Translations under genes and position numbers: made by a program
NCBI GenBank assembly: GCA_001548435.1
Contig: AP017310.1
Span: 1 to 64,000, forward strand
DNA from: Leptolyngbya sp. NIES-3755
GTDB taxonomy: Bacteria > Cyanobacteriota > Cyanobacteriia > Leptolyngbyales > Leptolyngbyaceae
Reading direction: 5' to 3'
Length of the DNA stretch: 64,000 nucleotides
The notes under the pieces: model-generated
What the model saw: the letters and a program-made list of their open reading frames with translations, nothing else
Told to the model about the DNA's origin: nothing
The model's database searches: none
Shown: one piece after another, positions 1 through 64,000 of the stretch
How the letters are laid out: every line of letters begins with the position of its first letter
Position numbering within the stretch: position 1 is the first letter of the stretch

Positions 1-3000
1 TTGAATCGGGGTCAGCGGCAGTGAACCCGTAACTAAATCTTGGTCAGCCATTGCATGAGAGGCAGTGCCAACGACGGTTGCTAATGCCTGGATGGTCTGA
101 TGTTGAAACAACTGCTTGGGAGTTAAGTGCAATCCGGCTTGATTTGCTTTTGCAATAATTTGCAGGCTGAGGATGGAATCTCCTCCCAATTCAAAAAAGT
201 TATCCTGTATACCGATCGTCTTGATCGCTAACACCTGCGACCAGATATCTGCAAGCTGCTGCTCAACAGGCGTTTGGGGAGCGATGTAACAAGTAGCTAA
301 CCTCGATGATCGAGCTACCTCTGGTGTAGGTAGAGCGTGGCGATCGATCTTGCCACTGGGAGTTAGCGGCATCTGTTCTAGCCAGACGAAGGCTGAAGGA
401 ATCATATACTCTGGCAATCGCTGTTTTAGCCAGTTTCGTACTGCCTGAATTGTAATTTCCTCGTGATTTCGGAGAACTCCATAAGCAACCAGATGCTTCT
501 GTTCGGTTGCTTCTTCCCGCGCCACTACCACTGCTTCCCGTACTTGAGGGTGCTGACTCAAAACCGCTTCAATTTCACCTAACTCAATCCGAAATCCCCG
601 AATTTTGACTTGGTAATCCGTCCGACCCAAAAAATCAATCGCTCCATCCGCCCTATAGCGAGCTAGATCACCTGTGCGATAAAGTCTTGCTCCCGGTACA
701 TCACTAAAAGGATGGGGAATAAATCGCTCTGCCGTGAGTTCCGGACGATTGAGATAGCCCCTTGCTAAACCCATTCCGCCGATGTATAGCTCACCGGGAA
801 CCCCAATCGGGACGGGCTGCAAGCATGAATCAAGCAAATGAATTTGCGTATTGGCAATGGGACGACCGATCGGAACCGTGAATTGTTCAGAATGACGATC
901 GCATTTCCAGTACGTTACATCGATCGCGGCTTCCGTCGGTCCATAGAGATTGTGTAAGTCGGCATTGAGTCGCTCAAAAAAGCGATTTTGTAACTCTACA
1001 GGTAAAGCTTCGCCGCTACAAAAAACTTGGCGAATGCAGCTACAAGCTTCTGGTAATCCTGGCTCCTCTAGAAAAACTTGAAGCATAGATGGAACGAAAT
1101 GCAGCACGGAGATATTCTGTTCTGCAATTAACCGGATGAGATAGGTACTGTCTCGCTGTCCCCCAGGTTGAGCCATAACCAGACAGGCACCCGTAGCAAG
1201 CGTCCAAAAGAATTCCCAGACCGATACATCAAAGCTGAAGGGCGTTTTTTGAAGAACGCGATCGCAGGGCGTTAACTGATAGGTTGCTTGCATCCAGCAG
1301 AGGCGATTATCAATCCCTTGATGGGTATTCATCACCCCTTTCGGTTTGCCTGTTGAGCCAGAGGTGTAAATCACATACGCCAAGTTCTCCAAGCTAACAA
1401 CAGGGTCAGGATTGGTGGAGCATTCCTGAGCAACCTGATCCCAATCGGTATCTAGACAAAGAATTTGCCCCTGAAACTCCGAGACGAGCGGCTTCAAATG
1501 CTGTTGAGTTAGTAAAATCGGGACTTGAGCATCTGCCATCACAAACGCTAATCGATCATACGGATAGTCTGGATCAAGCGGCACGTAAGCTCCACCCGCC
1601 TTGAGAACTGCTAGCAGCGCGATCAACATTTCTAGCGATCGCTCCAGACAAATTCCTACTCTCACCTCTGCTCTGACTCCCAATCGATTCAGGAAATGAG
1701 CCAGTTGATTGGCACGAGTATTTAATTCCTGATAGGAAAGAGATTGCCCTTCAAATACAACAGCGATCGCGTCGGGAGTTTTCTCGACTTGTCTTTCTAC
1801 CCGCTGATGCAAACAAAGCTGTGGATAAACAACCTGGGTTTGGTTCCATTCAATCAAGAGTTGTTGTTCTGCTGGGGTCAGCAACGGTAGCTGACTGAGG
1901 CGCTGCTGTGGATTGGTAACGATTCCTTCCAGCAACATTTTCAGATGTCCGATCAATCGCTCTATCGTATCGGGAGCAAACAAATCACAGTTATATTCCA
2001 GTCCGCCTAACAATCCCTGCTCAGTTTCACTAAAGAGAAGCGATAAATCAAACTTAGCAGTGCTACTCTCTGACGGTTGAGGAGTGATTGTTAGCTCTGG
2101 TAATACTAATGCAGTTGTTGGCACATTTTGTACCCCAAACATGACTTGAAACAGAGGAGCATGGCTTAATGTTCGCTCTAAATTGAGCGCTTCGATCAGT
2201 TGCTCAAATGGAAGATCCTGATGGGTGTAAGCCTGCAATGTCACCTCTCGTACCCGCGCCAGTAACTCATTGAATTGGGGATCGCCCGATAGATCCGTTC
2301 GCAGAACCAGTGTATTAACGAAGCAGCCAATCAGGGATTCCGTCACGCTTTGGGTGCGATTGGCGATCGGCGTACCAACCAGCATATCTGTCTGCTGAGT
2401 GTAGCGATACAGCAGCGTCGTGAAGGCTGCTAGCAGGGTCATGAATAGCGTGGTATTGTGCTGCTGACTTAGTTGCTTTAGCTTAGTAGTGAGAGAAGCC
2501 GAAAGTTGCAGCCAGCAGGTTTTTCCCCGAAAGGTTTGAACCGGAGGACGCGGATAATCTGTGGGCAGCGATAACAATGATGGTAAAGGGTGCAAATGCT
2601 CCTTCCAGTAGGATAGGTGCGCGTTCAGTCGATCGCCCTTGAGAGAGTCACGCTGCCAGTAAGCAAAATCAGCATATTGAATCGGGAGTTCTGGCAACGG
2701 AGAGGGATTGCCCTGAGAAAAAGCACGGTAAAGAATCACCAATTCACGCATCAATATCTGTGCTGACCACGCATCTGAGACGATGTGGTGAATTGTGCAT
2801 AAAATTACATGCTCAGTGGGTCGCAACCGTAGCAGTATGATTCGTAAAAGTGGAACCTGATTTAGATCAAATGGTTTTTGAGCCGCTTCGATCGTAAGTT
2901 GCTGAATTTCTGTTTGCTGTTGCGTAGTTGATTGTTCAGACAGATCCACTAGAGGGATTTTCAGAGTGACAATCGGATGAATCACCTGGAGCGGTTGCCC

Positions 3001-3327
3001 TTGATGCGCGACAAAACTGCTCCGCAGCACTTCGTGACGTTGCAGAATTTCATTCAAACTCTGCTCTAATGCTGGAACATTCAGACAACCCTGCAAGTGC
3101 AGAACTGTGGGAATATTGTAAACGGCATTCTCTGGCTCTAGCTGATTCAAAACCCACATGCGCTGCTGCGAAAAAGACAGCGGGTTCCCGACCTGTGCAG
3201 GGCGACGAGCCACGATCGATTGCTTGCCAGCATCTATCGGTTCACCGCGCAGACGCTTCTCAAGCAGGGCGCGTTTTGCGTCTGAAAGCTGCGATTTTCG
3301 AGTTGCGATCGAGTCGTTGTGCTGCAT
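1..3327 (-). CDS. NRPS, Ser-activating module (C-A-PCP and probable E), partial
   Basis: This is a nonribosomal peptide synthetase read from an ATG at 3327 and open to the left edge, so the C-terminus is missing. A condensation domain comes first, with an intact HHIVSDA active site near residue 182. An adenylation domain follows (TSGSTG near 658). Its nine selectivity residues read D-V-W-H-F-S-L-I-D, which fits serine in the Stachelhaus scheme. The carrier domain has the motif GGDSI near residue 1045, the form usually seen before epimerase domains. The last visible residues (TGSLPLTPIQ) look like the start of such a domain, so D-Ser is inferred. The gene starts 6 bases after the upstream synthetase, in the same frame, with an AGGTGAGG ribosome site overlapping that gene's stop. 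It is the last synthetase in the window, and at least one more module or gene must lie outside because no thioesterase is visible. Confidence 0.93.
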   Translation of the reverse strand, partial: MQHNDSIATRKSQLSDAKRALLEKRLRGEPIDAGKQSIVARRPAQVGNPLSFSQQRMWVLNQLEPENAVYNIPTVLHLQGCLNVPALEQSLNEILQRHEVLRSSFVAHQGQPLQVIHPIVTLKIPLVDLSEQSTTQQQTEIQQLTIEAAQKPFDLNQVPLLRIILLRLRPTEHVILCTIHHIVSDAWSAQILMRELVILYRAFSQGNPSPLPELPIQYADFAYWQRDSLKGDRLNAHLSYWKEHLHPLPSLLSLPTDYPRPPVQTFRGKTCWLQLSASLTTKLKQLSQQHNTTLFMTLLAAFTTLLYRYTQQTDMLVGTPIANRTQSVTESLIGCFVNTLVLRTDLSGDPQFNELLARVREVTLQAYTHQDLPFEQLIEALNLERTLSHAPLFQVMFGVQNVPTTALVLPELTITPQPSESSTAKFDLSLLFSETEQGLLGGLEYNCDLFAPDTIERLIGHLKMLLEGIVTNPQQRLSQLPLLTPAEQQLLIEWNQTQVVYPQLCLHQRVERQVEKTPDAIAVVFEGQSLSYQELNTRANQLAHFLNRLGVRAEVRVGICLERSLEMLIALLAVLKAGGAYVPLDPDYPYDRLAFVMADAQVPILLTQQHLKPLVSEFQGQILCLDTDWDQVAQECSTNPDPVVSLENLAYVIYTSGSTGKPKGVMNTHQGIDNRLCWMQATYQLTPCDRVLQKTPFSFDVSVWEFFWTLATGACLVMAQPGGQRDSTYLIRLIAEQNISVLHFVPSMLQVFLEEPGLPEACSCIRQVFCSGEALPVELQNRFFERLNADLHNLYGPTEAAIDVTYWKCDRHSEQFTVPIGRPIANTQIHLLDSCLQPVPIGVPGELYIGGMGLARGYLNRPELTAERFIPHPFSDVPGARLYRTGDLARYRADGAIDFLGRTDYQVKIRGFRIELGEIEAVLSQHPQVREAVVVAREEATEQKHLVAYGVLRNHEEITIQAVRNWLKQRLPEYMIPSAFVWLEQMPLTPSGKIDRHALPTPEVARSSRLATCYIAPQTPVEQQLADIWSQVLAIKTIGIQDNFFELGGDSILSLQIIAKANQAGLHLTPKQLFQHQTIQALATVVGTASHAMADQDLVTGSLPLTPIQ

Positions 3328-3333
3328 GATTTT

Positions 3334-6300
3334 CTACCTCACCTTTTGGACAAGTTCTTGCGCTTCTGTTTCGGTTAGTCCTTCAATCTCCGCCAGCAGG
3401 ATTGCCTCGATTTGTTCAGCAACCTCTGCAACCGTGTGCGCCTCGAATAGTTGCCTCAATGGGAGTTCCACCTGAAAGGTCTGGCGTAATCGAGCCAGTA
3501 CTTGAGTTGCCAATAGGGAATGTCCACCTAGCTCAAAGAAATTGTCGTAGATGCCAATCGTTTCCAGTCCCAGGATTTCTGACCAGATGGCGGCGATCGT
3601 CGCTTCAACCGAATTACGAGGCGCAACATAGGATTGAGTAGATCTGGATTTTTCGGGTGTAGGTAGCGCGTGACGATCGACTTTGCCGTTAATAGTTAGT
3701 GGCAGTGCTTTCAACTCCACAAAGGTAGCAGGAATCATATATTCCGGGAGCTTCTGCTTCAAGAATTGACGGAGTTCTAACACAGGAATCGAGATGGTAG
3801 ATTTCGGTACCACGTAAGCTGTCAGCACCAGATTTTTGGGATCATCTTCCCTCAACAGCACGACGGATTCTTTCACATCTGGATGGTGCAACAATGTCGC
3901 TTCAATTTCTCCCAACTCAATCCGAAATCCGTGTAGCTTCACTTGTTGGTCAACTCGCCCCAAAAATTCCAGGGTGCCATCAGGTAAGTATCGAACTAAA
4001 TCTCCAGTTTTGTAGAGTCGATGATTAAGCTGATGAGAAATGAACTTTTCAGCCGTTAGATCAGGACGATTCAAATACCCTCGCGCCAGTCCTGCACCCC
4101 CGATATAAAGTTCACCTGTGACTCCGATCGACACAGGATTTCCGTTACTATCTAGAACATAAAGTTGCGTGTTGTCGATCGCTCGTCCGATCGGTACTGT
4201 TTCAGAGATGCGCTCGGTTAAAGACTCTGGTTTAACCGCGTGAGTGAGTGCCCCTACTGTTGTTTCTGTCGGTCCATAATGATTAAAAATTTCACAGGTA
4301 GGCATCTGTTGCTGAATCTGCTCAATTAAGCTCCAACGGCAAACTTCTCCGCCCAAAATTAATCGCTGTCGGGGCAAAATTTTGCTTGAATCTGGACAAT
4401 CGAGTAAGGCTTGTAGATGGGAGGGAACAATTTTGAGACAGTCGATCGGGTGCTGGCTAAAATATTCAACCAGCGCTTGGGCATCACAGGTGCGCTCAGC
4501 CGCAATTATATGTAAACAGCCGCCGCTACAAAGACAGGGAAACAGCATCGTGTAACTGAGGTCGGCTGCCAGCGTGGACGCGATCGCATAGCTGGCGTTC
4601 GATGGAAAATCCAATCGTGCTGAAATGCTGTGCAGGTAGTTGAGAATCTGCCGATGTTCGATCGCCACCCCCTTGGGTTGCCCAGTTGAACCAGAGGTGT
4701 AAATGATGTAAGCAATGTTTGTCGGAACAATCGCAAGGTTGGAATTCTCAGAACTGGATTGAGCGATCGCTGCTCGATCGTGATCCAAGCAAATCACCTG
4801 AGACAGCGATTCAGGCAGGCGGTTCAATAGCGATCTCTGAGTGATGACGAGCGACACCTGAGCATCCTGCAAGCGAAACTCTAAGCCATCGGTTGGCAGT
4901 GCTGGATCTAGCGGCAAGTAAGCACTTCCCGCTTTCATGACTCCCAAGATTGCAATAATTAGATCCAGCGATCGCTCCAGATGGATGGCAATTGGAACAT
5001 CTGGCACAGCCCCGCATTGTTGCAAGTAATGAGCTAGTTGGTTAGCTTGATTGTTTAATTCTCGATAAGTGATCGAATGGTTCTCAAATACCAAAGCAAT
5101 GGCATCGGGAGTTCGTTTAACTTGCTGTTCAAATTCCTGAGGCAAACACTCGTTCAACGGATGATCAACTGCTGTGTTGTTCCATTGAACTAGCAGTTGA
5201 TTACGGTCTTCCGCGCTCAGAAGATTAAGTTGAGCGATCGGACATTCTGGTTGACTGGCACTGTTAAGTAAAGTCTGTAGCTGAGATGCGAGACACGCGA
5301 TCGCTTGAGTAGAAAACAAATTGGAATTGTACTGCAACTCGATAGTTAGATGACCTGATTGCGTAAAGCTGTTGAGTTTCAGATCGAAGCGATCGCTATA
5401 AACCTGCTGTCGGTCAATTTTCCAGAATAGTTCTGGCGTGGATTGTGGCAACTGTTCAAAAAACTCAAAGCTTAAGGGAAAAAATTCTTGATCTTTCAGT
5501 CCAGGGAAATCATCTTGCCACTCCTCCATTTCCTGCCAGGTTTGATGAATCTGACGCAACACTTCGCTGAATAACATTTCTTCTGTTAAACAACTCTTTA
5601 ATGGTAAAGACTGGCTCAATAAGCCAACAACAGTCTCTAACTCTTCGTACTGTTGATAGCTCCAAACAACTCCTGTCGTGATCTCTGTTTGTCCAGTAAG
5701 TCGCCTGATCAACACCTGCCAGCACGCTAGTAGAAAGAGAGCGATCGACACATCATATCGCTCTGCTGTCGCGTGAAGTTGAGCATTAATCGCAGGCGAG
5801 ATAGGAACAGAATGAACCTGTGGCTCAAAGGAAGTTATTCTAGGTGTTATTAATCCAAACGGCAACTGCATTGAAGTTGATGAGTCCCGTTGCCAGTAAG
5901 ATTCCGCAGTAGTGTTCTCTTGTAGGAGTTCATTCTGCCACTCCGAAAACTGTACATACTGCACCACTTCCTCTGGTGAAATTTGGTCAGTTGAGTTGTG
6001 CGTGTAAGCTTGAAATAAATCCTTCAGCAAATTTCGCAGACTTTTTGTATCTGCACAGAGCGCAGGCAATGTCAGAACTAACAAGAATTCCTGAGATGAC
6101 AGTGCGAGTAAGAGCGATCGCAATAATGGTAATTGCTCTAGACTATCAAACTCGCCTTGCTCTGCTGTAATGAACTGTTCGATTTGAGAGGCTTGGGTTT
6201 TAGAATCTTCACCGCTTAGATCGAGATGTCGCCAGATAACTGAAGCGACAGGATGAATAACTTGCAACGGTTGTTTCATCCCAGCCCGACGACCAAACGT

Positions 6301-6480
6301 AGTTCGTAAACTGTCATGGCGATTCATAACAGCTTGAAGAGCGGTGTGTAGGCGATCGACATCAATCTCCCTCAACCGAATCACACATTGAGCAACGTAG
6401 CGATCGCCAGATGCCTGTAGCGCCCATAATCGCTGTTGTTGAGGAGACAACTTATATCCTGTAATAATTGGGTCTTGCAT
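3334..6480 (-). CDS. NRPS, interface-like domain plus Asp-activating A-PCP
   Basis: This NRPS has 1048 residues. The N-terminal 430 residues belong to the condensation superfamily, but the catalytic HHxxxDG is replaced by LPALCAD near residue 142, so both histidines are gone and it should not form peptide bonds. The A domain (TSGSTG near 597) has the code D-L-T-K-I-G-H-V-G, which matches the aspartate signature. A carrier domain with GGHSLL follows near 985. The gene upstream ends in a fused TauD-type hydroxylase behind its own intact C domain. That pairing is the layout described for siderophore aspartyl beta-hydroxylases of the integrated type and their non-condensing interface domain. I infer that this module loads Asp, the interface domain docks the hydroxylase, and the preceding gene's third C domain makes the bond. 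It starts 17 bases after the gene upstream. Confidence 0.92.
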   Translation of the reverse strand: MQDPIITGYKLSPQQQRLWALQASGDRYVAQCVIRLREIDVDRLHTALQAVMNRHDSLRTTFGRRAGMKQPLQVIHPVASVIWRHLDLSGEDSKTQASQIEQFITAEQGEFDSLEQLPLLRSLLLALSSQEFLLVLTLPALCADTKSLRNLLKDLFQAYTHNSTDQISPEEVVQYVQFSEWQNELLQENTTAESYWQRDSSTSMQLPFGLITPRITSFEPQVHSVPISPAINAQLHATAERYDVSIALFLLACWQVLIRRLTGQTEITTGVVWSYQQYEELETVVGLLSQSLPLKSCLTEEMLFSEVLRQIHQTWQEMEEWQDDFPGLKDQEFFPLSFEFFEQLPQSTPELFWKIDRQQVYSDRFDLKLNSFTQSGHLTIELQYNSNLFSTQAIACLASQLQTLLNSASQPECPIAQLNLLSAEDRNQLLVQWNNTAVDHPLNECLPQEFEQQVKRTPDAIALVFENHSITYRELNNQANQLAHYLQQCGAVPDVPIAIHLERSLDLIIAILGVMKAGSAYLPLDPALPTDGLEFRLQDAQVSLVITQRSLLNRLPESLSQVICLDHDRAAIAQSSSENSNLAIVPTNIAYIIYTSGSTGQPKGVAIEHRQILNYLHSISARLDFPSNASYAIASTLAADLSYTMLFPCLCSGGCLHIIAAERTCDAQALVEYFSQHPIDCLKIVPSHLQALLDCPDSSKILPRQRLILGGEVCRWSLIEQIQQQMPTCEIFNHYGPTETTVGALTHAVKPESLTERISETVPIGRAIDNTQLYVLDSNGNPVSIGVTGELYIGGAGLARGYLNRPDLTAEKFISHQLNHRLYKTGDLVRYLPDGTLEFLGRVDQQVKLHGFRIELGEIEATLLHHPDVKESVVLLREDDPKNLVLTAYVVPKSTISIPVLELRQFLKQKLPEYMIPATFVELKALPLTINGKVDRHALPTPEKSRSTQSYVAPRNSVEATIAAIWSEILGLETIGIYDNFFELGGHSLLATQVLARLRQTFQVELPLRQLFEAHTVAEVAEQIEAILLAEIEGLTETEAQELVQKVR

Positions 6481-6497
6481 AGATGTATTTCTCTTGC

Positions 6498-9400
6498 TTA
6501 GGTTTGACCAGCGGATGGGAAGCGATCGACGTTCATTTCTCCCATTGCCACAACAATTTTGCGGAACCCAACATAAGGATTGCGCCCATGAGCAACCAGC
6601 AGATTATCCAGCATCAAAATGTCTCCTGATTGCCACGTAAACTGCTGCTTTAACTGTTGATAAAGTTCTTGAATTTCCGTTAAAACGGACACTTCAATTT
6701 CAGATCCATCGCCGTAATAAACCTGACGAGGTAAAGTTTCTGCACCAAATAAATCTAGCAGAGATGCCTGAACGGGTAGATCTAAAAACGACAGATGATG
6801 TAGTTGTAATTGATTGAAAAAGACCCACTCCTGAGTCTTCGGATGCTGGACGATCGCAGGTCGAATTTGACGAGTTCTTAAACCGTCATGGTTTAGCCAT
6901 TCAAACTCAATTCCTGCTTGGCGACAGTAGGCTTCAACAACCGTTCGATCGCGGGTGTGGAAGAAATCTTGCCAGCTTACATCTAATCCTTTTGTATAGT
7001 TGCGGACGTACATCAGTTGCTTCTCTAACAATCGATCGCGGACTGCTGGGCTGAGATGCTGATACATCTGCCGACAATCGACGATCGGGGTTTCTCCTCC
7101 TTGCTCAGCAGGCTGCACACAGTAAAACCAAATTTTCATCGGATAGCGATGCAGGTGAGAGCTTTCGTTGTGAAACAAAATCGATTTATCAGCAGGATAG
7201 GGAGTGGAGCCGTATACTTTTCCACTAATGCCTGCTCTGGGTAAATCGCCGTACTCTTCAAATAACTCTGGGCAAATTGCTTGAGCAACCTGCTCAAACG
7301 CCTGAGCCGATGGAACCTGAAATCCCCGAAATAGAATGCCTCCATGCTGCAATAGCTGCGTTTCAATCCAGGTACGATTTTCCCTTGCCCAATCTGCTAC
7401 GTCTAAAGACTCGATCGCGGGTTCTGCCACTAGCGGCAGCGGAGAATAAGATTGCAACACTCGCGTTTTAATCAGTTCTCCTTGCGACAGGCTGATCGCT
7501 TTCGGCGCGGTTTGCTTAAATCTCTTCAAGTTCTCTAGCTTTCGTTGTTTTTGAGCAATGGCTTTTTGCGCTTTTTCGGCATCGGTATACAGGGGCAAAT
7601 CGTCTACAGGTGTATCGGGTTGAGCCACAATACTGTTGAGCAAGGTTTCAAACTGTTGGGATAAAGTTGCGATCGTGTCTGGACGAAACAAATCTGTGCG
7701 GTAGTTCCAGGTGCCGACAGTTCCCTGATCCGTATCTTCCATAAACAATGCCAAATCGAATTTAGCGGCTCCTGTTTCAACCGCTAGAGGCGTTGCGGTT
7801 AATCCAGACAACTTTAGCGGCGGCATAGGAGCATTTTGCAAAACAAACAAAACCTGAAACAGGGGCGTGTGGCTGCGGCGATCGAGACGTAACGCATCCA
7901 CCAAGCGAGAAAATGGTAAATCCTGATGGGCATAGGCTTCGAGCGTCACCGTCCGCACCTGTCGCAGCAAGTTTCTAAAACTGGGATTTCCGGAAAGATT
8001 CGTTCGGATCACCAGCAAATTAACGAAGAAACCAATTAACGGCTCGACTTCAGCATGGTTGCGGTTTGCTACATCGGTGCCAATGACGATATCTTCTGCT
8101 CCGCTGTAACGATGAAGCAACGTTTGAAAAGCTGCCAGCAGCGTCATGAACAACGTTGCGTCTGCTTGACGACTCAAATTTTTTAGCGCTGTAGACAAAC
8201 TGGGCGGAAAGGTAAAAGTGGCGATCGCGCCTGGAGCAGTCGGAGTGGATTGGGGCGGATCGATCGGTAGCTTCAGTTGGGGCAGTCCAGCCAATTTCCG
8301 CTGCCAGTAGGACATCTGCCGCTGCATCACTTCTCCCTGCAACCATTGCCGCTGCCACAGGGCAAAATCGGCGTACTGAATGGGTAGGGCTGGCAGTGGA
8401 GCGGGATTTCCCGCAAGCAAGGCGTTGTAGCAAGCGGTCAATTCTTGCACCAGCACCCCCAGTGACCAGCCATCTGAAACAATATGGTGGAGGTTCAACA
8501 GCGCCACATGCTCAGACTCCGACAGTCGCAGCAGCGTACTCTGCATTAATGGACCTTGCGCTAGATCGAAGGGGAGACGAGCCGCTTCGATTATTAATTG
8601 CTGTAGCTCCAGATTTCGTTGTGTCGGCTCCAAGCTACTGAGATCAACAATGGAAACTTTTACTGTCTGTGTGGAAGCAATGACTTGAACAGGTTTGCCA
8701 TTGACGATCGCAAATGTGGTTCGCAAAATTTCATGGCGCTGCACAATCGTATTTAAGCTCTGCTCCAGGATGGCGACATTCAAGGAACCATTCAAGCGTA
8801 AAGCGATCGGCATATTATAAGCGAAATCGCCTGGTTGCAATTGCTCTAGAAACCACAGTCGCTCCTGAGCAAATGATAGCGGCAAATTGTTTCGTTGGAG
8901 AATGGGTTCGATCGGTGGGATAGAATACTCTGGAGTTGTTTGGATCTGCGATCGCACTTCCTCTGCTAGGGCTGCAATAGTGGGAGATTCAAACAGGCAA
9001 CGAAGCGGAAGTTCGACTTGAAACGATTCCCGAATGCGGGAGATCACCTGCGTAGCAAGCAGGGAGTGACCGCCGCGTTCAAAGAAATTGGCATCTATGC
9101 CAACCGACTCCACGCCAAGTACCTGCTGCCAGATCTCCGCGATCGTGGACTCGACGCGATCGCGGGGTGCCACAACAATCTCGGCTGCCTCGGATCGGAC
9201 AGGTTGTAGAGTTGCTAATGCCCGTCGATCGATTTTACGATTCGGAGTCAGGGGAAACGATTCCAGCACCCGGAATTCGCTGGGCACCATGTATTCTGGT
9301 AGCCTCGCTTTGAGAAATTCCCGTAAGGCGATCGCGGCGATCGCTGGATCATTTAGCACAACAAACGCCAAAAGGTGCGGATGAGCTTCTCCAGCAATCA

Positions 9401-12400
9401 GGACGATAGTCTGCCGCACTTGAGGATGCTGAGCTAGTACAGCTTCAATCTCACCCAACTCAATCCGAAATCCCCGCAGCTTCACCTGATAGTCCACCCG
9501 CCCCACATACTCGACGTTGCCATCCGCTCGATACTTCACTCGGTCTCCCGTTCGATACAACCGTCTTCCTGGAACTGCACTGAATCTATCCAGTACAAAT
9601 CGCTCTGCCGTCAAGTCGGCTCGTCCGACGTACCCCCGTGCCAGTCCTGCACCCCCGATGTACAGTTCTCCCACCACTCCGATTGGGACAGACTGCTGCT
9701 GCTCATCAAGGATGTAGAGTTGTGTGTTGGCGATCGGCTGTCCTATCACCGCTGCATCGTTGGGGTCTTTGAGATGATGACGAGTAGACCAGATGGTGGT
9801 TTCAGTGGGACCGTAAAGATTCCAGAGTGCGGCACCGCGTAGCAACAACTGTGCTGCGAGGTTGGGAGTGAGAGCTTCACCGCCACACAGCATCGTCAGC
9901 GTTGAACTGCCCGACCAACCCGCTTCCAGCAGCAGTCGCCATGTAGCAGGAGTGGCTTGCATAAAAGTAGCTTGAGCGCGAGTTAGGGCTTCTGACAAGC
10001 GCTGACCATCGACTGCCGTAGCTCGGTCTACCAGTTCCACCGTTGCCCCAACGATTAGTGGCAGAAGTAACTCCAGTACTGCGATGTCAAACGAGAGCGA
10101 AGTGACCGATAGCAGTACATCCTCTGATTGAATGCCTAAGTCCTGCTGCATGGAGTGAAGGAAGTTGACCACAGCGCGGTGGGGAATCTGCACGCCTTTT
10201 GGTCTGCCAGTAGAGCCAGAGGTATAGAGGATGTATGCCAGATGTGCGGGAGTGATCGAGCAGGGTAGGGGTGATCGAGATGAGCCATCACTCCAGACTT
10301 GATCGAGTGGCAGCACCCGACCTGCAAAAGGTAAGGCAGTCTCGAAGCTTGTGTCGGTCAGCAGTACGGCAACCTGAGCATTGTCCAGGATGAAGACAAG
10401 TCGATCGACCGGATAACCTGGGTCGAGGGGAACATAGGTGCCGCCTGCCTTGAGAACGGCAAGGAGGGCAATTACGAGGTCAGGGGAGCGCCCCAGGAAC
10501 AGACCGACGCGGGTTTCGCTGCCAACTCCTGCCTGTTGTAGATGATAAGCGAGGTGATTAGCACGCTGATTGAGGGTGGCGTAAGTGAAGGAGGAGTCGT
10601 GGAAGCGGAGGGCGATCGCTTCTGGGGTTTGTTGCACTTGCGCTTCTACCCATTCATGCAAGCACCAATCGGGAATCTCTGTAGCAGTCTGGTTCCATTT
10701 CACCAGCAGCGTGTGACGCTCTTCCGGCGTGAGCAGCGGCAACTCTGAAAGGCGCTGCTCTGGGGCTGCCACGATTCCTTCTAGCAAAGTCTGAAAATGT
10801 TTTAGTAGCCGCGCGATCGTGCTGTCATCGAACAAGTCGGTGTTGTACTCCAGTGCCCCCAGCAGTCCTTCCTCCGAGTCGCTAAACACCAGAGTCAGGT
10901 CAAACTTTGCGGTGTTCGTTACACTCGCTTGCGGAGTCAAGGTTAAGCCAGAAGTTTCGAGAGGCGCGATCGCTGGATGTACACTCAGCATCACTTGCAC
11001 CAACGGCGTATGGCTGGTCTGGCGCTCCAGGTTCAGTGTCTCGATCACTTGCTCAAACGGCACATCCTGGTGGGCATAGGCTTTCAGCGCCGTTTCACGC
11101 ACCTGAGCAAGCACCTGAGAAAATTGAGGATTGCCTGACAAATCGGTGCGGAGTGCCAGTGTATTGAGGAAGCAGCCAATTAGATTGGCAAGCCCTGGAT
11201 GATGACGATTCGCGATCGGGGTGCCAATTAAAATATCGGTTTGCTGCGTGTAGCGAGACAGCAACGTGGCAAATGCTGCCAGCAAGGTCATGAATAGCGT
11301 TGCTCCATGCTGTTGTCCTAATTGCTGGAGTGCCTGTTTGAGCGGAGGTTGCAGTTGCATCCGCTGAGTTTTGCCCCGAAAGCTCTGAACGGCTGGACGG
11401 GGGCGATCGAGCGGGAGCGGGAGCAGAGTAGGGGGATTGTGCAATTGCTGCCGCCAGTACGCTAACTGGGTTTGTAGTACGTCTTCTTGTAACCAGCGCC
11501 GCTGCCAGTCAGCAAAATCAACGTACTGAATTGAGAGTTCTGGTAGTGGAGCAGGTCTGTTGTGGCAGAAGGCATCGTAGAGAACTGCCAGTTCCTGCAC
11601 CAGAATTTGTGCAGACCAGACATCTCCAATTAGGTGATGCAGGGTGACAAACAGCAGGTGTTCAGTTGGCTGGAGTTGCCCGATCGTCACCCGCAACAGA
11701 GGAACCTGCTTTAGGTCAAAGGCGTGTTGCGCTGCCTCTGCCGCTAGTCGTTGCGTCTCAGTTTTCTGCTGGTTAGCTGGAAGTGCTTGCAGATCGACAA
11801 CGGGCAGATTGAAGCTGAACGGTGGGTGAATCACTGCCTGGGGCTGTCCATCTACTGTTGCAATACTGGTTCGCAAGACTTCATGCCGCTGCACGAGGGC
11901 GTTAAAACTCTGCTCCAAGGCGGACAGATTCAGGGAACCGCTCAAATGCAGCATAGTGGGTATGTTGTAAACGGGATTACTAGGTTCCAACTGCTGCAAA
12001 AACCAGATCCGCTGCTGGGCAAAGGAGAGGGGTAAGACTCCACTGCGGGGAATGGGAGTAATTGGCTGGAACGACTGAACAATCGCCTGCTCCGCTTCTA
12101 AGCTTTCCGCAAATCCTGCGATCGTTGGCAACTCAAACAGGCGACGCAGCGGAACTTCCACCCGCAAGGTAGCTTGCACTCGTGCAATCACCTGAGCTAC
12201 CAGCAGTGAATGTCCGCCCAATTCAAAAAAGTTATCGTGAATGTCGATCGACGTGCGCCCCAAGACCTGCGCCCAAATTTCAACCAAAGCTGCTTCTGTG
12301 GCAGTACGGGGTGGCACAGAGGAACTTTCCGCAGGCGTGGCATCCGGAGCAGGAAGGGCGCGACGATCGACTTTACCATTTGAATTGAGCGGCAGAGCCT

Positions 12401-15299
12401 CCAGCAGCACGCAAACAGAGGGCACCAAATAGTCGGGTAGTTGTTGCAGCAGATCACGCCGTAAGCTGCTGGAAGTCAGATCTGCGTCAGGTTCCGGCAC
12501 AACGTAGGCAACCAGTTGGGCGGGATCTTGCCGCAGAATCACCACGGCTTCTTGAACCGCAGGATGCTTTTGTAGCGCTGCTTCCACCTCTCCCAGTTCA
12601 ATGCGAAAGCCGCGCCATTTCACCTGTTGATCTGCACGTCCGATAAATTCCAGTCTGCCATCAGCGCGGTAGCGCACTAAATCTCCAGTTTTGTACAAGC
12701 GAGCACCTGCCACAGAACTGAACGGATTGGGCAGAAACACCTGAGCCGTCAGATCCGATCGCCCCAAATATCCCCGCGCCAGCCCGACGCTGCCGAGATA
12801 CAGTTCACCGATTACACCGATTGGCACGGGCTGTCTGTGACGGTCCAGCACGTAAGTTTGAGTATTGGCAATGGCACGCCCGATCGAGGGAGTTGCATCT
12901 GTTGCCGTGCATTCCGCTACCGTAGCGCATACGGTCGTTTCGGTCGGACCATAGGCGTTGAAAAATTGCCGCCCCACTGCCCAAGTGGAAACTAACGCCG
13001 ATGGGCAGGCTTCTCCCGCCACAATCAGCGTGTGTAGAGCAGGCAAATGGGACGGAGACAGAGCAGCGAGAGCAGACGGGGGCAGTGTTGCGTGGGTGAT
13101 AGCGTGGGTTTGTAAAAACTGCTGCAACGGGGAACCGGGCAATCGTTGATCAGCACGACCTAGATACAGAGTAGCTCCCGATCGCCATGCCATCACCAGT
13201 TCCCACACCGACGCATCGAAGTTGAACGAGGCAAATTGCAGAATGCGGCTGTCTGGTGATAAGCGAAAGGTTTGCTGTTGCGCCTGACTCAGGTTTGCTA
13301 ATCCCCGATGAGTCAGCAGTACGCCTTTCGGCTGTCCGGTAGAACCAGAAGTGTAGATGACGTAAGCTAGATGACCGGGCGTGACGGAACTAGCAGGATT
13401 GCTGTTGGGATAGTCGGCGATCGCGCTCCAATCTGCATCAAGGCAGACGATCGAACCTGAGTAAGACGGCAATCGACTTTGCAGATGGCTCTGGGTGACT
13501 AAGCCAACAACTGGAGCATCAGACAGCATGAACGCTAATCGATCGCTAGGGTAGTCAGGATCAAGCGGCAGGTAAGCGCCCCCAGCTTTGAGAACTGCCA
13601 GGATCGCAATCAGCATTTCTAGAGACCGTTCCAGGCAAATTCCTATCAGTTGATCGGGACTGACTCCCCAACTTTGAAGGAAGTGAGCAAGCTGATTTGC
13701 CCGATCGTTTAGTTCCCTGTAGCTAAGAAATTGCTCGTTCCATAGAGCAGCGATCGCGTCTGGGCGCTGTTGTGCCTGCCTTTCGACCCAGTGATGCAAA
13801 CACACCTGCGGATAGTCCGTCTGAGTTTGAGTCCAGGTTTCTAATAGCTGATGTCGCTCTAATTCGGTTAAAAGTGGCAACTGAGAAAGCTGCTGATGAG
13901 GGTTTGCCACAATTCCAGTCAGAAGCGTTTGAAAGTGATCCACCATGCGGCGCATCGTTGCGGCATCAAAAATGTCGGTGCGGTATTCAATCCAGCCTTC
14001 AACGCCCTCGGCTGTCTCTAGCAGGTTCATCACCCAATCAAATTGCGTCGTTCCTGTGTGCAGAGGGCGCGGTTTCAAAATCAATCCACCACACCTCTGC
14101 GCGGCGATCGGAGCAGTTTGCAGGGTAAACATCACCTGAAGCAGCGGCGCATGACTGAGGCTCCGCTCCGGTTGCACCACCTCCACCAGTTTTTCAAACG
14201 GCAAATCTTGATGGTGGCTAGCTTCCAGGACAACCGATCGCACTCGTTGCAGCAGTTCCAGAAACGTGGGATTGCCCTCAAGGTTAGTTCGCAGCACCAG
14301 CGGATTCACTAGCACCCCCATCAGGGCTTCCGTCTCAGCGCGATTGCGGTTTGCCACCGGAGCGCCGATCAAAATATCGGCTTGATCAGTGTAGCGATAG
14401 AGTAGCGTTTTGAAGGCTGCCAGCAGCGTCATAAACAGGGTTGCCCCGTGTTGCTGTCCCAGCGATCGTAAGGGTTGGATCAGCGACCTAGAGAGATGCA
14501 CCGCTTGCACGGCTCCCTGGAAGTTTTGCACTGGGGGACGCGGACGATCGCAGGGGAGCGGCAGGACAGCCGGAGCGTCCGCGAGTTGCTGCTTGCCGTA
14601 GGATAAATGCTGCTCCAGATTCTTCTGCAACCACTGCCGCTGCCACAAGGCAAAATCGACATATTGAATCGGCAGATCTGGCAGTGGTGAGGGCTTCCCG
14701 TCCAGAACTGCTTCGTATAGTAGCGCCAGTTCTCGGACGAAAATTTCCAGCGACCAACCATCCGCCACGATGTGATGCAAGTTGAGCAGCAGAATATGCG
14801 TCTCTGCGTCCAGCTTTAGTAGAGTCGTCCGCAGCAGTGGACCCTGCGCTAGATCAAACGGACGTTGTGCTTCCTCAGTCGTCAACTGTTGCACTGCTGC
14901 ATCCTGCTCAGACGGTGGCAGAGATTGTAAATCTACCAGTGGGAGATCCCAGGATGCAGCAGGTTGAATTACCTGCATCGGTTCCCCAGTTTCCAATACG
15001 GTAAAATTCGTTCGCAACCCTTCGTGGCGCTGGCAGAGTGCGGTCAGACTTTGCTGCAAACCAGGCACTTGTAGCGGACCCTTAAGATCTACTGCTGCGG
15101 GCACGTTATAGAGCGGAATTTCTGGATAAAGTTGATGCAGAAACCACAATCGCTGCTGAGCAAACGACAACGGAAAAGCATTACCTGTTCGGGGTTGGGG
15201 CTGAATTCGCGATCGCTCCTGCCGACTTTGCTGAAGCCGCTGAGTCAGTTTCGCCAGTTGCTCCGGCGATAGATTAGCAATTCGATCGGCGTTACTCAT
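6498..15299 (-). CDS. NRPS: C-A(Phe-like)-PCP-C-A(Gly)-PCP-C-TauD hydroxylase
   Basis: This is a 2933-residue multimodular synthetase. C1 has HHIVADG near residue 177. A1 carries the code D-A-W-T-I-A-A-V-C, Phe-like by comparison with the gramicidin S synthetase code. PCP1 is near 1027. C2 has HHLIGD near 1222. A2 has the code D-I-L-Q-L-G-L-I-W, a known glycine signature. PCP2 is near 2074, and C3 has HHIVSDG near 2271. After a charged linker, residues of about 2560-2933 form an Fe(II)/2-oxoglutarate dioxygenase of the TauD family, with a metal-binding H-x-E near 2710 and the distal His in LVAHGRNPY near 2905. A hydroxylase fused to an NRPS C-terminus matches the integrated aspartyl beta-hydroxylases of siderophore pathways, and the next gene activates Asp. 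The start overlaps the upstream gene's end by 8 bases, so the two are translationally coupled. Confidence 0.95.
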   Translation of the reverse strand: MSNADRIANLSPEQLAKLTQRLQQSRQERSRIQPQPRTGNAFPLSFAQQRLWFLHQLYPEIPLYNVPAAVDLKGPLQVPGLQQSLTALCQRHEGLRTNFTVLETGEPMQVIQPAASWDLPLVDLQSLPPSEQDAAVQQLTTEEAQRPFDLAQGPLLRTTLLKLDAETHILLLNLHHIVADGWSLEIFVRELALLYEAVLDGKPSPLPDLPIQYVDFALWQRQWLQKNLEQHLSYGKQQLADAPAVLPLPCDRPRPPVQNFQGAVQAVHLSRSLIQPLRSLGQQHGATLFMTLLAAFKTLLYRYTDQADILIGAPVANRNRAETEALMGVLVNPLVLRTNLEGNPTFLELLQRVRSVVLEASHHQDLPFEKLVEVVQPERSLSHAPLLQVMFTLQTAPIAAQRCGGLILKPRPLHTGTTQFDWVMNLLETAEGVEGWIEYRTDIFDAATMRRMVDHFQTLLTGIVANPHQQLSQLPLLTELERHQLLETWTQTQTDYPQVCLHHWVERQAQQRPDAIAALWNEQFLSYRELNDRANQLAHFLQSWGVSPDQLIGICLERSLEMLIAILAVLKAGGAYLPLDPDYPSDRLAFMLSDAPVVGLVTQSHLQSRLPSYSGSIVCLDADWSAIADYPNSNPASSVTPGHLAYVIYTSGSTGQPKGVLLTHRGLANLSQAQQQTFRLSPDSRILQFASFNFDASVWELVMAWRSGATLYLGRADQRLPGSPLQQFLQTHAITHATLPPSALAALSPSHLPALHTLIVAGEACPSALVSTWAVGRQFFNAYGPTETTVCATVAECTATDATPSIGRAIANTQTYVLDRHRQPVPIGVIGELYLGSVGLARGYLGRSDLTAQVFLPNPFSSVAGARLYKTGDLVRYRADGRLEFIGRADQQVKWRGFRIELGEVEAALQKHPAVQEAVVILRQDPAQLVAYVVPEPDADLTSSSLRRDLLQQLPDYLVPSVCVLLEALPLNSNGKVDRRALPAPDATPAESSSVPPRTATEAALVEIWAQVLGRTSIDIHDNFFELGGHSLLVAQVIARVQATLRVEVPLRRLFELPTIAGFAESLEAEQAIVQSFQPITPIPRSGVLPLSFAQQRIWFLQQLEPSNPVYNIPTMLHLSGSLNLSALEQSFNALVQRHEVLRTSIATVDGQPQAVIHPPFSFNLPVVDLQALPANQQKTETQRLAAEAAQHAFDLKQVPLLRVTIGQLQPTEHLLFVTLHHLIGDVWSAQILVQELAVLYDAFCHNRPAPLPELSIQYVDFADWQRRWLQEDVLQTQLAYWRQQLHNPPTLLPLPLDRPRPAVQSFRGKTQRMQLQPPLKQALQQLGQQHGATLFMTLLAAFATLLSRYTQQTDILIGTPIANRHHPGLANLIGCFLNTLALRTDLSGNPQFSQVLAQVRETALKAYAHQDVPFEQVIETLNLERQTSHTPLVQVMLSVHPAIAPLETSGLTLTPQASVTNTAKFDLTLVFSDSEEGLLGALEYNTDLFDDSTIARLLKHFQTLLEGIVAAPEQRLSELPLLTPEERHTLLVKWNQTATEIPDWCLHEWVEAQVQQTPEAIALRFHDSSFTYATLNQRANHLAYHLQQAGVGSETRVGLFLGRSPDLVIALLAVLKAGGTYVPLDPGYPVDRLVFILDNAQVAVLLTDTSFETALPFAGRVLPLDQVWSDGSSRSPLPCSITPAHLAYILYTSGSTGRPKGVQIPHRAVVNFLHSMQQDLGIQSEDVLLSVTSLSFDIAVLELLLPLIVGATVELVDRATAVDGQRLSEALTRAQATFMQATPATWRLLLEAGWSGSSTLTMLCGGEALTPNLAAQLLLRGAALWNLYGPTETTIWSTRHHLKDPNDAAVIGQPIANTQLYILDEQQQSVPIGVVGELYIGGAGLARGYVGRADLTAERFVLDRFSAVPGRRLYRTGDRVKYRADGNVEYVGRVDYQVKLRGFRIELGEIEAVLAQHPQVRQTIVLIAGEAHPHLLAFVVLNDPAIAAIALREFLKARLPEYMVPSEFRVLESFPLTPNRKIDRRALATLQPVRSEAAEIVVAPRDRVESTIAEIWQQVLGVESVGIDANFFERGGHSLLATQVISRIRESFQVELPLRCLFESPTIAALAEEVRSQIQTTPEYSIPPIEPILQRNNLPLSFAQERLWFLEQLQPGDFAYNMPIALRLNGSLNVAILEQSLNTIVQRHEILRTTFAIVNGKPVQVIASTQTVKVSIVDLSSLEPTQRNLELQQLIIEAARLPFDLAQGPLMQSTLLRLSESEHVALLNLHHIVSDGWSLGVLVQELTACYNALLAGNPAPLPALPIQYADFALWQRQWLQGEVMQRQMSYWQRKLAGLPQLKLPIDPPQSTPTAPGAIATFTFPPSLSTALKNLSRQADATLFMTLLAAFQTLLHRYSGAEDIVIGTDVANRNHAEVEPLIGFFVNLLVIRTNLSGNPSFRNLLRQVRTVTLEAYAHQDLPFSRLVDALRLDRRSHTPLFQVLFVLQNAPMPPLKLSGLTATPLAVETGAAKFDLALFMEDTDQGTVGTWNYRTDLFRPDTIATLSQQFETLLNSIVAQPDTPVDDLPLYTDAEKAQKAIAQKQRKLENLKRFKQTAPKAISLSQGELIKTRVLQSYSPLPLVAEPAIESLDVADWARENRTWIETQLLQHGGILFRGFQVPSAQAFEQVAQAICPELFEEYGDLPRAGISGKVYGSTPYPADKSILFHNESSHLHRYPMKIWFYCVQPAEQGGETPIVDCRQMYQHLSPAVRDRLLEKQLMYVRNYTKGLDVSWQDFFHTRDRTVVEAYCRQAGIEFEWLNHDGLRTRQIRPAIVQHPKTQEWVFFNQLQLHHLSFLDLPVQASLLDLFGAETLPRQVYYGDGSEIEVSVLTEIQELYQQLKQQFTWQSGDILMLDNLLVAHGRNPYVGFRKIVVAMGEMNVDRFPSAGQT

Positions 15300-18200
15300 G
15301 ATTTCCCCCTAAGAATTCAGCTTCCAGTTCTGTTAGCAGATCGGGATCAACCTGATCGGCGATCGACTGAGCAATCACCTCTGCCAGCTTTGCCACGGTA
15401 GGCTCCTCAAACAAGTTTCGCAGCGACACCTCCACCGAGAAGACTTCACGAACGCGGGAGATTACCTGTGTTGCCAGCAGAGAGTCTCCTCCCAGATCAA
15501 AGAAAGTGTCGTGAATGCCGATTCGATCGCGCCCCAAAAGCTGGCTCCAAATGTCTGCCAGTGCCGTTTCGATCGTCGTGCGAGGAGCTACAAAGGAAGA
15601 TTCTATGGGTGCAGTGGGACGCTTCAGAGCCAGCAGTGATCGACGATCGACTTTACCGTTTGCCGTTAGAGGTAACGTTTCCATCGGCAGATAGGCAGAT
15701 GGCAGCATATACTCTGGTAGCTTCTCCGCTAGAAATGTTCGGAGCTTCTGCGGCTGAAAGTATTGAACCGATGTAGGACCCCGCGCCAGCAGCACATCAA
15801 ACCCTAGCCGCTCAGCGATCGAGCCAGATTGATTCAGAATTTGGCAATCGGTAAATCCGGCAGCAGTGAGAACTTGCCGCCATTGTGCCTGAGATAGTAA
15901 GGGGTGCTGTTGCCGCAGGTCAATATCTTCAAATCGATCGAAGCCCTGTTGCAGCCCCATACTGAGGTCAAAGGCAGGATGGAATTGAGTTTCTTCCAGC
16001 AGCAGTAAGAGTCCCTCCGGTGCCAGAAGCGAACGAATGTGGTGCAGGGTTTCGTCGATGTTGCGGGTGGCATGAAGGACACTAGAAGCAATCACGATAT
16101 CGAAAGTATGCAATTCATAGCCCTGTTCCTGTGGGTCTTGCTCCAAATCCAGCAGTCCGGTTTGCAGAAACGGATAAGCCGCAAACATCGATCGCGCTCG
16201 CTGCAAGAAATAGCTAGAGATATCGGTGAATAGATAAGTCGTGCGATCGGGAGGAAGCACAGGCAGCAGATGCAGCGTTGTGGAACCAATCCCAGCACCC
16301 ACCTCCAGAATTCGCAGCGGTTCCGACTGCCGGGATTGCGCGATCGCGCTAATCACCGATCGCATCACAGAATTGCTTACCTGAAACTGCTTTTGATAAA
16401 TTTCTGGAACTGCATCGGCGGTGTAGATTTCTGCTGAATGCTGCGTCTCGGTCAGGATATCCGCCAAATTTTCAGCGATTTGAAGCAGTAGTTGAGTGGC
16501 TGCCTGACTCAATCCCAAACCCTCTGTCGCTCCCGCGTGAACACTGGTGATCAGATCGGGAGATAGATGGGTCGGTAAAGGGGACATTTGCACAAAGCGA
16601 TCGTTCTTCTGCCGTAGCCAACCCGTTTGCGCTAACTGAGTCAGTGCCCGTTGCAGCCAGCGTTGATAGCGAGGCTGAATTTGACAGTGCCGCAGCAGTT
16701 CTGTTGCATTCGTCTCGTCGGCAGAGTTAAAGGCTCCCAGCTTGTGTAACGCAACTCCTGCGGCGTTGAGATAAAGCTGCTCCAAAGATTGCCAGAATTC
16801 TGAAAAAGTCTGAAGGTCGATCAATTCAGGAGTTGGTTGGAGTGCCCTGGTTAGCTCCTCGAACTGCTGTAGTGTCATCAATGCCTGACGCTGCAAAAAT
16901 AGTGAGTCCGATTCAGCCGCATCGGGAACCAGATACGCCACAAGTTGCTGAAGCGATTGATCTCCTGTTGCCAAAACCACTGCCTCCTTGACTGCTGGAT
17001 GCTGCTCTAGCATGGCTTCAATTTCCCCTAGCTCAATCCGGTAGCCCCGCAGCTTCACCTGGGAATCTTCGCGCCCCAGAAACTCGATCTGTCCATTGGG
17101 TAAATATCGCCCTAAATCGCCAGTGTTGTAGAGCCGTCCGATTTGAGGATGCTCGATGAAACTGGCGATCGTTCTGGTGTCATCCTGCCAGTAGCCCTGC
17201 GCTAAACCCATTCCTGCGATATACAACTGCCCTGGCACCCAGATTGGGCGCGGTTCTAATTGCTCATCCAGCACATAAAATTGCTGATTTTGCATCGGCT
17301 GACCGTAGGGAATGCTTTTCCAAGCTGGATCAACGGATGTGATCGGATACAGAATCGACCAAATCGAAGCCTCAGTCGCGCCGCCCAAACTGACCACTTG
17401 CACTGCTGGAACGAATTGTTTAAGTCGATCGGGCAAGGAAAGCGGTAGCCAGTCTCCACTCAGCAGCACCAAGCGCAGACTGTCCGGTAACACCTCACAG
17501 TGCCCCGCGCCATACTCCAACAGCATTTGCATCAAGGCAGGGACGGAATTCCAGAGCGTGACTTGTTCGCGTCCCAAAATCTCTGACCAAACGGCGGGAT
17601 CTTTCGTTGCTCTCGCAGGTGGCAAGACGATCGTGCCGCCTGCCGCTAGCGTTCCAAAAATGTCATATACCGATAGATCAAAGCTAAGAGAAGAAAGAGC
17701 AAACACGCGATCGTGTGTTCCGACCTGAAAGCGCTGATTGATGTCCAGAATCGTGTTGACGGCTCCCTGATGGTCAATCATTACGCCTTTGGGAAGCCCT
17801 GTAGAACCAGAGGTGTAGATTACATAGGCAAGATCGGTTGGCTGCTGCACAGGTTCTAGAAGCGGCTCGTCGATCCAGTCCGCATCCTCAACTTCCCAGA
17901 CCTGCAAATGGCTAGCAGCAAACGACTCTTTGAGACATCGATGCGTCAGAATATGCTGAACGGCAGTCTGCTCCAGCAAATAGTCGCGGCGTTCCTGTGG
18001 CAGTTCCGGGTCGATCGGTACATAAGCACCTCCCGCCATCAGTACTCCCAATACCGCAACAACTTGCTGCCAACCTTTTTCGAGAACGATCGCCACCAGT
18101 TGATTCGGCGACACTCCTGATCGTCGTAGCTGATGCCCAATGTGGTTAGCACGATGCAAGAGTTCCGCATAGGTGAGACTGCGATCGGACGCAATCAACG

Positions 18201-21200
18201 CGAAGTGATCCGGCTGCATTTGAGCCTGAGTTGTGAACAGAGTATGCAGCAAATGCTTTGATATCGGAGCATCGGTAGCATTGAGGGTCGTCTGTAAATC
18301 TTGATCCGCTGTTGGTAGTACCACCGATCGAACTGACTGCCAGGGTTGATCGCAAGTTGCTAAATCTTCCAGCAGGCGACAGTAAGCAGTTAGCATTGCG
18401 TCTACCATGCCGTCTGGAAATAATTCCTCCACCGCATCCCAGTTAAACACCAGCGTTCCTTTTTCTTCGTAAACCTGGTGATCCAACCAAACTTGAGGAG
18501 TTTGAGCAATGCTGTAGACAAACTTACCTAGCCATTCAGTAGCAAATGCCGTTTCATCCTGCATCTGGGGATTTGCCAGTAAACTGGTAAATACGACGGG
18601 CATAGTGATTCGCCCCGATCCTGCTTGAGCGCGGGAGAGTTCTCTCAAAACTCGCACACCACTGACGGCACTGTGTTCTAAGTCTTGCCACAATTGGTGC
18701 TGAAGCTGTTGGGCACGCTGCTGAAAGGGAGCCGATCGCCTGTAATCTACTGCCAGTAAAGTGAGAGAGGTAAAATCACCGACGAGATCATTGACTTGAG
18801 GATGCAGCGGCAAGCGGTTGAACGTCGTCAGGTTAATCGTGAAGTGACGAGTTTTACTCCAGGTGGCTAACACATCAGCATAGGCAGCCAGCAGAATACC
18901 AGAGGCAGTTAAACCCGCTTGAACGGCTCTTTGCTTTAACTGCTGCCAGATTTCCGGTGGCAGTGTTGCAGTTCGTCGCACAAATCGGGGCGCGTCAATG
19001 GCGGTCGGCGAGATCGCCAGAGGAAGCTCTGGGGCAGGCGGCAGTTGCGGAATTCGAGCTTGCCAGTAGGTTAGCGATCGCTGGTACACCTCGGAGGCTT
19101 CCAGGGTTTTCAGTGCTAGAACGTAATCGCGGAATGTAAGATCCAACTTAGGAAGCGCAGTGTCCTTCTGGTAAAGCTGCTGCCACTGTTTGAGTAACAA
19201 AGCGAGACTGGCAGCATCCACAAGCAAATTATCAAAGCTGAGAAACAAGCGGATTTGCTGCTCATCTAGCCGCGCTGCACTCACTTCAAACAAGGGATAG
19301 GTGTCTGGCTGGCGCACTCGATGGGATAGCTGCTGTCGAATTGCGGCAAGTTCAGTGGTCACGGCATCTGGCGACTTGCCGCGCAAATCCCACTCGTGAA
19401 TTTCATAGGGAGGCACCGAGGCGAGAACTTGCTGTTGTCCATCCGGCAGGACGATCGTTCGCAGCGTGTCATGATGTACCACCAACTGTTGAAACGCGCA
19501 ATTCAGCCTTTGTAAATCCAGATTAGAACTATCGAATTCAGCATAGACGTGAGCGGCAATGTTGCCCATCTCAAACGATCGCGTTCTACCAATCCAGTAC
19601 GCTTCTTGGATGTCGTTGAGTGGAAACGGCTGATAGCGCTGCTCTGGATCGGATTGGATTCGAGGCAGAATTGGGTAAATAGCGGTGGAAAGCTGGTGAA
19701 CCAATTGAGTTGCTAAATCTACGATCGAGTTATCTTCCAGCAGCGCTGTAATGGCGATCGTAACTCCCAGATCAGTTTCTAGAGCGCTCTTCAGTTCCAG
19801 CGCCATAATCGAATCCAGCGCCAGGGTCTTGAGCGATCGTGCCGATTCAATTTCTACCAATGGAACTCTCAGCACGTGAGCAATGCGATCGCGCAAGTAG
19901 CTCTCCAATGCTTGCTGTTGCTGGTTTGGTTCCAGAGTCAGCAGCGTTTCACGGGACACTCTAGCACGGGACGATCGCGCTTCAATTGGCGGACGATCGT
20001 TTAACTCTAGCCAGTATCGTTGACGTTCAAATGGATAGGTGGGAAGCGGTTGCCGTTGACGAGGATAATCGCGATCGAAGCCCGTCCAATCGACCTCGAA
20101 GCCCCGTAGATAAAGCTCCTTCAGACTATTCAACAAGGTTTCCCAGTCGCCCATTTGAGGATCGAGAGACGACAGCCACAATTGGGTTTGAGCAGAGAAC
20201 TTTTGCTGCAAGGCTTCTAGCGTCGTAGAGTGCGATCCAATTGCTAGAAAGGATTGAAACCCTTGATTCAGAAGCGTTTGGATTCCTGTCAGGTTATCGG
20301 ACGATCGGGCGATCAAACATTGCTGCCAATGAGTCTTCGCAGTGTTGTGATCAAGGAGTTGTCCGGTTGCTCCAGAAACCAGCATTAGACGGGGAGCCGC
20401 AGCCTGAAAAGGGTATTCTGATGGCTGAGTAACGAACTGTAGCGCCTCCTCCAGGCTCAACATACCAGCTACACAAGCAGCAACTAATTCTCCCACTCCG
20501 TATCCCAAAACAGCATCCGGCTGAATTCCCCAGGACTGCCACAATTGTGCCAGCGCATATTCTAATACAAACACGATCGCTGCCGAATTCGGTTCATTAT
20601 TTTGGGAATCAAGCAGCGAAAAAAGCGACTGTTTCAAAACAGGCTGCAAAAGTCGATCGCACTGCTCCAAAACTCGGCGGAATGTGGGCTGAGTTGTGTA
20701 CAGTTGAGTTCCAATCCAGTCTGTTGCATCACCGGGAAACAAGAAAACAATTTTTTGACGCTCTGCGGCTGGTGGCTGATCAATGAATTCGTTCGCACTT
20801 TGATGTAGCCAGATCGCTAACTGCTGCTGAATCTCTGCTAAAGAATGACTAACACAGGCAAAGCGATAGTTAAAATGCGATCGTCCGGCTGCTGCACTGT
20901 AGCAAATGTCCGCGATCGCTCCAGATGGCTGATCCTTGAGAAATTCCACATGCTGTTGAACGAGCGATCGCAAGGCGGTTGGGCTTTTTGCCGAAACGCT
21001 GAATAGGTGTAAGGGGCGATCGGACTCAATGGATTTAATTGGACGATCGGGCGGCGCTTCCACGATCGCATGAGCATTTGTGCCATTTGCGCCAAACGCA
21101 TTAATTCCAGCAATTCGTCTTCCCTGAATTGGTACCCAAGATGTGCGCTGAGTTGGAATTTTGGCAGGAATCTCCTCCAGCGAAATATTGGGATTAAGCT

Positions 21201-22440
21201 GCTTAAAATGCAGGTGGGGCGGCAATTCTTGATGGTGCAGCGCCAACACCACTTTAATCAGACTCGCCATTCCAGAGGCGGTCTCCGTGTGTCCGATATT
21301 AGTTTTGACAGAGCCAAGGAACAACGGAGTTTCTCTCGATCGCCCTTCACCCAACACTGTCGCTAGTGCCCTAACTTCGATCGGATCACCGATCGGGGTT
21401 CCGGTTCCCTGAGCTTCGACATACGAGATCTGAGCAGGTTGGATGCCAGACTGCAACAGAGCTTCTCGAATCACGGTCTGCTGCGTTGTTCCATTGGGAA
21501 TGGTTAAGCCACCGCTCGCGCCGCCATGATTCACCGCCGTACCGCGAATGGTTGCCCAAATGTAATCTCCTGCTGCCTCTGCATCGGAGAGCCGCTTCAG
21601 AACCACCACGCCACAGCCTTCCGATCGCACATAGCCATCTGCCTCGGCATCAAAGGTACAGCAGCGACCCTTGGCAGACATCAACCGAGTTTTGGAAAAA
21701 ATCACGTTCGCCTCTGGCGACAAAATCAAATTCACGCCTCCAACCAGCGCCAAATTGCACTCCCGGTTGCGGAGGCTCTGACACGCCAGATGAACCGCCA
21801 TCAGCGACGAGGTACAGGCAGTATCTAGCGCTAGACTCGGACCCTGTAATCCCAGTAAATAAGACAGGCGACCTGCGGCAAAACAAAATCCATTTCCTGT
21901 ACCAATGTAGGCATCGATCGCTGCTGGATTTCCTGACCTGGTTTGCAGGTTGGCATAGTCACTGGTGCCAATCCCAACAAACACGCCTGTCTTACTGCCA
22001 ACCAAATCACGCGGAGCTTGTCCAGCGTGTTCCAACGCTTCCCAGGCAACCTCTAAAAGCAACCGCTGCTGTGGGTCCATGCCAATGGCTTCTCGTGGAC
22101 TAATGCCAAAAAAATCGGGATCAAACTGATCCACTTGGGATAAAAATCCGCCCCAGCGCGTGTAGGTTTTGCCAGGAGCATTCGGATTGGGATCATAATA
22201 GGCGTTGACCTGCCAGCGTTCCGGGGGCACTTCCGAAATCGGATCAATGCCATCTCGCAGCAGTTGCCAAAATGCGGTCGGATGATTGACGGCTCCAGGA
22301 AACCGACAGCCCATTCCGACCAGCGCGATCGGTTCGGTCTTTGCCTGCTGAAGGGCATCCAGTTGAGATTTCAACTCCACCGCCAGCAGTGCTAACCGTT
22401 TGGGAGAAAGGTCTGTAATTTGCTCTAGAAATGCGTTCAT
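15292..22440 (-). CDS. Hybrid PKS-NRPS: KS0-AT0-ACP-Cy-A(Cys)-MT-PCP
   Basis: This protein has 2382 residues. The KS has its nucleophile (DTACTSS, about residue 207) and the NIGH histidine, but the HGTGT histidine is Gln (EAQGTGT, about 340). The AT reads GYGVGE near 648 in place of GHSxGE, so its serine is lost. About 100 or more residues of the usual AT core, including the HAFH-type region, are missing. An ACP follows (ALDSIM, about 876). A heterocyclisation domain has the DxxxxDxxS motif (DNLLVDAAS, about 1073). An A domain has the code D-L-Y-N-L-S-L-I-W, which matches cysteine. A SAM methyltransferase (VGAGIGSTT, about 2049) is inserted before the end of the A domain, and a PCP (GGDSLL, about 2318) closes the protein. 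I infer a non-elongating transfer module followed by formation of a methylated thiazoline. It overlaps both neighbouring synthetases by a few bases. Confidence 0.94.
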   Translation of the reverse strand: MNAFLEQITDLSPKRLALLAVELKSQLDALQQAKTEPIALVGMGCRFPGAVNHPTAFWQLLRDGIDPISEVPPERWQVNAYYDPNPNAPGKTYTRWGGFLSQVDQFDPDFFGISPREAIGMDPQQRLLLEVAWEALEHAGQAPRDLVGSKTGVFVGIGTSDYANLQTRSGNPAAIDAYIGTGNGFCFAAGRLSYLLGLQGPSLALDTACTSSLMAVHLACQSLRNRECNLALVGGVNLILSPEANVIFSKTRLMSAKGRCCTFDAEADGYVRSEGCGVVVLKRLSDAEAAGDYIWATIRGTAVNHGGASGGLTIPNGTTQQTVIREALLQSGIQPAQISYVEAQGTGTPIGDPIEVRALATVLGEGRSRETPLFLGSVKTNIGHTETASGMASLIKVVLALHHQELPPHLHFKQLNPNISLEEIPAKIPTQRTSWVPIQGRRIAGINAFGANGTNAHAIVEAPPDRPIKSIESDRPLHLFSVSAKSPTALRSLVQQHVEFLKDQPSGAIADICYSAAAGRSHFNYRFACVSHSLAEIQQQLAIWLHQSANEFIDQPPAAERQKIVFLFPGDATDWIGTQLYTTQPTFRRVLEQCDRLLQPVLKQSLFSLLDSQNNEPNSAAIVFVLEYALAQLWQSWGIQPDAVLGYGVGELVAACVAGMLSLEEALQFVTQPSEYPFQAAAPRLMLVSGATGQLLDHNTAKTHWQQCLIARSSDNLTGIQTLLNQGFQSFLAIGSHSTTLEALQQKFSAQTQLWLSSLDPQMGDWETLLNSLKELYLRGFEVDWTGFDRDYPRQRQPLPTYPFERQRYWLELNDRPPIEARSSRARVSRETLLTLEPNQQQQALESYLRDRIAHVLRVPLVEIESARSLKTLALDSIMALELKSALETDLGVTIAITALLEDNSIVDLATQLVHQLSTAIYPILPRIQSDPEQRYQPFPLNDIQEAYWIGRTRSFEMGNIAAHVYAEFDSSNLDLQRLNCAFQQLVVHHDTLRTIVLPDGQQQVLASVPPYEIHEWDLRGKSPDAVTTELAAIRQQLSHRVRQPDTYPLFEVSAARLDEQQIRLFLSFDNLLVDAASLALLLKQWQQLYQKDTALPKLDLTFRDYVLALKTLEASEVYQRSLTYWQARIPQLPPAPELPLAISPTAIDAPRFVRRTATLPPEIWQQLKQRAVQAGLTASGILLAAYADVLATWSKTRHFTINLTTFNRLPLHPQVNDLVGDFTSLTLLAVDYRRSAPFQQRAQQLQHQLWQDLEHSAVSGVRVLRELSRAQAGSGRITMPVVFTSLLANPQMQDETAFATEWLGKFVYSIAQTPQVWLDHQVYEEKGTLVFNWDAVEELFPDGMVDAMLTAYCRLLEDLATCDQPWQSVRSVVLPTADQDLQTTLNATDAPISKHLLHTLFTTQAQMQPDHFALIASDRSLTYAELLHRANHIGHQLRRSGVSPNQLVAIVLEKGWQQVVAVLGVLMAGGAYVPIDPELPQERRDYLLEQTAVQHILTHRCLKESFAASHLQVWEVEDADWIDEPLLEPVQQPTDLAYVIYTSGSTGLPKGVMIDHQGAVNTILDINQRFQVGTHDRVFALSSLSFDLSVYDIFGTLAAGGTIVLPPARATKDPAVWSEILGREQVTLWNSVPALMQMLLEYGAGHCEVLPDSLRLVLLSGDWLPLSLPDRLKQFVPAVQVVSLGGATEASIWSILYPITSVDPAWKSIPYGQPMQNQQFYVLDEQLEPRPIWVPGQLYIAGMGLAQGYWQDDTRTIASFIEHPQIGRLYNTGDLGRYLPNGQIEFLGREDSQVKLRGYRIELGEIEAMLEQHPAVKEAVVLATGDQSLQQLVAYLVPDAAESDSLFLQRQALMTLQQFEELTRALQPTPELIDLQTFSEFWQSLEQLYLNAAGVALHKLGAFNSADETNATELLRHCQIQPRYQRWLQRALTQLAQTGWLRQKNDRFVQMSPLPTHLSPDLITSVHAGATEGLGLSQAATQLLLQIAENLADILTETQHSAEIYTADAVPEIYQKQFQVSNSVMRSVISAIAQSRQSEPLRILEVGAGIGSTTLHLLPVLPPDRTTYLFTDISSYFLQRARSMFAAYPFLQTGLLDLEQDPQEQGYELHTFDIVIASSVLHATRNIDETLHHIRSLLAPEGLLLLLEETQFHPAFDLSMGLQQGFDRFEDIDLRQQHPLLSQAQWRQVLTAAGFTDCQILNQSGSIAERLGFDVLLARGPTSVQYFQPQKLRTFLAEKLPEYMLPSAYLPMETLPLTANGKVDRRSLLALKRPTAPIESSFVAPRTTIETALADIWSQLLGRDRIGIHDTFFDLGGDSLLATQVISRVREVFSVEVSLRNLFEEPTVAKLAEVIAQSIADQVDPDLLTELEAEFLGGNHE

Positions 22441-25400
22441 AGGCTCCCCCTGGAAATTGTTTTGGATAGCAGCCGCTCAACCTCGTCATCCGACAACTGC
22501 TGAATTTTAGTTAAGGGATCAGTCAAGTCGATATCTGGAGCAATCTCTCCCGCGATCGTGGGTTCCTCCCATCTCAAAATGGTTTGAGCCAGATGACTTG
22601 TCAGGGCGCTCACGGTTGGATGCTCAAATGCCAAAATTGCTGGAATTGAGCATCCCAGGCTAGATTCCAATCGATGCTTCAGTTCCAGCGCCATAAGGGA
22701 ATCCATCCCCAGTTCAAACAATCCTCGCTGCGGATCTAGGCGATGGGGCGGTTGAATTCCTAAAACCCTGGCAGCTTGTTGCTGAACATGGACTTGCAGT
22801 GCCTCTAAGCGTCCGTTGGCAGGAAGGTTCTCTAGTGTCTGCACCCAGGAAGAAGATTGAGCATCCGACTTCTGAGGTTCAATGGGTTGACTGGCAACCT
22901 GTTGCAGCAGCGACGATCGAGCATCCGGGAACAACTGGAAAAACTCCGACCAGGGCACAGGTAACACTGCCACCTGCGCTGCATCCTGATCCAGCAGGTG
23001 TTCCAACGCGGCTAGACCCTGCTCAGGCAGAAGAGTCCAGCTATCTGGTAACAGTCGATAGCCCTGTTGGATATAGCGCGATCGCATTCCCACTTCTGCC
23101 CAGTCTCCCCAAGCAATACTCAGAGCGGGCTGTCCGATCGATCGACGGTAGCAAGCCAGGGTATCTAGAAACGCATTAGCGGCACTGTAGCTGCCCAACT
23201 GTTGTCCTACTGCTCCCAATAGCCCTGCCCAGGATGAGAATAAGACAAACCAATCGAGCGTCTGATCAGCAAACAGCCGATGCAAAACCCAACTACCCAG
23301 AACTTTCGGGCGCAACACTGCCGTCAAGGTTTCCTGATCCAACTGCTGAAGCGGAATCATTGGTTGAGGAATTCCCGCTAAGTGCATCACTCCGCGAATT
23401 TTGGGACATTCCTGTTCTTGCAGGTGATGCAGCGTTGCGATCATCTGGGCTTCGTCTGCTACATCGGCAGTTTCCAGATAAACGGTTGCCCCAGATGCCT
23501 CGATCGTCTGAATTGCCTGAATCTGGTTTGCCACACGGCTCTCTTGGGGAGCATTCCACTTGCTGCGGGGTGGTAGAGACGATCGCCCCACCAAAATGAG
23601 ATGTCGCGCTCCTTGCCGAACTAACCACTGTGCTACCAGCAGTCCGAGATCTCCGAATCCTCCGGTCAGCAAGTAGCTACCCTCTGACTGAACCTGGATT
23701 GCTGATTGGGCGATAGCCTGATGCTGCACTAGACGAGGCGTGTACCATTCTCCCTGTCGGTAAGCGATCGGGGAATCACCAGAGATTGCTTGCAGTAATG
23801 CAGCGACATTTTGTTCAACCGATGCACTCAGATCAAGATCAATCAGCCCGCCCCAAAGTTGCGGTTGCTCCACGGCAATAACTTGACCCAATCCCCACAG
23901 TAGCGACGGAACAATAGCTTGTGGATCAGTTGGTTTAACAGGCTGGCTGCCCTGAGTAACTAGCCATAGTTGCGATTGGTTGGATGTAAGTGCCTGAAAG
24001 AGAGACAGTACATCAGAACAGAGTGCCTCTGAAGCTGCTTCTAGTTCAGTAGTTGTTAAACTGCTACTGTCAGACAGATCTAAACTGCTCAGGTGAATTA
24101 CTTTGAGAGCCGTTGTCTGATCAAACTTCTGTAGCAACGATCGATAGTTTAGAGATCGATCGCTCTGAACGAGACTGACTCGCTTTCCAGTCGCCCGAAG
24201 CTGTTCAGCCAGTTCTGTGCCAACTCCGCCCTGATCAGCCAGAATTAACCAATCTTCAACGGTTACAGGTGTTTGAGCCACAATCACCGCTTGATGCACT
24301 GGAATTCCTTCAGGCTCGATCGTCCTTACCTCAGCAAATCCAGTGCTTTCCAGCAGTTCACACCAGCGCCCTTGACTGAGTAATGGATAGTCAGGACGCA
24401 GCGATCGATCAGTGAATTTCCACCATCCCTCTGTTAAACCAAACACCAAATCGAGCGATCGTTGAGGCTGTGTCCCTTCTAGCAATATGAGTAATCCGCC
24501 TGGTGCTAGTAATTGCCGCACATGCTTCAAGGTCTGCTGCAAATCCGCTGTGGCGTGTAAAACATTTGCTGCCAGAACGATATCAAACTGCTGTGAAGCA
24601 AAGCCTTGAGACTGCGGATCTTGCTCAATATCCAGCACTCCATACCGCACAAATGGATAGTTATGGAATTTTTGCTCTGCTGTCGCTGTCATTAACCGCG
24701 AAACATCTGTGAACCAATAATCTGTTTGCGCGGTGGGTAGGGACGGGAGAACTTGAGCCGTGGTGCCTCCAGTGCCAGCCCCAATTTCCAGAATGCGAAT
24801 TTGGCGACCATTGGGAAGATTGTTTACAGCTTCCGCGATCGTCTGTTGCACCCAGCGATTCATGACTTGAGCTGCTGGGGCGTGTTGATAAAGCTGCTCG
24901 ACTAAATCCAGCGATCCGTCAGGAAAGAGTAATTGCAGAGGATCGCACTGCCCTTTCAGCACGTCTGCTAAACGGGTGCCACAGCGCTCTAACAGAGTCA
25001 ATTCAGCACGACAGGCGGGATAGGTTGTCCACAGGTCATTCCATTGCTGTGAGGCGTCTCTATGAGTCGGAAAATGAGCCGGAAGATTGCACTTCCACTG
25101 GGTTGAATTCAGTTGGCACAAAATTCCATCCTCCTGCAAAATTTGTAGCAGGCGTTTTAATAACCGTTGATGGGCTGTTGCAATTCCTAATTCACCCAGT
25201 GAAACAGTGGAGACGATTGAACCATCTGAAAGATCCAAGCCCAATTGCTGAAATGCTGAGAGGATATAGGTTGTGCTGAGAGTTTCTAGCTGCGGGTTAA
25301 GCTCCTGATAAATCGAGAGTTCAGACGGTGCAGATGGAGAGAAACGCGCAGTAATTTGCTGGGGCGATCGTAGCCAATCCACAGGCTGAAGTGCAGCAAT

Positions 25401-27041
25401 GGGTGGGGCGATCGATTGCCACTCGATTTGGTAGAACCAGTCTTCAGAAGGTTTTTCTGGTAACTGTGGCTCAGAAATCACCCGCTGCAACCGCAACCCG
25501 ATGATCTCCATTAACACAGCACCCGTTTGATCCAAAATTTGCACCGTTCCCTGAAACTGTTCAGCAATCGGACTGAGTTCTGACTGCACGATCGCATGAC
25601 TCCACACTCGCTTTTCTAGAGGGCGATGCTGCTTTAACCTTTGGAAGCCAACGGGAAGATATTGCATCGATCTCGCTTGATTCGCGATCGGGCGGGGCAG
25701 TGCAGCAAAAAATACTTGTAAACAAGCATCTAAAAAGGCTGGATGCAGAGCGTAATCGGAGCAGTCTGATTCCAATATTTCCAGCAGATGAATCGTTCCC
25801 AATGCTTCTCCGTCGCGCCGCCAGAGTTGCTGAATTCCCTGAAAACTATGGTCAAACTCTACGCCCCACGCCAGCAAGTTTTCATAAAACTCTGAGGCAG
25901 TAACCGATTGGGAGCAGCGAACCTGGATCTCGCGCAGTGAATTCTCTGTAGTGGATTGTGGACGATCGCTCGATCCATTTCTCAAGTAGCTCTCTGTGCC
26001 AGTACAAACTTCCTTAAGGCGAGATAAATGCGGCAAGTGATCAAGAATTTGATTTGCAGCTAATCCAAAATCTAGCAGACAGGCAACTTCATTAACACCC
26101 AATTGCTCTAGTTGCTGAATTAGCGGCAAACAGCTTTCCGGTGTTCCGATGAGCGATCGACTCGTAGCAAACTTCTCAAATACCAGATTTGCCAAAGCTT
26201 CCAAATCCGTTGCGGAAAGATGGGTAACATCAGCAGTTGAGCCGCGACTTTCCGCTAAACCCTTGAGCAAAGACAGATTGGATTTTAGATAATTGCAGTA
26301 GGGTTTCCGTGCTTGTTCACGAGTCTGGTGCAAATCATCTCCAATCAAGGTGTGCAGCGTGACCGTAATTTGCCCCGTTGCTGGATCATAGCCCTGCCGC
26401 GATCGAGCCTCCCGATAGAGGGCAATTTTTTCAGCTAGTTCCTCCACAGTCTGATCAAACAAATGCGTGAGTAGATTGGCTCCGATTTCCCCAGCACGAA
26501 TAAAGGTTTTGGGACTCCCTGCTGCTGTCACCCAAATCGGCAATTCTGATTGAATCGGAGTCGGGTAAATGCGAATTTCAACCGGAATATTTTTACCATT
26601 CGGCATCCATACAGATTCACCTCGCCACAGCTTTTGAACCGTTTGAATTCCGCTAAACAGAATGTCATGGCGATCGTCGTAGCGATCGGGGCAACCCGCA
26701 AAATCATTCGGATTCCAACCCGCCGCAAACGAGATGCCCACCCTGCCATCAGAGAGATTGTCTACCACCGCCCACTCTTCTGCCACTCGAATCGGAGCGT
26801 GCAACGGCAGAACCACACTTCCTGCCCGCAGTTGAATCTGCTTCGTCTCCCGCGCTAGAGCAGCATGAAGCACAGCAGGATTTGGATAGAGACAGCCGAA
26901 CTGAGTAAAGTGCCGTTCTGGAACCCACACGCTTGTAAAGCCGTGGCGATCGGCAAACCGGGCACTTTCAATCACCAGACGATATTTTTCTTCTAGCAGC
27001 GCGTCTTCGCCACTAGCAAAGAACATGAAACCGAATTGCAT
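22437..27041 (-). CDS. PKS: LLM monooxygenase-DH(C-half)-C-MT-KR-ACP
   Basis: This 1534-residue protein continues the PKS module begun by the upstream gene. Residues 1 to about 345 are a luciferase-like flavin monooxygenase of the natural-product type. Residues of about 385-515 are only the second half of a PKS dehydratase; they keep the Asp motif in HPAFLDACLQ (about 438), while the first half lies at the end of the upstream gene. A C-methyltransferase (IGAGTGGTT, about 754), a ketoreductase (GGFGDLG, about 1126; catalytic Tyr in YSAANAF, about 1285) and an ACP (LGMDSLMALE, about 1446) follow. The ATG is in the same frame as the upstream gene, beyond a single TAG, and has an AGGA site 8 bases before it, so restart is plausible. 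The stop overlaps the next gene's start by 4 bases. Whether the split dehydratase works cannot be told from sequence. Confidence 0.93.
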   Translation of the reverse strand: MQFGFMFFASGEDALLEEKYRLVIESARFADRHGFTSVWVPERHFTQFGCLYPNPAVLHAALARETKQIQLRAGSVVLPLHAPIRVAEEWAVVDNLSDGRVGISFAAGWNPNDFAGCPDRYDDRHDILFSGIQTVQKLWRGESVWMPNGKNIPVEIRIYPTPIQSELPIWVTAAGSPKTFIRAGEIGANLLTHLFDQTVEELAEKIALYREARSRQGYDPATGQITVTLHTLIGDDLHQTREQARKPYCNYLKSNLSLLKGLAESRGSTADVTHLSATDLEALANLVFEKFATSRSLIGTPESCLPLIQQLEQLGVNEVACLLDFGLAANQILDHLPHLSRLKEVCTGTESYLRNGSSDRPQSTTENSLREIQVRCSQSVTASEFYENLLAWGVEFDHSFQGIQQLWRRDGEALGTIHLLEILESDCSDYALHPAFLDACLQVFFAALPRPIANQARSMQYLPVGFQRLKQHRPLEKRVWSHAIVQSELSPIAEQFQGTVQILDQTGAVLMEIIGLRLQRVISEPQLPEKPSEDWFYQIEWQSIAPPIAALQPVDWLRSPQQITARFSPSAPSELSIYQELNPQLETLSTTYILSAFQQLGLDLSDGSIVSTVSLGELGIATAHQRLLKRLLQILQEDGILCQLNSTQWKCNLPAHFPTHRDASQQWNDLWTTYPACRAELTLLERCGTRLADVLKGQCDPLQLLFPDGSLDLVEQLYQHAPAAQVMNRWVQQTIAEAVNNLPNGRQIRILEIGAGTGGTTAQVLPSLPTAQTDYWFTDVSRLMTATAEQKFHNYPFVRYGVLDIEQDPQSQGFASQQFDIVLAANVLHATADLQQTLKHVRQLLAPGGLLILLEGTQPQRSLDLVFGLTEGWWKFTDRSLRPDYPLLSQGRWCELLESTGFAEVRTIEPEGIPVHQAVIVAQTPVTVEDWLILADQGGVGTELAEQLRATGKRVSLVQSDRSLNYRSLLQKFDQTTALKVIHLSSLDLSDSSSLTTTELEAASEALCSDVLSLFQALTSNQSQLWLVTQGSQPVKPTDPQAIVPSLLWGLGQVIAVEQPQLWGGLIDLDLSASVEQNVAALLQAISGDSPIAYRQGEWYTPRLVQHQAIAQSAIQVQSEGSYLLTGGFGDLGLLVAQWLVRQGARHLILVGRSSLPPRSKWNAPQESRVANQIQAIQTIEASGATVYLETADVADEAQMIATLHHLQEQECPKIRGVMHLAGIPQPMIPLQQLDQETLTAVLRPKVLGSWVLHRLFADQTLDWFVLFSSWAGLLGAVGQQLGSYSAANAFLDTLACYRRSIGQPALSIAWGDWAEVGMRSRYIQQGYRLLPDSWTLLPEQGLAALEHLLDQDAAQVAVLPVPWSEFFQLFPDARSSLLQQVASQPIEPQKSDAQSSSWVQTLENLPANGRLEALQVHVQQQAARVLGIQPPHRLDPQRGLFELGMDSLMALELKHRLESSLGCSIPAILAFEHPTVSALTSHLAQTILRWEEPTIAGEIAPDIDLTDPLTKIQQLSDDEVERLLSKTISRGSL

Positions 27042-27056
27042 CAGAAATTCCTGCTA
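27042..27056 (-). promoter_or_regulatory. In-frame amber stop and translational restart site
   Basis: On the minus strand the upstream PKS ends in TAG (27054-27056). Four sense codons follow in the same frame (CAG GAA TTT CTG), then the next gene's ATG. AGGA inside these codons gives a ribosome site for the restart. One base change in TAG would fuse the two genes into a protein of about 3240 residues. Confidence 0.75.
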
Positions 27057-30000
27057 CGGTAATAGGACAGCCGTGGCGTGACGAATCCACTGCGGCGATG
27101 AACCATTGACTGCTGCGGAGCAGCTATTAACCTGAAAATCAACCGAGCCATTCCCGCGATCGCATAGGGAAATTTGCACGGTTCGAGGCTGCGGCAAAAT
27201 TGGCAGAGCAGCATGAAGCGTCAGATCAGCAATTTGAGGCGTTTCTGCGCCTAATGCCTGTTTTGCGGCAGCGATCGCTATTTCCACATAAGTACTCACC
27301 GATAGCACGGCAGTACCCTGGAGGCGATGATCTTTGAGATACGGAAGCTGCTCTGATCCCAGCGCAATCTCCCAGGAATGATCATTAGGCGACTGTGCTA
27401 AATGCACCCGATGACCGAGTAAAGGATGGCTCTGCTCATGATGCAGGTTCCAGTCAGACTTTAACGAGTCAAGCCAATAGCGCTGTCGCTGAAACGGATA
27501 GGTTGGCAAAGATAAACGACGACGGGGATAGCCTTGGTCAAAAGCATCCCAATCTACCTCAACACCCAGACCATACAATCCTCCCAAGCTAGTCAGTAGC
27601 GATCGCCAGTCTTCTTCTCCCGATTGCAACGATGGAAACCAGTGCCCAGTTTCCGGCGATAAACAGCGTCGCCCTAAATTCAACAGGGTTGAACCTGGAC
27701 CAATTTCTATAAAAGCAGAGCATTCCTTTTGCAGAGTTTGCATTCCTAGAGCAAATTGCACGGGTTCCCGCAAGTGGCGGCACCAGTAGGCAGCATCAGG
27801 AATTGTGGTGGCATCAAACAGCGTTCCAGTCAGGTTTGAGACAAGCTTTCGATGTGGAGCGGTGTAGAAAACTTCCCCAGCGATTTGCTGAAATGACTCC
27901 AGCATCGGTTGCATGGCGGGAGAGTGGAAGGCGTGGGAAACCGTCAAGGGTTGGCAACGAATTCCCATTGCTTTGAATTGCTGCAAAACTGCCTCGACAG
28001 CCAATCGATTCCCTGAAATCACCGTGTTTTCGGGACTATTGACTGCCGCGATCGCAACTTGATCGCGATGAGGTGCGATCGCAGCTTGAACGGTTGCAAT
28101 CTCGGCAAATACTGCTGCCATGATGCCGTCTTGAGGCAGGGCTTGCATGAGACGTGCCCGTTCAGCCACTAATTTCAGCCCATCTTCTAAACTAAAGACT
28201 CCAGCAATGCAGGCAGCTACATACTCCCCTACACTGTGCCCCATCACTACATCTGGCAACACTCCCCAAGACAACCAAAGCTGTGCTAAAGCATATTCCA
28301 ATACAAATAAAGCTGGCTGAGTGTAAGCCGTTTGGTGCAACAGTGGAGCCAGTGTAGGATCTCGATAAAGTACCGACAGTAGCGGCACCTCCAGGTAAGG
28401 CTGCAATCGCGCCTCACACTCGTCTAGAATTTGCCGGAACATCGGTTGAGTTTCGTACAGTTGCCGCCCCATGCCGATCGCTTGCGCTCCCTGTCCGCTA
28501 AACAAGAAGGCAATTTTGGGGCGCTGATTGAAACAGGATTGTTCGGATAAAGTGTCTAACTGTTGTGAAAGCTGATCCGTGGAGGAAGCAACGATCGCTA
28601 AACGGTGCGTGAATTGCGATCGTCCAGTATTTGCCGTAAAACAAAGATCTGCCAGAGATAGATTGGGCTGTGTCAGAACAGTTTGGTAACGGTGAACTAA
28701 TGCCTGTAACGCTGTTTGACTTTTAGCAGAGAGCGTGAACAAATGACACGGACGCTCGATCGCAGCAGGGACAAACGCAGATTTCGGTGCTTCCTCAACA
28801 ATGATATGAGCATTGGTGCCTCCAAAACCGAAAGCACTAACGCCTGCCAAACGCGGCTGATTGTTTGGAAGCCACGATCGAGACTGAGTTGCGATCGCAA
28901 ACGGAGCTTCCAACGTAATGTAGGGATTGATAGTCTCTATATGCAAATGCGGCGGAATCTCTTGATGCTGTAAAGCCAATACCACTTTAATCAACCCTGC
29001 AATTCCGGCAGCAGACTCTAAATGCCCAATGTTAGTTTTGACTGAGCCAATTCTGCAAATCTGCTCTGGAGAGCGGTTTTCTCCTAGTACAGTTTGTAGT
29101 GCATTGATTTCGATCGGATCGCCCAACGGAGTTCCCGTTCCATGCGCCTCAATGTAATCAATTTGATTGGGAAGCACGCCAGCATTGTCCAATGCCTGAC
29201 GAATCACTGCTTGCTGGGAGAGTCCATTTGGAGCCGTTATTCCATTGCTGCGACCATCTTGATTAATCGCTGAACCCCGTACTATTGCTAGAATCTGGTT
29301 GCCGTCTTCTAACGCATCAGACAGGCGTTTAAGAACCACAACCCCGCAGCCTTCCCCACGAACATAGCCATCTGCACTAGCATCAAATGTTTTGCAGCGA
29401 CCCTCCTTTGACATCATTTGCGCTTGAGAAAACGCGATCGTTAACTCTGGCGACAACATCAAATTCACGCCGCCCGCCAGTGCTAAATTGCATTCCCCAG
29501 CCCGCAAACTTTGGCAAGCCGTATGCACAGCGACTAGAGAAGAGGAACAGGCAGTGTCGATCGCCAAACTGGGACCGCGCAAATCGAACCAATAGGACAG
29601 CCGATTTGCTGCAATACTAATCGCATTGCCAGTTCCCGAATAAGCATTAAGCTGAGTAACATCACTGGCAAGCAATCGGGCATAATCACTGCTGCTGATG
29701 CCAATAAAGACTCCGGTTTGGCTACCTGCTAACTGGGCAGGAGATTGTCCCGCCTGTTCTAGAGCTTCCCAAGCAACTTCCAGAAGCAATCGCTGCTGTG
29801 GATCAATATACTTTGCCTCACGCGGAGAGATTTCAAAAAAGTCGGCATCAAACTGATCGACTTGATCTAAAAAGCCACCCCAACAGGTTGTCATCTTTCC
29901 TGGTTCTGGAGCATCTGCTGTATAAAGTGCATCTGCGTTCCAACGATCGTTTGGCACTCGTGTAATTGCGTCAATGCCACGATGCAGCAATTCCCAAAAA

Positions 30001-32159
30001 GCATCTGGATCATTTGCACCTGGAAAGCGACAACCCAAACCTACGATCGCGATCGGTTCCGTGGCGTGGGTCAGGTTTTTCTCCTGAATAGAGGCAGGTG
30101 TAATAGCATTTCCAGCTAAATAGTCCGCTAGTAAAGCGATCGTGGGATAGTCATAAACCAATGTTGGGGAAAGCCGTTTTCCCAATCGTTTCTCTAGCTC
30201 ACCTGAAATACTGACAGCGGCAACCGAATCGAGTCCATACTGCACAAAAGGTTCGTGAATATTGACTTGATTGGAGGGTAAGTGCGATCGTTGAGCAATT
30301 TGGTCAATTAACCAAGCTTGAATTGCTTCCGCCGTTAGATGAGAATGAGGTTGAATGGTCTCTTCTAACTGTTGGTGAAGCGCATCAATCTCATGCTGTA
30401 ACTGTGAAAATTCTGTACTACGAGAATCTTCTACCCAATCTCCAATTAGTTGAAGCGAATGATCCAGAAATCCTTGCTTACAGGCATAACGCTGAACCTT
30501 ACCGCTAGAAGTTTTTGGCAAACTCCCCATTTTCAGCAAAAGAACTGCATAAACCTGAAGTTCATGCTGCTCAGAAATCGCTTGACGGATCGTCCTGATC
30601 ACTTCATCGAGCTTGAGCGTTTTCAAGCCATGTCGCTCCATTTCCTGAGCAACGACTAGACGCTCCTCGCCTGCCACATCCACTGAAAACGCAGCCGCAC
30701 AACCCGATCGCAGCGCAGGATGACTTTGCTCAACTGTCAATTCAATATCTTGGGGGTAGTAATTCCGACCTCGAATGATGATCAAATCTTTTAATCGACC
30801 TGTGACAAATAGTTCACCCTCCTTGAGAAATCCCAGATCTCCCGTTCGTAAAAAGGAACTATCCTTCACCTCTGCAAGGGATGCTCGAAAGGTATCTTTG
30901 GTTCTTTCAGGTTGATTCCAATAGCCTTGCGCTACGCTAGACCCCGCTACCCAAATTTCGCCCACTCGATTGGGAGTGCACAGAGTTCGCGTCTCTGGAT
31001 CAACAATTAGAATCTGCTGATCTGGTGCCGCCGTTCCACAGCCTACTAGCCGCTGACTGTCGGGCTTGTGTGAGGATACAACAATGCGATTTTCTGCCAG
31101 CGCTTGACTCTCAACGCTTTGAAAAATAGGCGGCGCTTGCTTGGCTCCTCCAGAAACAAACAGCGTCGCCTCCGCCATGCCATAGCAGGGATAGAGCGCC
31201 TGTTGACGAAATCCACAAGGTGCAAAGTAGGTCGCAAATCGTTCTAAAGTTTCAGCGCGAATCGGTTCTGCTCCGCTAAATGCCACTTCCCAGCAGCTTA
31301 AATCTAGGGTGGCGCGTTCCTCTGGAGTAATTTTATCGATGCAAAGTTCGTAGGCAAAATTAGGACCGCCGCTGATGGTCGCTCGATCGTGAGAAATTGC
31401 TGATAGCCAACGAACTGGTTTTTGCAGAAATAGAACCGGGGAAAACAGCGTCACGCTGAATTGGCTGTAGAGCGGCTGCAATATCCCGCCGATTAAGCCC
31501 ATATCGTGATAGGGCGGCAGCCAGATTACACCGCTACTCTCTGAGGTCACACCAAACTGATGATGAATTAGGCTCAAATTGTGCAGCAGGTTTGCATGAG
31601 TAACCATGACTCCCTTGGGCGCAGCCGTTGAGCCAGAGGTGTATTGCAGAAAAGCGATCGCATCCGATTGAATTTGCGGTGACTGCCAATCAGTTGCACC
31701 ATCTGTCAGTACATCCGTTGCGATCCAATGGGGTTGATGACGGGTAGCCAAACGATTTGCGTGACCTAAAACAGCCGTTGTTGTAAGAATAATGCTGGGT
31801 TGTGCATCATCCACGATCGCCTGCAATCGGGCTGCCGATCGATTAGGACGAGGCGGATAGGCTGGCACTGCGATCGCTCCCGCGTATAGGCAACCAAAAA
31901 ATGCTGCAATGTAGTCAATACCAGGTGGATAGAGCAGCAATACAGGCACTTTTTCCGCTCCAATCTGTTGGAGCTGTGCCGCAATAGAACGTGCCCGAAT
32001 GTCTAATTCTCGATTCGTTAACGAAACGGCTTCTAATTCGCCATCTGTCAAAAACCTGTAAGTTGAGCTATCAGGCTGGGAGGATGCTCTCCAGCGTAAC
32101 AGATCCACAAGTGTAGAAATGGGTTGATAGTCATCTGATAGACGATCATGATCACTCAT
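27054..32159 (-). CDS. FAAL-ACP-KS-AT-DH(N-half), loading and first PKS module
   Basis: This is a 1701-residue initiating protein. Residues 1 to about 570 are a fatty-acyl-AMP ligase (YTSGSTAAPKG near 175, and the conserved PPYHDMGLIGG), which activates a fatty acid and loads it on the following ACP (YGLDSV near 643). The KS is complete: Cys in DTACSSS near 872, His in EAHGTGT near 1006, and NIGH. The AT is also complete, with GHSVGE near 1307 and HAFHSP further on, the malonyl-type signature. The final 140 residues are the N-terminal half of a dehydratase, with catalytic His in DHRLQG near 1611 and Ser where the HxxxGxxxxP proline is expected. The protein then stops at TAG. This is the first gene of the synthetase operon, with AGGGG before its ATG, and it diverges from the uptake operon. 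Confidence 0.94.
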   Translation of the reverse strand: MSDHDRLSDDYQPISTLVDLLRWRASSQPDSSTYRFLTDGELEAVSLTNRELDIRARSIAAQLQQIGAEKVPVLLLYPPGIDYIAAFFGCLYAGAIAVPAYPPRPNRSAARLQAIVDDAQPSIILTTTAVLGHANRLATRHQPHWIATDVLTDGATDWQSPQIQSDAIAFLQYTSGSTAAPKGVMVTHANLLHNLSLIHHQFGVTSESSGVIWLPPYHDMGLIGGILQPLYSQFSVTLFSPVLFLQKPVRWLSAISHDRATISGGPNFAYELCIDKITPEERATLDLSCWEVAFSGAEPIRAETLERFATYFAPCGFRQQALYPCYGMAEATLFVSGGAKQAPPIFQSVESQALAENRIVVSSHKPDSQRLVGCGTAAPDQQILIVDPETRTLCTPNRVGEIWVAGSSVAQGYWNQPERTKDTFRASLAEVKDSSFLRTGDLGFLKEGELFVTGRLKDLIIIRGRNYYPQDIELTVEQSHPALRSGCAAAFSVDVAGEERLVVAQEMERHGLKTLKLDEVIRTIRQAISEQHELQVYAVLLLKMGSLPKTSSGKVQRYACKQGFLDHSLQLIGDWVEDSRSTEFSQLQHEIDALHQQLEETIQPHSHLTAEAIQAWLIDQIAQRSHLPSNQVNIHEPFVQYGLDSVAAVSISGELEKRLGKRLSPTLVYDYPTIALLADYLAGNAITPASIQEKNLTHATEPIAIVGLGCRFPGANDPDAFWELLHRGIDAITRVPNDRWNADALYTADAPEPGKMTTCWGGFLDQVDQFDADFFEISPREAKYIDPQQRLLLEVAWEALEQAGQSPAQLAGSQTGVFIGISSSDYARLLASDVTQLNAYSGTGNAISIAANRLSYWFDLRGPSLAIDTACSSSLVAVHTACQSLRAGECNLALAGGVNLMLSPELTIAFSQAQMMSKEGRCKTFDASADGYVRGEGCGVVVLKRLSDALEDGNQILAIVRGSAINQDGRSNGITAPNGLSQQAVIRQALDNAGVLPNQIDYIEAHGTGTPLGDPIEINALQTVLGENRSPEQICRIGSVKTNIGHLESAAGIAGLIKVVLALQHQEIPPHLHIETINPYITLEAPFAIATQSRSWLPNNQPRLAGVSAFGFGGTNAHIIVEEAPKSAFVPAAIERPCHLFTLSAKSQTALQALVHRYQTVLTQPNLSLADLCFTANTGRSQFTHRLAIVASSTDQLSQQLDTLSEQSCFNQRPKIAFLFSGQGAQAIGMGRQLYETQPMFRQILDECEARLQPYLEVPLLSVLYRDPTLAPLLHQTAYTQPALFVLEYALAQLWLSWGVLPDVVMGHSVGEYVAACIAGVFSLEDGLKLVAERARLMQALPQDGIMAAVFAEIATVQAAIAPHRDQVAIAAVNSPENTVISGNRLAVEAVLQQFKAMGIRCQPLTVSHAFHSPAMQPMLESFQQIAGEVFYTAPHRKLVSNLTGTLFDATTIPDAAYWCRHLREPVQFALGMQTLQKECSAFIEIGPGSTLLNLGRRCLSPETGHWFPSLQSGEEDWRSLLTSLGGLYGLGVEVDWDAFDQGYPRRRLSLPTYPFQRQRYWLDSLKSDWNLHHEQSHPLLGHRVHLAQSPNDHSWEIALGSEQLPYLKDHRLQGTAVLSVSTYVEIAIAAAKQALGAETPQIADLTLHAALPILPQPRTVQISLCDRGNGSVDFQVNSCSAAVNGSSPQWIRHATAVLLP

Positions 32160-32224
32160 GAAAATACCCCTATCTAATTAATCCAAGGTCAGACTTGACA
32201 GAGGCGATTCAACGCAACTCCAAT

Positions 32225-32455
32225 TCAAGTGTCTAAATAGCTCGTAACTTTAAAGTTATTCCTCTGTAAGCAGGCGATATATGACTGATGTATCCAGGCT
32301 CTAGTGGTGTAGACAAACTCAACCCGTGGGTTCAATTGCTCATAGAGGTCGCTATAATCTCCCGACTGAGAAGCTTTTGCAGAATTAAGGGCTGAGAGGG
32401 AGGAGCGATCCGAGTGAAATTCAATACTTCTGGACATCCACTGAGCATTATGCAC
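32225..32455 (-). CDS. Possible small ORF or gene remnant, unknown
   Basis: A 76-residue reading frame with a GTG start lies in the divergent region, on the same strand as the synthetases. The frame stays open upstream to a TAA at about 32545 without an ATG, so it may be the tail of a lost gene. The composition looks protein-like (for example LHRFVHNAQW and the final FKVTSYLDT), but I recognise no family. No convincing ribosome site precedes the GTG. An ATG six codons in is an alternative start. It could also be chance in a regulatory region. Confidence 0.25.
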   Translation of the reverse strand: MHNAQWMSRSIEFHSDRSSLSALNSAKASQSGDYSDLYEQLNPRVEFVYTTRAWIHQSYIACLQRNNFKVTSYLDT

Positions 32456-32623
32456 AAAGCGATGTAGATTAGCAAGACCTAATTGAGAATTTTGTGAAAT
32501 AAAAGCTGAATAATTTAGGCTTTTCTGATAGATAAATTCGATTTAACTTTGGGTTTATATAGAGTTGTAAGGGTTATTGACAAAGAAAATACTTCGGTCT
32601 TTAATCAGTAGAAGTGTTAGACT

Positions 32624-32642
32624 GTTGAGAATTAGTCTCAGT
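32624..32642. promoter_or_regulatory. Fur-box-like palindrome
   Basis: The sequence GTTGAGAATTAGTCTCAGT has TGAGA/TCTCA arms around five bases. It resembles Fur sites in front of cyanobacterial siderophore receptors, and it lies about 110 bases before the receptor start. This is pattern resemblance only, with no scoring matrix run. Confidence 0.5.
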
Positions 32643-32751
32643 ATTAAATAAGCAGGTTTATCCTGAAATTTATGAGGCTGCTTTAGTCTTTTGTCCGTTA
32701 TGTTGGGTTGTCTAAGTCCACCCATCTGCGTCTAATATAAGTGAGGAGTCT

Positions 32752-35358
32752 GTGAAACAGCAGCTATCAAGCTATCTTTGGCTAGTTGGAGCTATTCCTG
32801 TCTTTGCCGCGCCGTTTATCTATGCCGAGGTAGCGATCGCCGCACCTGTGTTAACAACTGGCAGTCTAAAGGCTTCTACACCTCCAATTCCACGTCTGAA
32901 CGAAGTTGCTCGTCCTCATACTCGTGCGAATCTGCTGACGCAAGATGCTGCACCCGTCGAGCGTCCTGCATCAGGTACGATCGAGGTTCGAGGCGTGAGG
33001 CTCAACCAGACCGAGCAAGGTTTTGAAGTTCTCCTGGAAGTTCCCTCTGGGCAAACGCTACAAGCTCAAACCCGCACAGAAGGATCTGTACTAATCGCAG
33101 ACATTCCCAATGCAGTGTTGGTACTGCCAGAGGGTCGGGAATTTCGATCGGAGAAGCCTGCCCCAGGGATCTCAAACTTGACGGTGACTCAGATTGAGCC
33201 AACCAAAATTCGGGTAACGGTGACGGGAACAGCGGCAGCACCCTTTGCAGAAATTGTGCCGGATGCGGCTGGACTGATTTTGAGCGTTGAGCCAGATGAT
33301 GGATCAGAAGAAGAAGTCGTTGTCACTGCCACCCGGACAGCAGAACCGCTATCGAATCTGCCTCGCTCTGTAACAGTTATTCCGCGTGAGCAAATTCAGC
33401 AGCAATCAGCCCTCACCAACAATCTGCCAGATCTACTTGGAAAACTGGTGCCTGGTCTAGGACCTCCCACCCAGCGGAACCTGACCAGAGGACTGACTCT
33501 GCGCGGTCGGCAGGCATTAGTTCTGATTGATGGAGTACCGCAAAACCCAAATAGCGGGTTTCAAACAGAATTAAATACGATCGACCCTAGTGCCATTGAG
33601 CGGGTTGAGGTAGTTCGGGGTCCCTCTGCACTCTACGGACGTGGTGCTACCGGGGGCATCATCAATATCATTACGCGCCGCGCTACCACACAGCGACTAG
33701 AAAGCCAAGTTTCTGTCGGTGTCCGCAATGATCTCGGTGCGTTTTCTAGTGATGGATTTGGCTATAACTTGCAGTACGGCTTATCGGGGAAAGAAGGTCC
33801 GATCGACATTACCGTTCGAGCTTCCCTGAACGAAAGCGGCAGCTTTTTCGATGCCAATGGCGATCGCATTCCTCCCACTGGAATTAATGATGTCACTAGC
33901 TCGGGGTTGCTCGCAAAGCTGGGAATTGATATTGATTCCCAGCAGCGACTGCAACTGAGCTACAACATTTACAACGAATCGTTTGATACTGCATTTCGCT
34001 CAGACCCGATCGTCTTTTCAATTCCGGGACTGCAAACCGCCAGAGCACAAAGATTTCCGGTGCAATACGGGAGAGAACCGAAACAAACTAATCAAGTTGC
34101 TAATTTGACTTACACGCACCAGAATATCTTTGGTTCTCAGGTGACAGCGCAACTCTTTTTCCGCGACACGAATTTGGTTCAACCTTTCACAGACCTGCGG
34201 GGACGACCGTTTCCCGCCTTTTTTCCAGCCCTTTGGCAAACTAGCCTAGACAGTCAGGAGCTAGGAGCGCGGCTGCAAATTCAAACGCCCTTCTCGACAG
34301 CGTTCAATTTGCTATGGGGTGTGGATTACAGTTATGAGGAAAATAGCCGCCCTGTACTGATTTCAGATACATCAATTTTCGATCGTACCCGTACTCTAAC
34401 AGCAAGTAGCACCCGTCCACAGACACCATTCTATACATTAAACAACCTGGGCTTGTTTGCTCAACTGCAATGGAATCTAAGCCCACAGCTTCTCCTAAGC
34501 GGGGGTTTACGATATGACAACTTCAGCTATGAGGTGGGCGATTATGAGCTAGCCTTTGCCGCACCTGGAATTCGACGCGGTGGCAGCGCAGACAATAGCG
34601 GCATCTCCTTCAACACAGGCATTGTCTACAAAATCACGCCCCAAACAAGTGTGTTTGCTAGCTTTGCTCAAGGATTTTCACTGCCAGATTTAGGAACCGC
34701 CTTCAGCAGTGTTGCCCCCAGAGCTAGCATTCGCGGTTCCAACCTGCTAGAACCCCAAAAAGTAGACAGCTTCGAGTTGGGAATTCGCGGCAATTGGGGA
34801 ACCGTTCAGGCTTCTCTGGCAGGCTTCTACAGCACCTCTGATCTTGGTGCAACTGTACGAATTCTACCGGACGGTACCACCGAGCTACAGCGTGCTCCCC
34901 AACGCAACTATGGACTGGAAGCAACATTAGACTGGCAGCCAACTCCAAAGTGGAGCTTGGGTAGCACTCTCACTTGGAGCGAGGGCGAAAATGATACCAA
35001 TAATGACGATGATTTTCTGGCATTGAGTTCTTTGCAGGTGCCGCCCTTGAAACTATCATTCTATGTGGAAAATGAAACGCTCCCGAACTGGCGCAATCGC
35101 TTGCAGCTACTTCTGGTAGGGAATCGCGATCGAGCATTTGACGATCGCATTGATCCATTCAGGATAGAAAGCTATACTACTGTGGATTTTCTCAGCAGCC
35201 TCAAGCTCGGTCAAGGCACACTAGAACTGGGGGTTGAAAATCTGTTGGATAATCAATACCTGCCACTCAGCAGCCAGGAGCGCACGGGACTGTTAGAGAA
35301 CTTGCGATTTGCAAGCAGAGGACGAACGATCTTTCTCCGCTATGCCATTACATTCTAG
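32752..35358 (+). CDS. TonB-dependent siderophore receptor with AMIN domain
   Basis: This is an 868-residue outer-membrane receptor that should take up the ferric siderophore using TonB energy. The start is a GTG with GAGGAG just upstream. A signal peptide spans roughly residues 1-31, ending in a small-residue stretch (AIAA). An AMIN domain, typical of cyanobacterial receptors, covers about 75-180. The TonB-box-like stretch EEVVVTATR is near 187. The plug domain, with LVLIDGVPQNP and VEVVRGPSALYG, runs to about 310. The remainder is the beta-barrel and ends in the aromatic C-terminus YAITF expected for outer-membrane insertion. It is the first gene of the nine-gene plus-strand operon and sits behind the Fur-like site, so derepression under iron starvation is likely. 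The ligand is inferred from the adjacent synthetases. Confidence 0.95.
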   Translation: MKQQLSSYLWLVGAIPVFAAPFIYAEVAIAAPVLTTGSLKASTPPIPRLNEVARPHTRANLLTQDAAPVERPASGTIEVRGVRLNQTEQGFEVLLEVPSGQTLQAQTRTEGSVLIADIPNAVLVLPEGREFRSEKPAPGISNLTVTQIEPTKIRVTVTGTAAAPFAEIVPDAAGLILSVEPDDGSEEEVVVTATRTAEPLSNLPRSVTVIPREQIQQQSALTNNLPDLLGKLVPGLGPPTQRNLTRGLTLRGRQALVLIDGVPQNPNSGFQTELNTIDPSAIERVEVVRGPSALYGRGATGGIINIITRRATTQRLESQVSVGVRNDLGAFSSDGFGYNLQYGLSGKEGPIDITVRASLNESGSFFDANGDRIPPTGINDVTSSGLLAKLGIDIDSQQRLQLSYNIYNESFDTAFRSDPIVFSIPGLQTARAQRFPVQYGREPKQTNQVANLTYTHQNIFGSQVTAQLFFRDTNLVQPFTDLRGRPFPAFFPALWQTSLDSQELGARLQIQTPFSTAFNLLWGVDYSYEENSRPVLISDTSIFDRTRTLTASSTRPQTPFYTLNNLGLFAQLQWNLSPQLLLSGGLRYDNFSYEVGDYELAFAAPGIRRGGSADNSGISFNTGIVYKITPQTSVFASFAQGFSLPDLGTAFSSVAPRASIRGSNLLEPQKVDSFELGIRGNWGTVQASLAGFYSTSDLGATVRILPDGTTELQRAPQRNYGLEATLDWQPTPKWSLGSTLTWSEGENDTNNDDDFLALSSLQVPPLKLSFYVENETLPNWRNRLQLLLVGNRDRAFDDRIDPFRIESYTTVDFLSSLKLGQGTLELGVENLLDNQYLPLSSQERTGLLENLRFASRGRTIFLRYAITF

Positions 35359-35373
35359 GGACGGGGTGCAGGA

Positions 35374-36342
35374 ATGAAATCAATCCATAAGTTGCTGCTA
35401 TTGGGTGTTATGGTGTGCTGGCTGGCTGCTTGCACAGGTAGTCTGCCCTGGATAAGTAGCCCCACTGCAACTTTGCCCCCCGGAACGCCAACGCAATCAA
35501 TCGCTCACGCGATGGGTAAAACCGAAGTACCAGTGCAGCCCAAGCGAGTGATTGTACTGGATACGGCTCCGTTGGATGCCGCGATCGCTCTTGGAGTAAA
35601 ACCTGTTGGCTCGATTGTGCCAGAGCGATTTCCTGACTATTTGGGCGATCGCGTTCAAGGCATTGAAGTGATTGGAAAGACAAATGAGCCAAATTTAGAA
35701 GCAGTAGCGCGATTACAGCCTGATCTGATTTTGGGCAACAAAATTGGGCTGGACAGACTGTATCGGCGGCTGAGCGAAATTGCACCGACGGTCATGGCAG
35801 AAGGCAGCGGACGATCGGGCGAGTGGAAAGACAACGTTCGCTTTTATGCTACTGCCCTGGGTCGTTCCGCCGCCGCAGACAAGCTTCTTCAAGACTACCA
35901 ACAGCGAGCCGACACTCTAAAGCAGCAAATCCAGCAGCAGTTCCCAAATTCTCCTGTGGTGTCTGTCATCGCAACGGGTACCGGACAAATCGGCGCGTAC
36001 ACAACTCGCAGCTTTTCGGGAGCGGTGTTACAGGATCTTGGATTGACGCGCCCTCCGGCTCAGGCAGCGGGTCAGCGATGGGCAATTCAAGTAGCGCGAG
36101 AAGACCTCAAGACTCTGGACGGGGATGTGATTTTTTTAATTGAGTCCTCGTTTACGCCCAATTCTCTAACGATCGACCAATTCAAGTCCGATCCATTGTT
36201 TTCGCGCTTGAATGCTGTCAAACAAGGGCGGGTGTATGCTGTGGATGCTGAGGTGTGGACGGCAGGACGCAGCATTCTGGCAGCAAATCAGATTTTACAG
36301 GAGGTGTCGCAGTCGTTGCTGGCGCGTAAACCTGGAACTTAG
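35374..36342 (+). CDS. Iron-siderophore ABC transporter substrate-binding lipoprotein
   Basis: This 322-residue FecB/FhuD-type periplasmic binding protein (helical-backbone metal-receptor family) should capture the ferric siderophore below the receptor. The N-terminus is a lipoprotein signal with the lipobox LAAC and Cys20 as lipid anchor. A conserved opening strand follows (PKRVIVLD), then GVKPVGS, ARLQPDLIL, and a late segment with FSRLNAVKQGRVYAVD, all characteristic of this family. It lies 15 bases after the receptor gene and ahead of the MFS gene, with the two FecCD permeases further down the same operon. Confidence 0.93.
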   Translation: MKSIHKLLLLGVMVCWLAACTGSLPWISSPTATLPPGTPTQSIAHAMGKTEVPVQPKRVIVLDTAPLDAAIALGVKPVGSIVPERFPDYLGDRVQGIEVIGKTNEPNLEAVARLQPDLILGNKIGLDRLYRRLSEIAPTVMAEGSGRSGEWKDNVRFYATALGRSAAADKLLQDYQQRADTLKQQIQQQFPNSPVVSVIATGTGQIGAYTTRSFSGAVLQDLGLTRPPAQAAGQRWAIQVAREDLKTLDGDVIFLIESSFTPNSLTIDQFKSDPLFSRLNAVKQGRVYAVDAEVWTAGRSILAANQILQEVSQSLLARKPGT

Positions 36343-36350
36343 GAGTTTGC

Positions 36351-37664
36351 ATGAAATCTGAGCAACAACCCTCAATGCGGACGTTCAGAACCCTCTGGAT
36401 GAGTCAGATTGTCTCACTCTTGGGGTCTGAAATGACTACGTTTGCGTTGACGATTTGGGTGTGGGAGCAGACGGGACAAGCCTCTCCGATCGCTTTGATG
36501 GTCTTTTTTACGCGATCACCCCAAGTCATTGCTGCCGCTTTCGCTGGAGTGCTGGTGGATACGTGGGATCGCAAGCAGTTGATGTTGTTAGGGGATCTTG
36601 TAGCAGGGTTGTCTACGATCGGGCTGTTGAGCTTGTTCCTGACTCAGCATTTACAAGTTTGGCATCTTTATGCGATCGGAGCCGCAAACGGGCTGTTCAG
36701 CTACCTTCAAAGTTTGGCTCACTCTGCTTCGATGGCAGTGCTAGTTCCGAAGCAACACTACGCCAGAGCTTCTGCGATGGAGACAATCAAAAGCTCCAGT
36801 GCTTATGTGTTTTCGCCCGCGTTGGCAGGAATGCTTTATCCGTCGATTGGGCTAATTGGAATTTTAGCGATCGACTTGGCAACCTTCGTGATTGCAGTTA
36901 GCACACTCCTGATGATCCCGATTCCCCAACCCACACCAGATATGGCTGCTGGTCAAACGCCCTTGCAAACATTGACGTTCGGTTTTCGCTATATTTGGCA
37001 GCGATCGGGTTTGCTTTCCATACTGCTGTTTCTACTAAGTTCTAATTTGTTTTTCAGTGCCAATTTTGCGTTAACGCCTGCTTTGATTCTGGCTCGCAGC
37101 GGCAACAGTGCGTCAACACTGGCAACAGTACAAAGCGTATTTGGCATAGGTGGGCTAATGGGAGCTATCTTGCTAAGTCTTTGGGGTGGAACGACTCCCC
37201 GCATTCATGGCTTATTACTCGGTGCAGCACTGAGTCGAGTGGGACTATTGCTACTCAGTGTGGGACGAGGACTCACGATTTGGGTCATTGCGGCATGGAT
37301 TACGGCTTTTTTTGTTCCGTTTGTTGGCAGCGCTAATCAAGCCATTTGGCTGGCAAAGGTTGAACCAGAGGTACAGGGTCGAGTCTTTGCGGCTCGGTAT
37401 CTGATTGCTCAAGCAGCGTCACCATTGGGGTTTGCGATCGCAGGTCCTTTGGCAGATTATGTATTTGAGCCTGCAATGCTGCCAGATGGACGGCTAGCAG
37501 GTTTGCTGGGTGGACTATTTGGCACTGGAGCCGGAGCAGGAATCGCCCTACAATATGCACTATTGGCAGTCTGTGGATTCGCGATCGGCTTGGGTGGATA
37601 TGGCATCCACCGTTTGCGAGATGTGGAAACCCTTATTCCCGATCATGATGCGGCGATCGGATAG
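36351..37664 (+). CDS. MFS transporter, probable siderophore exporter
   Basis: This is a 437-residue major facilitator protein with about 12 hydrophobic segments. It resembles the EntS-like group that exports siderophores. Visible family marks are the opening FRTLWMSQIVSLLGSEMTTFAL, split here as FRTLWMSQIVS and LLGSEMTTFAL, and the loop between helices 2 and 3 with GVLVDTWDRKQLML. Its position between the binding protein and the permease genes, 8 bases after the former, supports a job in sending the freshly made siderophore out of the cytoplasm. A DevBCA exporter in the same operon could do this instead or as well. Substrate and direction are inferred. Confidence 0.88.
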   Translation: MKSEQQPSMRTFRTLWMSQIVSLLGSEMTTFALTIWVWEQTGQASPIALMVFFTRSPQVIAAAFAGVLVDTWDRKQLMLLGDLVAGLSTIGLLSLFLTQHLQVWHLYAIGAANGLFSYLQSLAHSASMAVLVPKQHYARASAMETIKSSSAYVFSPALAGMLYPSIGLIGILAIDLATFVIAVSTLLMIPIPQPTPDMAAGQTPLQTLTFGFRYIWQRSGLLSILLFLLSSNLFFSANFALTPALILARSGNSASTLATVQSVFGIGGLMGAILLSLWGGTTPRIHGLLLGAALSRVGLLLLSVGRGLTIWVIAAWITAFFVPFVGSANQAIWLAKVEPEVQGRVFAARYLIAQAASPLGFAIAGPLADYVFEPAMLPDGRLAGLLGGLFGTGAGAGIALQYALLAVCGFAIGLGGYGIHRLRDVETLIPDHDAAIG

Positions 37665-37674
37665 GAAATCGATA

Positions 37675-38763
37675 ATGACAACTCTAGAAACTCTCAGCAA
37701 TTGTCAGTTTTGCTCTGTTATCTCTAAGACTAATGGGGAAGATCCGATCGGGACAGCGGGCAACCATGAACATTGGTTAATTCTTGAGGCAGCACTTCCC
37801 TGGTCAGAAAAACTGATGGAAGAACCTGCAATTAAGCCATTGATCACTCTGATGAAAGGATTGATTCTAGAGCAGCAAGTTAAACTACGTCCAATTATTA
37901 TTGCGCCCGATCGTGAGTATTCTCGTGCTGGCTACAATCGCGTTTTCTACTACCATCAACCGACTCGTTTATTTACCCAATTTGAAAAGCAGGAATATTG
38001 GGTGCCAGAGGCAGACACCACTCGATTAGCAACGGCTTTACTGCAAAAGATTGCGGGTCATCCAAATGAGTTAAAAGCTTTTCAGTCGTACCAAATTGAC
38101 AGCCGCCATGTCCGAGAATTATTGGTCTGCACTCATGGAAATGTGGATGTCGCTTGCTCCCGATTTGGCTTTCCAATCTATAAAACCTTGAGAGACAAGT
38201 ATGCGCCTGCGTCTGAAGGACATCTGCGAGTCTGGCGCTGTAGTCACTTTGGCGGACATCAATTTGCGCCCACCTTAATTGATCTGCCGCAGGGACAGTA
38301 CTGGGGACATCTTGAACCCGATCGATTGGATTTGTTGGTGTATCGATCCGGGGAACTCTCCAAGCTACGATCGTGCTATCGCGGCTGGTCTGGGTTAGAG
38401 AAATTTGCCCAAATGGTGGAACGAGAGATCTGGATGCAAGAAGGCTGGAACTGGCTGGATTATCGCAAAGCTGGACAAGTTCTAACCAGTGATCCAGGAG
38501 GAGTTAGCCGTTACTTCTATCAACTGCTCAAACGTATTCCTTCCAAACGATTGCAGTTTTTGATCAATCAGCGAAGCCGTAAACCAAATTGGGCAGAGAT
38601 TCGGATTGAATTTAGCTCACCCGATGGCACAGACACAGGTGCTTATGAAGCGCGAGTTGAAGTGTGCGGAGAAGTCACCAGTGCCTTGCAATCGGGCGAC
38701 CGCTTAAAGCTGCAACCTGTGAAGCAATATCGTGTCAGTCAATTGAGGCGCTGTGATGGTTGA
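37675..38763 (+). CDS. Sucrase/ferredoxin-like protein, possible ferric-siderophore reductase
   Basis: This 362-residue protein belongs to the sucrase/ferredoxin-like family, which has a thioredoxin-type fold that binds a [2Fe-2S] cluster. An early CQFC pair and the later VCTHGNVDVACSRFG and CSHFGGHQFAPT segments hold the conserved Cys and His residues. The ATG at 37675 is 10 bases after the exporter gene. A longer upstream reading of the same frame would run back into that gene and is unlikely. The name is historical and a sucrose role is not expected. Sitting between exporter and permeases in an iron operon, it may reduce the imported ferric complex and free the iron, which is an inference. 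No membrane segment is obvious, so it is probably cytoplasmic. Confidence 0.85.
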   Translation: MTTLETLSNCQFCSVISKTNGEDPIGTAGNHEHWLILEAALPWSEKLMEEPAIKPLITLMKGLILEQQVKLRPIIIAPDREYSRAGYNRVFYYHQPTRLFTQFEKQEYWVPEADTTRLATALLQKIAGHPNELKAFQSYQIDSRHVRELLVCTHGNVDVACSRFGFPIYKTLRDKYAPASEGHLRVWRCSHFGGHQFAPTLIDLPQGQYWGHLEPDRLDLLVYRSGELSKLRSCYRGWSGLEKFAQMVEREIWMQEGWNWLDYRKAGQVLTSDPGGVSRYFYQLLKRIPSKRLQFLINQRSRKPNWAEIRIEFSSPDGTDTGAYEARVEVCGEVTSALQSGDRLKLQPVKQYRVSQLRRCDG

Positions 38764-39781
38764 TCCTCCCACCTCCTTAAACGAATCGCCACGGCTGCGA
38801 CAAAGAATAATCGGACTAGCGATCGGGGTGCTGCTGCTGATAGGTTGCTTTCTAGTAAACCTTGTTGCAGGGACAGCCAAGACGGACTTTAACACAGTTT
38901 GGAATGCTCTCTTTGCCTTTAACGACTCAACCGAACAGGTGATTATCCGCACAGCACGATTACCTCGCGCTTTGATTGCACCTACGGTCGGAGCCGCCCT
39001 CGCGGTGGCAGGTGCCCTAATGCAGGGATTGACTCGCAATCCTCTGTCAGATTCCGGTCTATTGGGAATCAATGCAGGAGCCGCGCTTGCCGTTGTCGCT
39101 ACTACCGTTTGGCTAGGCAATGCCTCTATGCAACTCTATGTCTGGGTAGCGTTTATTGGGGCAGCGATCGCGGCAGTTGCAGTCTACTTCCTCGGCTCTT
39201 TGGGACGCAGGGGCATGACCCCCTTGAAACTTATTCTCGCGGGTGCGGTGCTGTCCTATCTGCTGGCTGCATTCACAACCGGGCTATTGATTCTGAGCGA
39301 ACGAACACTAGAGGAGATTCGCTTTTGGCTAGCGGGGTCGGTCGCTGGACGAAGCCTGGAAGTCTTCTGGCAGGTTTTTCCCTATGCTGCGATCGGATTT
39401 GCGATCGCGTTCAGTTTGGGACGGCAAATGACAGCACTGTCGCTAGGAGAAGACGTTGCTCGTGGGTTGGGGCTGCGGATTGGACGAGTCAAGGTGATGA
39501 GCGCGATCGCGGTGGTGCTGCTGGCGGGAGGAGCGGTGGCACTGGCAGGACCGATCGCCTTTGTGGGATTGGTTGTGCCGCACTTGGTGCGATTTTGGGT
39601 CGGAGTCGATTACCAATGGCTGCTGCCTTATGCTGCCATTTGGGGAGCGATTCTGCTGTCGCTGGCAGACTTGGCTGCCCGATGGCTGCTCCAACCCCAG
39701 GAATTGCCTGTAGGAGTCATGACGACTTTGTTGGGAGGACCGTTCTTTATCTATTTGGCGCGATCGCGGGTGAAGTCATGA
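38756..39781 (+). CDS. FecCD-family iron-siderophore ABC permease 1
   Basis: This is an inner-membrane permease of the FecCD/BtuC family, about 341 residues, with roughly nine to ten hydrophobic helices. Diagnostic segments include RLPRALIAPTVGAALAVAG, LTRNPLSDSGLLGINAGAA, and the C-terminal AGPIAFVGLVVPHLVR. The start overlaps the end of the preceding gene. ATG at 38756 is preferred to the GTG just before it because GAGG lies 7 bases ahead. Its last codon overlaps the ATG of the second permease in a 4-base ATGA, so the two are translationally coupled and probably pair as a heterodimer. No ATPase subunit for the pair follows. Confidence 0.93.
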   Translation: MVDPPTSLNESPRLRQRIIGLAIGVLLLIGCFLVNLVAGTAKTDFNTVWNALFAFNDSTEQVIIRTARLPRALIAPTVGAALAVAGALMQGLTRNPLSDSGLLGINAGAALAVVATTVWLGNASMQLYVWVAFIGAAIAAVAVYFLGSLGRRGMTPLKLILAGAVLSYLLAAFTTGLLILSERTLEEIRFWLAGSVAGRSLEVFWQVFPYAAIGFAIAFSLGRQMTALSLGEDVARGLGLRIGRVKVMSAIAVVLLAGGAVALAGPIAFVGLVVPHLVRFWVGVDYQWLLPYAAIWGAILLSLADLAARWLLQPQELPVGVMTTLLGGPFFIYLARSRVKS

Positions 39782-40845
39782 AGTTGAAAGCAACCAAAGC
39801 AGCAACGACAAAAACCTGGTTGGTCTGGCGATCGCGTCGGTTCTCTATTCGGCTCGATCGTCGGGTTCCCGGCGTAATGCTGGTTTTGGCACTGATGATC
39901 CTGGTCGTGCTAATTGTGAGCATCGGTTACGGCAATTATTTCTTGCCGCCGATGGAAGTGGTTCGTGCCTTACTAGGACAAAAGACCGTTAATCCCGATG
40001 CGTCTCTGTTGGTGATGACATTGCGGCTACCACGAGCGATCGCGGCGCTGGAGGTAGGGATGGGATTGGCGGTGGCTGGCACAATCTTACAGGCGGTGAC
40101 TCGCAATCCCTTAGCGGCTCCAGAAATTGTCGGTGTGCAGGCAGGCGCAGGGTTAGTTACAGTCGCAATCTTGGTGCTGCTGCCTGCGTTGCCGCTGGTG
40201 CTGCTGCCTGTTGCTGCTTTTGTCGGCGGATTGCTGATGGCGCTTTTGGTCTATCTGCTGGCATGGAATCGAGGGAGTACCCCGCTACGGCTGGTTCTGG
40301 TAGGAATTGGGGTGAGTGCGATCACCACTGCTCTGACCACACTGCTGATTACATTTGGGGAAATCCGCGAGGTCAGTCAGGCATTAGTCTGGCTCATCGG
40401 CAGCGTCTACGGCTGCGGGTGGGAACAGGTAGCAACGCTATTTCCCTGGCTGCTGATATTCTTGCCGCTGGCTTGGGGGTTAGCACGGGAGTTAAATGCA
40501 CTGACATTAGGAGACGACATTGCACGCGGCTTAGGTAGCCGAGTCGAGTTGCAGCGAGGATTGCTGTTGCTGACCAGCGTGGCGCTGACGGGAGCCAGTG
40601 TTGCCATTGCTGGAACGCTAGGATTTATCGGGCTGATGGCTCCCCATCTAGCTCGTCAACTGGTGGGTTCCTCCCATGCAGGACTGATTCCTACCGCCGC
40701 TTTGGTTGGCGGCTTGATTGTGGTAATGGCGGATCTTGTCGGTCGGAGTGTGTTTGCCCCGATCGAGCTACCCTGTGGAGTGATAACTGCCGTTTTGGGC
40801 GCTCCCTATTTTCTGTACTTGTTGCTGCAACATCGCGATCGCTAG
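39778..40845 (+). CDS. FecCD-family iron-siderophore ABC permease 2
   Basis: This is the second permease of the pair, 355 residues. It has a basic N-terminal tail and then about ten hydrophobic helices. Family segments are RLPRAIAALEVGMGLAVAG, VTRNPLAAPEIVGVQAGAG and the late AGTLGFIGLMAPHLARQLVG. The start ATG at 39778 overlaps the first permease's stop. A much longer reading of this frame upstream is only the shadow of the first permease gene. With the first permease it should carry the ferric siderophore across the inner membrane. The cognate ATPase must be encoded elsewhere. Confidence 0.92.
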   Translation: MKLKATKAATTKTWLVWRSRRFSIRLDRRVPGVMLVLALMILVVLIVSIGYGNYFLPPMEVVRALLGQKTVNPDASLLVMTLRLPRAIAALEVGMGLAVAGTILQAVTRNPLAAPEIVGVQAGAGLVTVAILVLLPALPLVLLPVAAFVGGLLMALLVYLLAWNRGSTPLRLVLVGIGVSAITTALTTLLITFGEIREVSQALVWLIGSVYGCGWEQVATLFPWLLIFLPLAWGLARELNALTLGDDIARGLGSRVELQRGLLLLTSVALTGASVAIAGTLGFIGLMAPHLARQLVGSSHAGLIPTAALVGGLIVVMADLVGRSVFAPIELPCGVITAVLGAPYFLYLLLQHRDR

Positions 40846-40874
40846 CGATTAGGACTTTAGCGGAATTGTTAACC

Positions 40875-42050
40875 ATGAAACGATTTCAACAATCAGCCGC
40901 ACTGCTGGGAATCATCGGACTTTGTGCCTGTAATCCACAGCCGCCATCTACAGAGTCGGCAGTCACAGCCGCTCCAGTTGATGCAGTAGTAGCTCTGGGA
41001 CGACTGGAGCCAGAAGGCGAAGTGATCCGAATTTCTGTGCCGAATGCTCAAGATAGCCGCGTGAATCAAATTCTCGTCAAGGAAGGGGATTGGGTTAAAG
41101 CTGATCAGGTACTTGCAATTTTGCAGGGGATCGATCGCCGCAAAGCCGATTTACGAGATGCCGAAACCGATGTGAAACTTCAACGGGCAGAGGTTAACAA
41201 GGTGCAACAGGGCGATGCCAAAAAAGCGCAAATTACCGCGCAGCGAGCCGCGATCGCTCGACTACAAGCCCAACTAAAAACAACAACGAAACAAAAACAA
41301 TCCGCGATCGCCAGCGCCGAAGCGACTTTGCGAGAAGTCCAGCTCACCTATCAGCGACGGCAGAATTTAACCGAGCAAGGTGCGATCGCCCGTGCAGATC
41401 TCGACCTTGCCCAACGGGATCTTGATATGGCGATCGCCCTCCTAAACGAGCGTCACGCTGATTTAGAGCAAACTCGCACAACCTTAGAGGCAGAAATTCA
41501 GCAAGAGCAAGCCAATTTAGCCGAGCTACAGGAAGTACGTCCGGTCGATGTGGAAATTGCCGAGGCTCGACTAACAAAAGCCCAAATTGCAGTTGAGCAG
41601 CGCCAAGCCATTCTGGAAGATGTACAGGTGCGTGCGCCGATCGCGGGACAAATTCTCCGCATCAATACGCGAGTGGGCGAACAGGTCAATACAAGTCAGG
41701 GAATCATGGAACTGGCACGTACCGATCGTATGTTTGTAACAGCAGAAATCTCTGAACTGGATATCAACAAAGTTCGCAAGGGTCAACGAGCTACCATAAC
41801 CAGCGAGTATGGTGGTTTTTCAGGCGAGATTCAAGGCACCGTGAAGCAGATCGGGCTACAAATTGGTCGCAGAGTGCTACAAGAGGCTGCTAGCAGTGGT
41901 TCAACAGGCAGCCCTCTAACGGATCAGAACGCCCGGATTGTGACAGTCAAAATTCGCGTTGATCCAGACGACAATGCCAAAGTTACGGCTTTGACTTATA
42001 TGCAAGTTCGCGTAAAGCTCGATATTGCTGCTAACAATTACTTTGATTGA
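40875..42050 (+). CDS. devB: HlyD/DevB-type membrane fusion protein
   Basis: This 391-residue periplasmic adaptor of the DevB family links an inner-membrane ABC exporter to an outer-membrane TolC channel. The N-terminus looks like a lipoprotein signal with Cys19 in LCAC. A lipoyl half follows (VNQILVKEGDWVKADQVLAI), then a long alpha-helical hairpin rich in Gln, Ala, Glu and Arg (about residues 90-235), the second lipoyl half (VRAPIAGQILRI) and a beta-barrel. ATG at 40875 is chosen over a TTG nine bases earlier. DevC and DevA follow. The family was named for heterocyst glycolipid export, but here the siderophore context makes export of the lipopeptide the likelier job, which is an inference. 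Confidence 0.9.
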   Translation: MKRFQQSAALLGIIGLCACNPQPPSTESAVTAAPVDAVVALGRLEPEGEVIRISVPNAQDSRVNQILVKEGDWVKADQVLAILQGIDRRKADLRDAETDVKLQRAEVNKVQQGDAKKAQITAQRAAIARLQAQLKTTTKQKQSAIASAEATLREVQLTYQRRQNLTEQGAIARADLDLAQRDLDMAIALLNERHADLEQTRTTLEAEIQQEQANLAELQEVRPVDVEIAEARLTKAQIAVEQRQAILEDVQVRAPIAGQILRINTRVGEQVNTSQGIMELARTDRMFVTAEISELDINKVRKGQRATITSEYGGFSGEIQGTVKQIGLQIGRRVLQEAASSGSTGSPLTDQNARIVTVKIRVDPDDNAKVTALTYMQVRVKLDIAANNYFD

Positions 42051-42054
42051 ATCT

Positions 42055-42204
42055 ATGCGAACTGCCACAACTGAGGATATCGGGGACATCCAAAACCTAC
42101 ATTTTGCTGCTTTGTCAGCACAAGCAGAACGATTACCTTGCTCAAACCTTCGTGCTTCACCTGACCAAGATTGTAGCCTAATCACTTCCCAGAAAATTTT
42201 ATGA
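42055..42204 (+). pseudogene. 49-residue ORF, possible GNAT acetyltransferase remnant
   Basis: A short frame lies between devB and devC. It starts with an ATG four bases after the devB stop and overlaps the devC ATG in a 4-base ATGA. Its opening (MRTATTEDIGDIQNLHFAAL) resembles the first strand and helix of GNAT N-acetyltransferases, which are normally about 150 residues. The rest has no clear continuation. It may be a leftover of an acyltransferase gene, or a short leader coupled to devC translation. The coupling geometry is visible; the family assignment is weak. Confidence 0.3.
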
Positions 42205-43385
42205 AATTTCTTGCGCTCAAATCCCGATTCAAAGCCCGTCACGGAGAGCGTCCACTTGCCTGGGCACAGCTATCTCACCAGAAAGTTCGACTGCTTGTTG
42301 CGCTGGGCGGAATTACCTTTGCCAACGTGCTGATTTTTATGCAGTTGGGATTCCGATCGCTCTTCACCGAAGGCGCAACTGCCCTACCTGAAAGCATTGC
42401 AGGGGATTTATTTCTGGTTAATCCTAGCACTCGATTTATCGGAGCGCGGGGATTCGATCGCATCCGGCTCTACCAGGCTGCTTCTGTCCGGGGAGTGGCT
42501 AATTCTACACCGCTCTACATTGAGGATGGCGTGTGGGCATATTCCCAGGAAAACATTTCGTTTCAGGCGAGAATCTATGCGTTTAATCCCAAGCAGCAGG
42601 TCTTTCAGATTCCGGAGGTCACTCAACAAGCCGCAAAGCTGAACTTACCGGGCAGCGTGCTATTCGATCGACTGTCCCGATCGTCGTTTGGACCGATTCC
42701 TCAACAGGTTGCAGAAAGAGGATACGCTACAGCCTTTTTGAATCAGCGGCGGATAGCAGTGGTTGGATTATTCAATATGGGAAATTCCTTCTTTATTGGT
42801 GAGGGAAATGTGATCATGAGTGAAGCCAACTACCGTGACCTGTTTGGAGAAGAAGCGCTGAAGCGAGTAGGGGTAGGAATTTTGACTTTAGAGCCAGGAG
42901 CCGATATTGCAGCAGTCAAAGCCGGAATTCAGGCAACGGTACCGGGGGTTGAAGTCCTAACCCATGCAGAACTGATTGCAAAGGAACTCAAGTTTCAGGA
43001 ATCTACTCCGGCTGGACCGATTTTTTCCTTTGGTGCCATTATGGGATTTGTGATTGGCGTTGTAGTTGTTTATCAAGTGCTTTATGCCGACATTAGCGAT
43101 CACTTATCGGAATATGCCACGCTCAAAGCGATCGGTTACTCCGATTTGGCTTTACTGAGAGTCATTCTCCAGGAAGCGCTGCTATTAGGTATTTTGGGTT
43201 TTGCTCCTGGATGCGTCACTTCTTTTTTCATGTATGGTTTATTAGCCCACATTACTCGTCTTGAGCTTGTGATGCGTCTAGACGTGGCAGTCACGGTTCT
43301 GATTCTGACCTTGATCATGTGTGTGGCTTCAGCGGCGATCGCATCTAACAAATTGCGCTCTGCTGATCCTGCCGACGTGTTTTAA
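42201..43385 (+). CDS. devC: DevC-family ABC exporter permease
   Basis: This is a 394-residue permease of the FtsX/MacB-like DevC family. One transmembrane segment near residues 30-55 (VALGGITFANVLIFMQLGF) precedes a large periplasmic domain. Three further helices in the last 130 residues include IMGFVIGVVVVYQVLYADI and ILGFAPGCVTSFFMYGLL. The N-terminal phrase AWAQLSHQKVRLLVALGG is characteristic of DevC proteins. It works with the DevB adaptor upstream and the DevA ATPase 22 bases downstream. It probably exports an amphiphilic product, here presumably the lipopeptide. Confidence 0.91.
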   Translation: MKFLALKSRFKARHGERPLAWAQLSHQKVRLLVALGGITFANVLIFMQLGFRSLFTEGATALPESIAGDLFLVNPSTRFIGARGFDRIRLYQAASVRGVANSTPLYIEDGVWAYSQENISFQARIYAFNPKQQVFQIPEVTQQAAKLNLPGSVLFDRLSRSSFGPIPQQVAERGYATAFLNQRRIAVVGLFNMGNSFFIGEGNVIMSEANYRDLFGEEALKRVGVGILTLEPGADIAAVKAGIQATVPGVEVLTHAELIAKELKFQESTPAGPIFSFGAIMGFVIGVVVVYQVLYADISDHLSEYATLKAIGYSDLALLRVILQEALLLGILGFAPGCVTSFFMYGLLAHITRLELVMRLDVAVTVLILTLIMCVASAAIASNKLRSADPADVF

Positions 43386-43407
43386 GCGCCCTCGTTTTTT
43401 ACAGCTT

Positions 43408-44103
43408 ATGAACTCAACTCCTGTGATTGCCATTCAAAACCTGACCTATAGCTTTGGGAAAGGAGTACTGCAAAAGACAGTGCTGGCTGATATCAATCTG
43501 GCGGTTAACAGAGGTGAAATTGTGATTCTGATGGGTCCGTCTGGTAGTGGTAAAACTACGTTACTAACTCTGATTGGAGCCTTACGATCTGTACAAACCG
43601 GAAGCCTCAAAGTGCTAGATCACGAGTTGCAGGGTGCTAGCAAACCGAAGCGAATTCAGGTTCGGAGCCAGATCGGATTTATTTTCCAAACTCACAATCT
43701 GCTGCGATGCCTGACCGCTTGGGAAAATGTCAGTATGTCCTTGAAACTACATCAACAAATTCTCCCCAGTGAACGGCGGGAACGAGCGATCGCCATGCTA
43801 CAGGCAGTCGGTTTGGGTTCACAAGCAACCGATTATCCAGATCATCTTTCCGGTGGACAAAAGCAGCGAGTTGCAATCGCGCGGGCACTGGTAAATCATC
43901 CGCCGCTAATTTTGGCAGATGAACCCACTGCCGCACTCGATCGTAAAACGGGTCGAGATGTTGTGGATATTCTGCAACGGTTGGCAAAAGAACAGCACTG
44001 CGCCATTTTGCTGGTGACTCACGATAATCGGATTTTGGATATTGCCGATCGTATTGTGCAAATGGAGGACGGACACTTATGCAGCAGCCAAAGAGCCACA
44101 TAG
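43408..44103 (+). CDS. devA: DevA-family ABC exporter ATP-binding protein
   Basis: This is a 231-residue ATPase with Walker A (GPSGSGKTT), Q-loop (IGFIFQTHNLL), signature LSGGQKQRVAIARAL, Walker B ending ILADEPTAALD and the H-loop VTHDNRI. It belongs to the MacB/LolD-like DevA group. The ATG at 43408 is used; an earlier in-frame codon would overlap the end of devC. This is the last gene of the plus-strand operon. It pairs with DevC and should not be read as the missing ATPase of the FecCD importer, which would belong to the FecE/FhuC group. Confidence 0.92.
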   Translation: MNSTPVIAIQNLTYSFGKGVLQKTVLADINLAVNRGEIVILMGPSGSGKTTLLTLIGALRSVQTGSLKVLDHELQGASKPKRIQVRSQIGFIFQTHNLLRCLTAWENVSMSLKLHQQILPSERRERAIAMLQAVGLGSQATDYPDHLSGGQKQRVAIARALVNHPPLILADEPTAALDRKTGRDVVDILQRLAKEQHCAILLVTHDNRILDIADRIVQMEDGHLCSSQRAT

Positions 44104-44214
44104 GTCACAGAGTTTTTGCCTCTCTAGCATTCTTAATTTGCTATGTAGCTGTCGCAAACCCAAAGTTTTGAAAACACGCATATTAATCGGTTTATTAGAA
44201 ATTAGAGGTTCAAC

Positions 44215-44250
44215 CAACCCACTAACTTTTATCTAAAAGTTAGTGGGTTG
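44215..44250. terminator. Perfect 16-bp hairpin after devA
   Basis: Arms 44215-44230 and 44235-44250 are perfectly complementary around the loop ATCT. The hairpin is about 110 bases after the devA stop. No T-run follows on the plus strand, so it may be a factor-dependent terminator or a recombinase binding site instead of a classical intrinsic terminator. Confidence 0.5.
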
Positions 44251-44366
44251 TTCAAATAGCAGAGACTCAGACCAGACAAGGATTTCACGCGCCAAAGTTC
44301 TGCCATCTGTAAAATCTTAAAATTTGCTACTCATTAAGTTTTAGGGTTTAATACATAAAAGTTAGT
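44221..44366. repeat. Three copies of AAAAGTTAGT before the recombinase gene
   Basis: AAAAGTTAGT occurs at 44235-44244 and 44357-44366, and its inverse ACTAACTTTT is at 44221-44230. All lie just upstream of the tyrosine recombinase gene, so they are candidate core or arm sites for it. The role is unproved. Confidence 0.4.
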
Positions 44367-44385
44367 TAGCTTTCAATTAGACCCA

Positions 44386-44985
44386 ATGGCATTTCAAAAA
44401 GGCGAAAATCCGCATCGTCCGATCGCAGGTTCAACGATCAAGGTTGAGCCGATTCGTGACAAAAAAGCGATCGTCCGCATCAAGAAAATTTTGGCAAATC
44501 ATCCTCGTGATCTTTGTCTATTCACAGTGGGCATCAATACTGCTTATCGCGCTAATGAATTGCTGTCACTCAGGGTTGGGCAAGTCAAAGGATTGCAAAT
44601 CGGAGATGTCCTCGAACTCAAGCAAAGTAAAACACATAAGTATCGACCTGTGACACTGAATGCAACTGCGGTCGCAGCAATCCAAAATCTGCTTCAAGCT
44701 TCGGAACTTAGAGAAGACGATTTTTTATTCAGTGGGCAACGGGGCGTATTGACTGTTCCAACAGTGAGTACTTTAGTGAAGTCCTGGTGTCAGAATGTTG
44801 GTTTGCGTGGCAACTATGGAAGTCACACACTCCGAAAGACATGGGGATATTGGCAGCGAGTCGAGCGGGGAACCAGCATTCCGTTGCTAATGGAAGCGTT
44901 CGGGCACGCAACACAACGACAGACGCTTTCTTATTTGGGAATTCAGTCTGATGAAATTGCAGAAATTTATAGCTTTGAGTTGTAG
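44386..44985 (+). CDS. Small tyrosine recombinase/integrase
   Basis: This 199-residue protein consists of little more than the catalytic domain of the phage-integrase/XerD family. The full active set is visible: Arg55 in TAYRANELLSLR, a likely Lys82, His147 and Arg150 in SHTLRKTWGY, His164 in FGHAT and the nucleophile Tyr173 in LSYLG. A normal-length integrase has an extra N-terminal core-binding domain of about 100 residues, which is absent here. It marks the junction between the siderophore cluster and the defence island, and may have moved the island, an inference from position. The frame is complete with an ATG. Confidence 0.85.
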   Translation: MAFQKGENPHRPIAGSTIKVEPIRDKKAIVRIKKILANHPRDLCLFTVGINTAYRANELLSLRVGQVKGLQIGDVLELKQSKTHKYRPVTLNATAVAAIQNLLQASELREDDFLFSGQRGVLTVPTVSTLVKSWCQNVGLRGNYGSHTLRKTWGYWQRVERGTSIPLLMEAFGHATQRQTLSYLGIQSDEIAEIYSFEL

Positions 44986-45040
44986 TTAGGTTGATGTGCT
45001 GCGAGACGAAAACTTGATGATTGATGACATTCCAGAGAGT

Positions 45041-45084
45041 TTTCTTGTGTAACTAGAGTTTTTTGCCTTGAGTTACACAAGAAA
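45041..45084. terminator. 14-bp inverted repeat between convergent genes
   Basis: Arms 45041-45054 and 45071-45084 (AGTTACACAAGAAA and its complement) are perfectly paired around a 16-base loop that contains six Ts. It lies between the recombinase and the end of the helicase gene, which converge here, so a bidirectional terminator is likely. An att-type site is an alternative. Confidence 0.5.
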
Positions 45085-45133
45085 GCGATTTCAGGTTGGT
45101 GGCTCTCTGTATGAAAGTTGCTGCTACACCAGG

Positions 45134-48100
45134 CTATTTCTCGAAGTAGTTAGTAGCATGATGTAGCAGTTTTTCCAGCAAAGGATCTCCAGGAAGCATC
45201 AGTCGCAATGAAGGCTGTTCTTCATACTTTGCGGGATCAAACGTGATGAAGTACTGTTGATGTCGATCGAGCATTTTCCACACGCCTTGACTGATTCGCT
45301 CGAACTGAATCCCTCGTGAATGAAGCAGCTTTGAGGTGGTAAACAGTGTCTCAATTTCACCGATCGACATCGTAGCCATTGCCATCGGTTGTCGCATGAT
45401 GGCTAAATCCGCCTGCACATCCATTTCAACCATTTCATCGATCGCAGGACGCAGGGGCGGCGTTTCGAGAACGGTTTCAAACTCGGATAGCAGTACGTCT
45501 TCTTCTTGAGGATCAGCACTGTTGAGCGCTCGTTCGATGAAGGTTGGAACTTTTGCCAGAATCGGCTGGAGTTTGCCCACAACCGTGGAGAACGCATCAA
45601 TGCGATCGCGCAATTTGCGATACACTTTTGCTTCAACGGTTCCATCGTAGTAAAAGTTATGAATTCGTACTGTTGGATAGCGCTGACCGATGCGATCGAT
45701 GCGTCCAATTCGCTGCTCAACCCGCATTGGATTCCACGGCATATCATAGTTAATTAACACACCGCAAGTTTGTAAGTTCAAGCCTTCACTTGCAGATTCA
45801 GTACAAAGCAGGATTTTGATTTCGCCCTTACGGAAGCGCTGTTTGATGTCTTCCTTGGGTACAGTTGTCCATTGATTATCGCGGTAAAGCTCTCCGCCTC
45901 GACCGGAATAGCAAGCGAGTTGATTGCCAAAGCTAGAGCGCAAAAATTCTCGCAAATAATCCATCGTGTCGGTGTATTGCGTAAAGACGATCGCGCTATC
46001 TCGTGTGTTTAGTTCCTGTCGTAGCTGCGTGAGAAATTGAGCGCATTTCGTATCTTCGCCTGTGTTCTCGAACTGAAGCAGCAAGTCTTGCAGATATTCA
46101 ATTTCTCTTGGATGAACTGGCTCGAAGAATGTTTTTAAGCCATCGATTACCGCATCTTCAGCCTCATCAAGTTCGATTAAATCGTCGGGAGTAAGGCTCG
46201 TTTGCTGTCCGGTTTGCAGGTCATTCAAGCGGCGATCGAGCGATCGAGCGATCGCATAAAATGAACTGGTCAGCCGTTTGCGATAGAGCGTCATCAAGAA
46301 TCCTAATGCTTTGCGGTTTTCTTTCTGAGCTAAACGGTAGAAGTGTCGCACGTAATCGCTCACTGCCCGATATAGTTCCGCTTCGCGTGCGGACTCTAAC
46401 ACAACGGCATTGTCCCACACCTCCCGGACTGGCACATCTTTTTCGAGAACGCCTAACTTGTAATACTGTCTGAGCGTATCGCGGGTGTGACGAAACATCA
46501 GATCCTTGAGTGGCGTATTGACCGTGAGAAATTGCCGAGAAGCAGTCATAAAGGCTTCATCTTTAGTTTGATTCGGAGCAATACGGATTCGTCCTTTTTG
46601 CCAGGTATCTTCGAGCTTGTAGGCTAAGAGTCGATCGCGTTTCGTCAAATGTTGCTGCAATCGTGGACAAGATTGACCGCCTTGAGCAAAATAATCGGTG
46701 GACATCTGCTGCCAGAAGTTCAGAATGTGTGAATCAACTTCGCTAGCAATGTGTTTGAAGTAATCACAGAAGTTATCAGCATATTGCCAATGTCCTTTTA
46801 GTCCTAATAGGTTGAGTAGATCGAACACCTCGATCGGATCAATCTGCATCGGAGTCGCTGAGAGCAATAATAAAGCTTTAGTTCTATCCTTGAGCTTTTG
46901 CATCAACTCTAGCAATCGATTCGGGGTTTCCTTCCGATTCTGAGGAGATTTACGACGAGCATGATGGGCTTCATCGAGAATCACAAAATCCCACGGCTCA
47001 GAGTCTAACAGTTCTTGCATTCGTTCTTTGCGGCGCACCAGATGACTCGAAGCCAGAATGAGATTTTGTGTATTCCAAGGATTTTCAGCAAGGGGAATCG
47101 ATCGCTTAAATGAATCTCGCAGTTCGCCTTGGGATAAGCTCCAAAAATGCAGATTGAATTTCTCGCGCAGTTCATCTTGCCATTGGGGTTGGACACTAGC
47201 GGGAGCCAGTACTAAAATGCGCTGTGCTTTTTTTGAGAGAATGAGATAGCGCAGAATTAAACCCGTCTCGATCGTTTTTCCCAGTCCAACTTCATCGGCG
47301 ATCAATCCGTTGCGCGGAAATTCTTCAGCATAGCGACGCAGAATTTTGATTTGGTGAATCCAAGGCTGAATGGGAATCGTTTTGAGGGTGAAATCGAGAC
47401 AACCTGGATGCTCGTGGAGCGTTGCAAGTTTCTTGAACTGCTCAATTTCGCGCTGATAGTCTTCGGGTGATTGAGGGGCTTCGGACAGAATTTCGGGAGA
47501 GACTTCGAGATCGAGTTCTTTCTGATCAAACTCGATCTCCTGGCTCCAAGTGGGCTTGTGTTTCGGAACGTACTGTAACAGTCGCTTTTTAACAGCTTCG
47601 GGCACTTCAAACACTCGCACATTGGCGGTTTGATTGTTCCAGAGTCGCTCAAAGCGATCGCATTCTAATTTCACCCGCTCTAAGTCCCGTCCGCCTTCCC
47701 AAGCGAGATACACATGGAAGGATTCGACATTGGCATACCAGCCGCCGATCGATTCATTATTCGAGCCGCTGAATGCTAAGCGATCGCCATTACTATCTGT
47801 GATGATGCCAACTTTTTCGTGAAAGAGGCGATTTGGATCAAGCTGTTCTTGGCTATTTTCTGGAGTGCCGTCCGATTTGAGCGGAATCGCGATACGAATA
47901 TCGAGAATGTTGTTCTGAATCAGCCAGCTTAAAATCTCGAAGTGTTTGAGTTGGGCAAAGTTGGTTGGAGGTTGTAGGGATTCGTTTAAGCGATCGTTCA
48001 TCATCGATCGCAGTTCATAGCCTTTCTGAATTGCTTGCAGGTCAGCAGGGCTAAACTGACAGCCCATAATCAGCCGCATTTGTCCGGCATTGTCGAGCAT

Positions 48101-48268
48101 TGCGCCGAGTCCACGGGCGACTTTGCTGAGAATAGAACTGTTGAAAAATCCGGCTTTGCGATCGTACTTCACCGCGCATTCCAACGCTGGAATATAGAAA
48201 TCAGAGATCGGATTGTTTTCGTCGCTTGAGTAGCTAATTTTCCAACGGTGGTTATGCAGAGAAGCCAT
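45134..48268 (-). CDS. PLD-like and SNF2-type helicase, Hma-type defence component
   Basis: This is a 1044-residue protein. The first 250 residues resemble a phospholipase D-like nuclease domain, with FHEKVGI near 150 and SGSNNES after it. A superfamily 2 SNF2/RapA-like helicase follows: DEVGLGKT near 327, DEAH near 433, LLLSATPMQ, and the C-lobe RIGRIDRIGQR near 855. Such helicases occur with DUF1156 methylases and DUF499 ATPases in the helicase-methylase-ATPase (Hma) phage-defence class, and both partners are in this window. It is the last gene of the minus-strand run, 5 bases after a PIN toxin gene. It presumably moves on and cuts or remodels unmodified DNA; that role is inferred. Confidence 0.9.
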   Translation of the reverse strand: MASLHNHRWKISYSSDENNPISDFYIPALECAVKYDRKAGFFNSSILSKVARGLGAMLDNAGQMRLIMGCQFSPADLQAIQKGYELRSMMNDRLNESLQPPTNFAQLKHFEILSWLIQNNILDIRIAIPLKSDGTPENSQEQLDPNRLFHEKVGIITDSNGDRLAFSGSNNESIGGWYANVESFHVYLAWEGGRDLERVKLECDRFERLWNNQTANVRVFEVPEAVKKRLLQYVPKHKPTWSQEIEFDQKELDLEVSPEILSEAPQSPEDYQREIEQFKKLATLHEHPGCLDFTLKTIPIQPWIHQIKILRRYAEEFPRNGLIADEVGLGKTIETGLILRYLILSKKAQRILVLAPASVQPQWQDELREKFNLHFWSLSQGELRDSFKRSIPLAENPWNTQNLILASSHLVRRKERMQELLDSEPWDFVILDEAHHARRKSPQNRKETPNRLLELMQKLKDRTKALLLLSATPMQIDPIEVFDLLNLLGLKGHWQYADNFCDYFKHIASEVDSHILNFWQQMSTDYFAQGGQSCPRLQQHLTKRDRLLAYKLEDTWQKGRIRIAPNQTKDEAFMTASRQFLTVNTPLKDLMFRHTRDTLRQYYKLGVLEKDVPVREVWDNAVVLESAREAELYRAVSDYVRHFYRLAQKENRKALGFLMTLYRKRLTSSFYAIARSLDRRLNDLQTGQQTSLTPDDLIELDEAEDAVIDGLKTFFEPVHPREIEYLQDLLLQFENTGEDTKCAQFLTQLRQELNTRDSAIVFTQYTDTMDYLREFLRSSFGNQLACYSGRGGELYRDNQWTTVPKEDIKQRFRKGEIKILLCTESASEGLNLQTCGVLINYDMPWNPMRVEQRIGRIDRIGQRYPTVRIHNFYYDGTVEAKVYRKLRDRIDAFSTVVGKLQPILAKVPTFIERALNSADPQEEDVLLSEFETVLETPPLRPAIDEMVEMDVQADLAIMRQPMAMATMSIGEIETLFTTSKLLHSRGIQFERISQGVWKMLDRHQQYFITFDPAKYEEQPSLRLMLPGDPLLEKLLHHATNYFEK

Positions 48269-48273
48269 ATCAC

Positions 48274-48720
48274 TTAAGGAGAGATAGATTGAGACAGAAT
48301 AACAATAGGCATTTCAGTGATTGATCGTAGTCCTTGATCATTGGTGAGAAAGGTTGTGCATTGTGTAGTTAAAGCAGTTGCAACGTGAATGGCATCGGGT
48401 AGCTTTAAGTTTGAAGTTGCTCTTAAACGAGCGGCTTCAATCAGGAGCGATCGCTGTATGGGAATGACTCTCAAATACTGACGGCTGGAAATAGCTTGCC
48501 TGTATTCGATTTGGCGAGGAACTTTTTGATCAAGCATAGGTTTAACTAACGTCTCAGCAAGGGACAATTCGCTGGTCACTGCGGTAAGCCCTCCTTGGTC
48601 GATCGCTTGAAATAATTCTGCTAATGCTGTTGAAAAATTTGGGTGTGCTTCTAACGCATAAATCCAGATATTTGCATCCAGATAGACGCGATTGCCTTGA
48701 ATAGCAGTCAAGATTCCCAT
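48274..48720 (-). CDS. VapC-type PIN-domain ribonuclease toxin
   Basis: This 148-residue protein has a PIN domain with the four acidic residues that bind metal: Asp15 (YLDANIW), Glu56 (SLAET), Asp109 (LPDAIH) and Asp128 (TNDQG). Proteins of this kind cleave RNA and are held inactive by a partner. The gene overlaps the end of the upstream antitoxin-like gene by 13 bases, the usual order of antitoxin then toxin. It sits inside the run of defence genes between the nuclease-like gene and the helicase, so it may guard the operon against loss or act as an abortive-infection effector. Confidence 0.87.
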   Translation of the reverse strand: MGILTAIQGNRVYLDANIWIYALEAHPNFSTALAELFQAIDQGGLTAVTSELSLAETLVKPMLDQKVPRQIEYRQAISSRQYLRVIPIQRSLLIEAARLRATSNLKLPDAIHVATALTTQCTTFLTNDQGLRSITEMPIVILSQSISP

Positions 48721-49091
48721 GCGTCGCGTTCCTGCCGAATAAATTGATCAACTTCTTCAGGAGTTGCAAAACTGCCCTTTGCTGAACCAATGAAGCTTGC
48801 TAGAGGACGATCGCTTCTAACAGAGTACTCATCGCGGCTACCGTAATATAGCTCCATCATCCCCTGCTGTTCTGCATCCATATTTTCCAGGTTCGCTGCT
48901 AGTTGATCAAATGCCTCTTGTTCTTCTGGTGTGCGAGGTCGGTTGAGAAATTCATTGAGCCTTCGTCTTCGCTCTTCGGGCGTGATAAATTGCTGCTCAT
49001 CAATGTCGATTACAATCTCCGTTTCATTGGGAAGATCGATCGCTTCAATTAGCTCGATCGTTCTTCCGCGTAAGATTCCTTTGACTTTCAT
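48708..49091 (-). CDS. Antitoxin of the PIN toxin (AF2212-like N-terminus)
   Basis: This is a 127-residue acidic protein. The first 30 residues (MKVKGILRGRTIELIE and the EIVIDI strand) look like the AF2212-type antitoxin N-terminal domain. The middle is a charged helical stretch with RRRRLNEF. A C-terminal segment probably wraps the toxin. It is directly upstream of, and overlaps, the PIN gene, and its ATG overlaps the stop of the gene before it by 4 bases. The antitoxin role is inferred mainly from this arrangement. Confidence 0.75.
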   Translation of the reverse strand: MKVKGILRGRTIELIEAIDLPNETEIVIDIDEQQFITPEERRRRLNEFLNRPRTPEEQEAFDQLAANLENMDAEQQGMMELYYGSRDEYSVRSDRPLASFIGSAKGSFATPEEVDQFIRQERDAWES

Positions 49092-49711
49092 TGGGTGGCT
49101 CCTTGCATTAGGTTTTGTTCACAGTGTTGAAAGATAAAATTGAGAGATCCCAAAATGGATTGAAGATCACTCACAGCGTAGAGCAGTGTTTCATATACAG
49201 CACCTAAAGTATCAAGTTTGTAGAACTTCCAGCCTTCGCCGTTGGTGACGATGCCAAAAATGTCGATCGCTCTTCCAATTTGTTGATTACTCCATTGACA
49301 CGCTTGCATCTCGACTAAGCACTGTGCTGCTCCTTGCTCAAAGTCATCTTTTTTCGCTTCAACAATGCACAAGAAAGGAGTACCAAAATAGCCGCGATTT
49401 TCAGTGATTAAATAGTCTGCTGCACCATGAGCAACTTCGCTTTCTAAATTCGCTCCCTTCCAAATTTTCAGACGCTTGAAGGCTTGAATTGCTTCGAGCA
49501 GAATGGCATCGATTAAGAGTTTTTTGCCTTCTTCCGTTCGTTCTAAGTCGAATAATTTGAGTCGATCGAGGTGCAATTGAAAGGCATCTGTTGGGGAAAG
49601 GGGTTCTGCGTTAATCTCCCAAAGGATTAAGTGTTCAAGGTTTAGCTGCTTGTAGGCTTCATCGAGCTTAAATTTGGAAAATGCTTTTTTCTTAGCGGGG
49701 GTTGATTTCAT
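49088..49711 (-). CDS. PD-(D/E)XK nuclease-like protein
   Basis: This 207-residue protein has the core pattern of a PD-(D/E)XK nuclease. AADYLI near 98 supplies the Asp, and IVEAKKDD near 118 supplies the ExK, followed by a Gln-rich helix (QGAAQCLVEMQA). A similar fold is used in HsdR N-termini and Cas4-like nucleases. The start at 49711 is chosen because AAGGAG lies about 5 bases ahead. A longer frame would begin at 49753, inside the methyltransferase gene. It lies 19 bases after the DUF1156 methyltransferase and overlaps the antitoxin gene. I infer a restriction or DNA-binding accessory role. The family is not named with confidence. Confidence 0.75.
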   Translation of the reverse strand: MKSTPAKKKAFSKFKLDEAYKQLNLEHLILWEINAEPLSPTDAFQLHLDRLKLFDLERTEEGKKLLIDAILLEAIQAFKRLKIWKGANLESEVAHGAADYLITENRGYFGTPFLCIVEAKKDDFEQGAAQCLVEMQACQWSNQQIGRAIDIFGIVTNGEGWKFYKLDTLGAVYETLLYAVSDLQSILGSLNFIFQHCEQNLMQGATQ

Positions 49712-49730
49712 GAGTCTCCTTCCACAGCGG

Positions 49731-52661
49731 TTAAAACAAACTTTGTTGCACATTGCCTAAGTCTAATTCTGGCTGTTCATAGCGGACTTTGGCTTTGATT
49801 TCGTCCATTGCTAACCACAGATCAGCGAGGGCTTTTTCTTCGGGCATTCGTTTTCGATCGTCCCCAATATGCGGAATCACGCGCAAAGTCACTTCCCAAG
49901 CTCGGATAAATAAATCGTTGCTCAAAAGTCCGGTGGTTTTGAGGAAGCGACGGACGGGATCAATGGATTGTTCTTCGAGATAGACGGCAATCACCGCATG
50001 GAGTCCATCGATCAGAGAAGTGAGGGTGAAGTCTTCGGGGTTGGTGGAAAAGGCGCGTTTTTTGAAGCGCTGGTCGGGGGTGAGGAGTTTGCAGATGCCG
50101 CTGGTGGAGTCGAGCAGTTTGTGGGTTTTGGCGAGGTCGGTGACGTTGAATCCTCCGACAGCGAGGGCAAGCTGGCGAGCTTCATCGAAGGGGAATTCGC
50201 GAGCGCGGAAGGCATCCCAGGCGAGGATGTACCAGGTGGTGAGGGGGTCGAAGCCGAGGGTGTCGGTTTGGGCGAGTTTGCGGAAGCGGTAGTTGGCGAC
50301 GGCTTTGCGGGCTTCACTAAAGGCTTCTTCGGGGCGGACTTCGTTGCCGGAGGTGTCGAGGATCGGGGAGTGGCGGGAGAAGACGTTGAGGGCGGGTCCG
50401 AAGGCGGAGAGGTAGAGGTCGATGCCGTTGATTTCGTTTGCCTCGAATTCGGGGGCGCGGTGTTCGACGAGGTTGGCGACTTGGGGGCGCAGATCGTCCC
50501 ACCAGGCTTGTCCGGCTTGCGGATCGCGTTTGCGGCAGACGAGGAGGACGGTGCTGGAGACGGAGTTTTTTTGTGCTTGGTGGAGATTTTGGGGGTTTTC
50601 GGTGCTGACTGACCAGGAGGCGGTGACCTCGAATCCGGCATCGATGAGGGATTTGGCGAGGACATCCCAGGCTCCTGAGTCTTTGTGGTTGAATTGGACG
50701 GTCATTACGCCGTCGTCGCGCAGGACTCGATGGTATTCGGCGAAGGCAAGCGCCATTTTTGCTTCGTAGTCTTGGTTGGCGAGTTCTTCGGGTGAGATGC
50801 CCATGTTGCGGAAGCGTCCAGGATTTGCGATCGCTTCATTATCTTTATCAGTTAGCTCATTGAAAAATAAGTCAGGAAAGCTCTTTAACAAAGCAACTCT
50901 CAGCCACACGTAGAAAAAATCTGATATTTCTCCATATCGAATGGAGTCATAATAAGGAGGATCAGTAACAACAATATCTACAGAGCCGCTGTCAATATGC
51001 AGTAAGCTATCTGCTGAGGCTAGAGAGATATCACATCGATTTCCGTCAAAACTATTTCCCTCGGTATGTCTGGTTGCTTGAATTAGTTGACTACCTAGAG
51101 AAGAATCAAGGTACTGACATAATTGACCATAATCGCTTATACAATCAACTGAAGAAGACCACAATCTTGTAGTGCCATCAGATTCTGGATAGTTCCAAAA
51201 CAGACTTAACGAGTGCTGGGCACTGGCAGGTTGTGTTTTTAATGCTGTTGCATCCCAGTGTGCAAGGCGACAGTTTTTATCAACACACCGATCCAATACT
51301 AAAGCTAGGTAAGTTGTTATTGCTTGTGATCTCTCTTGGTCATAATTCTGTTGTATTAATGCAATAGCTTCGTCAATGATTTCAGAATAAACAGAAAGAG
51401 ATAGTAACTGTCTCGGATTAAACATTTGATTCCAGAAATGAATTCCGTACAGATACATATCTGGACCTCTATGCGTGTTCGAGGGAACTTCTTGAACAGG
51501 AATAAATCCTAATCGCTCAAGTTCGCTTCTCTTTTTCTCTAAGTATTGAACTGCTTTGTTAAAGCCTTGTAGATCGACTTCACTCGGCAATCTAAATTCA
51601 ATTGCTGTTTTCCCTTTTTTGTATGCGATCGCATATAGCTGATGTCCCAAACCAGTAGATTGAGCGCAAGCCTTAATTACTTCATCCTCTACGATGTTAT
51701 GACAGTTAGGACATTTTCCAATACCTCTACTGATTGTGTTTGCTGCTTCTGGTTCGTATTCGTCATCTCCTACTTGAATGGTTGAACCCTTTCCTTTTCT
51801 ACCTTGAACAAGATCAAAGCCAACTTGCTTTTTCTCAGGTTGAGCAATCAGTTTCACAGCATACCAATCTCTAGTTGCTTTGCGTTCGTTGCCTTTACCT
51901 GCATAGTTAGTAGTTCTACTCAACCAACCATTCGGAAGCAGAGGAATAGATGATTGGCAGGAAGGACAAACTACTGTATGCGCCCAGAAGTAAGTTTGAA
52001 CCTTCTCGTTTGGCAATGATGGGAAAAACTCAGCAAGTCGCTTCTCTGCCTCATCTCCCACCCATTTCACCCATTTATCGATATCCTGCTGCAAATCCGC
52101 CCCAAACTTTAGCGGATACTCGATCGCTGCTTTCATCGTCACCACTGCCACCGGATTAAGATCCGAAGCCAGCACCTTCAACCCATACCGCGCCGCCTCA
52201 AACGGAATACTCCCGCCCCCCGCAAACGCATCCAACACCACCGGAGTCCTTGTCCCCCACTGCTGCTCACACAACTCCTGCACCCGCGCAATCCGCTCCG
52301 GCGATGGCGGCGTTTTGTACAGCTTCGTTTCTTTGTTGCGATACTTGCGCCACTCCAACCCTAAAAGATACTCAAATTCTTCGATCGACACCTCATCCGG
52401 CAACAGCGATCCCAACACCGAAGCCCGACTAAACGACAAAGGTTTGCGTGAATACCACCGATGCAACCCCTTAAACGGATTCCCCCCATGTTCGTGATAC
52501 ACCTGCTCATTCAGGAGCTTCACAGGCATAATCTTCTCGATAAACACAGGCTTGCGGGTCGTCATAGTCAAAGATCTCAGCGCATCGTCCGTTGATATTT
52601 TAGACGGTCGATCGGATTTGCGCCGACTATCCCTAAATTGAGAGCCATTAACACTTGCCAT
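49731..52661 (-). CDS. DUF1156-type DNA methyltransferase, Hma-type defence component
   Basis: This is a protein of up to 976 residues. An opening like other DUF1156 proteins (IEKIMPVKLLNEQ and LHRWYSRKPLSFSRA) is followed by SAM motif I (LDAFAGGGSIPFEAA, about 145), two zinc-finger-like pairs (CPSC near 234, CPNC near 317) and the catalytic DPPY near 569. DPPY fits N6-adenine or N4-cytosine methylation. The true start may be the ATG at 52565, where family similarity begins; neither start has a good ribosome site. Base composition is strikingly uneven: about 50030-50820 is GC-rich and 50830-52000 is AT-rich, as if segments came from different sources. It heads the run to the nuclease-like gene, the PIN pair and the helicase. 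Confidence 0.88.
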   Translation of the reverse strand: MASVNGSQFRDSRRKSDRPSKISTDDALRSLTMTTRKPVFIEKIMPVKLLNEQVYHEHGGNPFKGLHRWYSRKPLSFSRASVLGSLLPDEVSIEEFEYLLGLEWRKYRNKETKLYKTPPSPERIARVQELCEQQWGTRTPVVLDAFAGGGSIPFEAARYGLKVLASDLNPVAVVTMKAAIEYPLKFGADLQQDIDKWVKWVGDEAEKRLAEFFPSLPNEKVQTYFWAHTVVCPSCQSSIPLLPNGWLSRTTNYAGKGNERKATRDWYAVKLIAQPEKKQVGFDLVQGRKGKGSTIQVGDDEYEPEAANTISRGIGKCPNCHNIVEDEVIKACAQSTGLGHQLYAIAYKKGKTAIEFRLPSEVDLQGFNKAVQYLEKKRSELERLGFIPVQEVPSNTHRGPDMYLYGIHFWNQMFNPRQLLSLSVYSEIIDEAIALIQQNYDQERSQAITTYLALVLDRCVDKNCRLAHWDATALKTQPASAQHSLSLFWNYPESDGTTRLWSSSVDCISDYGQLCQYLDSSLGSQLIQATRHTEGNSFDGNRCDISLASADSLLHIDSGSVDIVVTDPPYYDSIRYGEISDFFYVWLRVALLKSFPDLFFNELTDKDNEAIANPGRFRNMGISPEELANQDYEAKMALAFAEYHRVLRDDGVMTVQFNHKDSGAWDVLAKSLIDAGFEVTASWSVSTENPQNLHQAQKNSVSSTVLLVCRKRDPQAGQAWWDDLRPQVANLVEHRAPEFEANEINGIDLYLSAFGPALNVFSRHSPILDTSGNEVRPEEAFSEARKAVANYRFRKLAQTDTLGFDPLTTWYILAWDAFRAREFPFDEARQLALAVGGFNVTDLAKTHKLLDSTSGICKLLTPDQRFKKRAFSTNPEDFTLTSLIDGLHAVIAVYLEEQSIDPVRRFLKTTGLLSNDLFIRAWEVTLRVIPHIGDDRKRMPEEKALADLWLAMDEIKAKVRYEQPELDLGNVQQSLF

Positions 52662-52908
52662 CGATTTTGCTCATCTGCGATCTAACTTAGGCGCTAGTGC
52701 AAGTTCATTTAAGGATGTTGCATGACTCAGCATCTTCTATTTTCCTTAAAATAGAAAAATTATTATTTCTAATCGAGATTGTCTTGTAACCTGTAAAGCA
52801 AAGAAAAATCTAACGTTGTTGTATCCTTGGTCTAAACTAAAAGATCCACAAGTTTCAGAAAATACGGGTATTCTGGAATAGTACAAATGCTTTGAGTCAG
52901 AAAGCTGA

Positions 52909-53976
52909 ATGAAAGGAGAATTGCTCAAACGGTTATTTAGAGCGATCGCCAGCGAAGACAAAGAGGCGATCCAGAGTTTACTGACCATTGTGGTTGAAGA
53001 AGAACGCAAAAAAGGGCACTCCACACTTGCGGATCAGCTTTCCAACATCACCAAAAGAAGCAATTCTAACCACTCCTCAATTCCACTTCCCCCCGGATTA
53101 CCCGCTCCCCCTCCTGGACTTCCCAAATCAGCATTTCCCAAAGGCATATCCTCTCGTCCTACGCTGACCAACGCAGTAGGAATACTCAGCGAACTGCCCA
53201 GCAGCAAGCGATCGAATCACCCTTTCGTCATCAGCATCCCTCGCGATCGCCTCAAGCATCATATGATTCTGCCCCATGAAATCGAAGATCGGTTTCGCCG
53301 TGTTGAACGAGAATATGCTGCTCGTGAACGCCTCGCTCACTACGGTTTGTCTTATCGTCAGAAGATTTTACTCTACGGCTCACCGGGCTGCGGTAAAACG
53401 ATGGGTGCAGAACGCCTTGCGTGGAATACAGGCTTACCCCTTCTGAAGGTTCGATTTGATGCACTGGTTTCATCCTATCTAGGCGAAACCGCCAGCAACC
53501 TCAGAGCAGTCTTTGAACTAGCCGCTCAGAATCCCTGTCTATTGTTGATTGACGAGTGTGACGCGATCGCAAAATCTCGCGAAGACAGTCAAGAAGTCGG
53601 AGAAATCAAGCGGGTTGTCAACGCTTTTCTGCAAATGCTAGACGAGTTTGAGTCCGTTAATGGATTACTTGTGGCAGCAACTAACCTCGATAAATCCCTC
53701 GATCAGGCGATCTGGAGACGATTTGACGATGTAATTGAAGTCCCAAAGCCCACAGTAAGAGAAATTGAGGCTATCCTAAAACAGACCTTTTCCTCGGTCA
53801 CAATTGGCACCATAAACTGGGAAACCATTGTGCAGAAGATGCAGGGATTTTCAGCAGCAGAAACAGTTCGTGTTGCTCAAGATGCTGCTAAACGTGCTGT
53901 TCTCGATCGAGAAGAATTGGTCATCCAGGATCATCTGGAAGCATCAATTCAAGAACTTCGAGCCGCTCATGTCTAA
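52909..53976 (+). CDS. ietA: IetA-type AAA+ ATPase
   Basis: This is a 355-residue AAA+ ATPase. A Pro-rich spacer (about 60-85) separates a short helical N-terminus from the ATPase core. Walker A is GSPGCGKT near 160 and Walker B is LLLIDECD near 212. A sensor region, ATNLDKSLDQAIWRRFDD, follows. It overlaps an intracellular subtilisin gene by 8 bases. An AAA ATPase of this size paired with a subtilisin-like protease is the IetAS arrangement, first known as a plasmid-stability pair and later reported as phage defence. It reads opposite to the flanking defence genes and has its own upstream spacer of about 250 bases, so it is likely an inserted unit with its own promoter. Confidence 0.82.
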   Translation: MKGELLKRLFRAIASEDKEAIQSLLTIVVEEERKKGHSTLADQLSNITKRSNSNHSSIPLPPGLPAPPPGLPKSAFPKGISSRPTLTNAVGILSELPSSKRSNHPFVISIPRDRLKHHMILPHEIEDRFRRVEREYAARERLAHYGLSYRQKILLYGSPGCGKTMGAERLAWNTGLPLLKVRFDALVSSYLGETASNLRAVFELAAQNPCLLLIDECDAIAKSREDSQEVGEIKRVVNAFLQMLDEFESVNGLLVAATNLDKSLDQAIWRRFDDVIEVPKPTVREIEAILKQTFSSVTIGTINWETIVQKMQGFSAAETVRVAQDAAKRAVLDREELVIQDHLEASIQELRAAHV

Positions 53977-56578
53977 CGCCTCCCAACCGTTCCCGCACAT
54001 TTTTCTCAAGTTTGTAAAAAGCGGAACCGCCACACCTGGTAGCTTTCCAAGACCAACTCAGCAATCGCTAGCTAATAAAGGAGATGCGGGCGGACATGGA
54101 GGTAGGCTCAAGACATCCGTTTCATCGATCGTCTCAGACTGGCAAACCGTTCGAGAGCAACGCAAACAAGAAGGGAAGCCCGACTTACCCGACGCTGCGC
54201 CATTAATTCTCAAAGTCGATCCACAAACTTTTGATGCAGATAAGCTCAAAAGTTTTGGAATTGAAGTCATTCTTGAACTAGAAGACGGCTACATCATCGG
54301 GGCTTCCGCAGATTCGGGACTGACTCAATTGCAGCAAAAGATTGAAAAATTTATCCGCGAAGAACACGGCGGTGGTGGAGTAGCACAAATATTTGAGATT
54401 CTGGAAGGAAGATTCGGGCGACTTGAATGTATTCTTTCAGAAGAATTATTGGCACGGTGGGATCAGATCAAAGACGATGAGAACTATACCGTTGAAGTTA
54501 GTATTGCTTGCGTCGGTTTGACCTCACAATTCTCTGACTACCCTCGTCGTGCAGAAGGAGAAACGGACGAACGCTATGCTAGGAAAATTGCTCGGTGGAG
54601 CGATCGCCGTCAGCAGACGGAGCAACAATGGGATGACCTCCAGTGGAATCGGCAAAGTGATTTCTTGGACTTCATTAAAATTTATCAACCTGAAATTATC
54701 CAAGATGCCTCTTGGGACGATCGATCGCATATCGCACTTTTGCCAGATAGTTTTTCCTGCGTCATTGAGATCAGGGGCAAGGGGCTAAAAGATCTCGTGA
54801 CCAACTTCCCGTTTGTGTTTGACGTTAGCGAACCTGAGCAGTTTGCTGAACCTGCGATCGGCATTCCATTTCCTCCAAGTGCCGAGCCAGCATTCATACT
54901 AGAACCACCCAGTCTTACAGCACCCAGAGTTTGTGTAATCGATAGCGGAATGCAGGAGAAACACCAGTACCTTGCTAGTGCCATTGATGCAGACTATTCG
55001 CAATGTTGGATTCCTGGCGAGAGCGATCGAACCTCCGATGATGTCACAGGAGGCGGTCACGGAACTCGCGTGGCAAGTGCAATCCTGTACCCAAGAGGAC
55101 TTCCTGAATCTGGTAGCTACCCAGCAGTTTGTTGGCTGCAAAATGCCAGAGTCCTGAATCGAGACTGTGTTGTACCCAGGAAACTGAACCTATCAGAGGT
55201 ATTGAACGAGATTGTTGAGTTCTACTACAACCGTACCGGAACCCGTATCTTCAACCATTCCATTACAGGTTCCGTTCCTTGCCGCTTACAATACATGAGC
55301 GCGTGGGCGGCAGAAATGGATTACTTAACTTGGCGGAACGATATTCTCTTCATCGTAGCTGCGGGAAATATTCCAATCTACCGAGGGATAGGCTTAGGAG
55401 TTTCACGCCGAACCATTCATGAACATTTCGAGGCTGGACTGTCATATCCAGAATATCTACTCCAGCCTTCTTCACGGATTGCAAATCCCGCTCAGAGCTT
55501 TCAAGCCCTAACGGTTGGCTCGATCTCGCATACCACTTATCAGGTTCCGCCCATTCAATCGATCGCAAAGGAAGATTACCCATCAGCCTTTTCCTGTTCA
55601 GGCTATGGAATCTGGGATTCGATCAAACCGGATGTGGTTGAATATGGTGGAGATTTGGCAATGGATTCTGGTCAACCTCCCAGTTTTCCGAGCATCCCAG
55701 AGATTTGTCCTGAACTAGCCCGCTCCACGACAGGAGGCGCACCGCTGAGTGATCAGGGTGCGGTCGGAACTTCCTATGCTGCACCTAAAGTTGCTCACAT
55801 CGCCGCTGTACTGGCAGCAACTTTCCCCCAAGCAAGCTGTCTCCTTTACCGTGCGTTAATTGTTCATTCGGCTCGATTACCAGGTTTGGCAAATGCCTCG
55901 AATGAGATGCTTGCTCAGGCGATTCAGATGATGGGGTATGGTTTACCCAATCTAGAACGCGCATTAGGCAATGCTCCCAACCGCATTACACTCGTCACAA
56001 ATGAAGATATCTCCATCAGCGCCCGCCAAGCTCATATCTACCAAGTTCAGCTTCCACCAGAGTTGCAGTCACTCGTGAGTGAGTACGATGTCTTGATTGA
56101 GATCACCCTCTCTTACAAGGCAGAACCGCGTCGTACTCGTCGGAACAAGCGGAAATATTTATCCACTTGGCTCCACTGGCAATGTAGTCAAAAGGGAGAA
56201 TCCTCCGACAAGTTTTTGGAAAGAGTCCTCAATGACTACGAATCCCAGGAAGATGAGGAGGGAGGCGATGGTGACTTTGCGTGGACTTTAGGGCAGCAGA
56301 AAAACTATGGAAAGATGAGAAACATCTCCAGAGGGACAGGCACCGTCCAAAAAGATTGGGCGATCGTACAGCCCGACCAATTACGGGAAGCGTTCTGTAT
56401 TGCTGTCGTTGGGCATAAAGGCTGGAACAACGATCCCACGGCTCTCGTTCCGTACTCGCTGGTTGTCAGCTTTGAAGTAACGAATGCCAACGTCCCAGTG
56501 TATACCTCGTTTGTGGAAGCTCAGGTGTCTTTGCAGGAACAAGCCCAACTCGAAATTCAGCAAAAAATTATATTCTAG
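53969..56578 (+). CDS. ietS: IetS-type subtilisin-like (S8) protease
   Basis: This 869-residue S8-family serine protease has its triad at Asp (CVIDSG, about 325), His (GGGHGTRVAS, about 364) and Ser (GTSYAAP, about 602). There is no signal peptide, so it acts in the cytoplasm. About 300 residues before the protease core probably hold the sensing or ATPase-binding part, and about 230 follow it. The ATG at 53969 overlaps the ATPase stop; a longer frame lies within the ATPase gene and is rejected. The ATPase presumably gates the protease, and the substrate is unknown. The pair is embedded between the methyltransferase and DUF499 genes. Confidence 0.84.
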   Translation: MSNASQPFPHIFLKFVKSGTATPGSFPRPTQQSLANKGDAGGHGGRLKTSVSSIVSDWQTVREQRKQEGKPDLPDAAPLILKVDPQTFDADKLKSFGIEVILELEDGYIIGASADSGLTQLQQKIEKFIREEHGGGGVAQIFEILEGRFGRLECILSEELLARWDQIKDDENYTVEVSIACVGLTSQFSDYPRRAEGETDERYARKIARWSDRRQQTEQQWDDLQWNRQSDFLDFIKIYQPEIIQDASWDDRSHIALLPDSFSCVIEIRGKGLKDLVTNFPFVFDVSEPEQFAEPAIGIPFPPSAEPAFILEPPSLTAPRVCVIDSGMQEKHQYLASAIDADYSQCWIPGESDRTSDDVTGGGHGTRVASAILYPRGLPESGSYPAVCWLQNARVLNRDCVVPRKLNLSEVLNEIVEFYYNRTGTRIFNHSITGSVPCRLQYMSAWAAEMDYLTWRNDILFIVAAGNIPIYRGIGLGVSRRTIHEHFEAGLSYPEYLLQPSSRIANPAQSFQALTVGSISHTTYQVPPIQSIAKEDYPSAFSCSGYGIWDSIKPDVVEYGGDLAMDSGQPPSFPSIPEICPELARSTTGGAPLSDQGAVGTSYAAPKVAHIAAVLAATFPQASCLLYRALIVHSARLPGLANASNEMLAQAIQMMGYGLPNLERALGNAPNRITLVTNEDISISARQAHIYQVQLPPELQSLVSEYDVLIEITLSYKAEPRRTRRNKRKYLSTWLHWQCSQKGESSDKFLERVLNDYESQEDEEGGDGDFAWTLGQQKNYGKMRNISRGTGTVQKDWAIVQPDQLREAFCIAVVGHKGWNNDPTALVPYSLVVSFEVTNANVPVYTSFVEAQVSLQEQAQLEIQQKIIF

Positions 56579-56769
56579 GGTTTTCTCGCAAATCAGGTAA
56601 ATCGACCGATGCTTGAACTTTAGACGGCAACCACGATCGCAGAAGTGCTTCAAACGAACCGCGATCGTAGAAAACGCAGCAGCATGACCTGTGGCGGCGT
56701 GATTGATTTTTAGTAATGCATTTGTATCTTTTCTTTGGCACAATAAGCTTAGGTCAATCCCTCTTGTAT

Positions 56770-57477
56770 ATGACTCAGCTCGCTGCGATCGCAGACCCCA
56801 GAAACATTCCAACCTATACTGTTGTTGATGCCGCCCGTTACCTAAACATTCCCGGCGGCACACTGCAATCTTGGCTGCGTGGGCGCACATACTCAACCCA
56901 GGAAGGACACCGCTACTACGAACCTCTAATTCACCGACCCAGCCCGAACCTGCACCAACTCTCTTTTACCAACCTGATTGAAGCGCACGTTCTGCGGGTC
57001 ATTCGTAAAGATCACAAAGTTCGCCTTGACAAAGTTCGCACCGCACTGGACTATCTTGAGCAACAATTTCAAATCCCCCATCCGCTCGCTCAGATTCAAT
57101 TTCAGACCGATGGCGTGAATCTCTTTGTTGAAATGGTCGGACGGTTGGTGGAAGTCTCTCGACCTGGACAGCTCGTGATGCAAGAAACGTTACAGCACCT
57201 ACTTCAACGAGTTGAATGGGATGAGCAAGGCATCGCAGCAAAACTTTATCCTCTTACCTCTGGACTCAAAGAGAACGCACCCAAGCAGCTTGTCATCGAC
57301 CCCAGAATCGCCTTCGGTCGTCCCACACTTGTCGGCACTGGAATCCCAACAAAAAACCTTGCCGCTCGCTACAAAGCAGGTGAATCGATCAGCGATCTCG
57401 CCTTAGATTACAACTGCGATCGCCTCCAGATCGAAGAAGCAATCCGGTGTGAACTCTCGCTTCAGGATGCTGCGTGA
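56770..57477 (+). CDS. DUF433 antitoxin with HTH-like N-terminus
   Basis: This is a 235-residue protein. The N-terminus has a MerR-like helix-turn-helix (YTVVDAARYLNIPGGTLQSWL). The C-terminal 60 residues are DUF433 (VIDPRIAFGRPTL, then GTGIPTKNLAARYKAGESI). DUF433 proteins commonly precede PIN-like toxins of the DUF5615 type, and such a gene overlaps this one by 4 bases. I use the ATG at 56770; an ATG at 56716 would add 18 hydrophobic residues that do not fit a DNA-binding protein. It probably represses its own operon and neutralises the partner. Confidence 0.8.
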   Translation: MTQLAAIADPRNIPTYTVVDAARYLNIPGGTLQSWLRGRTYSTQEGHRYYEPLIHRPSPNLHQLSFTNLIEAHVLRVIRKDHKVRLDKVRTALDYLEQQFQIPHPLAQIQFQTDGVNLFVEMVGRLVEVSRPGQLVMQETLQHLLQRVEWDEQGIAAKLYPLTSGLKENAPKQLVIDPRIAFGRPTLVGTGIPTKNLAARYKAGESISDLALDYNCDRLQIEEAIRCELSLQDAA

Positions 57478-57926
57478 CTGACTCTGCTCCTGTCTTTTTT
57501 ATCGATCGTGGCTTAGGAAGTCGCTATGTCGCTCAAGCCCTGCAAGAAGCTGGCGCAACGGTAGAGATTTTTGAGCCTCATTTTGCACCCGATACGCCGG
57601 ATACCGTTTGGCTCCCCGAAGTCAGTCAACGCGGCTGGTTTGTACTGACCAAAGACGATAATATCGGGCGCAATCCTTTAGAACAGATCGCAATCGCACA
57701 ATTCCAAGCGAGAGTTTTCATCTTGGCGATCGGTAACTTAACCGGACGAGAAATGGGCACAATTTTCGCTGCCGCATTGCCAAAGATGCAAAAACTCGCG
57801 AAAAGTCATCGATCGCCCTTCATTGCACGAGTTTACGAAGATGGCAAAGTGCGAATGTGGCAGGATCACAAACGCCTTAATAAACTACTAGCTCAGTTTG
57901 CGGAGGAGGATACTCAGGATTTATGA
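57474..57926 (+). CDS. DUF5615-type PIN-like toxin
   Basis: This 150-residue protein resembles the PIN-like DUF5615/Mut7-C group. Asp in FFIDRGLGSRYVAQAL opens the fold and TKDDNIGRNP supplies the second acidic site, with the usual strand order between them. The GTG start overlaps the DUF433 gene's TGA in a 4-base GTGA, so the pair is translationally coupled. By family it is a likely RNase toxin. This is the second PIN-type toxin pair in the defence island. Confidence 0.78.
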   Translation: MTDSAPVFFIDRGLGSRYVAQALQEAGATVEIFEPHFAPDTPDTVWLPEVSQRGWFVLTKDDNIGRNPLEQIAIAQFQARVFILAIGNLTGREMGTIFAAALPKMQKLAKSHRSPFIARVYEDGKVRMWQDHKRLNKLLAQFAEEDTQDL

Positions 57927-58052
57927 AGCGATCGCACTTACACCAGCGTGATAGCGGTCGCTTCCATGTCCTGGCTAGTTCAGAGCTTGCTGAATTGCCT
58001 CTTTTAAGCGATCGCAGCAGCAGTCCATCCTAGCTTGGCTACCACTCAGAAT

Positions 58053-58202
58053 CTATCCCTCAAACCAAATATTCTGAGCAGATTGACCATGAATAGGACA
58101 GCGAATTGCTGACAGCGCATCTATAATTTGCTGTTCCGCTGCTGCCTGAATTTCGTTCTGAATTGAAGACAGAATTGTGTCTCCTGACCAATTGAGTTCC
58201 AT
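58053..58202 (-). CDS. Small 49-residue protein, unknown, linked to HNH gene
   Basis: A short frame (starts MELNWSGDTIL, ends IWFEG) follows the HNH gene by 23 bases on the same strand. It has a helical, Gln- and Ala-rich middle and a CPIHG motif. The ATG has no strong ribosome site. I recognise no family. Its tight spacing behind the HNH gene suggests a partner or inhibitor, but it could be a chance frame. The adjacent 57927-58052 shows nothing else. Confidence 0.45.
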   Translation of the reverse strand: MELNWSGDTILSSIQNEIQAAAEQQIIDALSAIRCPIHGQSAQNIWFEG

Positions 58203-58225
58203 TGCAAGGTTTTTCTAATTTCTAA

Positions 58226-58492
58226 TTAAGGGACAACACACACCAATCGCCCATCAGATTTGCTGCGGTTATTTTGCCAATGCAAAGCACGAAGGTTAGA
58301 CAACAGATCGCTACCTCCCTTGGATTTAGGAGTGATGTGATCGAGTTCCCAACCGTGCTCCGAGGTTAGACCATAGGAGTGGCGGTAAATCCATGCCCCA
58401 CATTGGTCTTGCCTCCACAAACTGGAGTCGTAACCTGCAACGATCGTTGCCTTATTCCAAACTCGCTGAATTGTTTCATTAGAGTAGCTCAT
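58226..58492 (-). CDS. Small HNH endonuclease
   Basis: This 88-residue protein carries an HNH nuclease motif. ELDHITPKSKGGSDLLSNL supplies His52 and Asn66, and LHWQNNRSK supplies the last metal-binding position near residue 75. The ATG at 58492 is fixed by GGAGG 7 bases upstream; the frame stays open further up but the extension has no ribosome site. It is about the size of stand-alone HNH proteins of phages and defence loci. It diverges from a MerR-like regulator gene across about 190 bases and is followed by a 49-residue ORF. Confidence 0.82.
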   Translation of the reverse strand: MSYSNETIQRVWNKATIVAGYDSSLWRQDQCGAWIYRHSYGLTSEHGWELDHITPKSKGGSDLLSNLRALHWQNNRSKSDGRLVCVVP

Positions 58493-58578
58493 CGGATTTC
58501 CTCCGTATAATGTTGAACTGTTCAGAATGATAGCCACACTTTCAAACAGCGATCGAAATATTTTTAGAGAGTTGAATT

Positions 58579-58641
58579 CAGTTTGCAAACACAAAGAACC
58601 TTTAAACAGTGGGTTCAGAAATGAAGAAGTGTGGCAAACTG
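58579..58641. promoter_or_regulatory. Inverted repeat in HNH/MerR-like divergent region
   Basis: CAGTTTGC (58579-58586) and GCAAACTG (58634-58641) are inverted copies, with ACAC and GTGT also facing each other inside. They lie between the divergent HNH and MerR-like genes and could be an operator. An 8-base match is weak evidence. Confidence 0.25.
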
Positions 58642-58681
58642 GATCGGCGCAGACGTGCAACTTTAGTGTTGGGAGTAGAAA

Positions 58682-59170
58682 GTGCTGATTCGAGGGTTTC
58701 CCCGACAAATGGTTATGGCGTTAACTGGATTGAAGTCGGGACGTTTGAGTTACTTTGATCAAACGGGACTGGTTTGCCCAGAGAAAGTTGGCGACTCAAG
58801 GCATCCGCAAGTTGCTTATTCTTGGGAACAACTTCTGGAACTAAAAGCAATCCTTAAACTGCGCGAACAAATTTCGCTTCAAGAAATTCGACAAGCTATT
58901 GAATTCTTCCGAACTTCCGGGCATGAATCCTGGCTCTATAGCAAAAAGCTCATCTTCATCAACTCAACGCTGTTTGTTGAAACTCCACAAGAGGGACTAG
59001 CAGATCGATTGCTCATTGAAGTCTCTGGCAAACACCAAGGGCAACTTGCGTTTCAGTGGATTAATCCGCTAGGAGACTTAGAACAAGAACTCTGGCAAGA
59101 AGCAGAGCGAAATCCAGCCGTTGATTTTGCTAGTTTTAAGGAACGGGCTAAACGACGAACAGTAGCTTAG
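58682..59170 (+). CDS. MerR-like DNA-binding protein
   Basis: This is a 162-residue protein with a GTG start at 58682; an ATG at 58712 is an alternative. Residues of about 10-65 form a MerR-type winged helix: LTGLKSGRLSYFDQTGLV, a basic stretch, then YSWEQLLELKAILKLRE. The rest is helical, with a central strand-rich part (KLIFINSTLFVET), and no metal-binding cysteines are seen. A similar DNA-binding start appears in the DUF433 antitoxin nearby. It may control the divergent HNH unit. The protein is complete with a normal stop. Confidence 0.7.
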   Translation: MLIRGFPRQMVMALTGLKSGRLSYFDQTGLVCPEKVGDSRHPQVAYSWEQLLELKAILKLREQISLQEIRQAIEFFRTSGHESWLYSKKLIFINSTLFVETPQEGLADRLLIEVSGKHQGQLAFQWINPLGDLEQELWQEAERNPAVDFASFKERAKRRTVA

Positions 59171-59211
59171 AGACACCAGCACAATCAACTCTTGTAGTAT
59201 ATTTAATCGTT

Positions 59212-59646
59212 TCAATCTCCTAAGAGCATCCGAATTGCTCTCAATGCCTGACTGCGTTTTCCGTTGCTGACTTTAGCGAACCAGTAATGCGCCTCCTCAT
59301 TACTCATTGCCTGCACTCCAGCCGCAATATTGGCGATTCGCTCAGGCTTGGAGAGCGGCTGAAGAGTTTGAAACAGAAGAGCAAGATTGACCCCAGATGT
59401 TTCATCTAATATGTAAGGGGTTTGACGCTGTTGGTTCAATGTTTTTGGGTCATAATTGTTAGCTTTGAGGCAGTTGTAGATCGCTTGCCGTGCCTGCAAT
59501 AAAGCTTGTCCCTTCAACCGACCAACACGCTTCGCCGCCGATCGCTTTTTCTCACCTGCTTTTTTATAAGCGCATTGGTACAACTCCAATGCGAAATTGT
59601 TGTTGTCCGTGGGAACGACTTTGAGTTGAAACTCCTGCATACCCAA
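59212..59646 (-). CDS. Unknown small basic protein behind the DUF499 ATPase
   Basis: This is a 144-residue protein. It starts with a strand-rich segment (MQEFQLKVVP, FALELYQCAYK), then a basic patch (KKRSAAKRVGRLKG) and a helical C-terminus (NEEAHYWFAKV, QALRAIRMLL). I do not recognise the family. It follows the DUF499 gene by about 40 bases on the same strand, so it is probably co-transcribed and may be a dedicated subunit of the defence system. The basic patch would suit nucleic-acid binding. Confidence 0.65.
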   Translation of the reverse strand: MGMQEFQLKVVPTDNNNFALELYQCAYKKAGEKKRSAAKRVGRLKGQALLQARQAIYNCLKANNYDPKTLNQQRQTPYILDETSGVNLALLFQTLQPLSKPERIANIAAGVQAMSNEEAHYWFAKVSNGKRSQALRAIRMLLGD

Positions 59647-59686
59647 TCCTTCAGCGTTTGACTTCTACGATCGTAAACAAACTTCG

Positions 59687-62600
59687 TCAGTATAGTACCT
59701 TAGTCGTCAAACTGAGCCGATCCACCGGATTTCTCAAGAGCGCCTGCTCGATCGCTTTCATCTCCACGCCCTGCGGCTCGATCGCAGCTGCGAACTCAAA
59801 CGTAATTTTAAGCGAGACATCAGCTCGAACATCGGGAACCGCCAATAGAGTATTAGTCGGATTCGCAAAGCTTTGAAATCCTTTGACGTTGCCTTGATAC
59901 TCCAGTCGTACAAACTGATCGCCCGTCTGAATCGTGACGAATTGATCGATTCGCATGGGATAGCGCATCAGAAGCGGGAGCGTTGTGGTCAGCTTGCGGT
60001 AATCCATCACTTCAGACACCGACAGTTCCAACCGCTCGATCGATTTAATTTTGTCATCATGAATGCGATCGCGCAGTTCATTAAATACGCTGTTAAGGCT
60101 CCCCGATAAATCAATTACCTCCGGCTTGACATCGAACAGGGTAGGCGTATCGTGAACCGAAGTAGAGCCAGTGGAGAGCGTCGAATACGTCTGCACTCTT
60201 GCCTTTGATTCTGCCGCTGTAGTTTCTCCTTCCCCGTAATCTGCTACCACGCGAAAGGTTGCTGTTTGAGCGATTTCTCCTTCGTATTCGTCAGAAGGTA
60301 AGAAATTTCCTGCAATTAAATTGCCGTCTTGAAACAGCTTGACCGAAAGTGCCCCTGCTGCCTTCCACCGCACTCGCACAGGTTTAGTGGATTGCGTACT
60401 CGGCATCACTTGAGCACTAATCTCGATTTCTCTCGGCTTTGGTGGTTCTAGAATGCCGCGCCGATACAGCACCATGCGATCTGAAAACTCAATAATATCG
60501 GGCAGAATCAGCAGAGCCGCATCGGTTTTGATGTAGACGCGCTCACCCACCTTCAAATCCCACTGTCCTGTGGTTAACCCTTGAACGATCGACGTTCTCA
60601 GCTTTGAAGTTTCCGCATCCGAAAACAGATTTAACCCCAAATCTTTCGCAAACGCTTCTTTCAATCCCTTGGTGCTAATCGAATCGAGTCCGGTCGCCCA
60701 AACTTTTTGCAATACATACGCAGGCGCATACGGTTGAGTGTCATCGGCACGAATCTTCTGACAGTCTTTCAGCGCTTTGAGAATCGCTTCTTGCTGATTA
60801 TTCTTGCCCTTGACATCACTTGCATCCTGAGCGGGAAGCGGGTAGTGCATTAATCCTTTGGGAGCTTTGACCGGATCATTAGATGGATAGAACAAATGAC
60901 GATACGCATTCGTTAGCGCAATTCGCGTCGCTAAATCTAATTCTCCTTCTTTCTGCTTCAGTTGTTTGTGTTGACTTTCTGAGAGGTCTTCTAGGCGATT
61001 CTGAGATTTAAGAATGTTGCGAATTGCCCTCAGTTCTCGCGCCACGCCGATCGCTCTTTCTAATTCCTGCTGATTCGCCAGTAGAAACAGCAATCGATTG
61101 CGAAAGATGCGAAACTTGCCAGAGTCGCCTGTGCTGTTAAAGATTTGTTCGACGATCGCAGGGGCAGCATCCATTGAAGATTGCACCGTTGCTTCATTGA
61201 AGTCAATTACACAAAGCGCAATACTATCTGCTGCATCATCGACATCACTCGGACTCTCTGGGGATGAAATCAGTGTGAAATAGCGATTCGCAAAAATGGT
61301 GTCACGACGAGATCGTAAATCGTCTTTTGCTTCACTGCGTCCGACTTGCTCTTTCTCTTCAGCAATGATTTTGTTAATCGAAGGTTCTTCTTTGAATCGG
61401 GCGATCGAGGTAATCGGATCGTGATCAAGATACCAAGCCACTGTACTGAGCCGATCCAACGCACTCTCGACAAAGCCTGATTCAATTCCAGGGGTGAGCA
61501 GTGATAGATTCAGTTCCGCTCGTCGAATGCCCGCAACCACACCTTGATTAATCGAGTGTAGAAAGATTGTTCGCCCAATCCAGGTCGAAAACGGTGGCTT
61601 TCCTGCTGCGATCCAGTCTTGATCCTGTAGTTGAGCGTGTGCTTCTCGTCCATTTGCATTGTAGAGGTCGGCTTGAATCGGTAGCCGCATCAGGGGACGT
61701 TCTAAGCGCGAGGTCAATTCATTCGTGATCTCTTCATTCACACCGATCGGTAAGTGATGCGCGTGGATCATGGGCATCCAATTTGTGCGATCGCGCCACA
61801 GTTCACGAACGGCGATCGCAAAAAGTCTCAGCGCTCCACGAGTCCGATTAAAGTTCGGAATCGAGGCAATCTTTTTGGTCAGTAAGTTGAATAGCTCTGG
61901 ATGGATCGGGTAGCTTGATTCGATCGTCTGGGAATAGCTGGCATCTTGACAACCATCAGGAAGATTAATGCGGCTCGATCTGTACGCATTGAGATATTCT
62001 TGTGCCGCTTTTTTCGCGGCTTTTTCATCAACACGCTGAAACAATCGCTGCTTCACAATGTTGTAGATTTCAACATCGGTACTCGGACTCAGGATGCGTT
62101 CTTGACGGGCGGAAGCGCGAACCGTTTCTTGAAGCTCTGCGGTTTCATCCGCAAAGGTATCGGAAGATGAGGCGAGGGAATAGACGAACACTAAGTTATT
62201 GCAAGATCCAGCTAAATCCATTAGCGCGAACAGAAACGCCACGACCTGTTTTGATAGGTCGCTATTCCCAACAATTACCCCTTTCGCTTTGCGTAAATAC
62301 TGCGCGATTTCATCCAGCACAATCAAAGTCGGTCGATCTTGAATGAGTTGCTGAAGGACTCCAGTTCCTGGACTTACTTTCTTCTCATCCGAGCCGCGTA
62401 GCAGACTGTATCCTCCGATCCCGCCAATTCGATAGGCAATCTCGCCCCAAAGCGTATAGGTTGTGATGCCTGTTTCTGGGTGAAAATCTCCGTTTGTCGG
62501 GTCGAGGTCTTGACACGCGATCGCAGCAACTTGAACCGGAGCGGTAGGAATTTGATCGAGACGTTCGCTAAATCGATCGAGTCCTCGAATACTGCGTCCG

Positions 62601-62902
62601 TTTCGGGCAATATGCCAGAGTGCAATTTCGTCGTGGGTTTTCCCACCGCCAAAGCTGGTTTCTAATCGAATCACCGGAGAACCGATCGCCGTTCCCGCCA
62701 AACGCCCAAACACTTCAGCAATCAACGTTTTTAGCCCTTCTGTCGGAAACGTATTGGCAAAAAACGATTCTGGGTCTTGGTAAACCTTGGGTGCATTGCC
62801 ATCAACGACCAGTTTCAACTTAGCAGCAAACAAATCAAGCGACAGTTCGCCAGAGAGAATCTCATCTCTCGGAGTACAGGTTTCAAAAATGGATGGCAGC
62901 AC
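59687..62902 (-). CDS. DUF499 P-loop ATPase, Hma-type defence component
   Basis: This 1071-residue protein has the DUF499 layout. The P-loop LETSFGGGKTH is near residue 85, with DEIALWHIARNG after it, and LIVLDEIAQYLRKA near 195 is Walker B. A long helical middle (SEKEQ-rich segments near 640-720) and beta-rich C-terminal domains follow. DUF499 ATPases are large partners of DUF1156 methylases and helicases in defence loci, and also resemble BREX BrxC in size and P-loop. I take it as the third backbone protein of the Hma-type system. The gene is about 7 kb from its methylase partner, with inserted genes between. Confidence 0.88.
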   Translation of the reverse strand: MLPSIFETCTPRDEILSGELSLDLFAAKLKLVVDGNAPKVYQDPESFFANTFPTEGLKTLIAEVFGRLAGTAIGSPVIRLETSFGGGKTHDEIALWHIARNGRSIRGLDRFSERLDQIPTAPVQVAAIACQDLDPTNGDFHPETGITTYTLWGEIAYRIGGIGGYSLLRGSDEKKVSPGTGVLQQLIQDRPTLIVLDEIAQYLRKAKGVIVGNSDLSKQVVAFLFALMDLAGSCNNLVFVYSLASSSDTFADETAELQETVRASARQERILSPSTDVEIYNIVKQRLFQRVDEKAAKKAAQEYLNAYRSSRINLPDGCQDASYSQTIESSYPIHPELFNLLTKKIASIPNFNRTRGALRLFAIAVRELWRDRTNWMPMIHAHHLPIGVNEEITNELTSRLERPLMRLPIQADLYNANGREAHAQLQDQDWIAAGKPPFSTWIGRTIFLHSINQGVVAGIRRAELNLSLLTPGIESGFVESALDRLSTVAWYLDHDPITSIARFKEEPSINKIIAEEKEQVGRSEAKDDLRSRRDTIFANRYFTLISSPESPSDVDDAADSIALCVIDFNEATVQSSMDAAPAIVEQIFNSTGDSGKFRIFRNRLLFLLANQQELERAIGVARELRAIRNILKSQNRLEDLSESQHKQLKQKEGELDLATRIALTNAYRHLFYPSNDPVKAPKGLMHYPLPAQDASDVKGKNNQQEAILKALKDCQKIRADDTQPYAPAYVLQKVWATGLDSISTKGLKEAFAKDLGLNLFSDAETSKLRTSIVQGLTTGQWDLKVGERVYIKTDAALLILPDIIEFSDRMVLYRRGILEPPKPREIEISAQVMPSTQSTKPVRVRWKAAGALSVKLFQDGNLIAGNFLPSDEYEGEIAQTATFRVVADYGEGETTAAESKARVQTYSTLSTGSTSVHDTPTLFDVKPEVIDLSGSLNSVFNELRDRIHDDKIKSIERLELSVSEVMDYRKLTTTLPLLMRYPMRIDQFVTIQTGDQFVRLEYQGNVKGFQSFANPTNTLLAVPDVRADVSLKITFEFAAAIEPQGVEMKAIEQALLRNPVDRLSLTTKVLY

Positions 62903-63048
62903 AGCTAATCTCTCGTATTCCCTAGTCTTGACTCACAAACCGCTTTTATTGTGGCACTGCCAGTCAAAATTGGCACGATTACGGCTCAAGAGACGCTGAT
63001 CTTAATGACCTGGGGCTGCTTATCAGAACCAATAACGAATCGAGTAGG

Positions 63049-64000
63049 TCAAGTCTCAAATTTCACATCGGAGAACTGATGACAAATATTAAGCGTGTTC
63101 ATCAGTGGCAGCCATTGTCCACCGACTCCCACGACTCGCTCAATTCCGATCGCTCTTGCTTTATCCCACACATCCTCAGAAGGTCGTTTGCCCGGTGCCA
63201 TGCCGTTTGTCTTAGCGGTCAAATAAACCACGTCATTCCAACCAGGATCACAATCTGGGCGTTGAGCGACAAAAATAGGATTCATCGCTGTAACATTGCC
63301 CCGCGTCAGTTCCATGTCCCCCATCGCGCCAGTCGGCGCGATTCCCCACATTGCCAATCCCCGCTTTGCACCCATTGATGAAATGCTGGCAAGTTTGTCC
63401 TTGATTGCATTGAAAACCTGCATCGCTTTCTCGGAATTTAGCCCCAACGCCGATCGCATCACGCTATTCAGCTCATCTACAATCAGCAGTTTGGGTCGAT
63501 CGACGCTGGATGGAATGGCATTGAACTCATCTAGGAGTTGTGCCCAATCATCGTAGGCAAGGCGTTTTTCTGCATCACTCATTTCGGGAAAATAGAAACC
63601 GATCGCACGATCGCACATTTTCCAGTAACGCCCGTCCTCCTCTTCGATATAACCCGCGCTGATGTAGAAAAGTGTAACCTTGTCACCGAACCTTAATCGA
63701 AGCAGTCCAGCAGCGTCTGACGCTAATTGAGATTTCCCGGTGCGAGTTGCACCAACAATTAATCGTGAAATCACGAACCGACCTGATGCCATTTTCTCAG
63801 CTACGTTAATACCGAGATCTGGAGATTTAGGAGTTGATACTGGAGGTGAGGGGTTTTTCATAGCGGTGTCACTGTTTACGATGTCGATTGTTGTTTGCTC
63901 AGCATTCCAAGGATCGTTCTCGACTTTTGCTGATTGCAATGGAGTTGAATTCGATCGTGTATTTGGTTGGGTTGACGAAGATAATTGCTGAGAATTGAGG
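63049..64000 (-). CDS. P-loop ATPase, N-terminus outside window
   Basis: An ATPase reads toward the DUF499 gene. The frame is still open at the right edge, so the TTG at 63939 is not trusted as the start. Visible are a Ser/Thr/Pro-rich N-terminal stretch, Walker A (GATRTGKS), and Walker B (LLIVDELN). A later segment, RGLAMWGIAPTGAMGD, follows. The family is unclear; FtsK/VirB4-like or plasmid-type motor proteins are possible. It lies 146 bases upstream of the DUF499 gene on the same strand, so it may belong to the same system or mark a mobile element carrying it. No gene is seen in the gap 62903-63048. Confidence 0.7.
   Translation of the reverse strand, partial: LNSQQLSSSTQPNTRSNSTPLQSAKVENDPWNAEQTTIDIVNSDTAMKNPSPPVSTPKSPDLGINVAEKMASGRFVISRLIVGATRTGKSQLASDAAGLLRLRFGDKVTLFYISAGYIEEEDGRYWKMCDRAIGFYFPEMSDAEKRLAYDDWAQLLDEFNAIPSSVDRPKLLIVDELNSVMRSALGLNSEKAMQVFNAIKDKLASISSMGAKRGLAMWGIAPTGAMGDMELTRGNVTAMNPIFVAQRPDCDPGWNDVVYLTAKTNGMAPGKRPSEDVWDKARAIGIERVVGVGGQWLPLMNTLNICHQFSDVKFET

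Follow-up and report, generated by a model that had tools for sequence, protein, structure and literature searches.

Evidence for exchange of the predicted target recognition domain in the mosaic methyltransferase gene of a cyanobacterial Hma defence locus

Introduction

Loci combining a helicase, a methylase, and an ATPase are known as the Hma system (PMC8565338) and have been reclassified among the BREX-related (BR), DUF499-centred systems, whose methyltransferases carry a target recognition domain (TRD) with a 4-Cys motif as an insert after core strand 2 (PMC12839542). Exchange of TRDs is already known from Type I, Type III, and further systems. In Helicobacter pylori, TRDs of Type I HsdS and Type III Mod move and are exchanged, and TRD groups have been linked to motifs through methylomes (PMC3983042). 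No report of TRD exchange in DUF1156/Hma methyltransferases was found in the literature searched, which mostly did not extend to subscription papers and is thus weak evidence of novelty; a text search of the paper on BR systems (PMC12839542) found nothing on recombination.

The locus described here lies in the window, i.e., the whole 64,000-nucleotide stretch of Leptolyngbya sp. NIES-3755 DNA that was analysed. Judged from sequence, it is an Hma/BR defence system: DUF499 ATPase, DUF1156 methyltransferase, and SNF2 helicase are all present. The methyltransferase has the motif I and DPPY of a BR N6-methyltransferase, and in the predicted model, the TRD follows core strand 2 and contains the 4-Cys motif.

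Results

The core genes are encoded on the minus strand. The methyltransferase (49731..52661; 976 aa) was assigned as a DUF1156/HmaB-type N6-adenine DNA methyltransferase by PADLOC (HmaB, E 3e-71; DUF1156_MTase) and Pfam (DUF1156), the ATPase (59687..62902) as a DUF499 AAA+ protein by Pfam (DUF499, E 2e-28) and PADLOC (HmaC, E 8e-99), and the SNF2 helicase with N-terminal PLD-like signals (HmaA/PLD_Helicase; 45134..48268) by PADLOC and Pfam (SNF2-rel_dom, Helicase_C). In Type-2 BR, an HKD (PLD-like) nuclease is fused to the N-terminus of the helicase; the helicase here matched the PbeA and PLD_Helicase profiles, and Pfam listed no PLD domain for it. The small conserved gene beside the ATPase (59212..59646, minus strand) encodes a DUF7680 protein (Pfam PF24728, E 6e-47) without a DUF3780 match. 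In most cyanobacterial loci, a DUF7680 gene adjoins the DUF499 ATPase (65–89% identical), and in alphaproteobacterial, Rhodococcus, and haloarchaeal plasmid loci, small hypothetical genes occupy a similar position. DUF7680, of which no mention was found in the literature searched, may belong to the core of the system in the way that DUF3780 does.

Two slots of the locus hold accessory genes. Between DUF7680 and the methyltransferase, profile matches identified a pair of IetA ATPase and IetS subtilase (52909..56578, plus strand), opposite in orientation to the enclosing locus. IetAS was found in the same slot in L. boryana (86–89% aa identity), in locus L042 (55–63%), and in L003, L010, and L011 (27–35%); this slot, therefore, repeatedly holds IetAS. 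The slot between methyltransferase and helicase (48274..49753, minus strand) encodes a PD-(D/E)xK-like protein, an antitoxin-like protein, and a PIN toxin (PADLOC, Pfam); across relatives, it contains differing toxin–antitoxin and nuclease genes. A tyrosine-recombinase-type integrase (Phage_integrase; 44386–44985, plus strand) lies at the helicase end of the locus. In two other loci (L041, 4698–8103; L073, 5874–6227), ORFs start with the ATPase N-terminus and run on into the C-terminal part of the methyltransferase; the DNA between the two was apparently deleted.

Sequence inspection of the methyltransferase located the SAM-binding motif I (FAGGG; 52212..52226, minus strand), nearly invariant among the aligned sequences, and the catalytic motif IV (DPPYY; 50949..50963, minus strand). 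Four cysteines, in the pairs CPSC (residues 232–235; 51957..51968, minus strand) and CPNC (residues 317–320; 51702..51713, minus strand), were invariant in 54 aligned sequences (positions 232, 235, 317, and 320). An AlphaFold model (m374839f8c581) covering residues 35–976 (model residue = gene residue minus 34), built with remote homologues in the alignment, reached a mean pLDDT of 84.8 and a pTM of 0.81 and supersedes an earlier, poor model (pLDDT 66.9). In this model, strands 1 and 2 surround motif I and are followed by an insert of ∼325 residues, strand 3, and the DPPY strand. The enzyme is thus predicted to be of the alpha-class N6-adenine type, with the TRD inserted between core strands 2 and 3 at about residues 213–539 (51045..52025, minus strand). 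By analogy with the position of the TRD in alpha-class methyltransferases and with BR enzymes (PMC12839542), this insert would be the part that reads the DNA sequence. Matches in a structural search were confined to the methyltransferase core, the best VIA matches being tRNA methyltransferases (Z about 18), and no solved structure matched the methyltransferase by sequence. The score against the NCBIfam equivalog DUF1156_antiphage (NF042963) was 251 bits, below the curated cut-off of 1000.

A preliminary description had reported a mosaic base composition within this gene from hand counts of G+C in two 60-mers (37 from position 50281 and 19 from position 51301), both of which were exact on recount. 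Along the gene (codons are numbered in its 5′→3′ direction, so that window positions descend), GC content falls from ∼0.64 to 0.36–0.42 and rises again, and the shift resides mostly in third codon positions. In 60-codon windows, GC3 was 0.53–0.72 for starts 1–121, 0.22–0.33 for starts 241–541, and 0.57–0.83 for starts 601–871. Maximum-likelihood segmentation of GC3 placed change points at codons 227/228 and 615/616 (positions 51981 and 50816), delimiting segments with GC3 of 0.61, 0.28, and 0.68, with an additional drop beyond codon 880. The AT-rich tract (codons 228–615; 50817..51980, minus strand; GC3 0.28) agrees with the limits first proposed (50830–52000) and, as had been stated, includes both zinc-finger-like cysteine pairs and DPPY; given the position of the insert in the model, it covers the predicted TRD and continues beyond DPPY. 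The GC-rich segment described as following the tract was recovered as well, but GC-rich DNA also precedes it. The N-terminal part of this frame (codons 33–227; 51981..52565, minus strand; GC3 0.65) encodes the DUF1156 region, motif I, and core strands 1–2 and the C-terminal part (codons 616–880; 50022..50816, minus strand; GC3 0.75) the remaining catalytic core and the helical C-terminal domains, as assigned from segmentation and the AlphaFold model. Because GC3 of the flanks (0.72) exceeds the locus background (0.48), the tract is not simply an AT-rich island. The three-segment model gained 66.1 log-likelihood units; the best of 300 codon shuffles gained 12.6, and the 95th percentile among 137 other long ORFs of the compared loci was 20.9 (the top outliers listed among these were judged by position to be DUF1156 methyltransferases that had escaped the label filter). 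The compositional mosaic is real and far beyond chance.

Composition by itself, however, does not demonstrate exchange. In an alignment of the query with 60 cyanobacterial orthologues, GC3 of the middle was lower than that of the flanks in 61/61 genes (mean difference −0.25). All orthologues thus share the pattern, the outcome that the preliminary description had named as a refutation. The AT-rich middle characterises the family and cannot on its own be read as the scar of one event in the query; composition as sole evidence of a recent event was rejected. Outside cyanobacteria, the contrast was weak (+0.04 to −0.15 in 13 plasmid methyltransferases). That the middle is AT-rich in every aligned gene, including the query, would fit an explanation without any exchange, namely in-place drift to A+T of a fast-evolving middle under weak codon selection, with GC-ending codons retained in the conserved frame. 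It would also fit the correlation between conservation and four-fold GC of bins in the methyltransferase (rho 0.63) and the helicase (rho 0.45), but no such correlation was found in the ATPase. Four-fold GC of 40-codon bins stayed within 0.41–0.68 in helicase and ATPase, and a helicase bin that equalled the TRD in variability (conservation 0.26) had a value of 0.42, compared with 0.18 for the TRD bin; poor conservation therefore does not explain the AT-rich TRD. Furthermore, codons 196–227 and 571–615 of the query encode conserved protein, yet they are much AT-richer at four-fold sites than those of the orthologues. This extension of the AT-rich tract past the variable domain into conserved codons is specific to the query gene, is at odds with drift in place, and fits a replaced tract that carried some conserved edge with it.

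The departure from the locus background is two-sided. In the 51 loci with enough flanking ORFs, GC3 of the methyltransferase flanks exceeded the background in 49 (mean +0.12), and GC3 of the TRD was below it in 49 (mean −0.14); the slope on locus background was 1.08 for flanks and 0.47 for the TRD. Third-position identity was 0.56 in the flanks vs. 0.48 in helicase and ATPase, and at codons for the same amino acid, the flanks were more alike than the helicase in 710/820 non-independent pairs. Four-fold codons ending in C and in G were both frequent in the flanks. This synonymous likeness and GC-richness suggest that conversion is biased, that codons are under selection, or that the flanks were exchanged more recently. 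One could imagine that homologous exchange takes place only in the conserved shoulders, where GC-biased gene conversion would raise GC and homogenise synonymous sites, whereas the divergent TRD cannot pair and stays AT-rich. The departures of flank and TRD GC3, the 710/820 pairs, and the use of both C- and G-ending codons support such a scheme, but repeated recombination as the source of the GC-rich frame strikes us as rather unlikely.

Evidence for exchange of the middle came from sequence relationships. In 40-residue bins of the orthologue alignment, the flanks were mostly 70–97% identical to the query protein and the middle 17–72%. Identities of flank and TRD were nearly uncorrelated (rho 0.085; 1,830 pairs), and pairs with flanks 95–98% identical in nucleotides had TRDs that were 45–82%, mostly less than 70%, identical (e.g., 0.98 vs. 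0.63 for L026/L079 and 0.96 vs. 0.45 for L004/L016). Segment-wise phylogeny, as had been proposed, yielded no single congruent tree. The topologies of N-flank, TRD, and C-flank rejected one another, with the strongest conflict for the TRD: its data lost about 970–1000 lnL units on the flank trees (p-AU 4e-5 and 3e-7), flank data lost 911 and 1898 units on the TRD tree (p-AU below 1e-50), and imposing the TRD clade of the query on the flank data cost 626 units (p-AU 4e-79). For single clades, AU tests confined to TRD data did not reach significance (p 0.29–0.39). The disagreement between N- and C-flank trees indicates that the frame recombines too. Two-breakpoint fits to 76 close-flank pairs (which share members and are thus not independent) placed left breakpoints around codon 247 (IQR 247–250), with a second group at 220, and right breakpoints at codons 536–549 or 616–632; the borders of the query (about 200–227 and 615) match the long class. 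A copy of HIP1 (GCGATCGC) is located at the right border of the query; it was rejected as a breakpoint motif, being present there in only 2/70 genes.

The same step in identity was observed within the genus. Plasmid pLBX of L. boryana (L110) carries the locus with its genes, IetS and IetA among them, in the same order; nucleotide identity is 85–87% for helicase, ATPase, and DUF7680, 88–98% for most bins of the methyltransferase flanks (one variable bin, codons 101–135, is at 0.69), and 43–59% for the TRD bins. This pattern implies that, since their separation, one or both lineages have had their TRD replaced. Another genome of the genus (G403) showed the same step at the TRD. A near-identical frame around dissimilar TRDs in close relatives, as is characteristic of methyltransferases with exchangeable TRDs, is thus found in this family. 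Drift in place does not readily give flanks of 95–98% beside middles of 45–60%, sharp recurrent breakpoints, and conflicting trees. As a full explanation it is contradicted, and we regard it as improbable overall; it may contribute to the AT-richness of the TRD pool.

Some genomes contain two systems whose flanks agree but whose TRDs differ. The two in Phormidium FACHB-1136, compared on draft contigs that both end inside the shared part, were 88–100% identical in nucleotides in most bins of the flanks and 37–60% in the TRD bins. In genome G233, two near-identical copies have 52 differences within one 137-bp patch of the TRD and 15 over the remaining ∼4.6 kb; this patch is a small recent exchange inside the TRD. 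Both cases could be taken to suggest that silent TRD cassettes, inverting segments, or a diversity-generating retroelement alter the TRD within a strain. The query genome, however, has a single methyltransferase copy, with no second match found, and the substitution spectrum of the G233 patch is mixed rather than adenine-directed, so that switching of this kind appears very improbable. The methyltransferases of L053 (5977–9729) and L058 (6001–9390) have longer TRDs, of about 480–530 codons vs. about 305. A peptide-pattern search of viral contigs yielded no donor, and a search for a phage donor yielded no close match, only distant ones in Sulfolobus viruses. The TRD nearest to that of the query was 55% identical in protein; with no donor at hand, the event in the query is either old, or its donor is unsampled. 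Composition cannot date it, because all cyanobacterial members of the family share the AT-rich middle.

Discussion

The gene is mosaic, and its middle has been exchanged against the frame; in the predicted model, the exchanged part coincides with the TRD insert. Exchange of the specificity region, as first suspected, is borne out by the congruence tests, the near-identical flanks around dissimilar middles, the recurrent breakpoints, and the same-genus comparison; the argument from composition does not hold in its original form. It is very likely that the TRD of the Hma-locus methyltransferase was replaced as a cassette by homologous recombination, drawing on an AT-rich pool and with a change of motif to be expected. 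The gene would encode the self-marking methyltransferase of the locus, with its TRD inserted in the catalytic fold, and recombination between alleles in the conserved flanks would swap the insert between a left border near codons 220–247 and a right border near 536–549 or 616–632. The tract replaced in the query would be of the long kind (about codons 200–615), DPPY included. Incoming TRDs would stem from an AT-rich pool presumably shared among cyanobacteria across genera, whereas the frame would track host composition. The enzyme thereby probably changes which DNA sequence is protected, and by analogy with the TRD groups of H. pylori (PMC3983042), the methylation motif of the whole system would be altered. 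Pressure to change the methylation target, which had been invoked at the outset, would presumably come from phages or plasmids that select for TRD exchange.

These results indicate that the self-marking enzyme of a widespread, little-studied anti-phage system is diversified through exchange of its recognition domain. The cassette borders of the DUF1156/Hma methyltransferase are now defined, strain pairs that share the frame but differ in the TRD lend themselves directly to reading the recognition code of the family, and the compositional contrast within one gene provides a natural setting in which to test for GC-biased conversion in bacteria.

With the described Hma/BR systems (PMC8565338; PMC12839542), the locus shares the DUF499 ATPase, the DUF1156 N6-methyltransferase with a post-strand-2 TRD and 4-Cys motif, and the SNF2 helicase. 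It differs in nesting accessory defence genes in two slots and in scoring below the NCBIfam anti-phage equivalog cut-offs (251 of 1000 bits for the methyltransferase). In Type-2 BR, the small-gene slot is occupied by a stand-alone DUF3780, in contrast to DUF7680 here. The BrxXI methyltransferase of Type-3 BREX (PMC12839542) resembles the query in its divergent TRDs, nested between core strands and containing a 4-Cys Zn finger, but has a different N-terminal element and belongs to a PglZ-containing system. In H. pylori, the exchanged TRDs reside in HsdS or Mod, and the change in specificity was demonstrated by methylomes, whereas the TRD considered here is embedded in an alpha-class defence methyltransferase, for which a changed specificity is predicted. 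Both cases have in common that recombination in conserved flanking sequence replaces the TRD, which in H. pylori confers a different specificity on the same frame.
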